Shown: in pieces, positions 1 to 64,000 of the stretch
Layout: each line of letters begins with the position of its first letter
Position numbering within the stretch: the first letter of the stretch is position 1
Source of the DNA: Halorussus ruber
Lineage (GTDB): Archaea > Halobacteriota > Halobacteria > Halobacteriales > Haladaptataceae
Assembly (NCBI RefSeq): GCF_004765785.1
Contig: NZ_ML219768.1
Coordinates: 124,001-188,000 of the forward strand
DNA: 64,000 bases
Reading direction: 5' to 3'
The notes under the pieces: generated by a model
Told to the model about the DNA's origin: nothing
What the model saw: only the letters and a program-made list of their open reading frames with translations
Databases searched by the model: none
Made by a program: the position numbers and the translations under genes

Positions 1-69
1 AACGACGACCGCCGCAGGGAGCGGTTCGAGCGGTTGGACGACGAGATTCGGTCGCTGGCCGAGGAGTGA
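1..69 (+). CDS. C-terminal end of an unidentified protein (5' partial)
   Basis: The window opens inside a reading frame that ends at TGA 67-69. The 22 visible residues are rich in Arg, Asp and Glu and end in LAEE, typical of a haloarchaeal C-terminal helix. Too little remains to name the protein. Confidence 0.55.
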   Translation, partial: NDDRRRERFERLDDEIRSLAEE

Positions 70-162
70 GTGGAACTGGAAGAAATAACTACCTATGTTT
101 TAGAAACTATTTAGTATATCTAAGCATCTTATATGTGTCTTGGTTACAGCGACGATAGTTTC

Positions 163-317
163 GAAAGCCCTCGCGCGGTTCGCGGTCGCTCAGCGGGATA
201 TTTCCGGACCTCGCTTCGCTCGGCCCGGAAATAGTGGCCCGCTGAGACGACCACGCCCTTCGGGCGCGAACCGCGCTCGCCCTTTCAGTCCGCCGAGGAA
301 GTCGGTTGCTCCACCGA
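163..317 (+). ncRNA. Structured repeat element, family A, copy 1
   Basis: The element can fold into nested helices. P1 is GAAAG 163-167 with CTTTC 282-286. P2 is 11 perfect pairs, 173-183 with 266-276. P3 is 184-188 with 248-252, then CTCAGCGGG 189-197 with CCCGCTGAG 238-246, then TTTCCGG 201-207 with CCGGAAA 225-231. P4 is GCCC 255-258 with GGGC 262-265. A 3' hairpin pairs 302-306 with 313-317. Two more copies (17082-17236 minus, 62113-62264 plus) keep the helices while changing the bases, so pairing rather than sequence is conserved. A TATA-like CTTATATG at about 129-136 lies some 25 bases ahead of the conserved start, which suggests its own transcript. It lies between genes, just upstream of the deaminase at 413. 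I cannot assign a named RNA family; a palindromic DNA element is the alternative. Confidence 0.6.
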
Positions 318-412
318 GCGACGTGCGTGGATGGCGGCCCGTAGCTGAACACCACCCGCTCCAACTCCGAATCAACAGCTATTTGCCGAACTCGGTTCCT
401 ACTCGTTCCGGG

Positions 413-1714
413 ATGTTACTTCAGGGAACGGTCGTCGCCGACGCCGGAACGGTCTACGAGGAGGGAGCGGTGGTCGTGGACGGCGACGAAATCGTCGCCG
501 TCGGCGACCGCGAGGAGCTAATCGAGACCTATCCCGACCGCGAGCGAAAGGAGTACGACCTCCTCGCGCCGGGCGTGGTCGGCGGACACGTCCACTCGGT
601 CCAGTCGCTCGGCCGGGGCATCGCCGACGACACGTCCCTGCTGGATTGGCTGTTCGACTACGTCCTCCCGATGGAGGCCGGACTCGACGCCGAGGGCATG
701 CGAATCGCCGCGGAACTGGGCTACCTCGAACTCCTCGAATCGGGCGTCACGACCGCCATCGACCACCTCTCGGTCCGCCACGCCGACGAGGCCTTCGAGG
801 CGGCGGGCGAGTTGGGCATTCGCGCCAGAATGGGCAAGGTGCTGATGGACACCGAATCGCCCGACGGACTCCTCGAAGATACGCAGGAGGGCCTGAAGGA
901 AACCGAGCGCCTGATTCGGAGATACCACGACGCACACGGCGGGCGAATCCAGTACGCGGTCACGCCCCGCTTCGCGGTGAGTTGCACCGAGGAGTGCCTG
1001 CGAGGGTCGCGCGAACTCGCCGACGAGTACGACGGCGTGTACATTCACACCCACGCCAGCGAGAATCAGGACGAGGTCGCCACCGTCGAGGAGCGCACCG
1101 GCCGCCGGAACATCGAGTGGCTCCACGAGGTCGGCCTCACCGGCGAGGACGTGGTGCTGGCCCACTGCATCTGGACCGACGAGCAAGAACGCAAACTGCT
1201 GGCCGAGACCGGCACGCACGTCACCTACTGCCCCTCCTCGAACATGAAACTCGCCTCGGGTATCGCGCCAATCGTGGACTACGTGGACCGAGGCATCAAC
1301 GTCGCGCTGGGCAACGACGGCCCGCCCTGCAACAACACGCTCGACCCCTTCACCGAGATGCGACAGGCCAGCCTCCTCCAGAAGGTCGAGCACCTCGACC
1401 CGACCACCACGCCCGCCGAACTCGTCTTCGAGATGGCGACCGAAAACGGCGCGAAGGCCGCGGGCTTCGAGAACGTCGGGAAACTCCGGCCGGGGTGGAA
1501 GGCCGACATCGTGGGCATGACGACCGACATCACCCGCGCCACGCCCCTCCACGACGTGTTCTCGCATCTAGTCTTCTCCGCGCACGGCGACGACGTGGCG
1601 TTCACGATGGTCGACGGACAGGTGGTCTACGAGGACGGCGAGTTGCAGACCGGCGACGCCGACGCGATTCGGCGGCGAGCGCGGGAGTACGACCTGCCGG
1701 TCGAGACCGAGTAG
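413..1714 (+). CDS. Amidohydrolase, methylthioadenosine/S-adenosylhomocysteine deaminase-like
   Basis: A 433-aa metal-dependent hydrolase of the TRZ/ATZ-MtaD group, which removes amino groups from purine-type nucleosides in the cytosol. Visible metal and active-site elements, in order, are GHVHS near residue 60, HTHASEN near 210, AHCIW near 245 and GNDGP near 302. The frame stays open back to 140, but that stretch runs through structured element A1. The start at 413 gives the normal family N-terminus (a short beta-sandwich segment beginning MLLQG). An AT-rich TATA-like GCTATTT lies about 30 bases upstream with no Shine-Dalgarno, so translation is probably leaderless. The substrate (MTA, SAH, 5'-deoxyadenosine or guanine) cannot be fixed from sequence. 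Confidence 0.85.
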   Translation: MLLQGTVVADAGTVYEEGAVVVDGDEIVAVGDREELIETYPDRERKEYDLLAPGVVGGHVHSVQSLGRGIADDTSLLDWLFDYVLPMEAGLDAEGMRIAAELGYLELLESGVTTAIDHLSVRHADEAFEAAGELGIRARMGKVLMDTESPDGLLEDTQEGLKETERLIRRYHDAHGGRIQYAVTPRFAVSCTEECLRGSRELADEYDGVYIHTHASENQDEVATVEERTGRRNIEWLHEVGLTGEDVVLAHCIWTDEQERKLLAETGTHVTYCPSSNMKLASGIAPIVDYVDRGINVALGNDGPPCNNTLDPFTEMRQASLLQKVEHLDPTTTPAELVFEMATENGAKAAGFENVGKLRPGWKADIVGMTTDITRATPLHDVFSHLVFSAHGDDVAFTMVDGQVVYEDGELQTGDADAIRRRAREYDLPVETE

Positions 1715-1725
1715 GACCCCGCCGA

Positions 1726-3621
1726 CTACGGGCCGACTCTGGCGTTCGACGCGAGGCCCGCGCTCGCTCCGACCGACTCCGGGTCGAACATGGCGTCGAA
1801 CAGCTTCTCCTCGGCGGCCCGGAGGTGCTGGAGGAAGGTCGATTGGGAGATGTCCATCAGGTCGGCGACCTCCTCGCCGGTCGTCTCCCGCGGCCAGTCG
1901 AAGTAGCCCGCGAAGTGGGCGGTCTGGAGGGCTTCGAGTTGCCGGTCGGTCAGTCGCTCTTCGACGCTCGCCCGGAACTCGCCAGCGGTCTCGGTCTCGC
2001 GTTCTCGCTCGCGCTGGGCCACGAGGTCCGCGTTCGGGTGCTGTCGGCGCACGGCCTCGACCACGTTGCGAACGTCGCCGGTCCGGGGGAGTTCGGCGGT
2101 CACGCGCCCGCCGTCGCTCCCGGCCGACAGCGACCGGACGACGCACCCGCGCTCGGCGAGGGTGGCGACGACCGACGACTCGGAGACCGCGAACCGGAAC
2201 ACCCCGGCGTCGTCGCGCTCGGAGACGGCCTGCACGGCCGCGATGTCCGAGGAGTCGGCCACGTAGTCACAGACCTCCTCGGCGGCTGCGCCGCGGACCG
2301 TGAAGTACTCCACCGGGTCGCCGTCGCTCCCGACCGAGAGGCGTTCGAGTTCGAGGTCGCAGTCCAGCGCCGAGGCGAGTTCGAAGAACGGCCCGTCCTC
2401 CTCGGCCATCCGGAAGGTGACCGCCGTGACCGTGTCCGCGACCAGCGAGCGCTTGCTCTCGACAGCGTTGACGGCGTAGGCGATGGTCTCGCCGAGTTCG
2501 TCCAGCACGGAGGGGTCCACGGCGTCGAGCGCGCCGGGGTCGGCGGCGTGGACCACGAGCGCGCCGTAGCAGATGTCGCGGTAGGTGAGCGGTATCGCCA
2601 GCGTGGCCGCCGAGTCGCCCGGCGCGATGCAGTCACCGCTTTCGGCGGAACGAGCGACCGCGGTCACGCCCTCCGAGAGCGCGCGGTCGACCGGCGTCTC
2701 GTCGGCGTCGTTGACCGCCGAGACGACGCCCTCCAGCGCGTCGTCGCCGAGTCCGGCGCGGGTCCGAGCGCGGACCGCGCTGTTGACCATGTTGCGGGTC
2801 GCTATCCACGCCGAATCGTAGGGGCCGGTCTCGGCGAACTGCTCGCAGGCGGCCTCCTCGACCGCCTTGCGACTGTCGGCCTGCACGAGGCGGCGGTTGA
2901 CCTCCCGGAGCACCTCGTTGGTCTCGTTGAGGCGTTCGAGGCGCTCGTTCTGGTCGCGGATGCGCAGTTCCCGCTCCTTGCGCTCGGTCACGTCGGTATC
3001 GACCGCGACGTAGCGGTCGGCCTCGCCCGCCCCGTCGGTGATGGGCGCGATGGTCATGTCCACCCACCGGAGGTCGCCGTCCCGATGCTCGTTGATGATT
3101 TCGCCGTCCCAGACCTCACCGTCGGTGATGGTGCCCCAGAGGTCTGCGTAGAACGACTCGTCGTGTTCGCCGGACTTCCAGAGGCTCGGGTCCTCGCCGA
3201 CCACCTCCTCGGGGTCGTAGCCCGTGACCGACTCGACGGCCGGGTTGGCGTACTCGATGGTGCCGTCGTCGTCGGTGAGGAAGATGGCGTGCCCGGCGTG
3301 TTCGACCGCCTTCCGGAAGCCCCGGAGCTCCTCGTTGGCCTCGCGGAGTCGCTGCTTGATTCGGTCTTCCTCCTCGACGTAGGTCGAGAGGTAGTGGACC
3401 GTCGCCACCCCGAGGAGGCTAACGGCGAGGCCGGGGAGTTCTTCGAGGCCGGTCGTCGCCCCGGCCAGCGCGGTCCAGATTTGGCGGGAGGCCATCAGCG
3501 CGAGCATGACGGTGAGGAAGCCGAATCGGCGGTCGCCGCTCCGGTAGAGGAGCGCCAGCGAGTAGCCGACGCCAGCGACCCGGAGCGCGACCGAGGACGC
3601 GAGGACGAGACTCACGTCCAT
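1726..3621 (-). CDS. Bat-type PAS/GAF sensor and HTH regulator (DmsR-like)
   Basis: A 631-aa regulator of the bacterio-opsin-activator family. From the N-terminus it has hydrophobic membrane segments (about 1-75), a short coiled coil, a PAS domain (about 85-215, with the typical AIFLTDDDG and ITGDG-like elements), a second coiled coil, a GAF-like domain (about 250-390), the Bat sensor region, and a C-terminal HTH_10 helix-turn-helix near 550-605 (LTDRQLEALQ, then ISQSTFLQHLRAAEEKL). The start at 3621 is preceded by GGAGGAGGGC at ideal spacing; the frame extends further upstream without support. It is divergent from the molybdoenzyme operon at 3991. Related haloarchaeal regulators (DmsR) control anaerobic reductases, so it probably senses redox state or oxygen and regulates that operon; this is inferred from context. 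Confidence 0.85.
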   Translation of the reverse strand: MDVSLVLASSVALRVAGVGYSLALLYRSGDRRFGFLTVMLALMASRQIWTALAGATTGLEELPGLAVSLLGVATVHYLSTYVEEEDRIKQRLREANEELRGFRKAVEHAGHAIFLTDDDGTIEYANPAVESVTGYDPEEVVGEDPSLWKSGEHDESFYADLWGTITDGEVWDGEIINEHRDGDLRWVDMTIAPITDGAGEADRYVAVDTDVTERKERELRIRDQNERLERLNETNEVLREVNRRLVQADSRKAVEEAACEQFAETGPYDSAWIATRNMVNSAVRARTRAGLGDDALEGVVSAVNDADETPVDRALSEGVTAVARSAESGDCIAPGDSAATLAIPLTYRDICYGALVVHAADPGALDAVDPSVLDELGETIAYAVNAVESKRSLVADTVTAVTFRMAEEDGPFFELASALDCDLELERLSVGSDGDPVEYFTVRGAAAEEVCDYVADSSDIAAVQAVSERDDAGVFRFAVSESSVVATLAERGCVVRSLSAGSDGGRVTAELPRTGDVRNVVEAVRRQHPNADLVAQRERERETETAGEFRASVEERLTDRQLEALQTAHFAGYFDWPRETTGEEVADLMDISQSTFLQHLRAAEEKLFDAMFDPESVGASAGLASNARVGP

Positions 3622-3763
3622 CGTGCCCTCCTCCGAGGTAGCTCGGGCCGGGGGAACTCCGGCGCGCGAACGTGTTCGGTCATATCTACAACTGGTTCGT
3701 CTTCCCCCTAAAACCGAGAACCCCGTTTTCAAAACGTTGGAATCGCGGTTTCCCGGGGCTTTA

Positions 3764-3790
3764 GCGTCCGATTCGGGGCGAATCGGACGC
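3764..3790. promoter_or_regulatory. Perfect 11-bp inverted repeat in divergent promoter region
   Basis: GCGTCCGATTC (3764-3774) and GAATCGGACGC (3780-3790) are exact reverse complements around a 5-base spacer. The repeat sits between the Bat-type regulator and the ttr-like operon. It could be an operator for a dimeric protein or an RNA hairpin. Position favours regulation; no direct proof. Confidence 0.45.
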
Positions 3791-3832
3791 CGGGCGCAGT
3801 GGTTCGGCGACTCAGTCGCTCGGGCCGACCCA

Positions 3833-3896
3833 AACAGTATCGGTACTCTCGGCAGGGGGGTCTTGACCCGCGAGAAGGTGCCCAACAGTATCGGTA
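3833..3896. promoter_or_regulatory. 13-bp direct repeats upstream of the ttr-like operon
   Basis: AACAGTATCGGTA occurs exactly at 3833-3845 and again at 3884-3896, 51 bases apart (about five helical turns), 95 to 160 bases ahead of the first operon gene. Same-face spacing fits binding by an activator such as the adjacent Bat-type protein. The rest of the 3622-3990 gap holds no gene I can support. Confidence 0.45.
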
Positions 3897-3990
3897 GTAC
3901 GCTCAGTCCCCTGGGACCTGTAGGTCTACGTGTGATGACTCCGAACCAGACGCGGCGCGGACGACCCTCACGAGTCGGGAGGTGGTCGAG

Positions 3991-5034
3991 ATGAGTCGCG
4001 CCGACGGGTCCGAGGCCGCGAGCGTGCCCTCGGTGCCGGACGCGGACGTCCTCGACGGGATGGTGGACGACGAAGCGCCGGACCCCCGCGAGGAGCTAGC
4101 GAAGACAGAGTACCGGACCGACCTCGGCCTCGCCATGGCCGAGGACGCCAAGCGCGTCGCCAAGGGCGAACTCTCGGGCGACGCCTACTGGGAGAAGTAC
4201 GACGAGGCCGCGGAGGCCGAGTTCGGCGACGACTACCGAGAGACCCCGAACCCCGCCATCGACGCCGACGGCGCGCGCCAGACCGTCTCGCGCGAGACGG
4301 CCGAGAATCTGGGCTGTTCGGTCGGGTCGATGGCGTCGGTCGCCGAGTCGATGGCGAGCGAGGCGGGCGCGGAGGGCGAGGCGGGAGACGCCCCCGCGGG
4401 CGACGAGAAGTGGGGCATGGTCATCGACCTCCAGAAGTGCGTGGGGTGTGACTCCTGCACGGTGGCGTGCAAGGCCGAGAACCGCACCCCGCCGGGGGTC
4501 TCGTACAACGTCGTGATGGAGGAGGAACACGGCGAGTTCCCGAACGTCACGCGCACCAACGTCCCCCGGCCCTGCATGCAGTGTGAGAACCCGCCCTGCG
4601 TGCAGGTCTGTCCCGTCTCGGCGACCTACAAGATGGACAACGGCGTCGTCAACGTGGACTACGACCGGTGTATCGGCTGTCGGTACTGCATGATAGCCTG
4701 TCCCTACGGCGCGCGGTACTTCGACTTCGGCGACAACTACGACGACGAAGTGATTGGGAGCGGCGAGGTCACGAGTCCGGAGTACGGCGTGGACCGCGGT
4801 CCCCGAGAGGACGGCAAGTCCCCGGTCGGTAACGTCCGGAAATGTAGCATGTGCATGCACCGACTGAACCGCGGCGAGGAGCCTGCCTGCGTCGAGACGT
4901 GCGTGGGAGACGCCCGGAACGCGGGCGACCTGAACGACCCCGAGAGCGAGGTGTCGGAGCTGGCCGAGTCGAACCGGTCGTTCCAGCTCAAGGAGTCGGA
5001 GGGGACCGACCCGAACGTCTACTACCTCAAATAG
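3991..5034 (+). CDS. Four-cluster ferredoxin subunit of a molybdoenzyme (TtrB/DmsB/PsrB type)
   Basis: A 347-aa iron-sulfur protein that passes electrons between the membrane subunit and the molybdenum subunit. The ferredoxin core holds four Cys groups: CVGCDSCTVAC, CMQCENPPCVQVC, CIGCRYCMIAC, and CSMCMHR with a later CVETC, enough for four [4Fe-4S] clusters. The core begins at about residue 145. The first ~145 residues are an unusual acidic extension with no recognised domain and no signal peptide. The protein presumably crosses the membrane with the Tat-bearing partner at 6397. ATG 3991 has GGAGGTG at 3978-3984; an in-frame GTG at 3982 overlaps that site and is less likely. It is the first gene of the operon and ends 4 bases before the next. 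Confidence 0.85.
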   Translation: MSRADGSEAASVPSVPDADVLDGMVDDEAPDPREELAKTEYRTDLGLAMAEDAKRVAKGELSGDAYWEKYDEAAEAEFGDDYRETPNPAIDADGARQTVSRETAENLGCSVGSMASVAESMASEAGAEGEAGDAPAGDEKWGMVIDLQKCVGCDSCTVACKAENRTPPGVSYNVVMEEEHGEFPNVTRTNVPRPCMQCENPPCVQVCPVSATYKMDNGVVNVDYDRCIGCRYCMIACPYGARYFDFGDNYDDEVIGSGEVTSPEYGVDRGPREDGKSPVGNVRKCSMCMHRLNRGEEPACVETCVGDARNAGDLNDPESEVSELAESNRSFQLKESEGTDPNVYYLK

Positions 5035-5038
5035 GACC

Positions 5039-6400
5039 ATGGCAACCAACACGCTCGACTACGACCCCGGTTTCCGGAACGGACGGTTCCGCGTCGCGTG
5101 GTACGCCCTGTTAGCGGTGCTGCTGGCGGTCGGCGGGTGGGCCACGTGGCGTCGCATCAGCGTCGGGATGGCCTCGACGAACCTCACGAGCATCTCGCCG
5201 TGGGGCGCGTGGGTCGCGTTCTACATCTACTTCGTGGGCCTGTCGGCAGGGGCCTTCCTCGTCAGCACGCTGGCGAACGTCTTCGAGGTCGAGGGACTGG
5301 AGAAGATAGACCGCGACGCGCTGTTCGCGGCCATCGTCAGCATGGTGGTCGCGCTCCTGTTCGTCTGGACCGACCTCGGCCGGATGGACCGGATGTACCA
5401 CCCCTTCCTCTACCGGCAGGCGACCTCGGCGCTGTCGTGGGAGGTCCACGCCTACGTCGCCTACATCGGCGTCCTCGTGACCGAACTCTACTTCTCGATG
5501 CGCATCGACCTCGCGCGAGTCGCCGAGGAGACCGAGGGCTGGCGCGCGAAGCTCTGCGGCCTCCTCACGCTCGGACGGCGGGAAACGTCCGACGAATCCC
5601 ACGAGACCGACGAGCGGTGGCTCAAGCGCGCCGGACTCCTCGGCATCCCGCTGGCCGTCTTCATGGTCCACGGCGGGACCGGCGTGCTGTTCGCGGTGGC
5701 GAAGGCACGGCCCTACTGGAACAGCGGCCTGTTCCCGGTCATCTTCGTCATCTCGGCAGTCGTGTCGGGCACCGCGATGGTGTCGGCGCTGTACGTCCTC
5801 CGGGCGAAACTCCTGACCGGCGAACGGCTGGACCGCGCGCTGATGGACCGCCTCGGCAAACTGCTGGCGGGGTTCATCGCCGCCGACGCCGCGTTCACCG
5901 CCATCGACGCGCTCATCGCGCTGAACAGCCTCCACCCCCACGAGGTCGAGACGTGGCTCATCGTGCTGTTCGGCGAGATGTCGTGGTCGTTCTGGTGGTT
6001 CATGGTCGGTTGCGGGTGGGTCCTGCCGCTGATTCTGCTGAGCAAGCGCTCGTGGCGTCGGTCGCCGGTTCCGCTGACGGCGGCGGGCCTGAGCGTCGTG
6101 GCCGGCATCGTCGCGGTCCGGTTCAACATCGTGGTGCCGCCCCAGATTCTGCCCGTGATGGAGGGCTTGCCCCACGGGTCGTACTTCCCGACCGCAATCG
6201 AGTGGCTGACCTCGGCCGGAATGATTGCCGTCGGCCTCCTCATCTACTCGCTCGGCGCGGAGGTCCTGCCGCTCCGACCGCTCGACGCGCCTGAGCCGAC
6301 GGGAGCGACCGGAGGAGGAGGCGAGGAGAACAGCGCGGACCAGACGACCCCCGCCGCCGCGGACGGCGGCATCGCCGAAACCGGAGGTGACGACCGATGA
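5039..6400 (+). CDS. NrfD/PsrC-type membrane quinol-oxidising subunit (TtrC-like)
   Basis: A 453-aa polytopic membrane protein of the NrfD family, which anchors the reductase and exchanges electrons with menaquinol. Roughly eight to ten hydrophobic segments are visible, including those near residues 20-35, 60-85, 95-115, 195-230 and 280-370. The C-terminus is a soluble Gly/Glu-rich tail of about 40 residues. It follows the ferredoxin gene by 4 bases and overlaps the catalytic gene by 4 bases (6397-6400), which indicates translational coupling. The gene order B-C-A matches the ttrBCA order known from Salmonella tetrathionate reductase. Polysulfide and DMSO reductases share the same subunit family, so the substrate is not settled by this subunit. 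Confidence 0.85.
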   Translation: MATNTLDYDPGFRNGRFRVAWYALLAVLLAVGGWATWRRISVGMASTNLTSISPWGAWVAFYIYFVGLSAGAFLVSTLANVFEVEGLEKIDRDALFAAIVSMVVALLFVWTDLGRMDRMYHPFLYRQATSALSWEVHAYVAYIGVLVTELYFSMRIDLARVAEETEGWRAKLCGLLTLGRRETSDESHETDERWLKRAGLLGIPLAVFMVHGGTGVLFAVAKARPYWNSGLFPVIFVISAVVSGTAMVSALYVLRAKLLTGERLDRALMDRLGKLLAGFIAADAAFTAIDALIALNSLHPHEVETWLIVLFGEMSWSFWWFMVGCGWVLPLILLSKRSWRRSPVPLTAAGLSVVAGIVAVRFNIVVPPQILPVMEGLPHGSYFPTAIEWLTSAGMIAVGLLIYSLGAEVLPLRPLDAPEPTGATGGGGEENSADQTTPAAADGGIAETGGDDR

Positions 6401-9400
6401 GTTCAACCGACGACCCAGACATAGACACCGAGAGCGCAGACGCAGACGCATCGTTCACCAGACGCGACTTCGTGAAAATCGCGGGCGGCGTCGGTGCTGT
6501 CGCCGCCGGTAGCACCGCGAGCGTGAACCTCGACACGACCGACCTCTGGACCGACAAGGAACAACACTACGTCGGCACCGACTTCGGCGACTACGGGGCC
6601 GAGGACGTGATTCACACCACCTGCGGGCAGTGCAACACCTTCTGCCCCATCAAGGTCCGACTCGCCGACGAGAGCGGCACCGGCCGGTACAGTTCGCTGG
6701 TCAGGAAGCTGGCTGGCAACCCCTACTCCTTCCTGAACACTCAGCCGTTCTCGCAGGTGCCCTACGACAGCGACCCCCAACAGGTCGCCACGGGCGACTT
6801 GGAGGGGACCGGCGACGTGGCCGGAGACCGCTGGTCGCTGTCCGGCGCGCGGATGTGCCTGAAGGGACAGGCCGGAATCCAGACCGCCTTCGACGCCTAC
6901 CGGGTCCGCAAGCCGATGAAGCGGGTCGGCCCCCGCGGGTCGGGCGAGTGGAAGACCATCTCGTGGGAGCAGGCGATTGCAGAGATTGTCGAAGGAAACG
7001 AGGAGTTAGGCCATCCCGGTCTGCGCGAACTGTGGGGCTACGCGCCCAAAGAGAAGGTCATGTCCGACTGGGAGGCCGTCCAGAACGGCGAGATGGACAA
7101 AGAGAAGTTCGACCGGAAGTGGGAGGACGCGCTCATCGACACCGACCACCCCGACCTCGGACCGAAGGCCAACCAAATCGTGGACGTGGGCGGCTTCCGC
7201 CGGAACTTCATCCGCGCTCGGCTCTGGAAGCAGGGACTGGGGTCGCTCAACAGCGTCCACCACGCCGGGACCTGCGGAATCTCTAGCGTGATGGGCAACG
7301 TCCGGTCGTTCGGCGGGAAGAAGAAGCGCCAGTACGCCGACATCGAGAACTGCGAGTACCTGCTGGTGTGGGGGACCAACCCGCTGGTCGCCAACAAGGG
7401 ACCGACGTGGCTCGCGCCCAAGCTGACCAACGCGATGGAGGACGGGATGCGCATGGACGTGGTTGACCCGCGCCTCTCGAAGACCGCCGAGAAGGCCCAG
7501 CAGTGGGTTCCGGTCGAACCCGGCGCGGACGCCGCCCTCGCCATGGGCATGGCCCGGTGGATAATCGAACGCGACCGCCACGACGTCGATTACCTGCGCA
7601 ACCCCTCGAAATCGGCCGCGAGCGCCGACGACGAGCCGACGTGGAGCGACGCGACCCACCTCGTCCGGGTCGACGCCGAGGCACAGCCGAAGGCTCGCTC
7701 CTCGGACCTCGGCCTCGTCACGGGTGACGCCGACGCCGCAGACGAGTTCGTCGTCGTGGACGCCGAGACGGGCGAACCCGTGCCCGCCGGAGACGCCGAC
7801 GCCGCCGTCCTCGACGTTGACCTCACCGTCGGCGGCGAGCGCGTCCGGAGCGCGTGGTCGCTTTACCGCGAACGCGTCTTCGAACACACTGTCTCCGAGT
7901 ACGCCGACATGGCTGGCGTCGCGCCCGAGACCATCGCGGAGGTCGCCGACGAGTTCACCAGCCACGGCAAGCGGGCCGCCATCATGTCCTATCGCGGCCC
8001 GGCCAAGCACGCCAACGGCTTCCAGAACCAGCGCGCCATCGCCACCCTCCAGCACCTCGTCGGCAACTACGACTGGAAGGGCGGCCAGATGACGCCCTAC
8101 GCCGGGTTCGCCACGATGTCGGGCCGGTACGAACTGGGCGAGGTTCCCGACGGCCACTCGCCGTGGGGCGTCCCCCTGCTCCGGGGCGGCGTCAACTACG
8201 AGGAGACCTCGCTGTTCGAGCGCGACGACGGCTATCCGGCCGAGCGCCCGTGGTTCCCGGTCGCGCCGCCCTACGCCGCGCAGGAGATTTACGGGAGCGC
8301 CAAGGACGAGTACCCCTACTCGGTCGAGGCGCTGTTCCTGCGGCCCTACTCCAACAACCACGTGATGGCGGTCGCGGGCGGGGACAAGATTCCCGAGGTG
8401 CTGAAAGACACCGAGAAGATTCCGCTGTTCGTCGCCAGCGACACCGTGGTCGGCGACACCAGCAAGTACGCCGACTACATCCTGCCCGAACCCACCTACC
8501 TCGAACGCTGGGAGAACTTCGGCACCTACCCGAACAAGCGACTCGCCGACGAGAAGATCAGCCAGCCGAGCGTGAAGGTGGTGCCCGACGCCCGGCCCTT
8601 CGAGGAGGTCCTCATCGACATCTGGAAGGAGATGGACCTGCCGGGCGTCGGCGAGGACGCGATTCCGGACGCCGACGGGAACCTGTGGTCGCTGGACTCC
8701 TCGGAGGACTTCTACCTCAAACTGGTCGCCAACATCGCCTACGACCGCGAACCGGTCGCGGACGCCAGCGATTCGGAACTCGATACCTTCCGGAAGGCTC
8801 ACGAGAAGGGCCTCGGGAAGCACTTCGACCTGAAGGAGTGGAAGTCCGCGGTCGAGCCCGAGGAGTGGCGCAAGGTCGTCACGGTCCTCAACCGCGGCGG
8901 CCGGTTCGAGGAGCCGATCGAAAACTACGACGAGGCGTTCGCCGAACACGGCCACGACTACGACTACGCCGAGCGCTACGGCGACCGGTCGAACGCCTAC
9001 GACGGCGACCACCTGCGGTACAAACTCGGCGCGCGCGCCGACTTCTACAGCGAGGTCGTCCCGAAGGGCAAACACTCCTACACCGGCGAGCGATTCGACC
9101 CCCTGCCGAAGGTCGAGGACGTGCGCCACTACGACGGGTCGGTGCAGGCCGAGGTCGTCTCCGACGAGGACCCCGAGCGCCCGCTCCGACTGGTCAACTG
9201 GAAGCCCCGGACGCAGGGAGCGACTCGGACCCAGAACAGCCCGTGGCTCCGCGAGACGCGCCCGGAGAACCCCCTCTGGATGAACCCCGAGGACGCCGAC
9301 GAGCGCGGCATCGAGAACGGCGACCGCATCGAAATCGACGCCGGACGCCGCACCGTCGAGGCCGTCGCCATGGTCACGAGCGGCATCCGGCCCGGCGTCG

Positions 9401-9690
9401 TCGGCGCGATGTGGGGCTGGGGCCGCGAGGGCGACGGCGCGGTCGCCGAGACCATCGACGGGAAGACCCGCGAGGCGGTCGAGCGAGACGGCCACACGCC
9501 CTACGAGTTCGACGAGCCGATGCGCGAGGAGGCCGCCTACGCCAAGGGCCGGGACGCCGGGTTCGCCATCAACCACGTCCAGCCCCTCGACTCGGAACTC
9601 GGCGACGTGGGCCTGAGCGACCCCGTCGGCGGGAGCAACGCCCAGTACGACGCCTTCGTGGACGTGACCAAGCGAGGTGAGGGCGAATGA
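6397..9690 (+). CDS. Molybdopterin oxidoreductase catalytic subunit, tetrathionate-reductase-like (TtrA type)
   Basis: A 1097-aa Mo-bis-MGD enzyme. A Tat signal lies at residues 21-45 (TRRDFVK followed by a small hydrophobic stretch), so the enzyme faces outside. Cluster ligands are C76, C79, C83 and C154; the third and fourth are 70 residues apart, much wider than in DMSO reductase. C293 in HHAGTCGISS is the likely molybdenum ligand, and Cys rather than Ser also argues against the DMSO group. The length and the B-C-A gene order fit the TtrA/ArrA/SrrA clade. An additional acidic insert is seen near 405-490. Tetrathionate is the best guess; arsenate, selenate or thiosulfate remain possible. 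It overlaps both neighbours by 4 bases. Confidence 0.8.
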   Translation: MSSTDDPDIDTESADADASFTRRDFVKIAGGVGAVAAGSTASVNLDTTDLWTDKEQHYVGTDFGDYGAEDVIHTTCGQCNTFCPIKVRLADESGTGRYSSLVRKLAGNPYSFLNTQPFSQVPYDSDPQQVATGDLEGTGDVAGDRWSLSGARMCLKGQAGIQTAFDAYRVRKPMKRVGPRGSGEWKTISWEQAIAEIVEGNEELGHPGLRELWGYAPKEKVMSDWEAVQNGEMDKEKFDRKWEDALIDTDHPDLGPKANQIVDVGGFRRNFIRARLWKQGLGSLNSVHHAGTCGISSVMGNVRSFGGKKKRQYADIENCEYLLVWGTNPLVANKGPTWLAPKLTNAMEDGMRMDVVDPRLSKTAEKAQQWVPVEPGADAALAMGMARWIIERDRHDVDYLRNPSKSAASADDEPTWSDATHLVRVDAEAQPKARSSDLGLVTGDADAADEFVVVDAETGEPVPAGDADAAVLDVDLTVGGERVRSAWSLYRERVFEHTVSEYADMAGVAPETIAEVADEFTSHGKRAAIMSYRGPAKHANGFQNQRAIATLQHLVGNYDWKGGQMTPYAGFATMSGRYELGEVPDGHSPWGVPLLRGGVNYEETSLFERDDGYPAERPWFPVAPPYAAQEIYGSAKDEYPYSVEALFLRPYSNNHVMAVAGGDKIPEVLKDTEKIPLFVASDTVVGDTSKYADYILPEPTYLERWENFGTYPNKRLADEKISQPSVKVVPDARPFEEVLIDIWKEMDLPGVGEDAIPDADGNLWSLDSSEDFYLKLVANIAYDREPVADASDSELDTFRKAHEKGLGKHFDLKEWKSAVEPEEWRKVVTVLNRGGRFEEPIENYDEAFAEHGHDYDYAERYGDRSNAYDGDHLRYKLGARADFYSEVVPKGKHSYTGERFDPLPKVEDVRHYDGSVQAEVVSDEDPERPLRLVNWKPRTQGATRTQNSPWLRETRPENPLWMNPEDADERGIENGDRIEIDAGRRTVEAVAMVTSGIRPGVVGAMWGWGREGDGAVAETIDGKTREAVERDGHTPYEFDEPMREEAAYAKGRDAGFAINHVQPLDSELGDVGLSDPVGGSNAQYDAFVDVTKRGEGE

Positions 9691-10469
9691 GCGGGACGGC
9701 CGACGAAGGTGGCGACGCGGACCTCCCCGCGACCGACCCGGAGTTCCTCCGGATGCGCGCCCGGACCTACGACCTGCTGTCGGCCTGCCTCGACGGCGAC
9801 GCGGGCGCGCTGGTCGAGGCCGCCGAGAACGGCTACTTCGTCCAGCTCTCGGCGGTCTTCCCGGTGGACATCGACCCGGAACTCCTCGCGGAGTACGACG
9901 AGGAGGCCCTCGAAGTGGGCTACGACAACCTGTTCGCGGTGCCCGGCCCCCACTACGTCCCGCCGTTCGCCTCGGCGCACGCCGCCGACGCACCCCGTTC
10001 CGACGACGCGACAGCCAACTACGAGTCGGACTCGGCCTACCACGCGGGCGACGACGGCGAACTCCTCGGGGAACCCGCCGCCGAGTTCGCCGAACTCTAC
10101 GACGCCGTGGACTTCGAGCCGACGCGGGGCGACGGGATTCCCGACCACGTCGCGGCCGCCTTCGAGTTCCTCGGCGCGCTGGCTCAGGCCGAGGCCGACC
10201 GCCGGAAGGCCGGAAATATCGAGGAGGCCGAGGCGCTCGCCGACCTCCAGCGCCGGACGCTCGACCGCTTGGGCTGGCTGGACGAGTTCCACGAGCGGGT
10301 CCGCGAGGCCGACAGCGCGGAGGGAGCGTTCGCCCGCATCGTCGGCGTCGCCCGGACGTTCGCGGCGTGGGACGCTCGGTCGGGCATCGGCGCAGCAGAA
10401 GCGGAATCGCCAGACGACCAGCGCGACGCGACTTCGAACCCGGACAACTCTCCGAACCCAGACCCATGA
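9687..10469 (+). CDS. TorD/DmsD-family molybdoenzyme maturation chaperone
   Basis: A 260-aa, mostly helical cytosolic chaperone of the TorD/NarJ/DmsD family, which binds the Tat signal and apo-enzyme until molybdenum cofactor is loaded. The family is recognised from the N-terminal segment (RMRARTYDLLSACLDG), the central PGPHYVPPFASAH region equivalent to the family loop, and the helical C-terminal half. The last 35 residues are a disordered acidic tail. It overlaps the catalytic gene by 4 bases and the next gene by ATGA 10466-10469. Its place directly after the catalytic subunit points to that subunit as client. Confidence 0.8.
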   Translation: MSGTADEGGDADLPATDPEFLRMRARTYDLLSACLDGDAGALVEAAENGYFVQLSAVFPVDIDPELLAEYDEEALEVGYDNLFAVPGPHYVPPFASAHAADAPRSDDATANYESDSAYHAGDDGELLGEPAAEFAELYDAVDFEPTRGDGIPDHVAAAFEFLGALAQAEADRRKAGNIEEAEALADLQRRTLDRLGWLDEFHERVREADSAEGAFARIVGVARTFAAWDARSGIGAAEAESPDDQRDATSNPDNSPNPDP

Positions 10470-11548
10470 CCGACGCAATCACCCCCGACGACCTGCGCGA
10501 CCGACTCAGTAGCATCGACGACCCCGACCTCGGCGACGACGTGATTTCGACCGGCCTCGTCCGCGAGGTCTCGGTCGGCGACGGCACCGCCAGCATCGAC
10601 CTCGCGCTCGGCGCGGTCCACTCGCCGACCGAGGAGGAACTGGCCGACGATGTCCGGGGCGCGGTTCGGGAGGCCGGACTCGACCCCGACCTCTCGGCGA
10701 CGCCCGAGCGAAAGCCCGGCGCGGAGCAAGTGCTTCCGGGTGTGGACGCCGTCATCGCGGTCGCCTCCGGCAAGGGCGGGGTCGGGAAATCGACCGTCGC
10801 GTCGAACCTCGCGGCCGGACTCGCCGACCGCGGGGCCAGCGTGGGCCTGTTCGACGCCGACGTGTACGGCCCGAACGCGCCCCGGATGCTCGGCGTCGAG
10901 GCCGCGCCCGAAATCGAGGAAATCGACGGCGAGAAGCGCCTCGTGCCGCCCGAGAGCCACGGCGTCGAGGTCGCCAGCGTCGGGTCGCTGGTCGGCGACG
11001 ACGACCCGGTCATCTGGCGCGGCCCGATGGCCCACAGCGCGCTCACCGACCTCTTCGACGACGTGGCGTGGACCGGCCTCGACTACCTCGTGGTGGACCT
11101 CCCGCCGGGGACCGGCGACGTGCAGATGTCGGTCCTCCAGACGCTCCCGGTGACGGGCGCGCTGGTGGTGACGACCCCGCAGGCGGTGGCGACCGACGAC
11201 ACCCGCCGGAGCATGCGCGCCTTCGGCGAGTTCGACACGCCGGTGCTGGGCGTGGTCGAGAACATGCGGACGTTCGTCTGCCCCGACTGCGAGAGCGCCC
11301 ACGACGTGTTCGGCGCGGGCGGCGGCGAGGAGTTGGCCGACGAGACCGGCCTGCCCTACTTGGGGTCGGTCCCGCTCGACCCCGCGGTCCGAGAGGGCGG
11401 CGACGACGGCGCGCCAATCGTCCTCGGCGAGGGCGAGACCGCCGAGACCTTCCGGAATCTCGCGGGCCGGGTCGCCGACAAAGTGGGCCTCCTCCGGCGG
11501 CACCGCCGGATGAAGAACGTCGCCCGACCGGAGGAGGTCGCGCCGTGA
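10466..11548 (+). CDS. Mrp/NBP35-family Fe-S carrier P-loop ATPase
   Basis: A 360-aa Mrp protein that assembles and delivers Fe-S clusters in the cytosol. An N-terminal MIP18 (DUF59) domain covers about 1-85. The deviant Walker A SGKGGVGKST lies near residue 107, followed by DADVYGPNAPRM and DLPPGTGDVQ. A CPDC motif near 273 supplies the cluster-bridging cysteines of the dimer. Start ATG 10466 sits in an ATGA overlap with the chaperone. Haloarchaea usually keep an Mrp elsewhere; this copy, inside a Mo/Fe-S enzyme operon, is likely dedicated to loading its five clusters. That dedication is inference. Confidence 0.88.
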   Translation: MTDAITPDDLRDRLSSIDDPDLGDDVISTGLVREVSVGDGTASIDLALGAVHSPTEEELADDVRGAVREAGLDPDLSATPERKPGAEQVLPGVDAVIAVASGKGGVGKSTVASNLAAGLADRGASVGLFDADVYGPNAPRMLGVEAAPEIEEIDGEKRLVPPESHGVEVASVGSLVGDDDPVIWRGPMAHSALTDLFDDVAWTGLDYLVVDLPPGTGDVQMSVLQTLPVTGALVVTTPQAVATDDTRRSMRAFGEFDTPVLGVVENMRTFVCPDCESAHDVFGAGGGEELADETGLPYLGSVPLDPAVREGGDDGAPIVLGEGETAETFRNLAGRVADKVGLLRRHRRMKNVARPEEVAP

Positions 11549-12204
11549 AGGCGGAACCCGTCGCGGAGAACGCCGACGCGCCCGCCGCAGCGACCGGCGT
11601 CGTCCTCGCTGGCGGCGCAAGCACTCGCTTCGGCGAGGCGGACAAGGCCGTAGCGACCCTCGACGGCCGACCCCTCGTCGGTCGCGCGGTCGGGGCCCAC
11701 CGCGCCGCGACCGGCCGCCCGGTCGTCGTCGCGGGCGGGGGCGACGAGAAGTGCGACCGCCTCGCTGAGGTTGTCGGCGGCGAATCGGCCGCGTTCGTGA
11801 CCGACGCATCCGGGTATCGGGGACCGCTCGCTGGCCTCGTCGCCGCGGCGCGAGAAACCGCGGCCCGCGCCGTGGTCGTGACGGGCTGTGACATGCCGCT
11901 GGTCGCGCCGAGCGCGGTCCGGTGGCTGGTCGGGGTCGCACAGCGCCACCTCGGGCGGGCCGACGCGGTGGTCCCCAACGACGAGGAGGGGCGAGCGCAA
12001 CCCCTTCTCGGGGTCTACGACGCCGAGTTCGCCGCCGACCCGCCGGTCGAAGGTGACGCGGGACTCCGGGCGCTCCTCGGCGCGGGCGAGACGCGGCGGG
12101 TCTCGCCCGACGAGGTGCCCGATAGCGTCCCGCTCGCGCGGTCGTGGACCAACGTGAACACCCGCGAGGAGTTGGCGGACCTTCGGGCGACGGGCGCGGA
12201 GTGA
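11545..12204 (+). CDS. mobA: Molybdenum cofactor guanylyltransferase MobA
   Basis: A 219-aa nucleotidyltransferase that adds GMP to molybdopterin to give the MGD cofactor used by DMSO-reductase-family enzymes. The N-terminal LAGGASTRFGEADKA motif near residue 18 is the nucleotide-binding loop, with RGPLAGL and TGCDMPL further on as usual in MobA. Translation begins at GTG 11545 in a GTGA overlap with mrp, with GGAGGAGG just upstream at 11530-11537. It is the last gene of the operon, so the unit carries enzyme, chaperone, cluster carrier and cofactor maturation together. Confidence 0.88.
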   Translation: MKAEPVAENADAPAAATGVVLAGGASTRFGEADKAVATLDGRPLVGRAVGAHRAATGRPVVVAGGGDEKCDRLAEVVGGESAAFVTDASGYRGPLAGLVAAARETAARAVVVTGCDMPLVAPSAVRWLVGVAQRHLGRADAVVPNDEEGRAQPLLGVYDAEFAADPPVEGDAGLRALLGAGETRRVSPDEVPDSVPLARSWTNVNTREELADLRATGAE

Positions 12205-12276
12205 CGTAACTGTCGGGTCGTGGTGAGTAGATAGCAATTAAATCCGTTGTTTACCTTGTTTTTGTACGTACTAAAG

Positions 12277-12290
12277 AAATCTATAGATTT
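12277..12290. repeat. 14-bp perfect palindrome in AT-rich intergenic gap
   Basis: AAATCTATAGATTT is self-complementary and lies between the convergent mobA and beta-CASP genes (12205-12309). The T-rich sequence before it (TTGTTTTTG) fits a terminator for mobA. A binding site is the alternative. Confidence 0.3.
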
Positions 12291-12309
12291 ATTTCGGGCG
12301 AGAGACCCG

Positions 12310-13548
12310 TCACGCGCGAGACGCGACCGCATCGCCGAGGTCCGGCGCGCTCGCCTCGAAGCCCTCGTCGCGTAGCTCCTCGGCGAAGTCCTCGCACCGG
12401 TCGCCGTGATTCACGAGAATCTCGGCGTCTCGGTACGAGTCGAGGAGCTCGAAGAGACCGTCCCTGTCGGCGTGGGCCGAGAAGTCGTGGGCCTCGACCT
12501 GCGCGCTGACGGGCATCACTCGGCCGTCGATTTCCGCGCGACCCGAGTCCAGCAGTTCCCGGCCGGGCGTCCCCTCGACTTGGTAGCCCGTGAACGCGAT
12601 TTTGTTCGTCGGGTTGGCTCTGATTTCCGGGACGTAGGTCATCGCGGGACCGCCCGAGAGCATCCCGCTCGTCGTCACGATGACCGTGTTCTTCTCGGCG
12701 ATGCGTCTGCGCTGGCCGTCCCGGCCGTTCACGAATCGGGCGTTGGATTTCGCGCGTTGGAGGGCGTCGGCGTCTCTGACGAACCCGGGGTACTGGCGCG
12801 CGATCTGTGTCACTTTCTGGCCCATGCCATCGACGTAGCAGTCGAGGTCGTGGGCTTCGCAGACCATCAGCATCTCTTGGGTCCGGCCGATGGCGAAGGC
12901 TGGAACCACAACCGTGCCACCTTCCCAGATGGTTGTCCGGACGCTCTCCGCAAATCGCTCCTCGACCGCGCTTCGGGGGTCGTGGTCCACGTCGGAGTAG
13001 GTCGATTCGGTAATCACGATGTCGGCGTCGGGCCGGGCCGTGGTTCCCGAGAGGAGTTGCGTGTCCTCGGTGTGAAAGTCGCCGGTGTAGAGCAGTCGAG
13101 TGTCGCCGTCGTCGATAAGGACGTGTGCGCTCCCCGGGATGTGTCCGGCGTCGTAGAAGGTGATTTCGTAGCCCGCGGCCTCGAAGGTCTCCCGATAAGC
13201 GTGCGTCTCGGAGACCTGACTCATGCGCTTGATTTCGGTGTGGGTGAACGGGCAGTCGTAGCTTCCGCCGTGGAGTTTGAGCGTGTCCTCGGCCAGCACG
13301 CGGGTCAGGTCGCGGGTCGGGGGCGTCCAGTGGATGGGCGGCCGGGCGTCGCCCGATAGCAGAGACGGAATCGCGCCGACGTGGTCGAGGTGGCCGTGGC
13401 TCACCACGACCGCGTCGGGGTCGGGGTTCCCGACCGGGAACGAGGGCGGGTTGCCCGTCGCCATCCCGTAGTCGAGAAGCAGGGAATCGTCAACGAGGAC
13501 GGCGCTCCGGCCGATTTCGCGCGCCCCGCCGAGAAACTCGATGTTCAT
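12310..13548 (-). CDS. Metallo-beta-lactamase/beta-CASP ribonuclease (aCPSF2-like)
   Basis: A 412-aa RNA-processing nuclease. The zinc site is visible as SHGHLDHVG near residue 46, TGDFH near 161 and ESTYSD near 184. The beta-CASP part carries VPAFAIGRTQE near 218 and the C-terminal SAHADRDGL near 370. There are no KH domains, so it is the short aCPSF2/RNase J-like type rather than aCPSF1. The start at 13548 (MNIEFLGGAREIG) is the conserved family N-terminus; upstream in-frame extension is unsupported. It is convergent with mobA and stands alone. Confidence 0.85.
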   Translation of the reverse strand: MNIEFLGGAREIGRSAVLVDDSLLLDYGMATGNPPSFPVGNPDPDAVVVSHGHLDHVGAIPSLLSGDARPPIHWTPPTRDLTRVLAEDTLKLHGGSYDCPFTHTEIKRMSQVSETHAYRETFEAAGYEITFYDAGHIPGSAHVLIDDGDTRLLYTGDFHTEDTQLLSGTTARPDADIVITESTYSDVDHDPRSAVEERFAESVRTTIWEGGTVVVPAFAIGRTQEMLMVCEAHDLDCYVDGMGQKVTQIARQYPGFVRDADALQRAKSNARFVNGRDGQRRRIAEKNTVIVTTSGMLSGGPAMTYVPEIRANPTNKIAFTGYQVEGTPGRELLDSGRAEIDGRVMPVSAQVEAHDFSAHADRDGLFELLDSYRDAEILVNHGDRCEDFAEELRDEGFEASAPDLGDAVASRA

Positions 13549-13613
13549 TGGCGGTCCGTAATCGGCCGACGCCTTTTCGTCCGTCGGTTGCAGTTCAGGG
13601 TCGCCGGGCCTTC

Positions 13614-14534
13614 TCAACGCTCGGCGCGAACCCGGTCGGCCGCGTCGGCCATCGTCTCGACGCGGAGGCCGTGGGACCGCCGCCGAGTGGCAACGTGCGA
13701 GAGGACTGCGTCGAGTCTGGCGAAATCGCGGGGACCGCGAACGTCGTGGGGGTGGAGCCACACGTGGAAGACGCCCTCGGTCCGGGCGGCGGCGTCGATG
13801 CCCGCGACTGCGCGTCGGACCACCGGGTCGGTCGTCACCCGGCCCAGAATCGACCGGGCGAGACCCTGAAAGTCGAACAGGTACAGCGACGCCGGGACGT
13901 TAACCAGTCCGTACTCGTCCACCTGCGGCGTGACGACCGGCGGGACGGGGCGGCCGACGACGCCGCTGGCGAGTTTGGCCGCGCGCCGCCGAATCGGCCC
14001 GCGGTCGGCCCGAGCGGGCGCGACGCCGCGATAGCAGTCGAACCCGTGGTCGGCGAGCAAGTCGCGGTAGCCCACGCGGTTGACCGGGAAGACGAACGAC
14101 GACTGGTCGAACCCCCGCGCGGTCGCCGCCTCGACCGCCGCGGCGAGTTCGTCGGCGACGAAGGCTCGGTCGGCGCGCTCGTGTTCGAAGTGGACGTGAG
14201 TGAAACCGTGGCTCGCAATCTCGTGGTCTACGTCTGCGCTGGCGACCGCGTCCACGAGGCCGTTTCCGAACCAGAGCCTCTCGGCGGAGATGTCGTCGGT
14301 GGCGGCCTCACAGCATCGCTCGCCAGCGGGATGGCCGGAGTGGAACTCCTCGCAGGCGTCCAGCATGAGGTGGCCGGTAATCGCCCACGTCGCGGGAATC
14401 TCGTAGCTGTCGAACACCTGGCAGAGTCGCCGCCAGACGCCGCGAGCGTGGCGGAGCGTCCGCGTCGGCGGCTCCGAATAGTGGTGGAAACCCCAGGCTA
14501 ACTCGGCGTCCAGCGAGACTATCACCGACCCCAT
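13614..14534 (-). CDS. Polysaccharide deacetylase family protein
   Basis: A 306-aa NodB-fold hydrolase. The N-terminal SLDAELAWG supplies the family Asp pair region. Near residue 105, EIASHGFTHVHF gives the metal-binding His-x3-His pattern. FVFPVNRVGYRDLL near 147 is the third motif and the C-terminal VWLHPHDVR near 257 holds the last His. Members with this architecture remove N-acetyl groups from surface polysaccharides in archaea. No signal peptide or membrane segment is seen, so it may act on lipid-linked intermediates at the cytosolic face. Gene neighbours give no pathway. Confidence 0.8.
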   Translation of the reverse strand: MGSVIVSLDAELAWGFHHYSEPPTRTLRHARGVWRRLCQVFDSYEIPATWAITGHLMLDACEEFHSGHPAGERCCEAATDDISAERLWFGNGLVDAVASADVDHEIASHGFTHVHFEHERADRAFVADELAAAVEAATARGFDQSSFVFPVNRVGYRDLLADHGFDCYRGVAPARADRGPIRRRAAKLASGVVGRPVPPVVTPQVDEYGLVNVPASLYLFDFQGLARSILGRVTTDPVVRRAVAGIDAAARTEGVFHVWLHPHDVRGPRDFARLDAVLSHVATRRRSHGLRVETMADAADRVRAER

Positions 14535-14752
14535 CGGTCTCCCCTCCCTCCTCGTTTTCCGCCGTCGCGTGACGTTCGGGCCATCAGACGGACCTCGGGG
14601 GCCGAGACGGGTTACTACTCAGACGGTAACGATCGGGCTGGAACGTTTCGACGATTGCAGTCGTCTCTCCCGGCGGGAAAACGAACCGTTCGAACCGCGT
14701 TACGGAGTTAGGCGGCGAGTAGTATAGTGGGTCCAGCGAGAAGAAGCGAGCG

Positions 14753-15931
14753 ATGAACGACCACGGGAGGAGGACCGTGAGTGAGAGTGCGGAGCGCGCC
14801 GACGCTGATTCGGCCAACGCAAACTCGAGCGACGAGGAGTACACCGTGCGACCGTACGAACCCGACGACGAGGAGGCCTTCCTCGACCTGTTCGAGGCGG
14901 TCCTCGGGGGGCAGATGGGCGAATCGTGGTTCGACTGGAAGTACCGGGCGAACCCGTACGCCGACCACGTCCCCATCTACCTCGCCGAGACCGACGGCGA
15001 GGTGGTCGGCGCGCGGGCGTTCTTCCCGCTCGCGCTCCGGGCCGACGGTGCCGACTACCGCGCCTTCCAGCCCTGCGACACGATGGTCGCGCCCGACCAC
15101 CGGCGGCAGGGCCTGTTCACCCGGATGACCGAGGCCGCAATCGACCGGTACGCGGGCGAGGTGGATTGTTTCTTCAACTTCCCGAATCACCTCTCGCTCC
15201 CCGGAAATCTCAAACTCGGGTGGGAGGTCGTCGCCGAGCGAACGACCTACTACCGGGTGCAGAACCCGGCCGGACTGCTCGGCAGCGACGCCTTCGAGTC
15301 CGCCGGGCGACTCGCCGAACCGCTGGAATCGGTCGGACGGCTGGCGGCCGAGTCGTACCTCTCGGCCCGGGACTGGCGCGCGCCCTCGACGGACCGATTC
15401 GAGTGCGAGTGGCACGACGACGCTCCGCCGGGACTCCTCTCGTCGGTCGGTGACGAGGAGACGCCCCGGAGACTGCACGTCCCGCGAGACGAGGAGTTCT
15501 ACCGCTGGCGGTTCGGCAATCCCAAGTGGACCTACCGGACCGTCGTCGCGCACGACGGGAATCCTGCCGCGGCGGTCGTCGTCGCGTCGCGGACTCGCCG
15601 GGACGGGTCCACGCTCGTCCAACTCGCCGACGTGGTGCCGCTGGTCGGCGGGCGGCGGAGAGAGCGCGCGCTGTCGGCGCTCCTGCCCGAGATTCTGGCC
15701 GCCTACGACGACGCCGACGCGATACTCGCCCCGGGCGACAGTCTGGCCGAATCGCTGCTGTCGGCCCACGGCTTCCACAGCGACCGCGAGCCGCCGCTGT
15801 CGTGGGTCTCCTCGCCGACTGTGCAGGTCGCTCGCCCGGTCGCCGAGGACGGCGACTGGACGATTCGGGGGCGGTCGCTCACCGACCCGGAGAACTGGCG
15901 ACTCGCGCTCTGCGAGATGGACAGCGCGTGA
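14753..15931 (+). CDS. GNAT-family N-acetyltransferase
   Basis: A 392-aa protein with an N-terminal disordered acidic leader of about 28 residues. An acetyltransferase domain follows: PCDTMVAPDHRRQGLFTRM near residue 105-123 is the acetyl-CoA loop, with the Arg/Gln-x-Gly-x pattern. The long C-terminal half looks like a second GNAT fold without a clear CoA loop. Similar long haloarchaeal GNATs are usually found near polysaccharide or lipid genes; here a deacetylase lies upstream in the opposite direction. The substrate is unknown. Confidence 0.75.
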   Translation: MNDHGRRTVSESAERADADSANANSSDEEYTVRPYEPDDEEAFLDLFEAVLGGQMGESWFDWKYRANPYADHVPIYLAETDGEVVGARAFFPLALRADGADYRAFQPCDTMVAPDHRRQGLFTRMTEAAIDRYAGEVDCFFNFPNHLSLPGNLKLGWEVVAERTTYYRVQNPAGLLGSDAFESAGRLAEPLESVGRLAAESYLSARDWRAPSTDRFECEWHDDAPPGLLSSVGDEETPRRLHVPRDEEFYRWRFGNPKWTYRTVVAHDGNPAAAVVVASRTRRDGSTLVQLADVVPLVGGRRRERALSALLPEILAAYDDADAILAPGDSLAESLLSAHGFHSDREPPLSWVSSPTVQVARPVAEDGDWTIRGRSLTDPENWRLALCEMDSA

Positions 15932-15966
15932 GGAGAAGCGGACGAGTGACGAAACCGCTCGGAGGG

Positions 15967-16995
15967 TCAGATTTCTTCGCTTGAATCGCCGACGTAGACG
16001 TACGTCTTCGACGTTCGCGGCCCCTCGACCTCGATTTCGGGGAGGACCGCGAGCCACGTCCGTATCGCGCTACTCCGGCGTCGAACGCTCGACTCCGAGA
16101 GGTCGGCGGTCTCCTCGGTTATCAGGTCGTCTATCTCGGCTTTGGTGAGCTCGCCAGCGCCCGCGACCGCCGAGCGAACGCGCTCGACAAGACCGACACT
16201 CCGGATTTTGCGCTGGAGTATCGTCTGGGCCTCGGACGACTCGGGCGTCGCGTTCAGGTAGTCCGCGCCCGTCGGCGTCAGTCCCCACCGCTGGCGGTCG
16301 TCGCCCGCGGTTGACGGCTCTTTGCGAGCGAGACCGAGGACGACCGCCGAGTTGGCGTTGATACGGGCGTGACGGTCTGAGAGGTCGTAGTCGGTGAACT
16401 CGGCGGTCCAGCGACGGATGCTCTCGACGGTTCCGTCCGTGGCCCGAATCGCCCGGAGCGCGTCCCGAACCCTGTCGAGGTTGTTACCGAGAGGCACCTC
16501 GCTCGCGGGAATCTGCTCGTCGCTCTCCGAGAGGTTCCGCCAGAAGTCAGGGTCGAGGTCGTAGCTTCCGTCTGTCTGGGTCACGCCGATGCCGGTCCGG
16601 AGCATCGACTCGGTGAGGTCCGCGCCGGAGACCAGTTGTATCGGTAACTCCTCGGCGGTCTTTCTCGCGGGACCGCTGTAGGAACTCGTGGTGACGAAGG
16701 TGCCGAGACTGTAGTCGTTCTCGGTGAGCGCGCCAGCGAGGCGGTGGACGCGGTCGTTTCCGACGACGTTGCCCCGACCGTACCGCTTGACCTGCACGCC
16801 GAAGTCGGCGGCGAACCAATCGTAGTCGAGTCGCCCCTCGATGTCGATACCGCCGTCTTGCGAGGCAGGGGTGACCGCCAGACTCGTCGTCCGAAGGCTC
16901 CGGTCGAGGACCGCCTTGCAGAGGACCTCGAACTCCTGCGGCGAGAGTTCGAGCAGACGGTCGAGCAGTCGGTCCTGCGCCGCCGAGGTAGCCAT
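15967..16995 (-). CDS. Mrr-type restriction endonuclease-like protein
   Basis: A 342-aa DNA nuclease candidate. The N-terminal domain (about 1-125) has the Mrr catalytic pattern: ELSPQEFEVLCKAVL, then DGGIDIEG near 47-54, then VQVKRYG near 67-73, giving the D-x(n)-Q/E-x-K site. The middle and C-terminal parts (about 175-335) look like winged-helix DNA-binding modules. This is the reverse of the usual Mrr order, where the winged helix comes first. It may be a type IV (modification-dependent) restriction enzyme or a repair nuclease. No methylase gene is nearby. Confidence 0.75.
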   Translation of the reverse strand: MATSAAQDRLLDRLLELSPQEFEVLCKAVLDRSLRTTSLAVTPASQDGGIDIEGRLDYDWFAADFGVQVKRYGRGNVVGNDRVHRLAGALTENDYSLGTFVTTSSYSGPARKTAEELPIQLVSGADLTESMLRTGIGVTQTDGSYDLDPDFWRNLSESDEQIPASEVPLGNNLDRVRDALRAIRATDGTVESIRRWTAEFTDYDLSDRHARINANSAVVLGLARKEPSTAGDDRQRWGLTPTGADYLNATPESSEAQTILQRKIRSVGLVERVRSAVAGAGELTKAEIDDLITEETADLSESSVRRRSSAIRTWLAVLPEIEVEGPRTSKTYVYVGDSSEEI

Positions 16996-17081
16996 GTCGG
17001 AGCGTAGTCAGACCGACGATCTAAGTTTTTCGTGGTCGATTCGAGGTTGTCTTTATAAGTGCGACCAACCGACTACTTCGC

Positions 17082-17236
17082 TCGGGGCGACAACCGACTC
17101 CTGGTGGACTGAAAGGGCGAGCGGGGTTCGCGGGCCGGAGGCCTGTGGTCGCCTCAGCGACCCCTATCGCGGACCGGGCCGTGCAGAGAGGTCCGCGATA
17201 TGTCGCTGAGCGACCGCGAACCGCGCGAGGGCTTTC
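17082..17236 (-). ncRNA. Structured repeat element, family A, copy 2
   Basis: On the minus strand it repeats the fold of copy 1: P1 17232-17236 with 17111-17115; P2 17216-17226 with 17121-17131 (one mismatch); P3 17211-17215 with 17147-17151, 17202-17210 with 17153-17161, and ten pairs 17190-17199 with 17166-17175; P4 GGCC 17140-17143 with 17133-17136; 3' hairpin 17094-17097 with 17082-17085. Relative to copy 1, both sides of P3 change together (CAGCGGG/CCCGCTG becomes CAGCGAC/GTCGCTG) and the apical stem is fully replaced yet still pairs. It lies between the Mrr gene and a small gene at 17344. Confidence 0.6.
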
Positions 17237-17343
17237 GAAACTGTAATTCCAGATTCGTTCGCTTATCTACCCACTCCTGATCGGCAAACTGCTCTCCTCG
17301 ACAGAATCCTCAAAAGTCCCCGGACCGTAATCTTACCTACCGA

Positions 17344-17721
17344 ATGGCCCAGACACTCGACCTTCCGAACGGGGAGACCGTCACGTCCGAAGACGTGTTC
17401 CTCTACAACAACTACCCGTATCGCGTCCGCTTTCCGGACGAGGAGGCCCGAGCCGAGAGCGACTACGAGTTCGAGTTCTCGCCGCTCTACTGGGGCGGCG
17501 GCGAGATGGACATCCCCTTCCGCGACCGGGAAGCGCTGGTCGAGCAGTGGGGCGAGGACTCGCGGGGCACCATGACCGGCGAGGAGTGGGACGAGTGGCT
17601 CCGCGAGGCCCGCGGCGACGACCGCTTCGGCGACGACGAACTCGACGCGCTGGCCCGCGAACTGCCCGGTTCCGGCGGCGGTGGACTGGTGGACCGACTG
17701 CGTGACGCGCTGTCGCTGTGA
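17344..17721 (+). CDS. Conserved haloarchaeal hypothetical protein
   Basis: A 125-aa acidic cytosolic protein. It starts MAQTLDLPNGETV, has an aromatic-rich centre (FLYNNYPYRVRF, then SPLYWGGGEMDIPF) and ends in a helical region with a short Gly-rich hinge (GSGGGG). No enzyme motif, membrane segment or zinc site is seen, and I do not recognise the family. The codon use is like its neighbours. It is bounded by structured element A2 upstream and an IS remnant downstream. Confidence 0.65.
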   Translation: MAQTLDLPNGETVTSEDVFLYNNYPYRVRFPDEEARAESDYEFEFSPLYWGGGEMDIPFRDREALVEQWGEDSRGTMTGEEWDEWLREARGDDRFGDDELDALARELPGSGGGGLVDRLRDALSL

Positions 17722-17769
17722 GTGAGGGGGTCGTGGCCCGGATGAAGAAGCCATGATGCGGGTGAGTTG

Positions 17770-18250
<481 letters not shown>

Positions 18251-18307
18251 TCGTACTTCCGTAAAGCATCAAAAGAACCGTATAGGTGGAAGTTCAAAGA
18301 GTAGGTA

Positions 18308-18769
18308 ATGAATACGAAGCTCCTCCCGTTAGCGCTCCTCGAAGCTAACGAGACGGAACCAATCGAGGGAATTACTCGATTTATGAAGTTGGTATTCCTC
18401 GCCCAAGAGGAGACGCTTCAAGAGGAGTTCTACGAGTACGAGGCGGGGCAGTACGGACCGTACTCGAAGTCGCTGTACGACGACATCGACCGATTGGAGG
18501 CCCGAGGATTCATCGAGCGAACCGACAGAGAGACGGCAGACGACAAGGACGACGAGCAGGTGTACGTGTTGACCCAAAAGGGTAAGCGGACCCTCGAAGA
18601 GGCCCGAAATCGGTCAGACGAGTTCCCCGAAACGTTAGAAGACCTGAGCGACGTGAAAGGCCAGTACAACTCGATGGACCTCTGGGAGTTGCTGGAGTAC
18701 GTCTACGGCGAGTATCCGGAGATGGCACGGAACAGTGTGCTGGATATCGCTACAGGGAAAGCCGCGTAG
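18308..18769 (+). CDS. Winged-helix protein, YwgA/PadR-like
   Basis: A 153-aa protein. The pattern ITRFMKLVFLAQEE, then GQYGPYSKSLYDDIDRLEARGFIE, then VYVLTQKGKRTLEE is that of YwgA-like winged-helix proteins, also related to the Panacea/SocA antitoxin fold. A similar protein lies at 44200-44787 in this window. It is preceded by an IS remnant and convergent (2-base gap) with a membrane protein gene. Role unknown: a regulator or antitoxin is plausible from fold only. Confidence 0.65.
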   Translation: MNTKLLPLALLEANETEPIEGITRFMKLVFLAQEETLQEEFYEYEAGQYGPYSKSLYDDIDRLEARGFIERTDRETADDKDDEQVYVLTQKGKRTLEEARNRSDEFPETLEDLSDVKGQYNSMDLWELLEYVYGEYPEMARNSVLDIATGKAA

Positions 18770-18771
18770 TG

Positions 18772-19584
18772 TTACTCACCGCGAACTGCGTCTTCCTCGT
18801 CGGGGTCGGAAGCGGCCGTATCTGCTTCTTTGGCGAAGTTCTCTAACTCTGCCATTTCGGCGTCCGCGTCTGCACTCTCCGCTTCGCTACTGTCAGATTG
18901 CTCTGCTTCGCTGGCATCTGCGTCCCGAAGTAACCACTCGGAGACACTTCCAGTTTCGTCCGCAGTCGTCAGTTTGTCGAATTCGACGTGTGATATGTCC
19001 TGGTTGTGGAGGTACGCTTTCCCGGTGTAGCGGTACGTGTCGCCGATGGAACCGTCTTCACCCCGAACGACTCGTCGAGGGTTTTCCAACAGAATATCGC
19101 GGTTGACGCTTATCTCGCCTTTGTCCTCGACTCTGCCCCAGAGTTCGTCACCGGACTGCATCCGGACCCGAACCTGATACTCCTCGGCGTCGAGTTCAGA
19201 TTCGATTTCGGAGAAGAACTGGTACCAGAGTCCTTTCCGACTTGCGACAGTGTCTCCGCCGAAGTCTAAGACGCCGAGAAGCGCCCCGACAAGAAGAGAC
19301 ACCCCCAGAATATCAAGATACACTACGATTCCAACGAGAACGTCGTTCCAAATCGGGGACAACGCGGTAGTCGTCAGCGGGTGCAACGCTAGAACGCTGA
19401 ACCACGTGTAGATGATTCCCATCGAGGCGAGACTGACCCCGAAACTCAGACCAATCGTATCGACGCGGTTTAGCCAGTCTGCTCGGTCGGCTATCAGTAG
19501 CCCGAGTTTTACGCCAGCGAGTCCGGGAAGAAGAAAGACAACTAGCGAGACGAGATTCAACCCCAACGAGAGACCGCTTGGCAT
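18772..19584 (-). CDS. DUF6338-like membrane protein
   Basis: A 270-aa protein with three to four N-terminal membrane segments (about 8-30, 42-68, 78-110) and a cytosolic domain (about 115-215) containing RVRMQSGDELWGRVEDKGEI and RDILLENPRRV, resembling DUF6338. The C-terminus is a disordered, Ala/Glu/Asp-rich tail. The ATG at 19584 has no Shine-Dalgarno, but a strong TATA box lies 25 bases ahead (19609-19617), so the transcript is leaderless. Function unknown. Confidence 0.6.
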   Translation of the reverse strand: MPSGLSLGLNLVSLVVFLLPGLAGVKLGLLIADRADWLNRVDTIGLSFGVSLASMGIIYTWFSVLALHPLTTTALSPIWNDVLVGIVVYLDILGVSLLVGALLGVLDFGGDTVASRKGLWYQFFSEIESELDAEEYQVRVRMQSGDELWGRVEDKGEISVNRDILLENPRRVVRGEDGSIGDTYRYTGKAYLHNQDISHVEFDKLTTADETGSVSEWLLRDADASEAEQSDSSEAESADADAEMAELENFAKEADTAASDPDEEDAVRGE

Positions 19585-19608
19585 CTACGTGCAACTGAGA
19601 GCGGTCCG

Positions 19609-19617
19609 TTTTATAAA
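19609..19617 (-). promoter_or_regulatory. TATA box of the DUF6338-like gene
   Basis: TTTATAAAA on the minus strand, ending 25 bases before ATG 19584. The spacing predicts transcription starting at or next to the start codon. Confidence 0.6.
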
Positions 19618-19684
19618 GTGACCGAAACGTGTCTATATCGACTACTCAATCGAACGAGTTTTAAAGACGTGGTAGTCACGTAGT

Positions 19685-20527
19685 CTATATTTCTGAGAGG
19701 AACTCTTGGGTCCGCGCCGCGACCTCGGACCGGAAATCGCTCAGGTCTACCGACGACTGTTCGTGGAACAGTCGGTGGTACTCCTCGCGGGCGATGGCCT
19801 CGACCACGCGCTCGTAGACGGCGTCGAAGGTGACGGGCCGCCCGGCGGATTCCAACCTGCGAGCAACCGCCTCGACTCGCTGGCGGGTCGCGTACCGCTC
19901 GGCGAGTTCGTCGGCGGGGGCCGAAAGCGGTTCGGCGTCTGGTTCACTCTCGAAGTCGGGATGACGAATCACGGCGCGCTGGCCGGTCTTGTTCCGGACC
20001 ACGACGCCCGCGGCGGGGCCGTCGTACCACGCCGAGGACGGAACCTCGTAGCTCTCGGGACTGAAGTCGATTGCGCGGGCCTCCTTCTGGAAGACGTTGA
20101 CCGAGTCGAGACCGAGGCGGTCGTAGACCCGCTCGACCGAGTCCGGCGGGAGGAAGCGCTCCTCTGCCCCGTTCCACACGTCGAAGCCCAGAATCGAGGG
20201 GGTGCGCCCCCAGTCGTAGTCGATGGCCCGCCGGACCGTCGCCTCGGCGAAGAAGACGACCGAGGAGAGGTCCTCGACGGAGGCCCGGAGCGCCTCGCGG
20301 TCGAACGACTCGCGGGCGTGCCGGACCGCGTGGTGGTAGGCCAAGGGCACGTCGTCGGTGTCCGACCCGTAGACGCGCTGCCGGTCGCCGAATTCGAGGA
20401 CGCCCGACTCCCGGAGGCGGAAGCGAAGGTGCAGGCCGTCGATTCGCTCCTGAATCCAGAGGTGGCCCGCGTCGAACAGGTCGGCCGGGGCCTCCTCGGC
20501 GCGCGGGACCGGCGGGAACTGCTTCAT
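19685..20527 (-). CDS. RNA-ligase-like protein with altered nucleotidyl-transfer motif
   Basis: A 280-aa protein with the order of motifs of the nucleotidyltransferase/RNA ligase (Rnl2) superfamily. Motif I is IQERIDGLHLRFR with Arg28 where K-x-D-G ligases have the nucleotidylated Lys. A motif III-like VVFFAEATV lies near 90. GVVVRNKT near 173-180 fits motif IV and QRAVIRHPDF fits motif V. The C-terminal ~90 residues are helical. If Arg28 truly replaces the catalytic Lys, the protein would bind RNA or nucleotide without ligating. It stands alone in a gap between membrane-protein genes. Start at 20527 gives MKQFPPVPR. Confidence 0.65.
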   Translation of the reverse strand: MKQFPPVPRAEEAPADLFDAGHLWIQERIDGLHLRFRLRESGVLEFGDRQRVYGSDTDDVPLAYHHAVRHARESFDREALRASVEDLSSVVFFAEATVRRAIDYDWGRTPSILGFDVWNGAEERFLPPDSVERVYDRLGLDSVNVFQKEARAIDFSPESYEVPSSAWYDGPAAGVVVRNKTGQRAVIRHPDFESEPDAEPLSAPADELAERYATRQRVEAVARRLESAGRPVTFDAVYERVVEAIAREEYHRLFHEQSSVDLSDFRSEVAARTQEFLSEI

Positions 20528-20661
20528 GGCGAGTCCGTTGTCGCGGGGACGGGGTAAGCGTTGGTATCCGTGAATGAAATTATTTGTTTAGTTATTATTT
20601 TCATTTCTTAAAGACGTATATACGATTCTTCCGTCGTCCGGTTCGGCGACCGGTTCCGAAA

Positions 20662-21042
20662 TCACACCCCGAGCGGAAGCCACTCCAGCGTCCAGAGCGC
20701 CACCATCCCGACCACGATGGTCCAGAGCATGCTCTCGGTCCGCCACGCGACCACCGCCGCCAGCAGACCCGCCAGCAGTCTCGTGTTATCCGCGCCGAGC
20801 GCGAGCGTCCCGTCGAGGTAGACCAGCCGCGGGGCCACGATGGCGGTCAGGACCGCCGCGGGCACGTACTTCAGCGCGCGCTCCAACCCCGACGGGACCT
20901 CGTCGAGTCGCCCGAACAGCGCGATGAACGAGAGCCGGATGGCGAAGGTGCCGAGACTGGCCGCGAGGACGACCAGCCAGATGGACGTGTCGCCGAGCGG
21001 TTGGGTCGCAAGCGGTTGACTTGCGAGCGGTTGGGCGGTCAC
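20662..21042 (-). CDS. azlD: AzlD-family branched-chain amino acid exporter, small subunit
   Basis: A 126-aa membrane protein with about four hydrophobic segments. The stretch GTFAIRLSFIALFG, then LKYVPAAVLTAIVAPRL, is the AzlD signature. It starts at GTG 21042, overlapping the azlC stop (21039-21041). The repeated start PLASQPLATQPLG is a local triplication. With AzlC it forms the two-component exporter of branched-chain amino acids. Confidence 0.85.
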   Translation of the reverse strand: MTAQPLASQPLATQPLGDTSIWLVVLAASLGTFAIRLSFIALFGRLDEVPSGLERALKYVPAAVLTAIVAPRLVYLDGTLALGADNTRLLAGLLAAVVAWRTESMLWTIVVGMVALWTLEWLPLGV

Positions 21043-21770
21043 GACTGCTCTCGCACCTCCTCCGACCCTGCGCCGACGCCTTCCGCCAGCACTCCGGCGA
21101 CGATACCGCCGAGCGCGGCGACCAGAATCCCGACGTTGAACGGCAAGCCGACCCCCACGATTGCGAGGAGGCCCGCCACGACTCCCGCGAGGTACGATGG
21201 CGCGTCGTCCAGCGCGGGAAAGAGCAGGCCCATGAACAGCAGGGGGATGGCGAAATCGAGTTGCCAACTCGACGGCACTCGCGCGCCGAAGACGATGCCG
21301 ACGACGCTCGACCCGACCCACGTCGCCCAGAGCGGGACGGCGGTGCCGAGGTAGTACCACCGGCCCTCGCCGGTCGGGTCCGGCGCGTTCGGCCCCTCGA
21401 ACTTGGCGACCGAGAGCGCGTAGGTCACGTCCAGCAGGAAAAACGAGACCACCAGTTTCCACCGCGCCGAGAGGTCCCGGAAGTGCGCGCCGAGCGACGC
21501 GCTGTACATCAGATACCGCAAGTTGACCACCAGCGCGGTCAGGACGACGACCGTCAGCGGCGCGCGCTCGCCGATCAACTCGACCGCCGCGACCTGCGCC
21601 GCCCCGGCGAACAGCATCCCCGCGAACGCGGCGGCCTGCACCGGGTCGAAGCCCGCGCCGACCGTCGCCACTCCGGCGATGACGCCGAACGGGACGTTGG
21701 CGGGGAGCGCCGGAAGCACGTCCCGAACGCCGGAGCGAAACGCGGAGCGAGCATCGGACCCGGACGACAT
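21039..21770 (-). CDS. azlC: AzlC-family branched-chain amino acid exporter, large subunit
   Basis: A 243-aa polytopic membrane protein. LPANVPFGVIAGVATVGAGF, FAGAAQVAAVELI and NLRYLMYSASLGAHF are family hallmarks. Five to seven membrane segments are visible. It is upstream of azlD with a 4-base overlap, so the two are one operon. Export of valine/leucine-type amino acids is the known role of the family; the substrate here is inferred. Confidence 0.88.
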   Translation of the reverse strand: MSSGSDARSAFRSGVRDVLPALPANVPFGVIAGVATVGAGFDPVQAAAFAGMLFAGAAQVAAVELIGERAPLTVVVLTALVVNLRYLMYSASLGAHFRDLSARWKLVVSFFLLDVTYALSVAKFEGPNAPDPTGEGRWYYLGTAVPLWATWVGSSVVGIVFGARVPSSWQLDFAIPLLFMGLLFPALDDAPSYLAGVVAGLLAIVGVGLPFNVGILVAALGGIVAGVLAEGVGAGSEEVREQS

Positions 21771-21901
21771 GCCCGTAGCTACGGGCGAGCGCCAGCAAGA
21801 AGGTTTGCGAAGCGGTCAGACAGGTGCGATTCCGTGGAAAAATTTATCTCTATCGGGATAGAATTTTTCTATCTACTCATAAGTGTGAAAATACAATATA
21901 T

Positions 21902-23683
21902 ATGGCTAGAAAACCCGTGCCGTCGAGTACCGGTCGCCTGATTCTCGCGGTCATCCTGTCCGGACTCGCACTCCTTCCGAAACTGCTCGCCCTTCCGGGC
22001 CTTCGATTGCTTAACGACTCGATTTCGATAACGGTCGTAACCGTCCTCGTCCGTGAGTTGTACCCGGCGGCAGGCGTCGGTTTCCTACTCCTTTTGAGCT
22101 ATCTGGTCTTCGCAGAGTTCGTACGGGAGGGCTCCTCGAACGCGTCGGCGTTACAACTCTCGATTTCTTCGGTTCTCGGGCTTTCGCTTGCGATCGGGTA
22201 CGTTCTCTTCTCGCTCGCGCTGTGGATTGACAGCTGGGTAGTCCAAGACGTCGCACACGGAGTCATCATCTCGGCCTCTCGAGCCATCTACATGTCGCCT
22301 GTCAGAATGGTCGTAGACCCTGTCACGGTTCGCTCCGTCGAAATGTCCCTCGTGAGTACCGTCAACTCTGTCCACCGCCTCTTTGTCCGGAGTTCCGCTC
22401 GTTCGACCCGGTGGCCAGCCTACCTCTTCGTGTCGTACCTCGCCGTCGCTGAGCTCTCGACAAGAACTGGGTGGCTCGATGGGGCCTCTCGAACGATGCA
22501 GCTCACAGTCCGCGCCGTTGCTGCAGTATTCACGCTGATTTACGGTCTCGTGCTTGCTCATAATTTCTTCCCTACTCCCGATACTCTTCCGTGGCGCGCT
22601 CCGACCATCTCCCTCTGGCTACTCGTTCATACCAGCATCTCTGCCCTCGTCCTCACTCTTCTTCGGCCGGTCACGACGACTGAGACCGACCAGTCGCGTC
22701 CGTTCGTTCCGGCGACCGTCGCCGTATTCCTCCTTCTCGGTATCGTTATCGCCGTCATCGACGGGCTGTACCCGCTTCCGGAGGTGTTGCTAATCGGTTC
22801 GGTTTCCGCGGTAGCGGTCGGTCGCTGGCTGTCGGTACCGAGACTACGCCGGTTCACCGTTCGTGCCGCCGATGTCGAAACACAACTCCTCGAGGGACTC
22901 GCGGCGGCATGGTCGGAACCAGAGCGCCTTTTCGGCTTGTTCGTGGCGTTCGAGGGATTTTGGCTCGGTGGCCGGGTCGTCTGGATGGTGCTATTCAGCA
23001 TCGGAAGCCCGTTTTCGAGTTCGGTGGAGCTATCGCCGCTGGCGGCGGTCCTGCTCGTCGTTTTGCTTTCCCCGGTCGTGTTAGCGGCGGGCTACTGGAT
23101 GTGGTTCTGGACGTATGAAGTTCGACGCCACGTAAGGTCGGCCGACACGCCCGAGCGCCTCCCGGACCTGCTCGTGTTTCCGACGATGGCTATCGCGTCG
23201 TTCCTCGTGGCTAACCGACTATTTGAGATACATCTCGTCGTCGGACTCTTCGCGGTCGGTGGCGTCTTACTCGGTCTCGCCGGTATGCGGTGGAGCGTTC
23301 GCGCTCGGCGTTCGGGTCGGTCGTTCCCATGGTCTGAGGACGACCACGTGATGGCACTCGCGTTCCTCGTCCAGTTCGGCGGCCTCGAACTCGCGTCCCA
23401 GATTTCCCCGAGTTCCTACGATTCGTCGGGGCCTCACCTTCTGGTGTTACTACTCACGCTCGTCCCACTGTACTGGTATCCGAAGGTACGCCGAGACGGT
23501 GTCGGACCGATTCCGTCACTTCCGGCGTCGCTCGGTATCGTCGCCGTCGTTACCGCAGTCGTGACGCCGTATGCCGCTCGGTTCGAGCCATTCGTCATTT
23601 TCAATAGCGGTCTTCTCGGCGTCGCCGCAGTCATGTTGGCGTGGTCGATGACGCTCCGGGATGCCTTTACTGCGGTTCGCTGA
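21902..23683 (+). CDS. Large polytopic membrane protein, unknown family
   Basis: A 593-aa protein with about 14 hydrophobic segments spread over its length and short polar loops. No transporter, enzyme or sensor motif is recognised. Codon use is clearly less GC-biased than its neighbours (many TCT, GTT, ATT and GTA codons), which suggests recent acquisition. ATG 21902 follows an AT-rich promoter region (21840-21901, including an ATATATATGG run); frame upstream is open but unsupported. It is not in an operon with the flanking genes. Confidence 0.65.
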   Translation: MARKPVPSSTGRLILAVILSGLALLPKLLALPGLRLLNDSISITVVTVLVRELYPAAGVGFLLLLSYLVFAEFVREGSSNASALQLSISSVLGLSLAIGYVLFSLALWIDSWVVQDVAHGVIISASRAIYMSPVRMVVDPVTVRSVEMSLVSTVNSVHRLFVRSSARSTRWPAYLFVSYLAVAELSTRTGWLDGASRTMQLTVRAVAAVFTLIYGLVLAHNFFPTPDTLPWRAPTISLWLLVHTSISALVLTLLRPVTTTETDQSRPFVPATVAVFLLLGIVIAVIDGLYPLPEVLLIGSVSAVAVGRWLSVPRLRRFTVRAADVETQLLEGLAAAWSEPERLFGLFVAFEGFWLGGRVVWMVLFSIGSPFSSSVELSPLAAVLLVVLLSPVVLAAGYWMWFWTYEVRRHVRSADTPERLPDLLVFPTMAIASFLVANRLFEIHLVVGLFAVGGVLLGLAGMRWSVRARRSGRSFPWSEDDHVMALAFLVQFGGLELASQISPSSYDSSGPHLLVLLLTLVPLYWYPKVRRDGVGPIPSLPASLGIVAVVTAVVTPYAARFEPFVIFNSGLLGVAAVMLAWSMTLRDAFTAVR

Positions 23684-23732
23684 GATAATCGCTGTCTCAC
23701 ATCGACAGACGGCCGGGTGACTACACAATCGC

Positions 23733-24470
23733 TCAGACGAATTTCGAAATCGTCCGCTCCAAGCCGTCACGAATCGCGTCCGGGTCGGTCTCTCGGACCG
23801 TCAGACTCGTCTTGGACTCGTCGGTTTCGGCCAACTCGCTCAACAGGCCACCCCGGCGGTCGATTTCGATGAACAGCGTTAGCTCCTCGGGCCTCTCGGA
23901 CACCACCAGTTCCACCTCGTCCAAGTCGCCCCGGAAGGGACCCGCCTGCGGGCGGAACTCGAATTCTTGGACGAACCGGTTGCCGGTGCCGTACCGGTCG
24001 TAGGGGTCGGCCTCGCACTCGACGCTCCGGAACGAAAAGCCGAGGTCCTCCATCGCGTCGAAGACCGCCTGCAAGCGCGGGGTCGGTCGCACGTCGAGGT
24101 AGTCGGTGTCCTCGGGGTCCACCGCCCAGTCGATGTCGAGTTCGGTCTCGACCCACACGTCCACGTTGCCCAGCGTCACGGGCGTCCCGTAGGGAATCTC
24201 GATTTCGACCGAGCGAGTCTCCTCTCGGTCGGGTTCGATGGTCAGGTCCTCGGTCAGGGTGAACCGGTCGATGTCGGCCTCCTCGTACCCCTCCTCGGTG
24301 GCGTACTTGGTCTCTAACTCGAAGCGAATCGCGCCGACCTCCTGCTCGGCGGACCCGCCGCTGATGTTGACTTCGGCGCTGACGGTTTCGCCGGGCGTGA
24401 CGGTCGCGGAGGGCAGGACGGTATCGACTGTCGCGTTGCCGATTCCGACGGAAGCGAGAACTTTCTTCAT
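23733..24470 (-). CDS. SpoOM-family (sporulation-control-like) protein
   Basis: A 245-aa soluble protein of the SpoOM (Spo0M) family, an arrestin-like beta-sandwich fold. It is recognised from MKKVLASVGIGNATVDTVL, TVTPGETVSAEVNISGGSAEQ and the later FRSVECE. In Bacillus the family affects sporulation control; haloarchaea do not sporulate, and the role here is unknown. It stands alone. Confidence 0.8.
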   Translation of the reverse strand: MKKVLASVGIGNATVDTVLPSATVTPGETVSAEVNISGGSAEQEVGAIRFELETKYATEEGYEEADIDRFTLTEDLTIEPDREETRSVEIEIPYGTPVTLGNVDVWVETELDIDWAVDPEDTDYLDVRPTPRLQAVFDAMEDLGFSFRSVECEADPYDRYGTGNRFVQEFEFRPQAGPFRGDLDEVELVVSERPEELTLFIEIDRRGGLLSELAETDESKTSLTVRETDPDAIRDGLERTISKFV

Positions 24471-24663
24471 GACTTCGGACTACTCCTCGTCGCCGGAGGT
24501 CGTGTATCTTTCGCAGACGAGATAATCTCTACCACGGAGCGAGTCGCTCGCGCCCACTCTGACCGCCTCTCGGCCACAAGATTCATTAGACATGATACTA
24601 AATGTACGTATTTGGGACAATATCGAAAAGTAAACTAAACACTAACGACTGATTTTTTGTTAC

Positions 24664-24801
24664 ATGTCCGTCGTAGAGAACACGGTCGAACGCGTCACAG
24701 GTAGTAAAACAATCGTCCATCTCGCGTGGTTGCTCGTCCTGCTCCTCGTGGAGACGGTCCCCGTCCTCGCCGGAAGTGGTTCCGGAAGCACCGGTCCGTA
24801 A
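24664..24801 (+). CDS. Small single-span membrane protein (45 aa)
   Basis: A short frame beginning ATG 24664 and ending TAA 24799-24801. It has a charged N-terminus (MSVVENTVERVTGSK), one membrane span (IVHLAWLLVLLLVETVPVLA) and a Gly/Ser tail. It ends 2 bases before the CHAT protease gene on the other strand. The 190 bases upstream are AT-rich and look like a promoter. A small membrane protein next to a CHAT protease could be a sensor, anchor or target, but this is inference from position. Confidence 0.5.
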   Translation: MSVVENTVERVTGSKTIVHLAWLLVLLLVETVPVLAGSGSGSTGP

Positions 24802-24803
24802 AT

Positions 24804-26909
24804 CTACTTATTACCCAGCCATTCGTGGACTAACATCAGCTTCCCATCGATTATTAACGGCGTGTGGGGCGGGTTATTGTGGATGTCAGCGATGCGTTCT
24901 TTCGTCGTCTCGAATTGATACGGTCCGGTAGACAGAAAGTGCGGTCCGTCGTCGAAATACGTCGTCGAAATACCGCCGATACTGTGGTCTCTCGTCGGAT
25001 AGCCGTAACCAGTTAGCAAGAAGTGTTCACCGTCGCTGGGTTCGACCGTATACAGCAACGGAACCACGTCGTCAGTCTGAGTCAGGGTGAAACCGGGGTC
25101 ACCGATAGCGATGTACCGTGACCCGACGAACGTGGACTCGCGGGTGATGGCGAGCGCGCTCCCGATACTGAATCCCGCCTGAAACAGTTTCGCCAGCGTC
25201 TCGCCGAGTTCGACCGCGGCGGGGTTTCCGACGTTGCCGAGACTCACGATACCACCGTGACAGCCAGCCTCGACCAGCGCCACGCCTTGGTTGTGCGACC
25301 GACAGGCGTTGAGGAGGAACGCTTTCATTCCGGCCTCGTCGAGGGTCTGGGCGTCCACCATCCCGTCCGAACACTCGAATCCTCGCCCGTCGATGTGACC
25401 GACGTAGTGGAAGAGGTCGGTCGGCGCTTGCAACAGCTCTCGGAGTTCGTCGGTCGTCACGTCGAAGTGGACGCTCGGGTCGAACGAAATCGTCTCCCGC
25501 GGTCCGTACACCTCCGCAATCGCGTCCCACTCCTCGCGCATCTGTTCGTCGTTACAGACGACCGTAATGTCGATGACGCCCTCGCTCGCGTCCTCTGATT
25601 CGTGGCCGAACGCCTCCCGAAGCACTTTCGTCCCGCGAATCGGCGTGCCGTCGCCGACCCACGCCTGTTCGAGGGCGTCCGCGTCGGGCATCTGGACGTA
25701 CTCGTCGAGCGGCGGAACGCCCTGTCTCGACGGCGGACTGGCGTCTCTATCGGGGCTTCGGGTCGCGTCCGAGTCCGACAGCTCGCCTCGCTTGAAGTGG
25801 TCTATCGCGTCGCGGGTCTCGCGCATCTCCTCGGACTCGTCGTAGGTCGGCTGGGGCGGCGTCCGGAGAATCGAGAAGTCGTTAAGCAAGTACGGAAGGA
25901 CCTCGACGTTCTCGGCGTCCGGTCGGACGTAGGTGACTCGGTGCCACTTCGGCATCGTCTCGGTCAGCGTCGAGTATGGGACCGAAAAGTACGCCTCCAA
26001 CTGCTCTTCCAGCGGTGCGTCGTAGAGGGTCTCGAAGTCGAGATTTACGGACGGTTCGAGTTGTTTCCGGTTTGCCAGCTCGATGGGATAGAGTCCTTCG
26101 GTGCGGGTGAGACAGTCGAGGAAGAACGTCCGTCTGAGAGTCCGGACTACCTCGTCCTCGAACCCACCGCGACCGTCGAAACGGTGTTCGAATCCGCCGA
26201 CGGTCAACCGCGGCGTCTCGCCCGGCACGACGTCCGCGCCGAAGTAGTAGGCCAGCGGTGCAACCGGGTAAATCGCATCGAGCGTCGGCGGAATCTCGAT
26301 GGTGACGCCGGTATCGGGCACGTCGAGTTCGTCGGGAATCGACAGTTCGTCGCCGCGTTCGATTCGGGGCGGGTGTCCCCGGAGCGTCGGCCACGACCGC
26401 TCGCAAGTCGTCGTCTTGAGACCCGACCCGAACGTCGAAACCGCGGCCATCACGTCTTCGGGGTCGTCGGTCGTCGTGACGGTCGCTTCCGGCGACTCGT
26501 GAAACGACCGCACGCCGATTTCGACCGTCGCCTCGCGGTCGAACTCGAACCGCATCGATTCAGTGTCCGATTCGACGCTAATCCCGGCATCGACGCGAAG
26601 GTAGAGTTTGAGAGGAGCAGTAAGTTCGAGCAGATACTCGCCGGGCGGAAACTCGACCGATACGTCGTGGGCGAGGTCCGCGATTACCTCGTCGGCGGGT
26701 TGGCGGACGTAGGTCAGTACCATGTACGGCAGTCGAATGGCGTCAGTTTCGACCGCCGCCGCGGACGTGACCGGGAACCTGAACGAGTCCGGATCGGCGG
26801 ACGCCAACTCGACCGGAGACTCCGTCAGGAAGATAAACCGGCGGGTCTCGATGGGGTCTACGACCTCGAATCCGGTGGAATCGTCGAGCGTGTCGAACCT
26901 CGGTGGCAT
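24804..26909 (-). CDS. CHAT-domain caspase-like protease
   Basis: A 701-aa protein. The C-terminal third is a CHAT peptidase: His505 in DLFHYVGHIDG and Cys536 in AFLLNACRSHNQG form the expected His-Cys pair, followed by GCHGGIVSLGNVGNP as in the family. The first ~400 residues are beta-rich and acidic without a known motif and may sense or bind a partner; a disordered Ser/Pro-rich linker lies near 385-415. GGAGG lies just ahead of ATG 26909. It is downstream of a DUF7504-like gene on the same strand. CHAT proteases act in bacterial defence and cell-death systems; a similar role here is inferred. Confidence 0.8.
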   Translation of the reverse strand: MPPRFDTLDDSTGFEVVDPIETRRFIFLTESPVELASADPDSFRFPVTSAAAVETDAIRLPYMVLTYVRQPADEVIADLAHDVSVEFPPGEYLLELTAPLKLYLRVDAGISVESDTESMRFEFDREATVEIGVRSFHESPEATVTTTDDPEDVMAAVSTFGSGLKTTTCERSWPTLRGHPPRIERGDELSIPDELDVPDTGVTIEIPPTLDAIYPVAPLAYYFGADVVPGETPRLTVGGFEHRFDGRGGFEDEVVRTLRRTFFLDCLTRTEGLYPIELANRKQLEPSVNLDFETLYDAPLEEQLEAYFSVPYSTLTETMPKWHRVTYVRPDAENVEVLPYLLNDFSILRTPPQPTYDESEEMRETRDAIDHFKRGELSDSDATRSPDRDASPPSRQGVPPLDEYVQMPDADALEQAWVGDGTPIRGTKVLREAFGHESEDASEGVIDITVVCNDEQMREEWDAIAEVYGPRETISFDPSVHFDVTTDELRELLQAPTDLFHYVGHIDGRGFECSDGMVDAQTLDEAGMKAFLLNACRSHNQGVALVEAGCHGGIVSLGNVGNPAAVELGETLAKLFQAGFSIGSALAITRESTFVGSRYIAIGDPGFTLTQTDDVVPLLYTVEPSDGEHFLLTGYGYPTRDHSIGGISTTYFDDGPHFLSTGPYQFETTKERIADIHNNPPHTPLIIDGKLMLVHEWLGNK

Positions 26910-26997
26910 CTACAACCTCCTGGGGACAACCTGTTTCCGGCGTGTGGCGATTCGGCTACGAAACATCTCGGCCGGGGGTACTCGAACTTTTCGCCTG

Positions 26998-27858
26998 TCA
27001 GAGGGGAACCCACGGCATGGTCGCGTCCGACTCGGGGAGGTGCCACCGCTCCTCGGCGCGGTGGGGTCGCGGCGAATCGCCAGACGAGTCGGTCGCACAC
27101 TCGATCGTCGTTCGAAGCTCGACGACGGCGTCGAACTCCTCGACGAGTCCCTGACAGGTGTCGCTGTCGTAGGCTACCGGCAGGACGTAGTGGGCCATCG
27201 CGTCCCGGTCGTGGACGCGGTCGGTGACCGCGCGGAGGAATCGGCGCACGGCCTCGCGGTCGTAGCGGTCGAGCAGCGGTACGAGCGAATCGACCGACAG
27301 GCGGACCGACGCGGGGCGGTGGCTCCGAACGCCGAAGGCGTCGAGCGCCGAGACGAGTTCCCGCCGGAAGGCTTCGAGGTCGGCGTCGCTTACGTCCACT
27401 TCGGGGATGGCCTCTCCGAGGACGGTCGTCTCGGGCGCGGTGGTGTCGGCAGTAGGGGTGTCGGGTGCGGTGGTGTCGGGTGTAAGGTTGTCGTACGCGG
27501 CGGTGTCGGCGGTAAGGTTGTCGGGCGCGGCAGTGTCGGCAGTTCGCTGTGACCCGACGGCGTGGGTGACGATTTTCGTCGTCTCCGAGCGCGGGCGCGG
27601 CGCAACCTCGGCCGACGGAAGCCTGTCGCGGACGCTCTCGGGGGTCGCGTCGGTGAGTCCGAACACCCGCCAGCGACGCGCGTCGGCGTCGCCGAGCATG
27701 CTCTCGCTAGCCCGGGTGAAGAGTTCCCGGGGCACGTCACCGACGACCAGCAGATTACAGCCCTCGCGCTTGAGTCGCCGGAGTCGGGACTGGAAGACCG
27801 CGAGGTCCTCCTCGGACGTGTCGGCCCCGCATTCGTTTCCAGAACCGCTACCACTCAT
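26998..27858 (-). CDS. DUF7504-like haloarchaeal protein
   Basis: A 286-aa protein. Two RecA-like fold remnants are suggested: RLRRLKREGCNLLVVGDVP with RRWRVFGLTDAT near the N-terminus, and SVRLSVDSLVPLLDRY with MAHYVLPVAYDSDTCQGLVEEFD in the second half. This is the DUF7504 pattern, a degenerate KaiC/RecA fold without a Walker A. Between them is a Thr/Ala/Asp-rich linker built of ten-residue repeats. It precedes the CHAT gene by 88 bases on the same strand and probably shares its leaderless transcript from the TATA box at 27884-27890. Such proteins often accompany signal-transduction modules in haloarchaea. Confidence 0.6.
   Translation of the reverse strand: MSGSGSGNECGADTSEEDLAVFQSRLRRLKREGCNLLVVGDVPRELFTRASESMLGDADARRWRVFGLTDATPESVRDRLPSAEVAPRPRSETTKIVTHAVGSQRTADTAAPDNLTADTAAYDNLTPDTTAPDTPTADTTAPETTVLGEAIPEVDVSDADLEAFRRELVSALDAFGVRSHRPASVRLSVDSLVPLLDRYDREAVRRFLRAVTDRVHDRDAMAHYVLPVAYDSDTCQGLVEEFDAVVELRTTIECATDSSGDSPRPHRAEERWHLPESDATMPWVPL
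27425..27546. repeat. 30-bp tandem repeat inside the DUF7504-like gene
   Basis: Imperfect 30-base units at 27440-27469, 27470-27499 and 27500-27529, with partial units on both sides. They encode the repeated linker TADTAAPDNL and its variants. The period is a multiple of three, so copy-number change would keep the frame. Confidence 0.7.
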
Positions 27859-27883
27859 TTAACGGCAATTTACGGTTCACGGG

Positions 27884-27890
27884 TTATAAA
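27884..27890 (-). promoter_or_regulatory. TATA box of the DUF7504-CHAT operon
   Basis: TTTATAA on the minus strand, 25 bases ahead of ATG 27858, which matches leaderless haloarchaeal promoters. It is too far (140 bases) from the aldehyde dehydrogenase start on the other strand to serve it directly. Confidence 0.6.
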
Positions 27891-28029
27891 CTTTCGTCAA
27901 TCGGCGGCGTTTATCCGAGCAGTTCCAGAAGCGGTCGAAAGGAAGACACGTCTGGAGTGGGCGCTGACGGGTCGGCATCGTCCGGGAGACTCGATTGACT
28001 TTTTGCCATCGGGCTACCAAGTCTAAGTC

Positions 28030-29502
28030 GTGACGGAAAGAGGCTTCACCACCGACGGCAGTTGGAACGCACTGTATCTGGACGGCGAGTGGGTCGAGGC
28101 GGACGACCGCGACACCATCGCGGTCGAGAACCCCGCCACCCGCGAGGAGATTACCGAGGTACCCGCGGCGACCGAGGAGGACGTGGACCGCGCCTACGAG
28201 GCCGCGGCCGAGGCCCAGGAGTCGTGGGCGGCCACGTCCGTCGAGGAGCGCAACGCGGTCATCGAGGACGCCATCGAACTGCTGGACGAGAAGCGCGACG
28301 AGATTCTGGAGTCGCTGGCCATCGAGTCCGGCAGCGCCAGCGCCAAGGCGTTCGCCGAGTGGCAGACCGCCAAGGGCCTGTGCCACCACTCGCTGGGCTT
28401 CGGCGAGCAGATGGGCACCGAGACCAGCGAGTCGATGATTCCCGGCAAGGAAAACGAGGTCGAGCGCGTCCCCGAGGGCGTCGTCGGCGTCATCTCGCCG
28501 TGGAACTTCCCGTTCAACCTCTCGCTGCGCGCCGTCGTTCCCGCGCTGGCGACCGGCAACAGCGTCGTGCTGAAGCCCGCGTCTTCGACGCCCGTGATTG
28601 GGGGCCTCCTCATCGCGCGCATCTTCGAGGAGGCGGGCCTGCCCGAGGGCGTGCTGAACGTGATTACCGGCCGCGGCTCGGACGTGGGCGACCGGATGGC
28701 CTCCCACCCGGAACTCGACGTGATGGCGTTCACGGGGTCGACCGAGGTCGGCAAGCGCGTCGCCTCGCTGGCGGGCGAAGCCCTCGCACTCCCCGCGATG
28801 GAACTCGGCGGCAACAACCCGTTCGTCGTCACCGAGGACGCCGACGTTGACGCCGCGGTCGATAGCGCGGTGTTCGGCTCCTTCCTCCACCAGGGCCAAA
28901 TCTGCATCTCCATCAACCGCCACCTCGTCCACGAGGACCTCTACGACGAGTACGTCGAGAAGCTCGCCGAGCGCGCCGAGGCCCTGCCCATCGGCGACCC
29001 GCGGGAGCGCGAGAACGTCATCGGCCCGGTCATCGACGAGGGCCAGCGCGACGACCTGCTCGAATACGTCGAGGAGACCGTCGAACAGGGCGCGACCCTC
29101 GAAACCGGCGGCGAGGCCGACGACCTCTTCTTCGAACCGACGGTCCTCTCGGACGCCGAGAACGACATGGCCGCGGCCTGCAACGAACACTTCGGTCCGA
29201 TTGCACCGGTCATCCCCTTCTCGGACGAGGACGAGGCGGTCAAACTCGCCAACGACACCGAGTACGGCCTCGCGGCGGCGGTCCACACGGGCGACCTCGA
29301 CCGCGGACGCGACCTCGCCGACCGCATCGAGGCTGGCATGGTCCACATCAACGACCAGCCCGTCAACGAGGAGCCCGCCGTCCCGTTCGGCGGCATGAAG
29401 GCCTCGGGCATCGGCCGCTACGACGGCGACGAAATCTTCCACGAGTTCACCCAGACGAAGTGGGTGTCGGTCCAGAACGAGACGCGCGACTACCCCTTCT
29501 GA
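28030..29502 (+). CDS. NAD(P)-dependent aldehyde dehydrogenase
   Basis: A 490-aa enzyme of the aldehyde dehydrogenase superfamily, oxidising an aldehyde to the acid. SPWNFPFNLSLRA near 155 and FTGSTEVGK near 238 form the coenzyme site; MELGGNNPF near 258 contains the catalytic Glu; HQGQICIS near 290 contains the catalytic Cys; the C-terminal PFGGMKASGIGRY is typical. The start is GTG 28030. It resembles the vanillin/benzaldehyde and semialdehyde branches; the substrate is not predictable. It is monocistronic, followed by a triple T-rich repeat. Confidence 0.88.
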   Translation: MTERGFTTDGSWNALYLDGEWVEADDRDTIAVENPATREEITEVPAATEEDVDRAYEAAAEAQESWAATSVEERNAVIEDAIELLDEKRDEILESLAIESGSASAKAFAEWQTAKGLCHHSLGFGEQMGTETSESMIPGKENEVERVPEGVVGVISPWNFPFNLSLRAVVPALATGNSVVLKPASSTPVIGGLLIARIFEEAGLPEGVLNVITGRGSDVGDRMASHPELDVMAFTGSTEVGKRVASLAGEALALPAMELGGNNPFVVTEDADVDAAVDSAVFGSFLHQGQICISINRHLVHEDLYDEYVEKLAERAEALPIGDPRERENVIGPVIDEGQRDDLLEYVEETVEQGATLETGGEADDLFFEPTVLSDAENDMAAACNEHFGPIAPVIPFSDEDEAVKLANDTEYGLAAAVHTGDLDRGRDLADRIEAGMVHINDQPVNEEPAVPFGGMKASGIGRYDGDEIFHEFTQTKWVSVQNETRDYPF

Positions 29503-29541
29503 GACCACCTTTTGCGACCACCTTTTGCGACCACCTTTTTT
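29503..29541 (+). terminator. Triple 13-base repeat with T-tracts after aldehyde dehydrogenase
   Basis: GACCACCTTTTGC occurs at 29503-29515 and 29516-29528, then GACCACCTTTTTT at 29529-29541, directly after the stop codon. Archaeal termination uses T-tracts, so three in tandem would form a strong terminator. Confidence 0.5.
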
Positions 29542-29558
29542 CTTCGTCGGGTGTCCTC

Positions 29559-29581
29559 GGGCGTGACCTGCGGTCACGCCC
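29559..29581. repeat. 10-bp perfect hairpin
   Basis: GGGCGTGACC (29559-29568) and GGTCACGCCC (29572-29581) pair around a three-base loop, downstream of the T-tract repeats. The 29582-29750 stretch that follows has GC-rich simple repeats (CGCTCCGCA type) and no gene I can support. Confidence 0.4.
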
Positions 29582-29751
29582 TGCGGGCACCGCTCCTCGA
29601 AAAAATGTGGATCAAAAAAGGGCCGCTCGCTCGTCGCTTCGCTCCTCGCTCGCGGTAGAGAAGCTAGTTCGGTCCGCACCGCTCCGCACAGCACCGCGCC
29701 GCTCCGCAGGTGAGTTTTTCGGCGTCGTGAGCCGGTGAATCATCCACCCGG

Positions 29752-29890
29752 CGCGCGCTGGCGCGGCTTCATGCCGCGCCATCGGCGTGCGAGGGACGAG
29801 TGAGCGAAGCGAACGAGGAGGCTGGGGAGGACGAGGTGCGGTCGCGGGGCGGTTGCGGTGACTCCTCGGCTCAAGCCTGAAGCTAGCTTC
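29752..29890 (+). ncRNA. Structured repeat element, family B, copy 1
   Basis: P1 is CGCGCGC 29752-29758 with GCGTGCG 29785-29791 (one G-U). P2 is GCGCGGC 29761-29767 with GCCGCGC 29773-29779. A conserved TGGGGAGG follows at 29823-29830 and the conserved 3' box GCCTGAAGCTAGCTTC at 29875-29890. Copies at 53037 and 54772 keep P1, P2 and both boxes; the P2 bases change in a compensating way at 54772. It lies in the gap between aldehyde dehydrogenase and a hypothetical gene. The remaining 29891-30100 is AT-rich with no gene seen. Confidence 0.5.
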
Positions 29891-30100
29891 TTCCGCTCTT
29901 CCGACTTCGTCTCGCGCTCCGGCAAGAAATCTCGCGCACATCCAAAATTCGTAGCAAAATTGGTGTCGAGGGTATTAAAGATAGGAACACAATTACTAAA
30001 CAAATATTTCTAATTCTTAAACATAACTAAAAGTACCTACACCAGCACTCACAATCGCGCATCTTCAGACTCAAGTGACCGCCGCGACCAGACACCACCA

Positions 30101-30844
30101 ATGAATCCCGTCTCCGACCCGTTTCGCGTCGCCGTCAAGGACAGCGCCCGCGAGGCCAACAGGGCCGTCCGGCGACTCGTGCGCGAGGAGGGCGACCGAC
30201 TCGACTTCGACTCGAAGGCCGAGGCCCACCGTCGCGCCCGGAAACTCTCGGCCGACGACGAGACGGTCAAGGTTCAGCGCGCCGCGCCGAACGACCCCGA
30301 CGAGGTGGACGGCTACCTCGTGGCGTGGCCCGAGCGCAAGCGGTGGGACCCCGAGGGGTCGCCGACCGAGGGGTTGACCTTCGACACCGAGGCCAACCAG
30401 TACGGCGCGCTCGGCGAGGCCGTGATTTTCTCGCCCGAGGTCAACCCGCCCCTGCTGACCCACTTCGCGCGAGTGGACGCCGACCTCGCCGAGCGCGAGG
30501 CCGACGACGTGCGCGTGGAACTCGACCGCGACCCGGACCCCGTGACCGTCGGCACGAGCAAGCGGTGGGAACCCGACTGCCGCGCGGTCGTGCGCCTCGG
30601 GCCGAACCGCCCGGTCCTGACCGAGTACTGGTGCGAGGTCAAAGCGGGCGACGGGTCGTTCGAGCGAAGCCAGCGCGAGGCGATGGCCGCGAAGGCCCGC
30701 GAATCGACCGTCCTCAAGATTCGCGTCGAGTTGGACGACCTGCCCGAGAGCTACACCGCGTGGGTCCGGAGAGTCGAACCCGGCGAGGGCGGCGGCGAGG
30801 ACGAGTCGTATCGAATCAACGCGAGTCTCGGTGACTTCTCGTAG
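30101..30844 (+). CDS. Haloarchaeal protein with PD-(D/E)xK nuclease-like centre
   Basis: A 247-aa acidic soluble protein. The N-terminal third is helical (EANRAVRRLVREEG, AHRRARKLSAD). Near residues 165-200, PDCRAVVRLG followed by EYWCEVKAGDGSFERSQ gives the D-x(n)-E-x-K arrangement of PD-(D/E)xK nucleases, with a following helix as in that fold. The family is not recognised and the fit is by motif only. It is monocistronic, after AT-rich DNA. Confidence 0.6.
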   Translation: MNPVSDPFRVAVKDSAREANRAVRRLVREEGDRLDFDSKAEAHRRARKLSADDETVKVQRAAPNDPDEVDGYLVAWPERKRWDPEGSPTEGLTFDTEANQYGALGEAVIFSPEVNPPLLTHFARVDADLAEREADDVRVELDRDPDPVTVGTSKRWEPDCRAVVRLGPNRPVLTEYWCEVKAGDGSFERSQREAMAAKARESTVLKIRVELDDLPESYTAWVRRVEPGEGGGEDESYRINASLGDFS

Positions 30845-30855
30845 GACACCGTTTC

Positions 30856-31425
30856 TCAGAACCTGACACCGGAGCGGGCGATGAGAACGGAGTCGCCCTC
30901 CTCGGGCGTCCATTCGATTTCAATCGTCTGCCCGTCAGTTATCGAAGTTCCCTTTCCGCCGCTAATCGTCAGCGTATCGTCAGACTCTACGGTTTCCGTC
31001 CATTCGTTGACCTCCTCGTTGTACTTCGAGGCCGCGACGTCACCAGACTCGAAGGCGGTAGTTCCATCGACGGTGACGGTGAGCCGACTTGCGTCGATAG
31101 AATCGCCGCCGTGATGCGTGACGGAAACGCTGCCCACACCGTCCTGCTTCGTGTACTCGAAGGTGAACGAGGCCGCAGGACTGCTCCAAGCCGACGGTGA
31201 CTCCGTTGCGTCTGCCGAAGTCTGTTCGTCATCGGAGCCGTGTCCACCCTCGGTCGTCGTTTCTCTCGCCGACGGCTCTGTCGTCCCTTTCGTTGCCGGT
31301 TTCGTCGTCTTCTCCGTCGTCGTGGTTCCGGACGCGCCGGTCCGGTCCGCGTCGCCGAGACAACCTGCACTCGTAGCGAGAAGGACCCCGGCTACGGCTT
31401 CGATATACTGTCGTCTGTGAGTCAC
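30856..31425 (-). CDS. Tat lipoprotein with a Thr-rich linker
   Basis: A 189-aa secreted lipoprotein. The signal MTHRRQYIEAVAGVLLATSAGC carries twin Arg and a lipobox ending at Cys22. A disordered Thr/Ser/Glu linker covers about 28-75. A beta-rich domain follows (about 85-189), with FTFEYTKQDGVGSVSVTHHG and ASRLTVTVDGTTAF resembling the domain found in archaeal type IV pilin-like proteins. It should sit on the outer face of the membrane. Function unknown. Confidence 0.7.
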   Translation of the reverse strand: MTHRRQYIEAVAGVLLATSAGCLGDADRTGASGTTTTEKTTKPATKGTTEPSARETTTEGGHGSDDEQTSADATESPSAWSSPAASFTFEYTKQDGVGSVSVTHHGGDSIDASRLTVTVDGTTAFESGDVAASKYNEEVNEWTETVESDDTLTISGGKGTSITDGQTIEIEWTPEEGDSVLIARSGVRF

Positions 31426-31470
31426 GTCTTTGAAGCCGAAGACAGCGATAATTTGTCTTTTGGTTGACTC

Positions 31471-32288
31471 CTACCGCCGCGTCCCCGACCAGACCGTGAG
31501 GACTGCGACCGCGAGCGCGCCGACCAACCACCCCAGCAAACCGACGACGCTCGCCGCGGGGGAAGCCGCGGGCGCGCCCGACGCAATCCCGCCGACCACC
31601 GTCTCCAGCACCAACCCGCGGAAGGCGCTGTTCGGACTCAGCGCGAGGAGAACGTCGAGTCCGCCCTCGGGGACGATTCCGCCCGCGAGGCCCGCGACGA
31701 TGCTCGCGTCGAACCCGACCACCAGCGCCACGCCGAGCGCGATGGCGACGACGAGGCCCGAGCGCGTCGTCCCGGCGGTCGTGGACACCGCCAGCGCCGC
31801 GGCCATCAGCACCAGCGCGAACAGCGACGTGAGCGCGACGAACCGCAGGTAGACCAGCGGCGAGTCGGTCGCGCCGTGGGAGGCGATGACCTGCGTCCCG
31901 ACCCCGCCGAACGCGGGCACGAGGAGCGCCACCGCCAGCAGAGGCGCGACCACCGCGACCAACAGCGCCGCGGCGCGGCCCAGATACACCCCGACGACGA
32001 ACGTCGCCCGCGAGACGGGGTAGGTCCGAATCACGTCGAGTTCGCCGCGCTCCTCGTCGCCGAGGACCGACCGGTAGCCAAAGGCCAGCGCCAGCGCGGG
32101 CACCAAGACCTCGACCGGCGTGAGGAGGTCGAGTACGAGGGGAACGTAGCCGATTGCGCCGGCGGTCCACGCCAGTACCGCCACGACGAGCGCGAACCCG
32201 CCGGACAGCGCGAGGAAGGCCCGCGTCCGGACGACGGTGTTCAGTTCCCGACCGACGACCGCGAACGCCCGGTCGAGCGACCGGCGAT

Positions 32289-32292
<4 letters not shown>
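31471..32292 (-). CDS. nosY: ABC-2 permease NosY
   Basis: A 273-aa membrane protein with six hydrophobic segments. GELDVIRTYPVSRATFVVG near 85-105 is the ABC-2/NosY coupling region. It is the third gene of nosDFY, overlapping nosF by 4 bases (32289-32292). NosDFY assists copper-site assembly, classically in nitrous oxide reductase. No nosZ lies in the window, so the client enzyme is unknown. Confidence 0.8.
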
Positions 32293-33157
<865 letters not shown>

Positions 33158-33161
<4 letters not shown>

Positions 33162-35104
33162 TGCGCTCCTCCTGTCTGATTCGTCTCGGTCGCGTTCGTC
33201 CCACCGGTCTCCGCGGCGACGACCGCGGGCCGGACCGGGTCGGCCAGCGGTGCCTCGTCCACGACCCCGGTCGGCCGGAGGCCGGGGACGACGCCCTGAA
33301 GCGCCCGGAGCGCGGACAGCGCGGGCGAGTTCGCCAGCGTCTTCGCGCCGGAGACCTCGTCCACCCGGCTATCGACCGGGCCGCTGGGGTGGAAAGACCG
33401 CTCCAGCACGCCGTCGCCGTCGGTGTCGCCGCCGGGCGCGCCCGACCAGTAGTTGCCCCGACCGTCGGCGGTCCAGACCCGGAGGGGACCGAGCGTCGAG
33501 GAGACGTACTCGTCGTTGGCCGCGAAGTCGTTCTCGGTGACCAGATTGGTCGGAATGAGCGACGAGGCCCGGAAGCCCACGTCGTTGCCGACGACGACGT
33601 TGCGCTCGTAGATGGAGGTCTTGGAGGGCGCTTCGATGCCGTAGTGGTTGTTCACGACCACGTTCTGTGCGACGTAGGACGCCCGCCCGCCGACGTTGAC
33701 CCCCGAGTAGCTGTCTCGGACCTCGTTGCCGACGATGAGGTTGCCCTCGGGCCGAGTCATCACGACCACGCCCATGTCGGCCCCCGAGACGGTGTTGTTC
33801 GCCACCAGCGCGTCCGAGGTGTACATCTCGTGGACGCCGAAGCGCATCCCCTCCTCGCCGACCATTCGGTTGTTCCGGACCACGATGCCGTCCGAGAGGT
33901 GGGTGTAGACGCCGTCGCGCCCGCCGACGAACGTCGAGTTCTGGACGACGAGTTGCGAGCGCATCACCATCACGCCCATGAAGCCCTCCTGCCAGTTGTC
34001 GCTCCCGTTGACTCGCACGTCGTCCACGACGGCGTGCTGGCTCCAGCGCACGACGACCCCGTTCGCCGGGGTGTCCACCGTCACGTTCCGGACCAGCGAC
34101 TCGTTGGCCGAGTCGAGGGTGACGCCCGCGTCGCCGTAGCCGTAGCCGAGCTGGACGCGGTAGTCCCACTGGCCCGACCGCTCGGTCGAGACGTTCTCGG
34201 CCGAGAGGGTGCCCCCGACGCCGGAAATCCGGAGGTCGGCGACTGCCACGCGCGAGGAGATCGCGGTCACGACGGTTCCGTTCCCGTCACCTCGGAGGTG
34301 CGTCGCGTTTCCGGCACCCCGGAGCGTCAGGGGCTTGTCGATGGTGACGTTCGCGTCGTAGGTCCCCGGCGGGACACGGACAGTAGTATTGGGCGGGGCG
34401 GCCTCGACCGCCGCCGAGAGCGTCGGGGCGTCCTCGCCGACCACGACCGAGACCGGCCGGTCGAGGAGGTCCTCGGTCTCGGCGACTCGCTCGTCGGCCC
34501 ACGAGTGGCGACTGGTGACCTCCTGCTGGAAGGCCTCGCGTGTCGCGGCCCCGGTTCCGAACGACATCGAGCGGACCGCGTCCCAGCGCCGAATCTCGCC
34601 GCCGTACTCGTCGGCGAACTCCTCGGCGGCCGACTTCGAGGAGTACGGTACAATTGATTCCCCCGCGGGCGTTCGGGCGCGACTCCCGACGACGAAGTAC
34701 GCCTCCTCGGCGGCCACCCACCCGACGTAGGCCGAGGCGTCGTCGGGTTGTCGGAGGAACCCGTCGTCGCCGACCTGTAATTGGGCATTGGCGTAGTCGC
34801 TGACGTAAATCGTGAGCGGGACGCCGAACTGGCGGGCGTGGCCCTCGCGGCCGAGTTCGTCCACCAGCGAGGTGACGCCGTGGTAGCCGACGACGTAGCG
34901 ATACTGGGAGTAGAAGACCTGCGCGCGCGGAATTTCGATGCCTCGCTCGCGGGCCTGCACGGTCCCGGCCGCCGTCATCCCCATGTCGATGGTGTCGGAG
35001 AACGGGGCGGGGTCGGGGCGCTGTGCGCCCACGTCCACGGCGAACGAGGCGCTACTCACCAGCAGGAAGGCGAACACGACGGCGAGGACGTGTTTCGGGT
35101 TCAT
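33158..35104 (-). CDS. nosD: NosD, parallel beta-helix copper-maturation protein with NosL-like N-terminus
   Basis: A 648-aa exported protein with a Sec signal (about 1-27). Residues ~30-185 resemble NosL: IVPYSSKSAAEEFADEYGGE near 151-170 matches the C-terminal segment of the NosL encoded next door. Residues ~205-590 form a right-handed beta-helix with recurring NNxV/GVVV repeats as in NosD. A Thr/Asn-rich tail ends the protein. It is the first gene of nosDFY and divergent from nosL. It acts outside the membrane in building copper centres. The NosL-like N-terminal domain is an unusual part. Confidence 0.82.
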
Positions 35105-35250
35105 CTCGGTTGGGTGACGACTGTCCGGAGTTCCCGGGGGAAAGCGTCTCGGGAGAGTGTAGACGCCGCTCCCTTTTACCCCCTTCTCTCGATTTTCAGT
35201 TCCTGAGAAATGGGCAAGGTGTATTGCTCCGCTGGCCCGAAGGCACGCAC

Positions 35251-35928
35251 ATGGACTCTCGGGACAGAAACGGACCTCGACACCACCACACGCCCGACCA
35301 CAGTCACGACTGTAGCGGTCACAATCACGACCACGGCCACGACCAGACCACCAATGGTGGCACCAGCGAGCGACGCCGGAACGTCCTCCGGGCGGGCGCG
35401 CTCGGCATCACGGCCTCGCTCGCGGGGTGCCTCGGCGGTCTGACGGGAGACGGCGGCCAAGCGCCCGCGGCGGTCTCGCTCGCCGGAGGTCTCGCCTGCG
35501 ACGTCTGCGGGATGGTCATCGAGAAGCACCCCGGCCCGAACGGCCAGATTTTCTACGCGGACGAGAGTCCCGAGGGCCACGACAACCCGGCGCGCTTCGA
35601 CTCGCTCAAGCAGTGTTTCTTCCCGTACAAGCTCGAACACGACCAGATGGGCTGGAACCTCGACGCGGCCTACGTCACCGACTACTCGTCTGTGGAGTAC
35701 GACGTCTCGACCCAAGGCGGCGCGACGACCATCTCCTCGTTCACGAAACCCGAGTCGTTCGCCCGCGCCGCGGACCTCAAGTACGTCGTGGACAGCGAGG
35801 TCGAGGGCGCGATGGGGCCGGACTTCATGCCCTTCTCCGAGGAGGACGACGCCCAGTCCTTCGCCGACGAGTACGGCGGCGAAGTCGTCGAGTACGGCGA
35901 CATCGGCGAAGGCCTCATCGGGAAGTAG
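35251..35928 (+). CDS. nosL: NosL copper-binding lipoprotein with His-rich leader
   Basis: A 225-aa lipoprotein. The Tat motif RRRNVLRAG with a lipobox ending at Cys60 sets the anchor. Residues 11-30 before it are His-rich (nine His within 20 residues), an unusual n-region. The NosL copper site CDVCGM lies near 90-95, and FMPFSEEDDAQSFADEYGG near 195-213 is the second family segment. It delivers Cu(I) for nosDFY-assisted maturation. ATG 35251 is the only start that includes the Tat signal. It overlaps the SOUL gene 3' end (convergent) by 14 bases. Confidence 0.82.
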   Translation: MDSRDRNGPRHHHTPDHSHDCSGHNHDHGHDQTTNGGTSERRRNVLRAGALGITASLAGCLGGLTGDGGQAPAAVSLAGGLACDVCGMVIEKHPGPNGQIFYADESPEGHDNPARFDSLKQCFFPYKLEHDQMGWNLDAAYVTDYSSVEYDVSTQGGATTISSFTKPESFARAADLKYVVDSEVEGAMGPDFMPFSEEDDAQSFADEYGGEVVEYGDIGEGLIGK

Positions 35929-36649
35929 AGCCGCGCTCCCGCATCGCATCGGCGCTGACTTTCTCGACGGCTTCGTGGTCCACCTCGACCGCGACCTCGT
36001 TTCGGCGCATGAACGGCGGGGTCCACGGGTCGTCGTACTGGAGGAGCGTCGGGCGCGTCCGGGGTTCGATACCCCGCGCGTCGAGAGCGTCGAGGAGGGC
36101 GTCCCGGTGCTCGCCGACGCGCTCCTCGGTCGCGTACCACGAGAAGGACTCGACCGCGAGCGTCCGGGGCGGCTCGACCGCCAGTCGGACCGCGGGATTG
36201 GTCGGAATCGGCGCGTCGCCGGGACCGTAGTCCGCCGGGAGGTAGAACGCCATCGTGACCTCGCCCGCCGCTGACCGGGTACGAACCGGCGTCGTCATCG
36301 AAATCTCCTCGCTCCCGGGGTTGACCCCGCTCCGCTGGGTCCGGACCGGCGCGGTCATCGGGAGTTTCGCGCCCTGCGTCGCCACCGGCGAGGTCATCTC
36401 GACCTCGTCGCCGGACTCGTTCTCGCCGGAGATGTACCGGAACAGCCGGTTGAACGCCTCTCGCTCGTCCTCGGCGGTGGTCTCGGCGAGGACGAGTCGC
36501 GGGTAGCGCCGGAGTTCGACGCCGTCGAACTCCGCGACCGCCTCGTATGGGACCTCCTCGGTCGAGCGGTCCACGTAGGCCCCCCAGCCGACCCACGCGG
36601 TGAATAGTGCGCCCGCAGTCCCGAGTAGTGCCTTGGTTCGAGTTCGCAT
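35915..36649 (-). CDS. SOUL-family heme-binding protein
   Basis: A 244-aa protein with one N-terminal membrane span (about 7-24) and a SOUL domain (about 33-225). YEAVAEFDGVELRRYPRLVLAE and EVEMTSPVATQ, then KLPMTAPV and ISMTTPV are family hallmarks; the FYLPADYG segment follows. These proteins bind heme or porphyrin. It is convergent with nosL. ATG 36649 starts the membrane span; open frame upstream is unsupported. Confidence 0.85.
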   Translation of the reverse strand: MRTRTKALLGTAGALFTAWVGWGAYVDRSTEEVPYEAVAEFDGVELRRYPRLVLAETTAEDEREAFNRLFRYISGENESGDEVEMTSPVATQGAKLPMTAPVRTQRSGVNPGSEEISMTTPVRTRSAAGEVTMAFYLPADYGPGDAPIPTNPAVRLAVEPPRTLAVESFSWYATEERVGEHRDALLDALDARGIEPRTRPTLLQYDDPWTPPFMRRNEVAVEVDHEAVEKVSADAMRERGSTSR

Positions 36650-36790
36650 AGGTGCGGTACGGCGCAGATAGGCAAAAGTCCGCGTCCCGCATTCGTCTCT
36701 ACTGACGTGAAATCTATCACACGAGGACAGTCGTCGTCCGGGTGTACTTCGGCTTCGGTATGCGTCCAAAAAAAAGGGACGACTTGAGGG

Positions 36791-37474
36791 CTACTCGGGA
36801 ATGAGGTACTCCGGATTGCAGGAGGCCGTCGGGGTAGTGTGGTACAGCGTCTGGTTCGTTATGCCGTCGATAGACTTGAACCCGAACTCCGAGGAGGCAT
36901 CGAGAATCTGGTTTTGCCACTCTGAGGCCTTGGCCTGGTTGTAGATGTCGATGCGGGCACCAGCGGCAGTTTCCTGTGAATCCGGCAGACCAGCGTCGTA
37001 GGAGTCCATCGGAATGTGCCAGTCGACACCGTCGTAGTTGGCGGTGTCCGTCACGCTACCGGAGTCACCACTAAGCTTCATCTCGATAGCCGCCTTGGTC
37101 ATCGAGAGATACGGGTCGAGTCCAGCGATAACGTCGAACGCGTCACCGACTTCGCTGGGGAGGTTGAAGTCCCCGCCGGAACTCATCTCGTCCTCGGTCG
37201 GGCTGGGCGCGCTGAATTTCTGGTAGAAGTCGTCGTGAGGGTTTGCGATACCGAAGTTCGCGTACCGGGGATAGTAGGCCTTGTACGAGTCGTCCGGGAC
37301 GGGGTCGAAGTAACCCTCGAGATGCCAGCGGTTCGTGTCCTCGTAGTGAATCTCGTCGTAGGGGAGTTCGAAGCCCGAGACGTTGTCGAAGCCGTGGACG
37401 GCGAACTTGTACGTTCCGCCGTCGGTAGCATCGACCGAGTCACCGTCGAGGGCACCGACATCGACTGACACCAT
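36791..37474 (-). CDS. Unknown acidic protein, second gene of Tat-substrate operon
   Basis: A 227-aa protein starting MVSVDVGALDG at ATG 37474, whose A is the last base of the previous stop (TAATG). GAGAGGTGG precedes it. No signal, membrane span or catalytic motif is seen. It is rich in aromatic residues and Asp (for example YDEIHYEDTNRWHLEGYFDP). I recognise no family. Coupling to the upstream Tat-signal protein suggests they act together. Confidence 0.6.
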   Translation of the reverse strand: MVSVDVGALDGDSVDATDGGTYKFAVHGFDNVSGFELPYDEIHYEDTNRWHLEGYFDPVPDDSYKAYYPRYANFGIANPHDDFYQKFSAPSPTEDEMSSGGDFNLPSEVGDAFDVIAGLDPYLSMTKAAIEMKLSGDSGSVTDTANYDGVDWHIPMDSYDAGLPDSQETAAGARIDIYNQAKASEWQNQILDASSEFGFKSIDGITNQTLYHTTPTASCNPEYLIPE

Positions 37475-37974
37475 TATTTCCACCTCTCGAGACTGCTGGT
37501 CAGTTCATCGACGATGTCGCTCTCGCTCTGGCCCGATTCCTTCCGCTGGAGGATGAACCCTCGCTTGGGAGCGTTCACACCGTAGTCAGTGATGCCAGAG
37601 ATGTTGCCACCGTCAACAGCGGTCGCGTACACCTGTAGGGGCTTGTTGTTCCGTTCGTGTTCACCACGCTTCTGGAACGCGAAATCGCTAAGCGTGGCAT
37701 TCGCGTGTTCGTTGTGCGCGACGTTCGTCGCTCGCTGGTTGATGGAGAACGACTGACCGTTGAGGTCCACCTTACCGACTAGGTTCTGGTGGCGCTCGGT
37801 GATTCGGCCAGACGCCGTGCCGCGGTAGTCCTTGGTCTGGGGGTCGTAGACGATTCCGACGTATTCGTTCGAAGGCTTCGCTGCACCGACTCGAGTAACG
37901 AGTCCGGAGCCGAAAAGAGCCGCCGAACCCGTCTTCAGGGCAGCGCGCCTTGTTTTCGAGATGTCTTGAGACAT
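37474..37974 (-). CDS. Unknown Tat-exported protein
   Basis: A 166-aa protein with a twin-arginine signal (ISKTRRAALKTGSAALFGSG, then VTRVGAA). The mature part is beta-rich with repeated NEYVGIVYDP and KVDLNGQSFSINQRA stretches. ATG 37974 has GGAG 6 bases ahead; ATG 37977 is possible. It leads a two-gene operon and is flanked upstream by about 300 bases of AT-rich DNA. No homologous family comes to mind. Secreted toxin, enzyme or surface protein are all open. Confidence 0.6.
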   Translation of the reverse strand: MSQDISKTRRAALKTGSAALFGSGLVTRVGAAKPSNEYVGIVYDPQTKDYRGTASGRITERHQNLVGKVDLNGQSFSINQRATNVAHNEHANATLSDFAFQKRGEHERNNKPLQVYATAVDGGNISGITDYGVNAPKRGFILQRKESGQSESDIVDELTSSLERWK

Positions 37975-38289
37975 CATTTTCTCCAACGAATGTATGAAAT
38001 AAGTATATTTCTGAAGAATACTGGTAATTAAAATAATCTGGAAATAGAAATATATTTTATCTATATATGTATTAGGGATGTTATTTTGATACGGGCGAAG
38101 CTAATTCATCCACGGCTAACCTCGTTTAGAACGCTTCTAACTACCAAATAGAGTAGTTGGAAAGAGACGGTGTGCAGGCAGCCAGGTGAAAGTAAATAGA
38201 ATAAACCATAAATTCTGTCCGGTTCTAATTTTTTCGATGATGGGGGAACCCCACAAGATTCATATCTGAAGGGTCAGTCGTGAACACTA
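37975..38289. other. AT-rich intergenic region
   Basis: The first 130 bases are strongly AT-rich (runs such as AAATATATTTTAT), unlike the surroundings, and probably hold the promoter of the minus-strand Tat operon. AACTAC and GTAGTT near 38139-38158 form a short inverted repeat. No gene is seen. Confidence 0.5.
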
Positions 38290-38736
38290 ATGTCCCCATC
38301 GTCCCGACGCGAAGTCCTCCAACTCGGGGGAACTCTCGCCGCCGCATCGCTAGCTGGCTGTTCGTCCCTTCCGTTCACCGACCAGCGACTCACGCTAACA
38401 GTGCTTAACTTCGATTCGTCCCCACACTCGCTAAGGGTCGAACTTCTCCAAACGAAGAACCACGAATCGGTATACCAGAAGAAATTTCAGCTCGAACCGC
38501 CGACCGGAGACGACGCGGCGTCCGAGATACAGAAATCCGAAATCGCCGAGAGTCGCGCCTACCTCGTTCGCGCGTCGCTCGACGATGTGGGCAAGTCCCA
38601 CTACCACTTCGTCCCGAATCCTGACTGTCAGGGCACGGATAACCCCGACGAAATCGTCGTAGAAGTCAACCAACGCGACGACAGCGAACGCCCGTACATC
38701 ACTTTCCTCCGGAACGGAACAATTCGGTGTAGCTGA
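38290..38736 (+). CDS. Tat lipoprotein, small haloarchaeal type
   Basis: A 148-aa lipoprotein with signal SSRREVLQLGG and lipobox ending at Cys24 (SLAGC). The mature part is a small beta-sandwich-like domain (LTLTVLNFDSSPHSLRVEL). It resembles many short haloarchaeal surface lipoproteins of unknown role. Monocistronic. Confidence 0.7.
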   Translation: MSPSSRREVLQLGGTLAAASLAGCSSLPFTDQRLTLTVLNFDSSPHSLRVELLQTKNHESVYQKKFQLEPPTGDDAASEIQKSEIAESRAYLVRASLDDVGKSHYHFVPNPDCQGTDNPDEIVVEVNQRDDSERPYITFLRNGTIRCS

Positions 38737-38839
38737 GACCGAGGCGGCCGACGCCGAAACGAAATCCGCCATCACGGGCGCTGGCTTCGGGTGTCAGCAC
38801 GCGACCTGACCCGCAGAGCTCGGCCGAATCACTTCGACG

Positions 38840-38847
38840 TATTTTTA
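38840..38847 (+). promoter_or_regulatory. TATA box of rps6e
   Basis: TATTTTTA ends 25 bases before ATG 38872, the usual spacing for a leaderless haloarchaeal transcript. Confidence 0.6.
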
Positions 38848-38871
38848 GGCAACATCCCCCTTCTTACCCGT

Positions 38872-39273
38872 ATGGCAGACTTTCAGGTCGTCGTCGCGGA
38901 CCCCGACTCCGGGGCGACTTACCAGCGCGACGTGGACGGACAGGACGCGAACCGATTCCTCGGCAAAACCATCGGCGACGAGGTAGACGGCGGCGCGCTC
39001 GGCCTCGACGGCTACACGGTCGAGATTACCGGCGGCTCCGACTTCGCCGGTCGCCCGATGCGCGGCGACGTCGCGGGTCCGAACCTCAAGGAAGTCCTCC
39101 TCGACGGCGGCGTCGGCTACGAGCCGTCCCGCGACGGCGAGCGCAAGCGCATCACCGTCCGCGGCGGCGAGGTCAGCGACGCTGTCGCCCAGCTCAACGT
39201 CAAAATCACCGAGACCGGCGACGGCGACGTCGAGGAGCTCCTCGGCGAAGGCGGCGACGGCGACGAAGAGTAG
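38872..39273 (+). CDS. rps6e: 30S ribosomal protein S6e
   Basis: A 133-aa ribosomal protein. [31 protein letters not shown] and [16 protein letters not shown] are family hallmarks. The frame is open upstream, but ATG 38872 matches the conserved N-terminus and the leaderless promoter at 38840. The C-terminus is an acidic tail. Confidence 0.93.
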
Positions 39274-39327
39274 ATTTCGACCGTAGACGTTTTCTCTCTC
39301 ACCCTCTTAGCGCCGACAGTATTCGTC

Positions 39328-39768
39328 ATGGCCGACCGCATCTCTAGCGACCACTCCTCGCTGACGACCGTCCGCGCGACCCTCGTCCGGAGCGGCGGAC
39401 TCGACCGCCCGAAGGTAGAGATTTCCGCCGAGGACGCCGAGAAGTTCCCCGACGGCGAACTCGTCCGCATCGTCGCCGACGACACCGAGTACCGCGCGCA
39501 CATCGAGTCGCCGCTGACCGCCGAGGGCCGCGAGATTCGGGGCCTCTACGAGTCGCCGACGCTGGCTCGCAACCCCGAGGACGGCGAGAACCGACTCGAA
39601 GACTGGGCCGACGGGACCGACGTCGAGTTCGGCCAGTCGGTCCTCGTGGACGTCATCGAGGCCGGATTCAAGTACGGCCTGCGCGAACCCGGCGAGCGCG
39701 CCTTCTACGAGGCCACCGAGTCGCCCGACGACAGTCTGGCTAATATCGCCGAACAACTCGACGGGTAG
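39328..39768 (+). CDS. DUF7112-like haloarchaeal protein
   Basis: A 146-aa acidic cytosolic protein (MADRISSDHSSLTTVRATLVRSGG, then PKVEISAEDAEKFPDGELVR). It resembles the DUF7112 haloarchaeal family and has an AbrB-like beta-strand look in the first half. It follows rps6e by 54 bases on the same strand. Function unknown. Confidence 0.65.
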   Translation: MADRISSDHSSLTTVRATLVRSGGLDRPKVEISAEDAEKFPDGELVRIVADDTEYRAHIESPLTAEGREIRGLYESPTLARNPEDGENRLEDWADGTDVEFGQSVLVDVIEAGFKYGLREPGERAFYEATESPDDSLANIAEQLDG

Positions 39769-39838
39769 GCCACGGGAGATTTCCCGTCTCGCCCGACGGG
39801 GGCAGAGACGTTTTGCCGCGTGCCACCATGCAACAGGT

Positions 39839-40954
39839 ATGGGGGTTCGAGACGAGGCCGAGCGCGTCGTCAGAAACTCGTGGCGAGAGGTGCAGGCCGA
39901 AGACATCACGTTCATGGCCGGGAGCATCGCCTACCACGCGTTCGTCTCGATGCTCCCTCTGCTGGTCTTCCTGCTCGTTGTCCTCTCGGCGGTCGGCAAC
40001 GACGCGTTCACCGCCGAACTGGTCGATGTCACCGAGCAGTTCCTGACGCCCTACGCCCGCGACCTGCTGGTCGAATCGCTCGACGTGACCTCCGCGAGGA
40101 CCGGCGTATCGCTTCTGGGCGCGGTCACCCTGCTGTGGGGCATCTCGAAGATTTTCCGGAGCCTCGACATCGCGTTCTCGAAGATTTACGACTCCCAGCA
40201 CCGGACGACGGTTCTGGACCAAGTCGAGAACGCGCTGGTCGTCCTCTTCGGCCTCGTGGTCGCGGTCCTCTCGTTTCTCGCCGCCGGAACGATATTCTCG
40301 CTGTTTCCGGACCTGCCATACCTGCCCGTTCTGAATCCCCTCGTGCTACTCGCGGGCCTCGGAGTCGCGTTCTTCCCGATTTACTACGTCTTTCCCGACG
40401 TGGACGTGACGCCCCGAGAGGTCCTGCCCGGCGTGATCTTCGCCGCGCTCGGGTGGACCGCGCTGGAGGCCGTGTTTCAGGCCTACGTCTCGTTCGCGGG
40501 TCGGTACGAGGCGGCCTACGGCACCCTCGGGAGCGCCTTCCTCCTGCTCATCTGGCTCTACTTCAGCGGCCTCATCCTCCTGCTCGGCGCGGTGGTCAAC
40601 GCCGTCCTCGCGGGTCGGACCGGCGACCGGAACCCCCTCGACGAGACCGTGGCCCGGAGAGACCGCGAAGCAGCCGAGAGATTCGAGACCAACACCGAAG
40701 TCGACGGCGGTGGGGCCGCGACCGACCGCGAGGCGCTCGAACACTCCTATCGGGAACTCGGACGGGCCTACGAGCGACTCGACGCCGACGGACGGCGACT
40801 CGAACGCCGGGTCGAGCGACTGGAAGCCGAGAACGACCGGCTCGAACGCGAGAACGACCGCCTCAAGCGCGAGAACGTCGACCTGATGCGGCGACTGGCC
40901 CGGCGTCGCCAGTCGGTCTGGGAACGGGCGAAGCAGTGGGTGTTCGGCGAATAG
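39839..40954 (+). CDS. YihY/BrkB-family membrane protein with C-terminal coiled coil
   Basis: A 371-aa protein. The N-terminal 265 residues are a YihY domain with six membrane segments (SIAYHAFVSMLPLLVFLLVV, LLWGISKIFRSLD and AYGTLGSAFLLLIWLYFSG are family marks). The C-terminal ~80 residues are a charged coiled coil with repeated RLE/LERENDRL heptads, which is not part of the basic family. Role unknown, though it was once misnamed RNase BN. Confidence 0.85.
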   Translation: MGVRDEAERVVRNSWREVQAEDITFMAGSIAYHAFVSMLPLLVFLLVVLSAVGNDAFTAELVDVTEQFLTPYARDLLVESLDVTSARTGVSLLGAVTLLWGISKIFRSLDIAFSKIYDSQHRTTVLDQVENALVVLFGLVVAVLSFLAAGTIFSLFPDLPYLPVLNPLVLLAGLGVAFFPIYYVFPDVDVTPREVLPGVIFAALGWTALEAVFQAYVSFAGRYEAAYGTLGSAFLLLIWLYFSGLILLLGAVVNAVLAGRTGDRNPLDETVARRDREAAERFETNTEVDGGGAATDREALEHSYRELGRAYERLDADGRRLERRVERLEAENDRLERENDRLKRENVDLMRRLARRRQSVWERAKQWVFGE

Positions 40955-41002
40955 GAAACCGAGAGGTGAATCGAGAGAAGAAAACCGGGACAGGGAAAGC
41001 CG

Positions 41003-41134
41003 TCAGTCCGCGTAGAACGCGGTCAGCATCTGCTCTAACTCGGACTCGCCGTCACTCTCCTCGGAGACGTTCGGTTCGTCTTCGTCCGAGAGCGGGTCCG
41101 CGGGGTCACGTGCGGAAGGCTGGTCGCATGTCAC
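41003..41134 (-). CDS. Small acidic protein (43 aa)
   Basis: A short frame from GTG 41134 to TGA 41003-41005. It begins VTCDQPSARD and ends EQMLTAFYAD, with a Ser/Glu/Asp-rich middle. Codon use fits haloarchaeal coding. No Shine-Dalgarno is seen. It lies between YihY and alaS. Possible but not certain. Confidence 0.4.
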   Translation of the reverse strand: MTCDQPSARDPADPLSDEDEPNVSEESDGESELEQMLTAFYAD

Positions 41135-41273
41135 GTTTGGAATCCATCGGAGTGTAGAGACTCTGGTAACTTTAGTATGTTGTGGTGATTTTGTGCATGG
41201 GAATTACTGTCACTAGATGCGGAAAATAACGGAGGAGAGCGAGAGCCGAGGAGAGAGGAAGCGTATCGGTCTT

Positions 41274-44066
41274 TCAGGCGTTCTGGACCTGCTGCAGCAC
41301 TTCGGGGGCCTCCGCTAAGGCCTCGTCCAGTTTCTCGGCGTCGGGGCCGCCGCCCTGCGCGAAGTCCGGCGGGCCGCCGCCGCCCCCGCCGACCTTGCGG
41401 GCGAGTTCGCCGACGACCTCGCCAGCGTTGACGCCGACGCCGTCGGGCACCGCGACCACGAACGTCGCGCCGTCGGCACCGCTTCCGATGACCGCGATTT
41501 TGCCCTCGTCCGCGAGGGCGTTGGCGGTCGCCCGGAGTTCGTCCATGTCGGCGTCGAGGCGCTGGATGACCGCGGTCGAGTCGCCGACCTCGACCTCCTC
41601 GCCGCTGCCGCCGCCGGAGGCCCGCGCCTCGGCGAGTTGCTCCTTGAGGTCCTCGATTTGCTTGCCCCGGTCCTTCCACTCGTCGAAGAACCGCTGGGCG
41701 GTCTCGGGGACCTCCTCGGGGGCCACGTCGAGGATGTCGGCCGCCTCGGCGAGCGCGGTCTCGGTGCGCTGGGTGGCCTCGATGGCGGCGTCACCGGCCG
41801 CGAAGGTGAGTCGCTCGACGCCGTCCTGCACGCGCTCGGTGTTCAGAATCTTGATGGTGCCCACGTCGCCGGTCCGGCGGACGTGAGTGCCACCGCAGGC
41901 CTGCACGTCCTCGGAGACGTGGATGAGCCGGATGTTCTGGCCCGCCGGGATGCCGCCCTGATAGAGGTCGAAGCCGTACTCCTCTTCGGCCTCGTGGCGG
42001 TTGGGCCACTCCTGTTGAACCGTGGTGTTCTCCATCACGAGTTCGTTGGCGACCATCTCGATCTTCTCTTTGGTCTCGCGGTCGATGCGCTCGTAGTGGC
42101 GCACGTCGATGCGAGAGCTGTCGATGCCCTTCTGGGCACCCGCCTGCCGGACGTGTTCGCCCAGCACCTCGCGGGCCGCGTGGACGACGAGGTGAGTCGC
42201 GGTGTGGTGGCGCATCAGGCGGCGGCGGCGCTCGCGGTCGATCTTCCCGCGGACGATGTCGCCCTTACCGAGTTCGTCGTCGGTCCGGTGGAGGATGACG
42301 CCGTCCTCGATTTGCACGTCGCTGACCTTCACGCTCGTATCGTCGGTGGTCAGGGTCCCGCGGTCGGCGGGTTGGCCGCCGCCCTCGGGGTAGAACATCG
42401 TCTGGTCCAGCACCACGTCGTACATCGTCTCGCCGTCGTCGCCTTCGCCCTCGCGCTCGAACACGTCGAGGACGACGGCCTCGAAGTCGGTGCCGTACTG
42501 GTCCTCGTAGTACTGGCGCTCGGTCTTCGGGAGGTCGGCGAGGCGGTCGTCCTCGTCTTCTTCCTCCTCAAAGGCCTGCCCGCCGTCGTGGCGCGAGGCG
42601 ACGACGCTGTAGAAGTCGTCGGGGACGTCGACCTCGGTGCCGAAGTCTGCGGCTATCTCCTCGACCATGTCGGGTTGGATGCCGTGGGAGTCGTAGAGTT
42701 CGACCAGTTCGTCGGTCGGAATCGGCTGGCCCTTCTCGGCGTACTCCTTGGCGAGGCGCTCGACCCGACGACCGCCCTGTTCGAGCGTCTCGCGGTACTT
42801 CTCGACCTCGGTCCGGACGATGTCGCGGATGGTGTCGCGGTTCTCGTACTCCAGTCGCTCGGCCTGCATGTCCACGAGTTCGTCCAGCGGGGCGTCCACG
42901 CCGACGTTGTCACAGAGGCGCTTGGTCCGGCGCAGGACCATCCGGGCGAGGTAGCCCGTGGCGACGTTGCTCGGGACGATGCCGTCGCCGAGCATGTAGG
43001 CCAGCGTCCGGCAGTGGTCGGCGATGGCGTAGATGTCTTCGAGGGGTTCCAGCAGGTCTTCGAGGCGGGACTTGGAGACGTCGAGTTCGCGGGCGATGTT
43101 GTCGCGGGCGGCCTCCATGTCCTCGGCCTCGTCGATGTCCATGTGACCGGCGAGTTTCGAGGCGCGGTGGACGAGTTTCTCCTCCTCCTCGGAATGCTCG
43201 ATACCGGCGTTGTCCTTGAGGAAGGCAATCATCTCGGGGTAGACCGCCTCGTAGACGGTCGGCGTGCCCTGAGAGACCCACGTCCAGCGTTCGAGGCCGT
43301 AGCCGGTGTCCACGATGTAGGTGTCCATCTTCGAATACCGGTTGCCGTCCTTCATCTCGTAGTCGCCGTCGGGGTCCGCCTCCATCGACATGAAGACCAG
43401 CGTGGCGAGTTCCGCGCCCTTGTAGATGACCTCGATTGCGGGTCCGGCGTTGCCGCCGCCGACCCACGGGTCCTCGATGTAGGTGATGTCTTCCAAGTCG
43501 GCCCCCATCGACTCGAAGAACCGGTCGCAGTACTCGACGGTCTCGTCCTTCCAGTAGACCTCGCCGGAGTAGGCGTACTCGTCGCCGACCTCCTCGCGGG
43601 CGTTGAAGGCGTGGTGGGCCATCATCTCGAAGGCCATCGTGTGCCGTCCGGTCTTGCCCACGTTGTCGATGTCCTGCATCCGGATGCAGGGCTGGCTGAT
43701 GGTCAGCGGGTTGGCGGGCGGCGGGGTCTGGCCCGACGTGACCAGCGGCTGGAAGTCGTAGATGGACGCCTGCGTGAGCAGGACGTCGTCGCGCCAGCGG
43801 TTCGCCGCGACCGGGTAGGGTTCGATTCGCTCGTGGTCGTTCTCCTCGAAGAACGAGAGGAAGGCCTCCCGCATCTCTTCGAGGGTGTACTCGTCGGGGA
43901 ATCCGGGGTCGTCGATGAACTGGTAGTTCTCGCAGGGCGGTTCGCCGCAGGTCTCTCGGCCGGTGTCGCGCGTCCAGAAGAAGTCCCCGCAGTCGGTACA
44001 CTCCTTCCTGACGAATCCTTCCTCCTCGAAATAATCGAGGCGGTACTCCTCCTCGAGCTCGCTCAT
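41274..44066 (-). CDS. alaS: Alanyl-tRNA synthetase
   Basis: A 930-aa archaeal-type AlaRS. The N-terminal zinc-binding CTDCGDFFW segment with CGEPPCENY is specific to archaeal enzymes. The class II core follows ([20 protein letters not shown]). The editing domain has MRHHTATHL near 640 and [10 protein letters not shown] near 740, and a C-terminal oligomerisation domain ends the protein. Complete and full length. Confidence 0.95.
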
Positions 44067-44199
44067 ATTATGCGTAATTCGCCAACGAACGGGTAAAACA
44101 GTTCCGCAAGTCAGCCACGGCGTCGGTTACGGCAAGACCTCGGTGAGAGTGCTACTCAAAGCCGCTACTTATTTGTCTTGGGAACGTTAGCTTAGTATC

Positions 44200-44787
44200 A
44201 TAACGGAGCAACCGCCAATCCCCAAATCGACTATCGTCCCTCTCACCCTGCTCTACACCCAACACCGGTCGAGTGTCGATGGGGCGACGCGGTTCCAAAA
44301 ACTCGTTTTCCTCGCACAGCTGGAGACGGACCTTCCGGAGACGTACACCTACCATGCGGACCAGTTCGGTCCATTCTCACCGCAGTTACACTCGGACTTA
44401 GACGAACTCGCACAGCGGGGATTTCTCGAACGAAACGAACAGACGAACGAGGTCGGTAACACGAAATACGTCTATTCGATTACTCCTGATGGAATGGCAG
44501 TCGTTCGAGGATTGTTGGACCGGAGAGACGGAATATCGAAGGTTTTCGAGAAGCTACAGGATGTCAAGAAGCAATACAACGACGAGCCGTTGCAGGAGCT
44601 ACTTCGATACGTGTATCGGAGGTATCCGTCGTACGCGACCGAGACAGAACTCGACACGGACCGTCTGTTCGACCCGGACACACACTCCCAGTTTCTCGAC
44701 CCCGATTCTGACGACCAGTACGTCGGGACAGCACCGGGAGAGTGGAAAGAAGTGAACTCATCGGCAGAGGATATTTTCTCGATTTGA
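44200..44787 (+). CDS. YwgA/PadR-like winged-helix protein with no canonical start codon
   Basis: A coherent frame reads from about 44191 to TGA 44785-44787. It is homologous to the protein at 18308: TIVPLTLLYTQH, ATRFQKLVFLAQLE and QFGPFSPQLHSDLDELAQRG align with it along the whole length. No ATG or GTG occurs in frame before 44494, which would remove the conserved N-terminal third. A TATA-like CTTATTT at 44168-44174 ends 26 bases before the ATA at 44200, the same spacing as leaderless genes here, so translation may begin at AUA 44200 (or AUC 44197). Otherwise it is a pseudogene that lost its start. Length is about 195 aa. Confidence 0.5.
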   Translation: MTEQPPIPKSTIVPLTLLYTQHRSSVDGATRFQKLVFLAQLETDLPETYTYHADQFGPFSPQLHSDLDELAQRGFLERNEQTNEVGNTKYVYSITPDGMAVVRGLLDRRDGISKVFEKLQDVKKQYNDEPLQELLRYVYRRYPSYATETELDTDRLFDPDTHSQFLDPDSDDQYVGTAPGEWKEVNSSAEDIFSI

Positions 44788-44875
44788 GGATGGGAGGCAT
44801 AGGTAACGAACGGCGGCCGCCCGAAGATCGCCTTTGGGGGCCGACCGCGCCATCCTCTACCTCGAAGCTCCGGTC

Positions 44876-45247
44876 ATGACGTTAGCTGACCTCGATGGGT
44901 CACGTGAGCAGGATTTCCGCAGCGAAGCCCGGAAGTTCCTCGATTCCCCGGCGGCGGCGTTCGACAAGCATCCTGACGACTACGTCGGTCACATCCGAGA
45001 ACTAGGGTCGAAGACGCGAGGTTTCGCAACGTGGTGCCAGAGTCCAGAGATGAATCGAGAACTCTGCGTCGTCCACGAAATCTACCGAAAGGAGAACGAG
45101 AGTGATTTCTGGCCGGACCTCGAAGACTACAATGCAGAAGGTCAAACGTTCGCAACGAAGTTTGACGAGTTGGAGTCGGACAGCTATGGCGAGTGGATCG
45201 ACTCCCTGCGGTCGCGTTCTGGTGTGGAAGTCGTCACCAACGAGTAA
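44876..45247 (+). CDS. Unknown small protein downstream of the winged-helix gene
   Basis: A 123-aa acidic protein starting MTLADLDGSREQDF (an in-frame TTG at 44834 would add 14 residues). No membrane span or known motif; it has three Cys-poor helical stretches. It follows the non-AUG winged-helix gene by 88 bases, so the two may be one transcript. The next 220 bases (45248-45466) hold nothing I can support. Confidence 0.45.
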   Translation: MTLADLDGSREQDFRSEARKFLDSPAAAFDKHPDDYVGHIRELGSKTRGFATWCQSPEMNRELCVVHEIYRKENESDFWPDLEDYNAEGQTFATKFDELESDSYGEWIDSLRSRSGVEVVTNE

Positions 45248-45466
45248 CGACTCTTACGAACGAAATTGTCAGCGCAACGAATAGTCCGTCTCAGTTCAGC
45301 GCGTACCCCTCGAACAGCGTCCTCTTTCGACGGCTTCTGAGAATACGACACCGAACGCTCCTCTCTCCGTCTCCGCGACTACCACGAAGCTACAAGAGAG
45401 AAATAAAAATATGCCTTTCAGTACACTTTTTATTGTCTAAAAAACGAGTTACATGTCTTTCGTCAC

Positions 45467-47209
45467 TCAGTCCACCGTGAACTCCTCGAACGCTCGCGTC
45501 GCGTACCGGAAGGCGACGACAGGCCCGACGACGCCGACCAGCACCCCGAGTCCGGCCCCGAGTACCGTCACGGCCACCTGTGAGAGTCCGACCAGCGCGG
45601 CGACGAATCCCGCAATCGGCGGAACCAAGCCGACCACCGCGCCGACCGCCCCGCCCAGCAGCGCGATGGAGTAGGCCGCGAACGCGCCCTTGCTCGGCAT
45701 CGTAATCTCCCGGCTACGGAACACCTCGACCGTGCCGAACCGCGGGAAGAGGACGCCGATGCCGACCGCCAGCATCGCACCGACGACCACGAGGAGCGCG
45801 CTCACGAGAGTCAGCGTGACCCACCGCACGGGGTCGAGTGGACTCAGCACGCCCGCCAGCGCCACCGTCGCGGTCACGACCGGGACGCCCACCAGCGCGG
45901 CAGACAGGACGTGGCCGACGACGAACTGTCTGCCCGAGACGCCCGACAGCAGGGTCGCGGGCAGGACCGCGCCCTCGTCGCCGAGGGGGTTCAAAACCAT
46001 CGCGCCGACCGCCCACGCGCCGTAGAGCGCGACCATCGCGGGCAGAGTGGTCGGCACGCCGCTCTCGAAGGCCGACCGGAGCGGCGCGTAGAGGAAAAAC
46101 AGGGGGTAGGCCACGTAGAGGAGTCGAATCGGCGCGCGCTTGGCCCGCCGCCACGCCGCCAGCGTGACGGTTCGCGTGGGTCGGGAGAGCGCGCCGCCGA
46201 ACGCCGAGAGCGCGCGCTCGCCGAGGCTCGCGCCCGCTCCGCCGGATTTGGGTGGGGTCGGGGTACTGTCGGCTGTCGAACCGGGCGCACCCCCACCGGT
46301 CATCCCACCGGGCGCGGCCCCCTCCGCGCTATCTGCGCGTGCTTGCGTCTCCGATTCGTCGTCCTCCTCGGCCTGCGCACGGTCGGCGTACCACAGCGTC
46401 GTCGCCGAGCGAATCCCGACCGCCGCGAACGCCGGGAGCAAAACTGCGGCCAGCGCCACCGCGCCGAGCGCGTGGAGTGGGACCGCCTCGACGCCCGGCA
46501 GGCCCAGCAGGGCGGCGTCGCCGAACCACGCCAGCGGCGTGCCCCGGAGCGCGCGCTGGAGGAAGGCGACCACGTCGTTGAACGCTTGGGACGTGACCGC
46601 GAGGAAGTAGAGGCCGAACGCGACCACCAGCAGGGCGGTCTTGTGGCGAGCCAGCCACGGCGACCGGAGCGTGACCCACTTGACGCCGACCCCGACCGGA
46701 AAGCCGATGGAGAGCGCCACGGCCAGCAAAATTCCGGCGGTCGCGGGAATGGCGACCAGCGGCGTAACTGCGCCCGAACCGACCGCGAGCGCGGTCCCAA
46801 TCGTGAACGCCGGAATCGCAGTCACCATCGCCATCCGGGCGTACTCCGCCAGCAGGAGGCCGAGCGCGGCGTCTCTGGCGGGCACGGTGGTCAGAATCCC
46901 CGCCGGCGAGTCGAGTTCGCTCTTGCCGCCCGCCGAGCGCGCCGCCGCCAGCGCCGCGACGCCGACCCACCCGACCGCGGTCCCGCCCCGGACCAAATCG
47001 AGGAGCGGGAACTCGAAGGGAATCGTCGGGAGCGACCGACCGAGGCGGAAGGCCAGATAGCCGCCGCCGACCGTCGGCAGGGCGACCCAGAACAGAAGCA
47101 CGATTCCGAACGCGAGGGTCTTGGAGCCGGTCGAGCGGACCGTCCGGACGCTCCGACGGACCTCGACGCGGGCGATTCGAGTCGCGTGCGAGAGGTCGGG
47201 GAGCCTCAT
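45467..47209 (-). CDS. ABC-2-type exporter permease
   Basis: A 580-aa membrane protein with twelve or so hydrophobic segments in two halves joined by a cytosolic, disordered linker (about 280-330, rich in Asp, Ala and Gly). It overlaps the ATPase gene by 4 bases (47206-47209), so they form one exporter. The substrate is unknown; similar haloarchaeal systems are annotated only as ABC permeases. Confidence 0.75.
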   Translation of the reverse strand: MRLPDLSHATRIARVEVRRSVRTVRSTGSKTLAFGIVLLFWVALPTVGGGYLAFRLGRSLPTIPFEFPLLDLVRGGTAVGWVGVAALAAARSAGGKSELDSPAGILTTVPARDAALGLLLAEYARMAMVTAIPAFTIGTALAVGSGAVTPLVAIPATAGILLAVALSIGFPVGVGVKWVTLRSPWLARHKTALLVVAFGLYFLAVTSQAFNDVVAFLQRALRGTPLAWFGDAALLGLPGVEAVPLHALGAVALAAVLLPAFAAVGIRSATTLWYADRAQAEEDDESETQARADSAEGAAPGGMTGGGAPGSTADSTPTPPKSGGAGASLGERALSAFGGALSRPTRTVTLAAWRRAKRAPIRLLYVAYPLFFLYAPLRSAFESGVPTTLPAMVALYGAWAVGAMVLNPLGDEGAVLPATLLSGVSGRQFVVGHVLSAALVGVPVVTATVALAGVLSPLDPVRWVTLTLVSALLVVVGAMLAVGIGVLFPRFGTVEVFRSREITMPSKGAFAAYSIALLGGAVGAVVGLVPPIAGFVAALVGLSQVAVTVLGAGLGVLVGVVGPVVAFRYATRAFEEFTVD

Positions 47210-48051
47210 CGCGGGCGCTCCGACTGCCCCCCGGCGTTCGCCCGCTCGCCGAACTCGGTCGTCTCGCCCGGACGCTCGCTGGTCACTTCGAGGAAGACCT
47301 CTTCGAGCGTGGACTCCTCGCCCGACTCGGCGCGGTGGGTCAGCGACTCGGGCGACCCCTCGGCGACGAGTCGCCCGTCGTGAAGCACCCCGACGCGGTC
47401 GGCCAGTTCCTCGACCACGGGGAGGATGTGCGTCGAGAGGAAGACGGTCATCCCCTCCTCGCGGAGTTCCGAAATCAGGTTCCGGACGGTCCGGGCCGCG
47501 CGGGGGTCCAGCCCCGAAGTCGGTTCGTCCAGAAACAGCACGTCGGGGTCGTGCAACACCGCTTGAATCAGCGCGGTCTTCTGCTTCATTCCCTTCGAGT
47601 ACGTCGAGATGCGGTCGTCGGCGTCCCCCGCGAGGTCGAATCTCGCCAGCAGGTCCCGGATGCGCCCGTCGGCCTCGCTCTCGGGCAAGTCACGGAGTCC
47701 CGCGACGTACTCCAACTGCTCGCGCCCGGTGAGTTCGTCGTAAATCGGCGGCTCCTCTGGCAGGTAGCCCAGATGGCCGACCACCGCGTCCCGGTCGGTG
47801 ATGGACTCTCCGGCGACCCACGCTTCCCCCGACGAAGGCCGGGTCAGCGTCGTCAGCATCTGCATCGTCGTGGTCTTGCCCGCGCCGTTCGGCCCGAGGA
47901 AGCCGAAGACCTCGCCCCGAGCGACCGAAAACGAGAGGTCCCGAACCGCCGCCTCGTCGCCGTACCGCTTGGTCAGCGACTCGGTTCGGATGGGCGACTC
48001 GGCTCGGGTGGGCGACTCGGCAGCATCGGGAGCGTTCGGCCCGTGGCTCAT
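47206..48051 (-). CDS. ABC exporter ATPase
   Basis: A 281-aa ATPase of the CcmA/DrrA type. Walker A GPNGAGKTT, signature YSKGMKQK (variant Lys for Gly) and Walker B VLFLDEPTSGLD are intact. ATG 48051 has GGAGAG upstream; an open frame before it is unsupported. It partners the permease at 45467. Confidence 0.85.
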   Translation of the reverse strand: MSHGPNAPDAAESPTRAESPIRTESLTKRYGDEAAVRDLSFSVARGEVFGFLGPNGAGKTTTMQMLTTLTRPSSGEAWVAGESITDRDAVVGHLGYLPEEPPIYDELTGREQLEYVAGLRDLPESEADGRIRDLLARFDLAGDADDRISTYSKGMKQKTALIQAVLHDPDVLFLDEPTSGLDPRAARTVRNLISELREEGMTVFLSTHILPVVEELADRVGVLHDGRLVAEGSPESLTHRAESGEESTLEEVFLEVTSERPGETTEFGERANAGGQSERPR

Positions 48052-48150
48052 ACGCTCTCCTTCGCCGACGAGCGACAAAAAACTGGTTCGCGCCAGCGTC
48101 GTCGGCCGCGGTTTCAGCCGACCGCAGTTTCGGTCGGCCGCAATCGTTCG

Positions 48151-48333
48151 TCAGTCGTCCGCGACGGACGCGGCGTCGTCCATCGCAGACGCTGGCGAGT
48201 CCGACCGAGCGCTGAGCGGTTCGGACCCGCAGTTCACGCAGGCGTAGCTGTCATCGACGGTTTTGACGACGGGCGCGTTGCACTCGATACACTTGAGCTT
48301 CGCGTCCCGTACCTGTCGCGGATAGCGTCCCAT
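48151..48333 (-). CDS. Small zinc-ribbon protein
   Basis: A 60-aa protein with CIEC near 15-18 and CVNC near 32-35 forming one zinc ribbon, a basic N-terminus (MGRYPRQVRDAKLK) and an acidic disordered tail. Such proteins are common in haloarchaea and may bind nucleic acid or protein. Monocistronic. Confidence 0.7.
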   Translation of the reverse strand: MGRYPRQVRDAKLKCIECNAPVVKTVDDSYACVNCGSEPLSARSDSPASAMDDAASVADD

Positions 48334-48530
48334 GATGTACTCTCAGACGGGTACGGCGGTCCGGAGTATAAGCCAGACGGCCGTTCGAAACAGTTTCTCG
48401 GGATAATGCGGCGTTTCCCGACGCGAGCGAACGTTTCGACTCGCCGGAAAACGCCGAGACCGACGAAACGGCCGATTGTTATCGGGTCAGCCTCGCGCTA
48501 ACGGTCCCACGGGCGGTCAGCACGGGGCAG

Positions 48531-51500
48531 TCAGTGGTCTTCGAGCGAGAGCGACGCCAGCAGGGCCTCCAACTGGACGCGCTCGTTGGCACCCTCGCTG
48601 ATTCGGTAATCGACCTCGCCGACGCGGTCCATCAGGCGGACGGTCGCCTCGTCGTCCAAGTCGAACTCCCAGACCGACCGGTGGAGTTGGTCGATGATGT
48701 CGCCACCGGCCATCCCCTTCTCGGTCAGCATCTCGTCCAACTTGTTGCGAGCCTTGCTGAACTCGCCGTCGATGGCGTGGCGGACCATCGTCTCGATTTC
48801 CTCGGGCCGGGCGGTGCTGGTGATGGAGAAGACGGCCTCCTCGTCCACGACCTCGCCCATCACGGCCGCGGCCTGCAGCGCGTTGATGGCCTTGCGCATG
48901 TCGCCGTCGGCGGCGTAGACCAGCGCGTCCACGCCCTCCTCGGTGGTCTCGATGCCCTCCTGCTCGGCGATCTTCCGGACCTGCGAGGCGACCCCCGAGT
49001 CCTCGATGGGACCGAACCGGAAGGTGGCGCACCGCGACTGGATGGGGTCGATGATCTTGCTGGAGTAGTTACACGAGAGGATGAACCGAGTGTTGTTCGA
49101 GAACTGCTCCATCGTCCGGCGCAGGGCCGACTGGGCGTCAGACGTGAGGCTGTCTGCCTCGTCAAGAAAGATGATGCGGTAGTTGTACCCGCCGAACGAC
49201 GACCGCGCGAAGTTCTTGATGCGGTCCCGGACCACGTCGATGCCGCGCTGGTCGGAGGCGTTGAGTTCGAGGAAGTTGCTCTCCCAGTCGTCGCCGTAGA
49301 GTTCCTTGGCGATAGCGACCGCCGAGGTGGTATTATGCATCACCGTCGGAACAGTTCCTGCCACGTAGTTTCGGGTTTCTGGGACGGTAAGGTCGTAAAC
49401 CCGACGTTCATCAGTAACCGACTTGACCGACTCGACGGTATCGTAGTAGAGGTTAGCAGTCGCTATCGTATTTAGGGCGTGAATATTTTCGAGGACAGAT
49501 TCTGAGAGCATCTCCGATGCCACATCTTGAACTCGGTCGGTAATCGTCGAGAAGCGAGAGAGCGAGGTCAGGTCGTGGCCTTCGTTTTCGAGAAGGTTGA
49601 TGACATCTGTACCGCGTAATTGAGTTCCGTCTGCGAGATGCTCGTACGGAACGTTTAGTTCCTCGACAGCAGTCGTTAATTCGTTCTGTAGCCGTTCGAC
49701 TGGGGGTTCGGTTTCGAGTGACTCTACCTCCACCAGCAACTGGCCGGTCCGCTCTGCGGTCGGCGTCCGACGGCCGTCGGCGTATTCTAAGAGGTAATCA
49801 GAACGAATCCCCGTCTCGGATTCGACTTCTTTCCGCGTTTCAAGTGGTTCGAGTTGCTCTCTTTCGCCGACCCACGTTGCAGGCGTTTTAGCGACTGCAT
49901 CGACCTGCGACGAAACCTCGTCGAGTCGCTGTAGTACCTCCTGTGCAGTTTCGAGCTTCGTCGCCGCCGCGTCCAGTACACGGTTGAGGTCCTCCAGATA
50001 GTTCTCGCGCCCCGGGCTCTCGGGATTCAGCGTTTCCGTGAGTAACGCTCCCTTCTCCAAGTAAAGTTGTTCTGAGAGCTCGTCCACGGTGTCTTGGACG
50101 ACCATCGTGTCATGATTCGGGTTTCGGCTTTTCGCCACAGCGGAACGTAACCGAGACGCCTTCTCGTCCATCGTGAATCCGACGGCTTCCTCGAACCGAG
50201 CGAGGTTTCGCCCACCAGAGACGTAGAGGGTGTGGTACTCACTTCGGGAGTCACTGCCGTTCGTCGCTCGCTTCTCGTCGGTTTTCCGACGGCTGGGAAT
50301 GCCAAAGCTAGCGAGTAGATACGATAGAAGCGTTATCAACTGCTCGTCTTTCTGTGTGAGTTCGATAATGCCGTTCTTCGTGACGTGTGCTTCCGAGTCG
50401 AAAACCGACTGGAGGAAGGCCGCTCGACTCTCTTCGTCGGCAGTAACGAGTGAAGACCCGATTCCCTCTGTGTCACTTTCGGACGAGAACACGTCGAAGC
50501 ACGAGTCCAACAGATGTGTCACGGTGCGAGTGTTGACCTCTCTATACGGAACGCCTTTTTGAGTTCCCTCCGTTACGTCGGTGTCGAACACGTCGGTTGC
50601 TGAGCGTTCGAATTGCCGGAGCAGTTCTTCGTCGGAGTTGTAGAACTTTATTCGGCCGTTCTCTATCCTCGCCTCACTAACTGCGAGTCCGACAAATCGC
50701 GCCAACTCCGGAGTGGCGGACCAAGGCGGATTAGCTGGCGGAGAGCGTTGGTTGTATCGCGTGACGTACTGGACTTTCCGGACGTGTTTCTGTAGTTCGC
50801 CGAACGAACAATCGAGTTCACGGAGGAACGAAAGCGAGCAGATCGTCTCTGTGGCATCCAGATCGATATCCTCGGCTTCCCGTCGATACGCCTGAACGGT
50901 CTTTCGCGGTATATCTACGTTGTCCGCTATCGTTTCGACACTCTCTCCTCGCCGAAGCCTGCGGAATACACGCTTTTTCGTTCCGACCCAGTTCTCTTCG
51001 GCCGGGATTTCGTGTTCGGCGGCGAACTCCTCGGTGACATGAACGAGCGTTCGTTCGCCGTTCATCTCCTGTAGCCAATCGAGATTCTCTCCCGGCTCTG
51101 GGGTCGGGATACGAAGCGGCCGAGCAATACGGTCTCCTTCCTGCAAGTTCTCTGCCTGTTTCCATTCCAGACCGTTCTCGGTGAGAACTGACAGCCGATG
51201 CTCCGGCGTTACCGTCATCTCAGACCCATCGCGGGTGTCGATTTCCATCAATTCGGCTGTCTGCTTGCCGAAGACGTGAGATGGTTCCGTGTACTCGAAG
51301 CCGTTTTCTTCGTCGAATGTCAGTACCTCGAGTCCATCGTCGGGTTCGTCGAACCCTTCTGCATCACCGACTACGGATTCCATCTGCTCGACGCCATGAC
51401 CCGTCAATACCGGCGTCTCTCCCGTTACACATTTCCCCACGCCAGCAGGCCCCGAGAACAGCAGATTCGGCAGGTCGTCGCGCTCGACGTAGCGACTCAG

Positions 51501-51692
51501 GCGTGCGGTGATATCGTCGTGGCCCGCCACCTCCTCCAGTCGTTGGGGCCGGTACTTCTCGATCCAGATTTCGTCCCGGCCGGCGTCGGGGGCCGCCTCG
51601 GGGTCGGCCTGTTCGTCGGCCGCGGCCGCCTCCGACTCGGCCGTCTCCTCGACTTCGGCCGCCTCGTCGGCCTCGTTCTCGACCTCGCTCAT
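48531..51692 (-). CDS. rfcS: Replication factor C small subunit (clamp-loader ATPase) with intein
   Basis: A 1053-aa precursor; splicing would leave about 353 residues, slightly longer than usual because of an acidic N-terminal leader (about 40 residues). Extein motifs: [18 protein letters not shown] near 40, Walker A SGPAGVGK then TTSA (interrupted between Lys and Thr by the intein), Walker [10 protein letters not shown] and the SRC arginine finger IQSRCATF. The intein covers residues 88-787. RfcS with the large subunit loads the sliding clamp in replication. ATG 51692 is preferred; GTG 51701 adds three residues. Confidence 0.92.
49332..51431 (-). mobile_element. Intein (700 aa) in the rfcS Walker A site, with degenerate LAGLIDADG domain
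   Basis: The insert starts at Cys88 ([10 protein letters not shown]) and ends in VPTVMHN, followed by Thr, the standard splice junction pattern. TPEH near 162-165 is the block B Thr-x-x-His. The homing-endonuclease domain has two LAGLIDADG-like helices ([12 protein letters not shown] near 332 and [12 protein letters not shown] near 427), each retaining an acidic residue. A helix-turn-helix ([20 protein letters not shown]) is at about 250-268. A long helical region follows (about 500-700) that most inteins lack. Base composition is less GC-rich than the extein, as expected for a mobile element. Confidence 0.92.
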
Positions 51693-51895
51693 GTGAGACA
51701 CGAGGAGCTAGCCGGTCTTAAACTCCCCGAGGTTCGGGCAGGGCGAAATCTCGATTACGCCGGGAGTGTCGGGGGTGAATCGGCAATCGGTTGGTCAGGG
51801 TCGGTCGGCGGTCGGGCAGCGGTAGGAGCGGCTTAACCCGCGAGCGAAGCGCAAATCGGGCAATTACTATCTGTCGGGGGACAGACAGAGATTGC

Positions 51896-52954
51896 ATGGA
51901 CAAGCGACTCGTAGCGGTGTTCGCGGCGCTCGTGGTCCTCGCCGCGGTCCCCGCGCCCGTCGCCGCCGAGGAGACGCGGTCGGGCGGCACCGTCGTGGTC
52001 GAGGAGGGCGAGACAGTTGACGACGACCTGACCGCGTTCGCCGGGACGGTCATCGTCAGGGGCACAGTCAACGGCGACCTGACAGCCTTCGCTGGCGACG
52101 TCCTCGTCGAGGGGCAGGTCAACGGCGACGTGACCGGATTCGCGGGCAACGTCAGAATCGAAGGCGACGTGACCGGCGGCGTGGATGCGGTCGCTGGCAA
52201 CGTCATCGTCGGCGAGGAGGCCAGCGTCGGCGGACAACTGGAGGCCGCGGCGGGCAACGTTGTCGTCGACGGCGAGGTTCGGCAGGACGTTCGGGTCGGC
52301 GCGGGCACCATCAACGTCGGGCCGAGCGCGGTCGTCGGCGGCGACTTCGTCTACGACGGCGACCTGAATCGCGCCGAGGGTGCCCAGATTGCGGGCGAGG
52401 TCCGCCAAGAACCGAACGTCGGCCTCGACCTCGGGTTCACCGGGCCGCTGGTGCCCAACTGGGTCGGGTGGATATACGGCTTCCTCGTCAACCTCGCCCT
52501 CGGGGCGGTGGCCCTGCTGGTGTTCCCGCGGTTCTCCTCGGGCATCGCCGACCGGGCGACCGCCGACCCCCTGCGCTCGACCGGGGTCGGACTGCTGGTG
52601 TTCGTCGGCGTGCCGATACTCGTCGCGCTGCTGTTCATCTCGCTGGTCGGGATTCCCCTCGGCCTCCTCGGGATGTTGCTCTACGCGCTGTTGCTGTGGC
52701 TCGGGTACGTCTACGGCGCGCTCGCGGTCGGCGTGTGGATAATTCGCAAGGCCGACACGGGCGACCGCTGGCTGGCGCTGTTCGTCGGCCTCCTGCTGGC
52801 CGCACTCGTCGGCCTCGTGCCGATTCTCGGTGGTCTCGTCCAGTTTTTGGTCCTTCTGCTCGGACTGGGCGCGCTCGGCCTCGGCGGCCGGAGTCGGTAC
52901 CAGCGACGGCGCGACCGCGAGTCGGACGAGGAGTTCGGCTCTGAGTCGATTTAG
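51896..52954 (+). CDS. Polymer-forming (bactofilin-like) membrane protein
   Basis: A 352-aa protein. A Sec signal covers about 1-24 (MDKRLVAVFAALVVLAAVPAP). The next ~150 residues are a beta-helical polymer-forming domain, with recurring G-x-V/D-G-D-V/L-T repeats. The C-terminal half has four to five membrane segments (about 175-310) and a charged tail. The family occurs widely in haloarchaea; assembly at the membrane surface is expected. Role unknown. ATG 51896 starts the signal. Confidence 0.75.
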   Translation: MDKRLVAVFAALVVLAAVPAPVAAEETRSGGTVVVEEGETVDDDLTAFAGTVIVRGTVNGDLTAFAGDVLVEGQVNGDVTGFAGNVRIEGDVTGGVDAVAGNVIVGEEASVGGQLEAAAGNVVVDGEVRQDVRVGAGTINVGPSAVVGGDFVYDGDLNRAEGAQIAGEVRQEPNVGLDLGFTGPLVPNWVGWIYGFLVNLALGAVALLVFPRFSSGIADRATADPLRSTGVGLLVFVGVPILVALLFISLVGIPLGLLGMLLYALLLWLGYVYGALAVGVWIIRKADTGDRWLALFVGLLLAALVGLVPILGGLVQFLVLLLGLGALGLGGRSRYQRRRDRESDEEFGSESI

Positions 52955-53036
52955 GCGGGTGTGAGAGACCGGATTTCGATTCGCAGTTGCGATTTCAAAT
53001 TTCTGTTCTCGCGCTGACTCGACAAACCACTCTCGG

Positions 53037-53343
53037 CGCGCGCTGGCGCGGCGTCTCGTCGTCCTGCTGAGCGTAGCGAAGCAGGGCTCGGAAGACGCGA
53101 GTTGTCTTCCGGTGCCGCGCCATCGGCGTGCGAGGGAGTCGGCCGCTTCTGGCGGCCGACGAGGTTGGGGAGGCGTGAGGCCCGCGGTTGCGGTGTCTGC
53201 GCGAGCGAAGCGAGCGCAGGCTCGGAAGTCGCATGCCCGCGCAGGGAGTGAAGCGACCGAGCAGGACCGTCTTCCGGTGCGGGGCGGTGCTGTGCGGGGC
53301 GGTGCTGTGCGGTAACGCCTCGGCTTCGGCAATAGCTAGCTTC
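53037..53343 (+). ncRNA. Structured repeat element, family B, copy 2 (expanded)
   Basis: P1 is CGCGCGC 53037-53043 with GCGTGCG 53126-53132; P2 is GCGCGGC 53046-53052 with GCCGCGC 53114-53120, its loop enlarged by about 60 bases. A perfect 9-bp hairpin pairs 53138-53146 with 53152-53160. The conserved GGGGAGG lies at 53167-53173 and the AGCTAGCTTC box at 53334-53343. The middle (53180-53330) carries extra hairpins and CGGTGCGGGG repeats. It fills the gap before the SAMP2-peroxiredoxin gene. Confidence 0.45.
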
Positions 53344-53482
53344 CTCTCGCTTTCGTCCTCCGCGCTCCGAGGACTCATTCTCACCTCGACTCCTCCTGAA
53401 CGCCACTCCGCAACACCCGAACCCAAATCCTCACCGAGAAACCCCGACACGCTTACCACCTGCGCCGCGAAAACCCTATTCC

Positions 53483-54340
53483 ATGAACGTGACAGTCGAG
53501 GTCGTCGGCGAGGAGAGCCACGACTTCGAAGTCGAGGACGCGACCTACGCCGACCTGCTGGCCGAGGTGGACCTCAGTCCGCACGAGGTCTCGGTGATGG
53601 TGGACGGTCGCCCGGTGCCAGAGGACCAACCCGTCGAGACCGACCACGTGAAGGTCCTGCGACTCATCAAGGGCGGGAGCGCGCCCGGGAACGACGACGG
53701 AAACCGAACCGAGGCCGAAGTCGGAACCATCTCGGACGAGGCCGAGGCCGGACCCGTCTCGGAACTCGACCGCGAACGCGATGATTTGGGCGTCTCGGAC
53801 CTCGACTTCGAGTTGCCCAACGCCGGGGCGGGACCCGACCCGCTCGTCCTCTCGGACCTCGCCGAGAGCGGGGGCGACCGGACTGTCGCGCGGAGTCCGC
53901 GAAGCCCCGCGACGGGGTCGAACGACGTCGTGGTCCTCTACTTCCAGCGCGACTACCACTGCCGGAAGTGCCGCGAGCAAGTGCAGAGCGTCGCGGACCG
54001 CTACGACGAGTTCCGCGACCGGCGCGCGGTGGCCGTCTCGGTCCTCCCCGAGTCGAAGGAGAAAGCCGAGAAGTGGCAGAAGAAGCTCCACCTACCCTTC
54101 CCGTTGGTCGCCGACGAGGAGAAGACCGCGGGCGAGCAGTACGGCCAGCCCACTCGATTCGGCAAGTTGGGTAGTCTCTCGGACCTCGTGGGGCGGATGC
54201 CCGAGGTGGCGATACTCGACGCCCGCGGCGGACAACTGCGGCTTCACGCCGTCCACCGCGGCGACAACCCGACCGACCGGCCCTCGGTGGACGACGTGCT
54301 GGCGATGGTAGACCGGCTGCTCGCCGACGAGCGCGAGTGA
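53483..54340 (+). CDS. SAMP2-like ubiquitin-fold domain fused to a peroxiredoxin-like domain
   Basis: A 285-aa fusion. Residues 1-65 are a SAMP2-type ubiquitin-like modifier, from MNVTVEVVGEESHDFEVED to KVLRLIKGG; the Gly64-Gly65 pair is where free SAMP2 proteins end. The frame continues with a ~45-residue acidic linker, then an AhpC/TSA-type redoxin domain (about 112-285) with HCRKC (a C-x-x-C redox pair) near 155-160 and LPFPLVADEEKTAGEQYGQP near 200. SAMP2 in Haloferax modifies proteins and supports sulfur transfer to tRNA after C-terminal activation, so a blocked C-terminus would need cleavage. It may be a precursor or a dedicated fusion. GTGA links it to the next gene. Confidence 0.75.
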   Translation: MNVTVEVVGEESHDFEVEDATYADLLAEVDLSPHEVSVMVDGRPVPEDQPVETDHVKVLRLIKGGSAPGNDDGNRTEAEVGTISDEAEAGPVSELDRERDDLGVSDLDFELPNAGAGPDPLVLSDLAESGGDRTVARSPRSPATGSNDVVVLYFQRDYHCRKCREQVQSVADRYDEFRDRRAVAVSVLPESKEKAEKWQKKLHLPFPLVADEEKTAGEQYGQPTRFGKLGSLSDLVGRMPEVAILDARGGQLRLHAVHRGDNPTDRPSVDDVLAMVDRLLADERE

Positions 54341-54342
54341 AA

Positions 54343-54744
54343 ATGTCCGTGAGCGTCCGCGAAGCGACCGCCGAGGACCAACTCGACGTGCGCCGAGTCC
54401 TCGACGCCGCGATGCTGGACGTTCGGGACGACCTCGGCGAGCGCATCGAGGCCGGGGACGTGCTGGTGGCGAGCGACGGCGACCGCGATTCGATGCTGGG
54501 CGCGCTCGTTCTCGTCCCCCGCGACTCCGGCGCGCACATCGACGCCGTGGCGGTCCGGCGAGCGCGCCGGGCGCAGGGCGTCGGGAGCGCGCTGGTCCGG
54601 GCCGCCGCCGAGCGCCGCACGCCGCTGACCGCCGCGTTCGACCCCGGCGTGCGCCCGTTCTACGAGTCGCTCGGCTTCGAGATTTCGCCGGTCGAGGGCG
54701 AGGACGAACGGTTTCGAGGGCGGTACGACGGAAATGGGGAGTGA
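54343..54744 (+). CDS. Small GNAT-family acetyltransferase
   Basis: A 133-aa acetyltransferase with IDAVAVRRARRAQGVGSALV, the acetyl-CoA loop (R/Q-x-x-G-x-G/A), near 70-88 and FYESLGFEI near 108. An upstream GTG 54337 overlaps the previous stop; ATG 54343 gives the usual MSVSVREA start. It is likely co-translated with the SAMP2-peroxiredoxin gene. Substrate unknown. Confidence 0.8.
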   Translation: MSVSVREATAEDQLDVRRVLDAAMLDVRDDLGERIEAGDVLVASDGDRDSMLGALVLVPRDSGAHIDAVAVRRARRAQGVGSALVRAAAERRTPLTAAFDPGVRPFYESLGFEISPVEGEDERFRGRYDGNGE

Positions 54745-54771
54745 CGCGGGCGAATTTTCCTTTCTGACCGG

Positions 54772-54930
54772 CGCGTGCGAGCGAGACGCCGTAGTGCGTC
54801 TCGCCGCGCGCGAGGGACGAGCATCGCAGGGAGAAGCGACCGGAGGGAGCGACGACCGAGACGCGCAGGAGGGTGGGGAGGACGAGGTGCGGTCGCGGGA
54901 GACGGCTTGGCTCACGCCTGAAGCTAGCTC
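54772..54930 (+). ncRNA. Structured repeat element, family B, copy 3
   Basis: P1 is CGCGTGC 54772-54778 with GCGCGCG 54806-54812 (its G-U on the opposite strand from copy 1). P2 is CGAGACG 54782-54788 with CGTCTCG 54797-54803: different bases from copies 1 and 2 but still fully paired. TGGGGAGG is at 54874-54881 and GCCTGAAGCTAGCTC at 54916-54930. The 54931-55213 remainder is AT-rich near 55030 and holds no gene I can support. Confidence 0.5.
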
Positions 54931-55213
54931 CTTCTGCTTTCCCGCTGGTGTTCGTCACTTGCTGGTCCGTCTCTCGTTCAGTCTCCTGCTGTCCCTGCCG
55001 AATGACGACGAGGAGGGTCCGAGAGAAATATAAACAATCACTAAAGAAATAATTAGAAGTTGTAGAAAGGCATATACAATGCTTTCGGCCGTCGCTCGTT
55101 CGGCTCGGACCTCCTCCAACACCGAGTCACGCCGACGCCGAATCCCGCCGATGTCGAACCTCCGAGAACCAAAATCCAACAGAGCCAACTGTCCGGACTC
55201 CCCTCTCGTCGGC

Positions 55214-55414
55214 ATGGACGAGACGCGACGCCGACGACTGGCGCTCATCTGGACCGCGTTCGCCGTCGTGATGGCCTACGTCACGCTGGCGGACGGGGTC
55301 GAGATGGGGACGAGCGACCTCCTCGGCGCGGTCGCGGTGGCGATGGGCCTCGGGTTAGCGTACCTCTACTACGCGAACCCGCGTGGGATGTTGGACTTCG
55401 GGAACGGCGAGTAG
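55214..55414 (+). CDS. Small membrane protein (66 aa)
   Basis: Two membrane spans (about 8-27 and 35-55) with a basic start MDETRRRR and an Asp/Gly end. The frame is open upstream, but ATG 55214 precedes the first span. Family unknown. Confidence 0.6.
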   Translation: MDETRRRRLALIWTAFAVVMAYVTLADGVEMGTSDLLGAVAVAMGLGLAYLYYANPRGMLDFGNGE

Positions 55415-55485
55415 AAACCGGTGTAGAGCAACGCCCCGGGACGGACGAACATTTATCCCCGATAACGGGCCTACGTACTGATAGA

Positions 55486-55641
55486 ATGGCTAGCGCGACC
55501 AAAAACGGCCCCTCAGAGGGAGTCGAGTTCATCTACGAAGACGACGGGAGCGTTACCGCCAAGGATATCGAATCTGGTCTGGCGCGCGGGAAAGGTTCGG
55601 ACGACGTTCTCCGGTCGAGAGATTCTCTCAGTCCTGACTGA
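55486..55641 (+). pseudogene. Truncated HicB-type antitoxin fragment
   Basis: A 51-codon frame. Residues 1-33 (GVEFIYEDDGSVTAKDIESG) match the N-terminal half of haloarchaeal HicB antitoxins. The rest reads the HicA region in the wrong frame and stops at 55639. The HicB C-terminal half is missing. Confidence 0.5.
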
Positions 55642-55837
55642 TTTCGGCTACGTTCCCCAATCCCACAGAGGGAGCCACGTCCGGGTCCGATACGAGCATC
55701 CGGAAACCGGAACCGTTCGGAACGTAGACCTGGCGCTCCACGACGAGGTCAAAATTGGCACGCTCGAATCGATTGCCGACCAATGCGGAGCAGACGACGT
55801 CCGCGAGTGGTGTCGGTGGGTGGACGAACACTGCTGA
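55580..55837 (+). pseudogene. HicA-type toxin fragment without start codon
   Basis: In the +1 frame relative to hicB, 55580-55837 encodes a HicA-like protein: RAGKVRTTFSGREIL, then GYVPQSHRGSHVRVRYEH and KIGTLESIADQCGADD, ending WVDEHC. HicA motifs (G-S-H-x-x, G-T-L-x-x-I) are intact, including the catalytic His in RGSHV. There is no in-frame ATG, GTG or TTG upstream. The HicB and HicA frames meet at an AAA run; removing one A would join them. A deletion plus 1-base insertion explains the pattern. Confidence 0.5.
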
Positions 55838-55947
55838 GACAGTATGGAGTGAAAGATAGACCAGTCAACGATTAGCTCTCACTAATCCGCGAGCGTCCCA
55901 AATTATTTGAGAGAAAAAGTCCAACTTTCTGCCGAGAGGTGAACGAC

Positions 55948-56484
55948 GTGAACTCGTGGAAAGACGAACTCAGCGCCCGAGACCGGATTCGAGAGGTCGC
56001 TACGACGGTCTCGCGCCCGCGGTCGGTGAACTGGGTCCGACAGGAGGCCGACGTGTCGTGGCAGACGGCGAAAGACGAACTCGACAGACTGGTCGAACAC
56101 GACCAACTTCGTCGCGTCTTCCCCGACGACCGAAAAGAGTCGGCCGAGGACCCCCGATACGTGCCGGATTACAAGACGCAGTATCTCTCGCGTATCCGAG
56201 AGCTAACCGACGACTACACGCGCGAGGAGTTACGCGAGGAAATCGCGGCGATTCAGGACGAGATTCACGGTTGGAAGGCCGAGTTCGACGTCGAGAGTCG
56301 CCGCGAACTCGAATCCACGCTCACCGACGAGGACCTGCTGGGCGACGAAGTCCGAGAGCGCAATCGCGTCCTCCGGCGGTGGGAGCGCAACGAGGAGACG
56401 AAGACGCTCCTCCAGCACGGTCTCGACCTGTACGACGACCTCGCCGACCTCGAAACCGACTCGTCGGCAACATCTCCCGCCTGA
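55948..56484 (+). CDS. Winged-helix protein of a putative two-gene module (DUF7342-like)
   Basis: A 178-aa protein. A winged-helix domain occupies the first ~60 residues (SRPRSVNWVRQEADVSWQTA, then DELDRLVEHDQLRRV); the rest is charged and helical, with a coiled-coil look. GTG 55948 has GAGAGGTG at the right distance; GTG 55939 overlaps that site. It precedes the next gene by 5 bases. Possible antitoxin or regulator of the partner; inferred. Confidence 0.65.
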   Translation: MNSWKDELSARDRIREVATTVSRPRSVNWVRQEADVSWQTAKDELDRLVEHDQLRRVFPDDRKESAEDPRYVPDYKTQYLSRIRELTDDYTREELREEIAAIQDEIHGWKAEFDVESRRELESTLTDEDLLGDEVRERNRVLRRWERNEETKTLLQHGLDLYDDLADLETDSSATSPA

Positions 56485-56489
56485 GTCGC

Positions 56490-56981
56490 ATGCCGCCGTT
56501 TCCACTCTTGCTCGCCAATCGAGCGCGACTCACGCAAGAAACCGTCCACGAGTCCATCCACGAGTGGCTCACCGGCCACGCCGGTTTTCATGACGTTCGA
56601 TATGCGCCCTCTCGCATCCGTCGGGAAGAGGTCCACGCCGAAGTCGACCCCGACGTGATGCTGGAAGCCGACTACGACACATTGAGCGCGCGACTCGAAG
56701 TCCAGTTCGAGTTCCCGCAAAGTGCTGGGTACGACTACTACCGGATTCAGTGGGTCGAACCGGACCGCGACTGGTCGGTCGGGTGGCATCAGGACGACCA
56801 CCGGAACGACCTCGGCGAGTGTCACCTCCAACTCGACCACGAGACGGAAGTCGCGGACGTTCGCTCTGCGGACTTTCTGGATTCCCATCCCCTCAACGTC
56901 CTCGAAACTCGGTTGACGCAACTGCCGGACGTACTCGGCTGGATTTCGTGGGACGAGGGAAAGCCGCACTTCGATTCGTGA
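56490..56981 (+). CDS. Possible TumE/DUF6516-like toxin
   Basis: A 163-aa protein. The segment YYRIQWVEPDRDWSVGWHQD followed by LGECHLQLDH resembles the TumE (DUF6516) pattern (Tyr/Trp-rich strand, His/Asp pairs, terminal His). The N-terminal half is less conserved. It follows the winged-helix gene by 5 bases as a toxin-antitoxin pair would. The assignment is by motif only. It abuts the convergent phosphohexomutase gene. Confidence 0.5.
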   Translation: MPPFPLLLANRARLTQETVHESIHEWLTGHAGFHDVRYAPSRIRREEVHAEVDPDVMLEADYDTLSARLEVQFEFPQSAGYDYYRIQWVEPDRDWSVGWHQDDHRNDLGECHLQLDHETEVADVRSADFLDSHPLNVLETRLTQLPDVLGWISWDEGKPHFDS

Positions 56982-58382
56982 CTACACCAGCGGTTCGACT
57001 AACTCACGACCTGCATCGAGCAACGCCGACACCCTGTCCTCGCTCGCGGCCTCGGCGTACACCCGCATCTTGGGTTCGGTCCCGCTCGGGCGGACCAGTA
57101 GCCACGACCCGTCTTCGAGCAGAATCTTGAACCCGTCGGTGTCGTTGACCTCCTCGACGCGTTCGCCAGCGACCTCGTCGGGGAGTTCGGCCCCTAACTC
57201 CGACAGCACGGCCTGCTTGCGGTCGTCGGGACAGTCCACGCTGACCTTGCTCTGGTGAATCTCGCCGAACTCGTCCAGCAGGGCGTCCACGCGGTCGTCG
57301 TAGGACCGCTCGTTCTCGACAGCGCCAGCGAGCAGGGCCATCAGCACGCCGTCCTTCTCGCGGACGTGGCCCCGAATCGAGAAGCCGCCGGACTCCTCGC
57401 CGCCGATGAGGGCGTCGGAGTCGTCCATCGCCTCGGCGACCCACTTGTAGCCGACCGCGGTCTCGACCACGTCTTCGCCGTGGGCCTCGGCCACCCGGTC
57501 CACGAGGAAGGTGGTCGAGACGGTCCGGACCGCCGGGCCGGAATCGGATTCGAGGAGGTAGTCGTACGTCGCCGCGAAAAAGAGGTTCTCGTCCAAGAAG
57601 CCCCGGTCGGGGGTCACGACGGCGATTCGGTCCGAATCGCCGTCGTTGGCGATGCCGAGGTCTGCGTCCTTCTCGCGGACCGCCTCGACCAAGCCCTGTA
57701 GGTTCTCGGCGCTCGGTTCGGGGTTCGTTCCGCCGAACTCGGCGTCCTGCTCGCAGCGCCGCCGGTGGACGGTCGCCCCGGCGCGTTCCAGCAGTTCGTC
57801 GGTGAACCCCCGGCCCGACCCGTGCATCGCGTCGTAGACGACTTCGAGGCCCTCCAAATCCGCGTCGGCGTCGGGACCGACGCCCACGAGGTCGAAGACG
57901 TGTTCGGCGTAGGGTTCCAGCAGGTCCTCCTCGCGGACGCTCCCCTGTTCGTCCTCGGGGAGCGCGCGGGGTTCCGCGATGCGGGCCATGATTTCGTCGG
58001 TGACCTCCGGCAGCGCGGGCGCGGCGTCGTGAGGGAAGTACTTCACGCCGTTGTAGTTGGGCGGGTTGTGCGAGGCCGAGACGACCAGCGCGCCCGCCAA
58101 GTCCCGGTCCGCGATGGTCCAGACCGCCAGCGGCGTCGGGCAGTCACGCGGCGGAATCAGCGCGTCGAAGCCGTTTGCGGCCAGCACGCGGCACAACTCC
58201 TCGGCGAATCCGCGCGACGTCTCGCGGGCGTCGTAGCCGACAGCGACGGTTCCCTCGTCGCGGTCCTCGACCTCGCGCAGGTAGTCGGCGACCGCCTGCC
58301 CGACCATCCTGACCCGAGGAGCGGTGAACTCGTCCAGCGTCGCTCGCCAGCCGTCGGTTCCGAACGAAATCGGCGTCTCCAT
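56982..58382 (-). CDS. Phosphoglucomutase/phosphomannomutase
   Basis: A 466-aa alpha-D-phosphohexomutase. SASHNPPNYNGVK has the phosphoserine, DGDSDR the Mg site, GEESGGFS the sugar-binding loop and RPSGTEPKMRVY the phosphate-binding loop. It interconverts hexose 1- and 6-phosphates for glycan synthesis. ATG 58382 gives METPISFGTDGWR; upstream frame is unsupported. Confidence 0.92.
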   Translation of the reverse strand: METPISFGTDGWRATLDEFTAPRVRMVGQAVADYLREVEDRDEGTVAVGYDARETSRGFAEELCRVLAANGFDALIPPRDCPTPLAVWTIADRDLAGALVVSASHNPPNYNGVKYFPHDAAPALPEVTDEIMARIAEPRALPEDEQGSVREEDLLEPYAEHVFDLVGVGPDADADLEGLEVVYDAMHGSGRGFTDELLERAGATVHRRRCEQDAEFGGTNPEPSAENLQGLVEAVREKDADLGIANDGDSDRIAVVTPDRGFLDENLFFAATYDYLLESDSGPAVRTVSTTFLVDRVAEAHGEDVVETAVGYKWVAEAMDDSDALIGGEESGGFSIRGHVREKDGVLMALLAGAVENERSYDDRVDALLDEFGEIHQSKVSVDCPDDRKQAVLSELGAELPDEVAGERVEEVNDTDGFKILLEDGSWLLVRPSGTEPKMRVYAEAASEDRVSALLDAGRELVEPLV

Positions 58383-58571
58383 ACCCGGAAGGACTGGGGC
58401 CGCGCCGAAAAAACCACCGCGTGGCTCTGTCCCGCGAACCAATCGGCATTCGAACAGATTTCGAACCTCCCCACGACCGGCAAATCAGCCCCGCTGCGGA
58501 TTGGTACGCGTTTTTACAAAAACGAGATTCTGGAAACTGTTTTCCCTCTCAGTCTCCTTCCTTCGAACAAG

Positions 58572-59171
58572 ATGAACGAGAACCCTGTCGTCGTCGCGCT
58601 GGCCGGAAGCATGCGCGACGGGAGCTACACCCGGACCGCCCTGAAACACGCCCTCGCGGCCGCCGAGGAGCGCGGTGCCGAGACCGAACTGCTGGACGTC
58701 CGCGAGTACGACCTCCCCGTCTTCGACCCCGACGAGGACGAACCGCCGGAGGCGACCGAACTCAAGCGCAAGATTCGGGAGGCCGACACCGTCCTCTGGG
58801 GAAGCCCGGTCTACCACGGGTCGTACTCCTCGGCCTTCCGGAACGTCCACGACTACTGCGGGTTCGACGAGTACGAGGACACCACGGTCGGCCTGCTGAC
58901 CTGCGCCGGAGGCGGGTCGTTCGCCAGCACCCTCGACCACATGCGGGTCACGGCCCGGGGAGTCCACGCGTGGGTTCTGCCCCATCAGGTCGGCATCCGG
59001 AGCGCCCGCGACAAAATCGAGGACGGCGAAATCGTAGACGAGTCCATCGAGGAGCGCGTCGAGAAACTCGGCGAGCAGGCCGTCGAGTACGCCTACATCC
59101 ACCCCGACGTGACCGCGCCCGACGCTGGCGTGGACGCCGAGGGCCAGCAGACCGCCGAGGCCGACGATTAA
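58572..59171 (+). CDS. NADPH-dependent FMN reductase
   Basis: A 199-aa flavodoxin-fold protein. VVALAGSMRDGSYTRTALKH is the flavin phosphate loop, WGSPVYHGSYSSAFRNVHDY the second motif. It reduces FMN or quinones. AT-rich promoter upstream; not in an operon. Confidence 0.88.
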   Translation: MNENPVVVALAGSMRDGSYTRTALKHALAAAEERGAETELLDVREYDLPVFDPDEDEPPEATELKRKIREADTVLWGSPVYHGSYSSAFRNVHDYCGFDEYEDTTVGLLTCAGGGSFASTLDHMRVTARGVHAWVLPHQVGIRSARDKIEDGEIVDESIEERVEKLGEQAVEYAYIHPDVTAPDAGVDAEGQQTAEADD

Positions 59172-59201
59172 ATCCGACCGACTCGTAGCTGGGGTCGAAC
59201 C

Positions 59202-60116
59202 ATGAGCGAGGTCGTCCTCCTGACGGGCGGGACCAGCGGAATCGGCCGCGAGGCCGCCGAGATACTCGCAGCGCAGGGCGCAATCGTCCTCTTCACGGGG
59301 CGGGACCGCGAGGCCGGACGAGAAGTCCTCTTGGCGGTTCGGAGCGCCCATCCGGAGAGCGCGGGCGAGTTCTACCGCGTCGATTTCGCGGACTTCGAGG
59401 CGGTCCGCGAGTTGGCGCGCGAGATTCGGGCGGACTACGACCGCCTCGACGCGCTGGTCAACAACGCCGGGACCTCCCAGAGCCAGCGCCGGACGACCGA
59501 GGAGGGCGTCGAGTTCACCTTCGCGGTCAACCACCTCGCGCCCTTCCTGCTGACGAATCTCCTCGTGCCGCGCCTGCGCGAGAGCGCCCCCGCACGAATC
59601 ATCAATACGACGAGCGCACTCCACGAGAACGGCTCGCTGTCGGACTTGGAGGCGGTCGTCCGCGGCGAGGAGGCGGACGGGAGCGGAGCGTTCGACGGAC
59701 TCGACGCCTACGCCGACTCGAAACTGGCGAACGTCCTCTTCACGGTGGAGTTGGCCGAGCGACTCGCGGGGACCGGCGTGACTGCCAACTGCGTGCATCC
59801 GGGGTGGATTCCACAGACCGGCCTCGTCCGGAACTCGACCGGCTTCGCTCGGGCGTTCACCGGCGCGGCCGCGCTCGTCGCCAGCGTCGCCCCGGTCGGC
59901 CCCTTCGAGAGCGTCGAGGGGGCCGCCGACGCGCTGGTGTATCTGACCACGAGCGACGAGGTGGCCGACGTGTCTGGCGCGTACTTCGACCGAAGAGAGC
60001 GGGCTTCTCCCGCGAAAGTCGTCGGGGACGAGGAGCTACGGCGTCGGCTCTGGCGGCGGAGCGCGGAGTTGGTCGGGCTTCCGGCGTCGGTGCCCGAGGG
60101 CGATCCGCTGGCGTGA
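59202..60116 (+). CDS. Short-chain dehydrogenase/reductase
   Basis: A 304-aa Rossmann-fold oxidoreductase. TGGTSGIGREAA is the NAD(P) site, NNAG near 88, and Y-A-D-S-K (DAYADSKLAN) the catalytic Tyr/Lys pair. It resembles the retinol-dehydrogenase-like subgroup. It starts 31 bases after the FMN reductase gene. Confidence 0.88.
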   Translation: MSEVVLLTGGTSGIGREAAEILAAQGAIVLFTGRDREAGREVLLAVRSAHPESAGEFYRVDFADFEAVRELAREIRADYDRLDALVNNAGTSQSQRRTTEEGVEFTFAVNHLAPFLLTNLLVPRLRESAPARIINTTSALHENGSLSDLEAVVRGEEADGSGAFDGLDAYADSKLANVLFTVELAERLAGTGVTANCVHPGWIPQTGLVRNSTGFARAFTGAAALVASVAPVGPFESVEGAADALVYLTTSDEVADVSGAYFDRRERASPAKVVGDEELRRRLWRRSAELVGLPASVPEGDPLA

Positions 60117-60120
60117 AGAG

Positions 60121-60375
60121 CTATCCGCCCTCACCTTCGACCAACCGTTCCTTCTCGGCGCGCGTGAGCTGTTTAATCTCGTACTCGCGGGACATCGCCG
60201 CCGACTGTGACTCGAACCGCTCTTTGTGGACGAGTTCGACCGGCGTTCGCCCGCGGGTGTACTTCGCGCCCTCTCCTCGGTCGTGTTCGCGGACGCGCCG
60301 CTTGACGTCGGTGGTATAGCCGGTGTAAAAACTGCCGTCGGCGCATTCGATAACGTAGACCCAGTGGACCGACAC
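60121..60375 (-). CDS. GIY-YIG nuclease-like protein (UPF0213 type)
   Basis: An 84-aa GIY-YIG domain: HWVYVIECADGSFYTGYTTD, then KRRVREH. GYT replaces YIG and the conserved Arg is kept. Such small proteins may act in DNA repair; role unproven. Convergent with the SDR gene. Confidence 0.85.
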   Translation of the reverse strand: MSVHWVYVIECADGSFYTGYTTDVKRRVREHDRGEGAKYTRGRTPVELVHKERFESQSAAMSREYEIKQLTRAEKERLVEGEGG

Positions 60376-60432
60376 GCCTTACAGGCTTCGCGTGGTGGTT
60401 CTTAGCTTTTCGATTCCCGCCCGTTCGACGGG

Positions 60433-60588
60433 CTATACGTTCGCCTCTCTGGCGCGTTGGCGCGCAACTTCTGCAATCCCGGCGTTCGCCGAACACGAGA
60501 CGCACGCTCGAACTGCGCCGTTCTCGTCGGCGAATACTCGAGCGAAACGTTCCGAGACGTGCGCGCCGCAGTGGTCACACTTTGGCAT
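60433..60588 (-). CDS. DUF7563-like small zinc-ribbon protein
   Basis: A 51-aa protein from ATG 60588 to TAG 60433. CDHC near 4-7 and CVSC near 29-32 form a zinc ribbon, with SERFARVFADENGAVRA between them. This matches the DUF7563 pattern common in haloarchaea. Confidence 0.7.
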   Translation of the reverse strand: MPKCDHCGAHVSERFARVFADENGAVRACVSCSANAGIAEVARQRAREANV

Positions 60589-60786
60589 TGGGTGTCATCT
60601 GGCAGGGTCGCTGCCAGCAACCAAATCTTTGTCCCGAGACACCAAAAACCCTTCCCATACCCAAACCTCTTTTTCGGAAACGCAAACAACGTTTTCGTGA
60701 ATTGTGTTCCACCGAGTCGGACGTAACAGAGATACGCCGATTGTAACAGCCCGTTGTATCGGGGTAAGACGACGTGTCGGTCCGGG

Positions 60787-61581
60787 CTACTCCGGCGCGG
60801 TGTTTTCACCCTCGTCGTCCGCATCCCCACCATCGACCGCTCTGGCGACGAGTCCGGCCTGTGCGCCCGCGACGAACCCGGCATCGATGTTCACGACGGA
60901 GATGACCGAGCAGGACTGGAGCATCCCGGCGAGTGCGGCCTCGCCCTCGCCGCCGTAGCCGTACCCCGTCGAGACCGGGAGACCGATGACGGGTGTATCG
61001 ACGAGTCCGGCGACCACGGTCGGGAGCGCGCCCTCCCGGCCCGCGGCGACGACCAGCACGTCGGCCGCGCGCAGGCGGTCGAGTTGGTCCACGATGCGGG
61101 TGAGCGCGGCGACGCCCACGTCCTCGATGCGCTCGACGCTCGCGCCCATCTCCTCGGCGAGGACCGCGGCCTCGCCCGCGGGAATCGCGTCGCTCGTGCC
61201 CCCGGTGACGACTGTCACGGTCGCGTCGAGGTCCGGGCGTTCGAACTCCGGCGCGTGGGCGACGACGACGCCCGAGCGACTGTGGACCGTCACCTCGGCG
61301 TCGGGGTGGTCGTCGGCGAGGAGTTGCCGGATGGCCCGGCGCTGGTCGCCGTCGGTCCGCGTCACGATTGCGCGCCCGGTGGTCTCGACCGCCGTCTCGG
61401 CGAGCGAAGCGGTCTCCTCGGGCGTCTTGCCATCGCCCAGAATCGCCTCGGGGACTCCTCTGCGGGTCTCTCGCGCCGCGTCGAACCGCCCGGCCTCGTC
61501 GGTTGCGTAGCCCGAGAGCCGGGCCTCTGCCTCGGCGGGACTCACCTCACCGGCGGCGACCGCGTCGAGTAATTCGCGCAT
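60787..61581 (-). CDS. larB: LarB, nickel-pincer cofactor biosynthesis
   Basis: A 264-aa protein of the LarB/PurE-like family, which carboxylates nicotinate mononucleotide precursors for the nickel-pincer cofactor of LarA racemases. VVTGGTSDAIPAGEAAVLAE, VVAAGREGALPTVVAGLVDTPV and STGYGYGGEGEAAL are hallmarks. larA, larC and larE are not in the window. It is monocistronic. Confidence 0.85.
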   Translation of the reverse strand: MRELLDAVAAGEVSPAEAEARLSGYATDEAGRFDAARETRRGVPEAILGDGKTPEETASLAETAVETTGRAIVTRTDGDQRRAIRQLLADDHPDAEVTVHSRSGVVVAHAPEFERPDLDATVTVVTGGTSDAIPAGEAAVLAEEMGASVERIEDVGVAALTRIVDQLDRLRAADVLVVAAGREGALPTVVAGLVDTPVIGLPVSTGYGYGGEGEAALAGMLQSCSVISVVNIDAGFVAGAQAGLVARAVDGGDADDEGENTAPE

Positions 61582-61729
61582 ATCCGACTCTGGGCGCTCT
61601 AGGTACTCCTACCCTCCGACCTGCCGAAGCGAGGGCACACAACTCGCTAGTATTTATAGGTTTCGGCCCCTGTGACAGATGACCGGGAAATCAGCTACAT
61701 GGGCCTGTTAGCCCGAAAATTTGAGAAGC

Positions 61730-61736
61730 TTTATTA
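61730..61736 (+). promoter_or_regulatory. TATA box of the DUF1931 gene
   Basis: TTTATTA ends 26 bases before ATG 61762, leaderless spacing. A 4-bp hairpin (GGGC/GCCC near 61701-61714) lies just upstream. Confidence 0.55.
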
Positions 61737-61761
61737 GGGGTGGCAGGAAAGAAAAGGGCGT

Positions 61762-61929
61762 ATGGCAGACCTCATCGTCAAAGCCGCTGTCAAGGACGCA
61801 CTGGACGACAAGAACGTGGCGTCGGACTTCTACGACGCCCTCGACGAGCGCGTCGACGAACTCCTCGACGAGGCTGCCCGCCGCGCCGAGGCCAACGACC
61901 GAAAGACGGTCCAGCCCCGCGACCTGTAA
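61762..61929 (+). CDS. DUF1931 histone-fold protein
   Basis: A 55-aa protein, MADLIVKAAVKDALDD onward, one DUF1931 histone-like fold. It is highly expressed in some haloarchaea. Promoter at 61730. Confidence 0.85.
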   Translation: MADLIVKAAVKDALDDKNVASDFYDALDERVDELLDEAARRAEANDRKTVQPRDL

Positions 61930-62112
61930 ATCGGGAGCCTAACCACGTTTCTTTTATCGGCGTTAACGGTATAGAGCTATGCTTGTCGTTGTTTGAGCAA
62001 TAATTATGATTGTTAGAGTAGTGTATATGTGGGTCTGAAACCGTTATCTATTCGCTTCAATCCGGTCTGACTGCAACCTCTAACCGGAGAATCGTGGCTA
62101 TGAACACTTTTT

Positions 62113-62264
62113 GAAGCCCCCGCCCGCTCGCGGTCGCTCTGCGGGATATTTCCGCGCTCTCCGCACCGCCCGCGCGGAAATAGTGGCCCGCAGAGACGAC
62201 CACGGGCCTGACGGCCCGCGACCGGGCGGCCCCTTCATCCCGCCCGAATCGGTTGATTCGCCGA
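62113..62264 (+). ncRNA. Structured repeat element, family A, copy 3
   Basis: P1 GAAG 62113-62116 with CTTC 62233-62236; P2 62120-62131 with 62218-62229 (11 of 12 pairs), differing from copy 1 on both sides; P3 62132-62136 with 62197-62201, CTCTGCGGG 62137-62145 with CCCGCAGAG 62187-62195 (A to T and T to A in pairing positions), TTTCCGCGC 62149-62157 with GCGCGGAAA 62172-62180; P4 62204-62208 with 62213-62217; 3' hairpin 62249-62252 with 62261-62264. It fills the gap before rpiA; 61930-62112 is AT-rich with no gene. Confidence 0.6.
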
Positions 62265-62375
62265 GTGCGCGCCCCGCCGGTTGGTCCACCGCGCGCTTTC
62301 CGGTGGTCTGTCTCACCGAGTGGACGCCGTGGCCCATCGCACCGAGCGCGTCCGCGGCGGCCGCCGCGGGCGCGT

Positions 62376-63062
62376 TCAGAACGTCTTGACGTTTACGCCG
62401 TCCTCGCGGCCGACGTGGATTTCGTCGGCCATCCCGACGAACAGGCCGTGTTCGACCGCGCCGGGGATTTCCGCGAGTTCGGCCGCGAGTTCGGCCGGGT
62501 TGGGGATGGTGCCGAAATCGCAGTCGAGCAGGAGATTCCCGTTGTCGGTCACGACCGGGCCGTCCTTGCGCTCGGCCGAGCGGAGCGAGGAGGACCCCCC
62601 GAGCGCGCGGATTCTACCCGCCGCGGTGGTTCTGGCGTCGGGCAGGACCTCGACCGGGACCGAGTGGTCGAGTTGCGCGGCGGCCTTGCTCGGGTCGGCG
62701 ACCACCAGCAGGCGGTCGGCCGCGGCGTCCACGATTTTCTCGCGGGCGTGGGCACCGCCGCCGCCCTTCACGAGGTGCGGGCCGGAGAACTGGTCGGCCC
62801 CGTCGATGGCGAGGTGGACCTGCTGGACTTGGTCGAGGTCCGCGAGCGGCACGCTGACCTTCTTGGCGAGTTCCCGAGACTGGAAAGACGTCGGGACGCC
62901 TCGGATGTCGAGGCCGCTGTCTACCTTCCGGCCGAGCGCCCGAATCGCGTGGGCCGCGGTCGAACCCGTGCCGAGTCCGACGACCATGCCGTCTTCGACC
63001 GCCTCGGCTGCGCTCTCGCCCGCCGCGCGCTTCTCCTCGTCGCTTCCGCCGGTCGTCTTCAT
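62376..63062 (-). CDS. rpiA: Ribose-5-phosphate isomerase A
   Basis: A 228-aa enzyme converting ribose 5-phosphate to ribulose 5-phosphate. [17 protein letters not shown] is the phosphate site, DGADQFSG the active-site loop and [11 protein letters not shown] the catalytic Glu region. Full length. Confidence 0.93.
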
Positions 63063-63242
63063 GCCCGGAGTTGCGGCGTCCCCGCTAAAAAGTGTGACCG
63101 AACGCCGAAGCGGACGACGAGGCGAATCCAGACGCCACGGGGCGACGAGGCGACCGAGCCGAGACGGGACGCCGACAACGGGACGTTTCCCGGCGGAACG
63201 GGCGCTAGTGTTTTAGCCGTTCCTCACGAAGTATGCGAGACG

Positions 63243-64000
<758 letters not shown>

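Follow-up and report, generated by a model that had tools for sequence, protein, structure and literature searches.

Integron attC sites are single strands that fold with some bases left unpaired and with a terminal hairpin that varies, and they lie in arrays beside the integron integrase; MITEs carry the terminal inverted repeats of an autonomous transposon, often together with a target duplication, and REP elements are associated with a RAYT transposase. According to the accessible part of the respective source, REPs are 20–40 bp in size (PMC3733652), and Haloquadratum walsbyi contains many copies of SMR-A, a non-coding element of about 110 bp with inverted-repeat ends (PMC3119063). The accessible part of the latter paper further states that SMR types commonly exceed 95% identity within a type, that SMR-A causes no target duplication and inserts into PATE/IS605 palindromes, and that PATEs (palindrome-associated transposable elements) have near-terminal palindromes related to IS605-type ends and no inverted terminal repeats (PMC3119063).

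The window analyzed here, a stretch of 64,000 nt (bases 124001–188000 of contig 3 in the 4.3 Mb genome of Halorussus ruber), contains three copies of a repeat for which a preliminary description had proposed one shared fold (Table 1). This fold is confirmed by a covariance model built from nine sequences (R1; copy 1 belongs to its training set), which matches all three copies, and the P3 pairs are those quoted in the preliminary description. The common fold starts with P1 (GAAAG/CTTTC), followed by an internal loop rich in pyrimidines and by P2; next come a junction, in some cases with a small hairpin in its 3′ arm, P3 with a bulged A, a second internal loop made up of an A opposite AGTGG or AGGG, and a P4 hairpin of variable sequence. 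The ends of the repeat are fixed (GAAAGCCC...CCCTTTCAGTCC), with GAAAG/CTTTC being paired in 98% of the cells of alignment A5 (see below). Comparing the folding of copy 1 with that of shuffles gives a z of −4.7, and both strands of the repeat give stable folds. Core lengths range from 111 to 194 bp (median 132) among 79 cores of the own genome and from 105 to 132 bp in many other genomes; overall the unit measures about 105–150 bases. Two of the unpaired boxes described as kept have to be amended: ATAG, reported for copies 1 and 3, is also found in copy 2, and the 3′ box reads exactly GTCGGTTG in copy 1 and copy 2, and ATCGGTTG in copy 3.

Table 1. Copies of the repeat in the window, elements of copy 1 and the gene next to copy 2 (window positions)
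Feature	Position	Strand	Remarks
Copy 1, core (A-type unit)	159-295	+	R1 163 bits, R2 147 bits; in the training sets of both models
Copy 2, core	17102-17240	-	R1 122.9 bits
Copy 3, core	62108-62245	+	Variant with shorter P2; R1 84.6 bits (match at 62109-62245), R2 97.8 bits
Copy 1, leader	121-158	+	Weak conservation across copies
Copy 1, P1 5′ arm GAAAG	163-167	+	Partner 282-286
Copy 1, pyrimidine-rich internal loop, 5′ side	168-172	+	Facing 277-281
Copy 1, P2 5′ arm	173-183	+	Partner 266-276
Copy 1, P3 5′ arm GGTCG-CTCAGCGGG	184-197	+	Partners 248-252 and 238-246; A247 bulged
Copy 1, conserved internal loop	A198 and 234-237	+	Adjoins P4
Copy 1, P4 5′ arm	199-207	+	Partner 225-233
Copy 1, optional small hairpin, 3′ arm	255-265	+	Short or absent in many copies
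Copy 1, trailer	296-345	+	Weak conservation across copies; GTCGGTTG at 301-308
Gene beside copy 2	15967-16995	-	Protein with Mrr-type restriction endonuclease domain

As alignments made with MAFFT alone misplaced gaps in P2 and P4, the first model was built from nine hand-picked sequences; it recovered the remaining copies. Alignment A5 comprises 85 matches, with 80 distinct rows. Of its 3025 cells, 95.2% are paired, compared to 36–45% in slid controls, and two-sided changes occur at 38 of 39 pairs (431 cells; mean of 138 in shuffles, 37–91 in slid controls). Thus the earlier statement that paired bases change together also holds in a large alignment. A5 leans towards structure, because it was fitted to the model; however, its distance from the slid controls is still large. 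Of eight comparisons of diverged orthologous copies, six show more kept two-sided than one-sided changes (5:4, 9:2, 3:1, 3:1, 8:2 and 10:3), the other two being a tie (3:3) and a case with fewer two-sided changes (3:5), and a few two-sided changes in diverged orthologs break the pair. The stems of five closely related shared pairs differ by 10 one-sided changes (5 of G·T type, 3 of A·C type, 2 others) and by no two-sided change. The unpaired bases are conserved across genera. Selection of the repeat for base-paired structure is supported by these data.

RNA helices tolerate G·U more than A·C. The ratio of G·T to A·C mismatches in the repeat is 43:46 in A5, 23:28 in 82 rows from the own genome and 53:37 in 53 rows mostly from other genera, the latter being a weak G·T excess (p = 0.11) in an alignment that includes weak matches; the three alignments overlap in part. 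For 23 distinct tRNAs at the loci that scored best in seven Halorussus genomes, we counted 29:0 in 503 pairs. This control is generous, since both ARAGORN scoring and the use of high-scoring loci work against A·C mismatches. The contrast between repeat and tRNAs is strong (Fisher p = 7e-8 to 4e-6). The TATA-like box of the preliminary description is indeed there in copy 1, but it is not a fixed feature: profiling 78 copies revealed neither a fixed TATA box nor a terminator or T-run, and no position from −60 to −20 exceeds 65% A+T. A small-RNA gene with a fixed promoter was therefore rejected, and the small-RNA gene implied earlier finds no support in the mismatch counts or in the stable folding of both strands either. 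The statement that no named family matches is borne out for Rfam 15, with no match above the gathering score across the window; at a loose threshold, two microRNA models hit the surroundings of copy 1 with chance-like E-values (0.54 and 3.3). Because the mismatches are strand-symmetric, unlike those of tRNAs, and there is neither a fixed promoter nor an Rfam match, the selected fold is more likely one of DNA (single strand or cruciform) than of RNA. The earlier suggestion of selection on RNA or cruciform structure thus stands as regards the base pairing, with a cruciform fitting better than RNA.

The repeat is present in high copy number and its copies are dispersed over the contigs of the genome. 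A BLAST search with copy 1 gave 56 matches in the own genome (40 of 306 candidates scored), R1 gave 113 matches of 118 scored, and R2, built from 85 sequences, at least 147 of 150 scored candidates, so that the label of a three-copy element does not hold; the true number may even exceed 147, because as many as 147 of only 150 scored candidates match. Mean pairwise identity of the 79 own-genome cores is 64% (gaps counted), and identity to the nearest neighbour has a median of 84% and lies above 95% in 4 of 79. Among the family genomes, R1 matches 27 of 28 at E ≤ 0.01, with 1 to 113 matches per matching genome, and even inside one genus the copy number varies from 1 (G017) to at least 113 (G000). 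Within the class the repeat is widespread: at E ≤ 0.001, matches were obtained in 179 of 292 genomes (62 of 77 genera) and none in the other 113, with 11 candidates scored per genome, rough E-values and weak single matches that may be due to chance; about 71 of the 292 (our count from the listing) have an E-value of 1e-10 or better. A phylum-level sample of 294 genomes gave matches at E ≤ 1e-6 in 18, all belonging to one order. Carriers outside Halorussus include Halopiger goleimassiliensis and four Haloarcula species, and a plasmid of Halorussus salilacus also carries a match. Scanning contigs for an exact stem 19-mer yielded 64 stretches; all eight Halopiger and Haloarcula stretches tested contain a model match, and the two bacterial ones (Corallococcus, Ningiella) contain none. 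The phage records searched gave no match. A literature search that included four 12-mers of the ends, and that mostly lay outside subscription papers, returned no description of the repeat, nor do the accessible parts of two papers on archaeal repeats (PMC8044849, PMC12306157) describe it.

For the position relative to genes, called with a simple codon-usage gene caller, we started from 83 matches in own-genome stretches and left out five, namely a duplicate of copy 1, three matches truncated at a stretch end and a weak one in L024, the remaining 78 being the better-scoring part of the 147. Two of them, copy 1 included, lack a called gene on one side; the 76 classed copies are all intergenic (0 of 76 overlap a predicted gene). 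All four kinds of orientation towards the neighbouring genes occur (26, 19, 17 and 14 copies), the genes around a copy being convergent, divergent or in tandem. The median distance from the 5′ end to start codons that face it is 127 (n = 45), compared to 200 for the 3′ end (n = 36; p = 0.004), and the spacing of start codons is more even at the 5′ end, a pattern noticed post hoc.

Copies are gained and lost between close relatives. The closely related genomes G012 and G026 contain 11 and 9 copies, respectively; five loci are common to both, and at a further locus one genome has two copies where the other has a single one. At all three presence/absence loci tested the hairpin is missing from the relative; a clean empty site was found at none of the three, and as the adjoining spacer is unrelated or missing in the relative, element ends and target duplication are undefined there. 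Orthologous copies in the same place and orientation exist. At a locus beside an acyl-CoA dehydrogenase gene (gene present in 27 of 28 family genomes, model match at 5 of 28 loci), we read the sequences of G026, G017 and G024 as A-type copies, those of G000 and G010 as having B-type interiors, and those of G012 and G014 as remnants left by deletion. The outer stem of G000 is the same as that of G026; here the apical hairpin has been exchanged from A to B. At the site of copy 1 the core is absent from 17 loci of 16 other Halorussus genomes; in G023 a truncated element end can be made out, and G013 has a simple hairpin that shares this end (28 bits, E = 0.00017). Upstream of the copy-1 gene in a species other than that of the window stands a simple hairpin with the element 5′ end on both sides (L126, near 1262-1320), which looks as if just the outer ends remained.

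Smaller modules accompany the repeat. One G012 copy holds a 51-base double hairpin that is absent from its G026 ortholog. Double-hairpin modules of about 50 bases lie inside copies at L015, L026 (between GTCCGCC and AGGA), L029 and L168 (in the 3′-arm hairpin); the orthologous copy L164 without the L168 module constitutes a natural empty site. Tandem 51-base units repeating the element 5′ end were seen upstream of copies (L015; L020, 1397-1500; L021, 1448-1500), and 11 of 41 loci have a second, inverted unit tail to tail within about 370 bases. A palindromic GCTAGC module, which could be a PATE-like end, stands beside copies or orthologous sites at L007, L013, L317, L318, L320, L322 and L326. 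The sequence GTGTTCAGATA looked plausible as a transposon terminal inverted repeat in leaders and trailers of own copies, but was set aside: it has 7 exact matches in the own genome, of which one coincides with a match of the model, and none were seen to flank an element as a pair. Neither these matches nor the three presence/absence loci revealed a transposase partner, a clean empty site or a target duplication.

The B-type unit has the same ends and another interior, in most cases GCTGCGCTCC...GGTGCTTGCG (L107, 1862-1980; L282-L285, near 4001-4120; L321; L333). A composite query matched 61 plasmid records, and among the 40 listed 36 match via this unit. The four plasmids opened each have a small gene whose start is 28–29 bases away from the unit, and in three of them this gene is annotated as encoding a HalOD1-domain protein. 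The repeat itself carries no annotation in the records opened. A role as plasmid origin or transfer site was considered and discarded, as one old shared insertion in the plasmid backbone could explain the pattern.

Shared copies can change slowly. At the five loci common to G012 and G026 the cores are identical at 610 of 635 positions (96.1%; gaps, including the 51-base insert, set aside), compared to 3305 of 3782 (87.4%) in other intergenic DNA of seven locus pairs and 5612 of 6080 (92.3%) at third codon positions (Fisher p = 2e-12 and 3e-4, respectively), a result for five loci of one genome pair. The copy shared by L154 and L157 shows no contrast with its flanks, and in the one shared by L064 and L156 the core contains a deletion of 4 bases and some of its pairs are broken. 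G000 and G023 share a sixth locus, with 116 of 130 core positions identical; identity beside the core is 50–60%, in an alignment little above chance, and further out on one side 80–85% over most of the stretch and 62% in part. Re-insertion is possible at this locus, because near-identical apical hairpins stand at other loci of the genome. Some copies were probably kept in place after their insertion.

We regard it as somewhat probable that these sequences are a dispersed hairpin DNA repeat without a transposase, moved by an enzyme that reads the folded strand, with some copies then being kept. The unit would be a self-folding single strand whose stem, interrupted by conserved unpaired bases, bears at its top a hairpin that is free to vary; a trans-acting enzyme could recognize the folded strand and its unpaired bases and move the unit into spacers. 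Judged by fit, an HUH/Y1-type or tyrosine-type enzyme would suit such a strand. After insertion, some copies might be retained because the folded DNA would be useful to the host, e.g. as a supercoil-driven cruciform beside promoters, while others would be lost through hairpin deletion. Several observations speak against this reading: neither a clean empty site nor a target duplication or transposase partner came to light, the slow evolution in place at five loci of one genome pair would not be expected if insertions were idle, the stems of these five shared copies differ by one-sided changes only, and the alignment mostly of other genera has a weak G·T excess. A related and more tentative reading, doubtful on present evidence, sees class-wide haloarchaeal folded-DNA sites whose outer stem stays and whose apex is exchanged, which would be moved by a structure-reading enzyme and kept at particular loci as the extruded hairpin works there in topology, promoter insulation or recombination.

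The slow change of the five shared copies would suit a structured haloarchaeal RNA, be it a small RNA in many copies or a cis-acting element, as would the strong covariation, the conserved unpaired bases and the TATA-like box at copy 1. However, G·T and A·C mismatches are about equally frequent, unlike in tRNAs, the 78 copies share no promoter or T-run, all four orientations occur and Rfam has no match, which makes selection as RNA improbable. Strand-symmetric, two-sided changes could also result, instead of from selection, from template switching and arm-templated repair in decaying MITE-like or SMR-like insertions without host function, for which presence/absence among relatives, nested hairpin insertions and the decayed L156 copy speak as well. 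But arm-to-arm correction should not slow change, and the shared copies change about 3-fold more slowly than other intergenic DNA, with unpaired bases kept across genera; we therefore consider mere decay unlikely. Rather unlikely, too, is a REP-like host element that would be kept at gene boundaries as a terminator, insulator or supercoil buffer and would owe its spread mostly to recombination and vertical inheritance. It would account for classed copies lying without exception between genes, for the tighter distance of the 5′ end to facing start codons and for orthologous copies in the same place and orientation, but less well for the mixture of convergent, divergent and tandem contexts, the range of copy numbers in one genus and the class genomes without a match.

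If the reading as a mobile hairpin DNA repeat is true, archaea have an abundant repeat whose covariation reveals selection on the folding of DNA, and the symmetry of G·T and A·C counts offers a simple way to tell whether other covarying repeats are folded DNA or structured RNA. The questions of which enzyme moves the repeat and why shared copies change so slowly then arise as well. The data point to an overlooked family of structured, mobile repeats.

As far as SMR-A is described in the accessible part of its source, the repeat resembles it in its non-coding nature and many copies and may do so in its inverted-repeat ends and in size (about 110 bp versus 111–194 bp, median 132, for own cores and 105–132 bp in many other genomes), and small hairpin modules sit inside palindromic elements here as well; the SMR-A level of >95% identity within a type is not reached, with the nearest-neighbour values given above. 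The Haloquadratum plasmid PL47 (plasmid only) has no match. Going by the same partial source, PATEs and the repeat are both heterogeneous, structure-bearing haloarchaeal elements without transposase, but the repeat differs from PATEs in that its full length makes up a single hairpin of several helices, with inverted ends. With REPs it shares being a high-copy intergenic palindrome, whereas its cores, with their conserved unpaired bases, are far from the 20–40 bp stated in the accessible part of the REP source. The repeat is like attC sites in folding as a single strand that leaves some bases unpaired and ends in a hairpin of variable sequence; unlike attC, it is dispersed in the genome, with no cassette arrays seen. 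Because of its within-type identity and its size, we do not place the repeat as a member of SMR-A or of the REPs, respectively. Its nearest published kinds are the SMRs, compared by description, and the PATEs of Haloquadratum, together with bacterial REPs.
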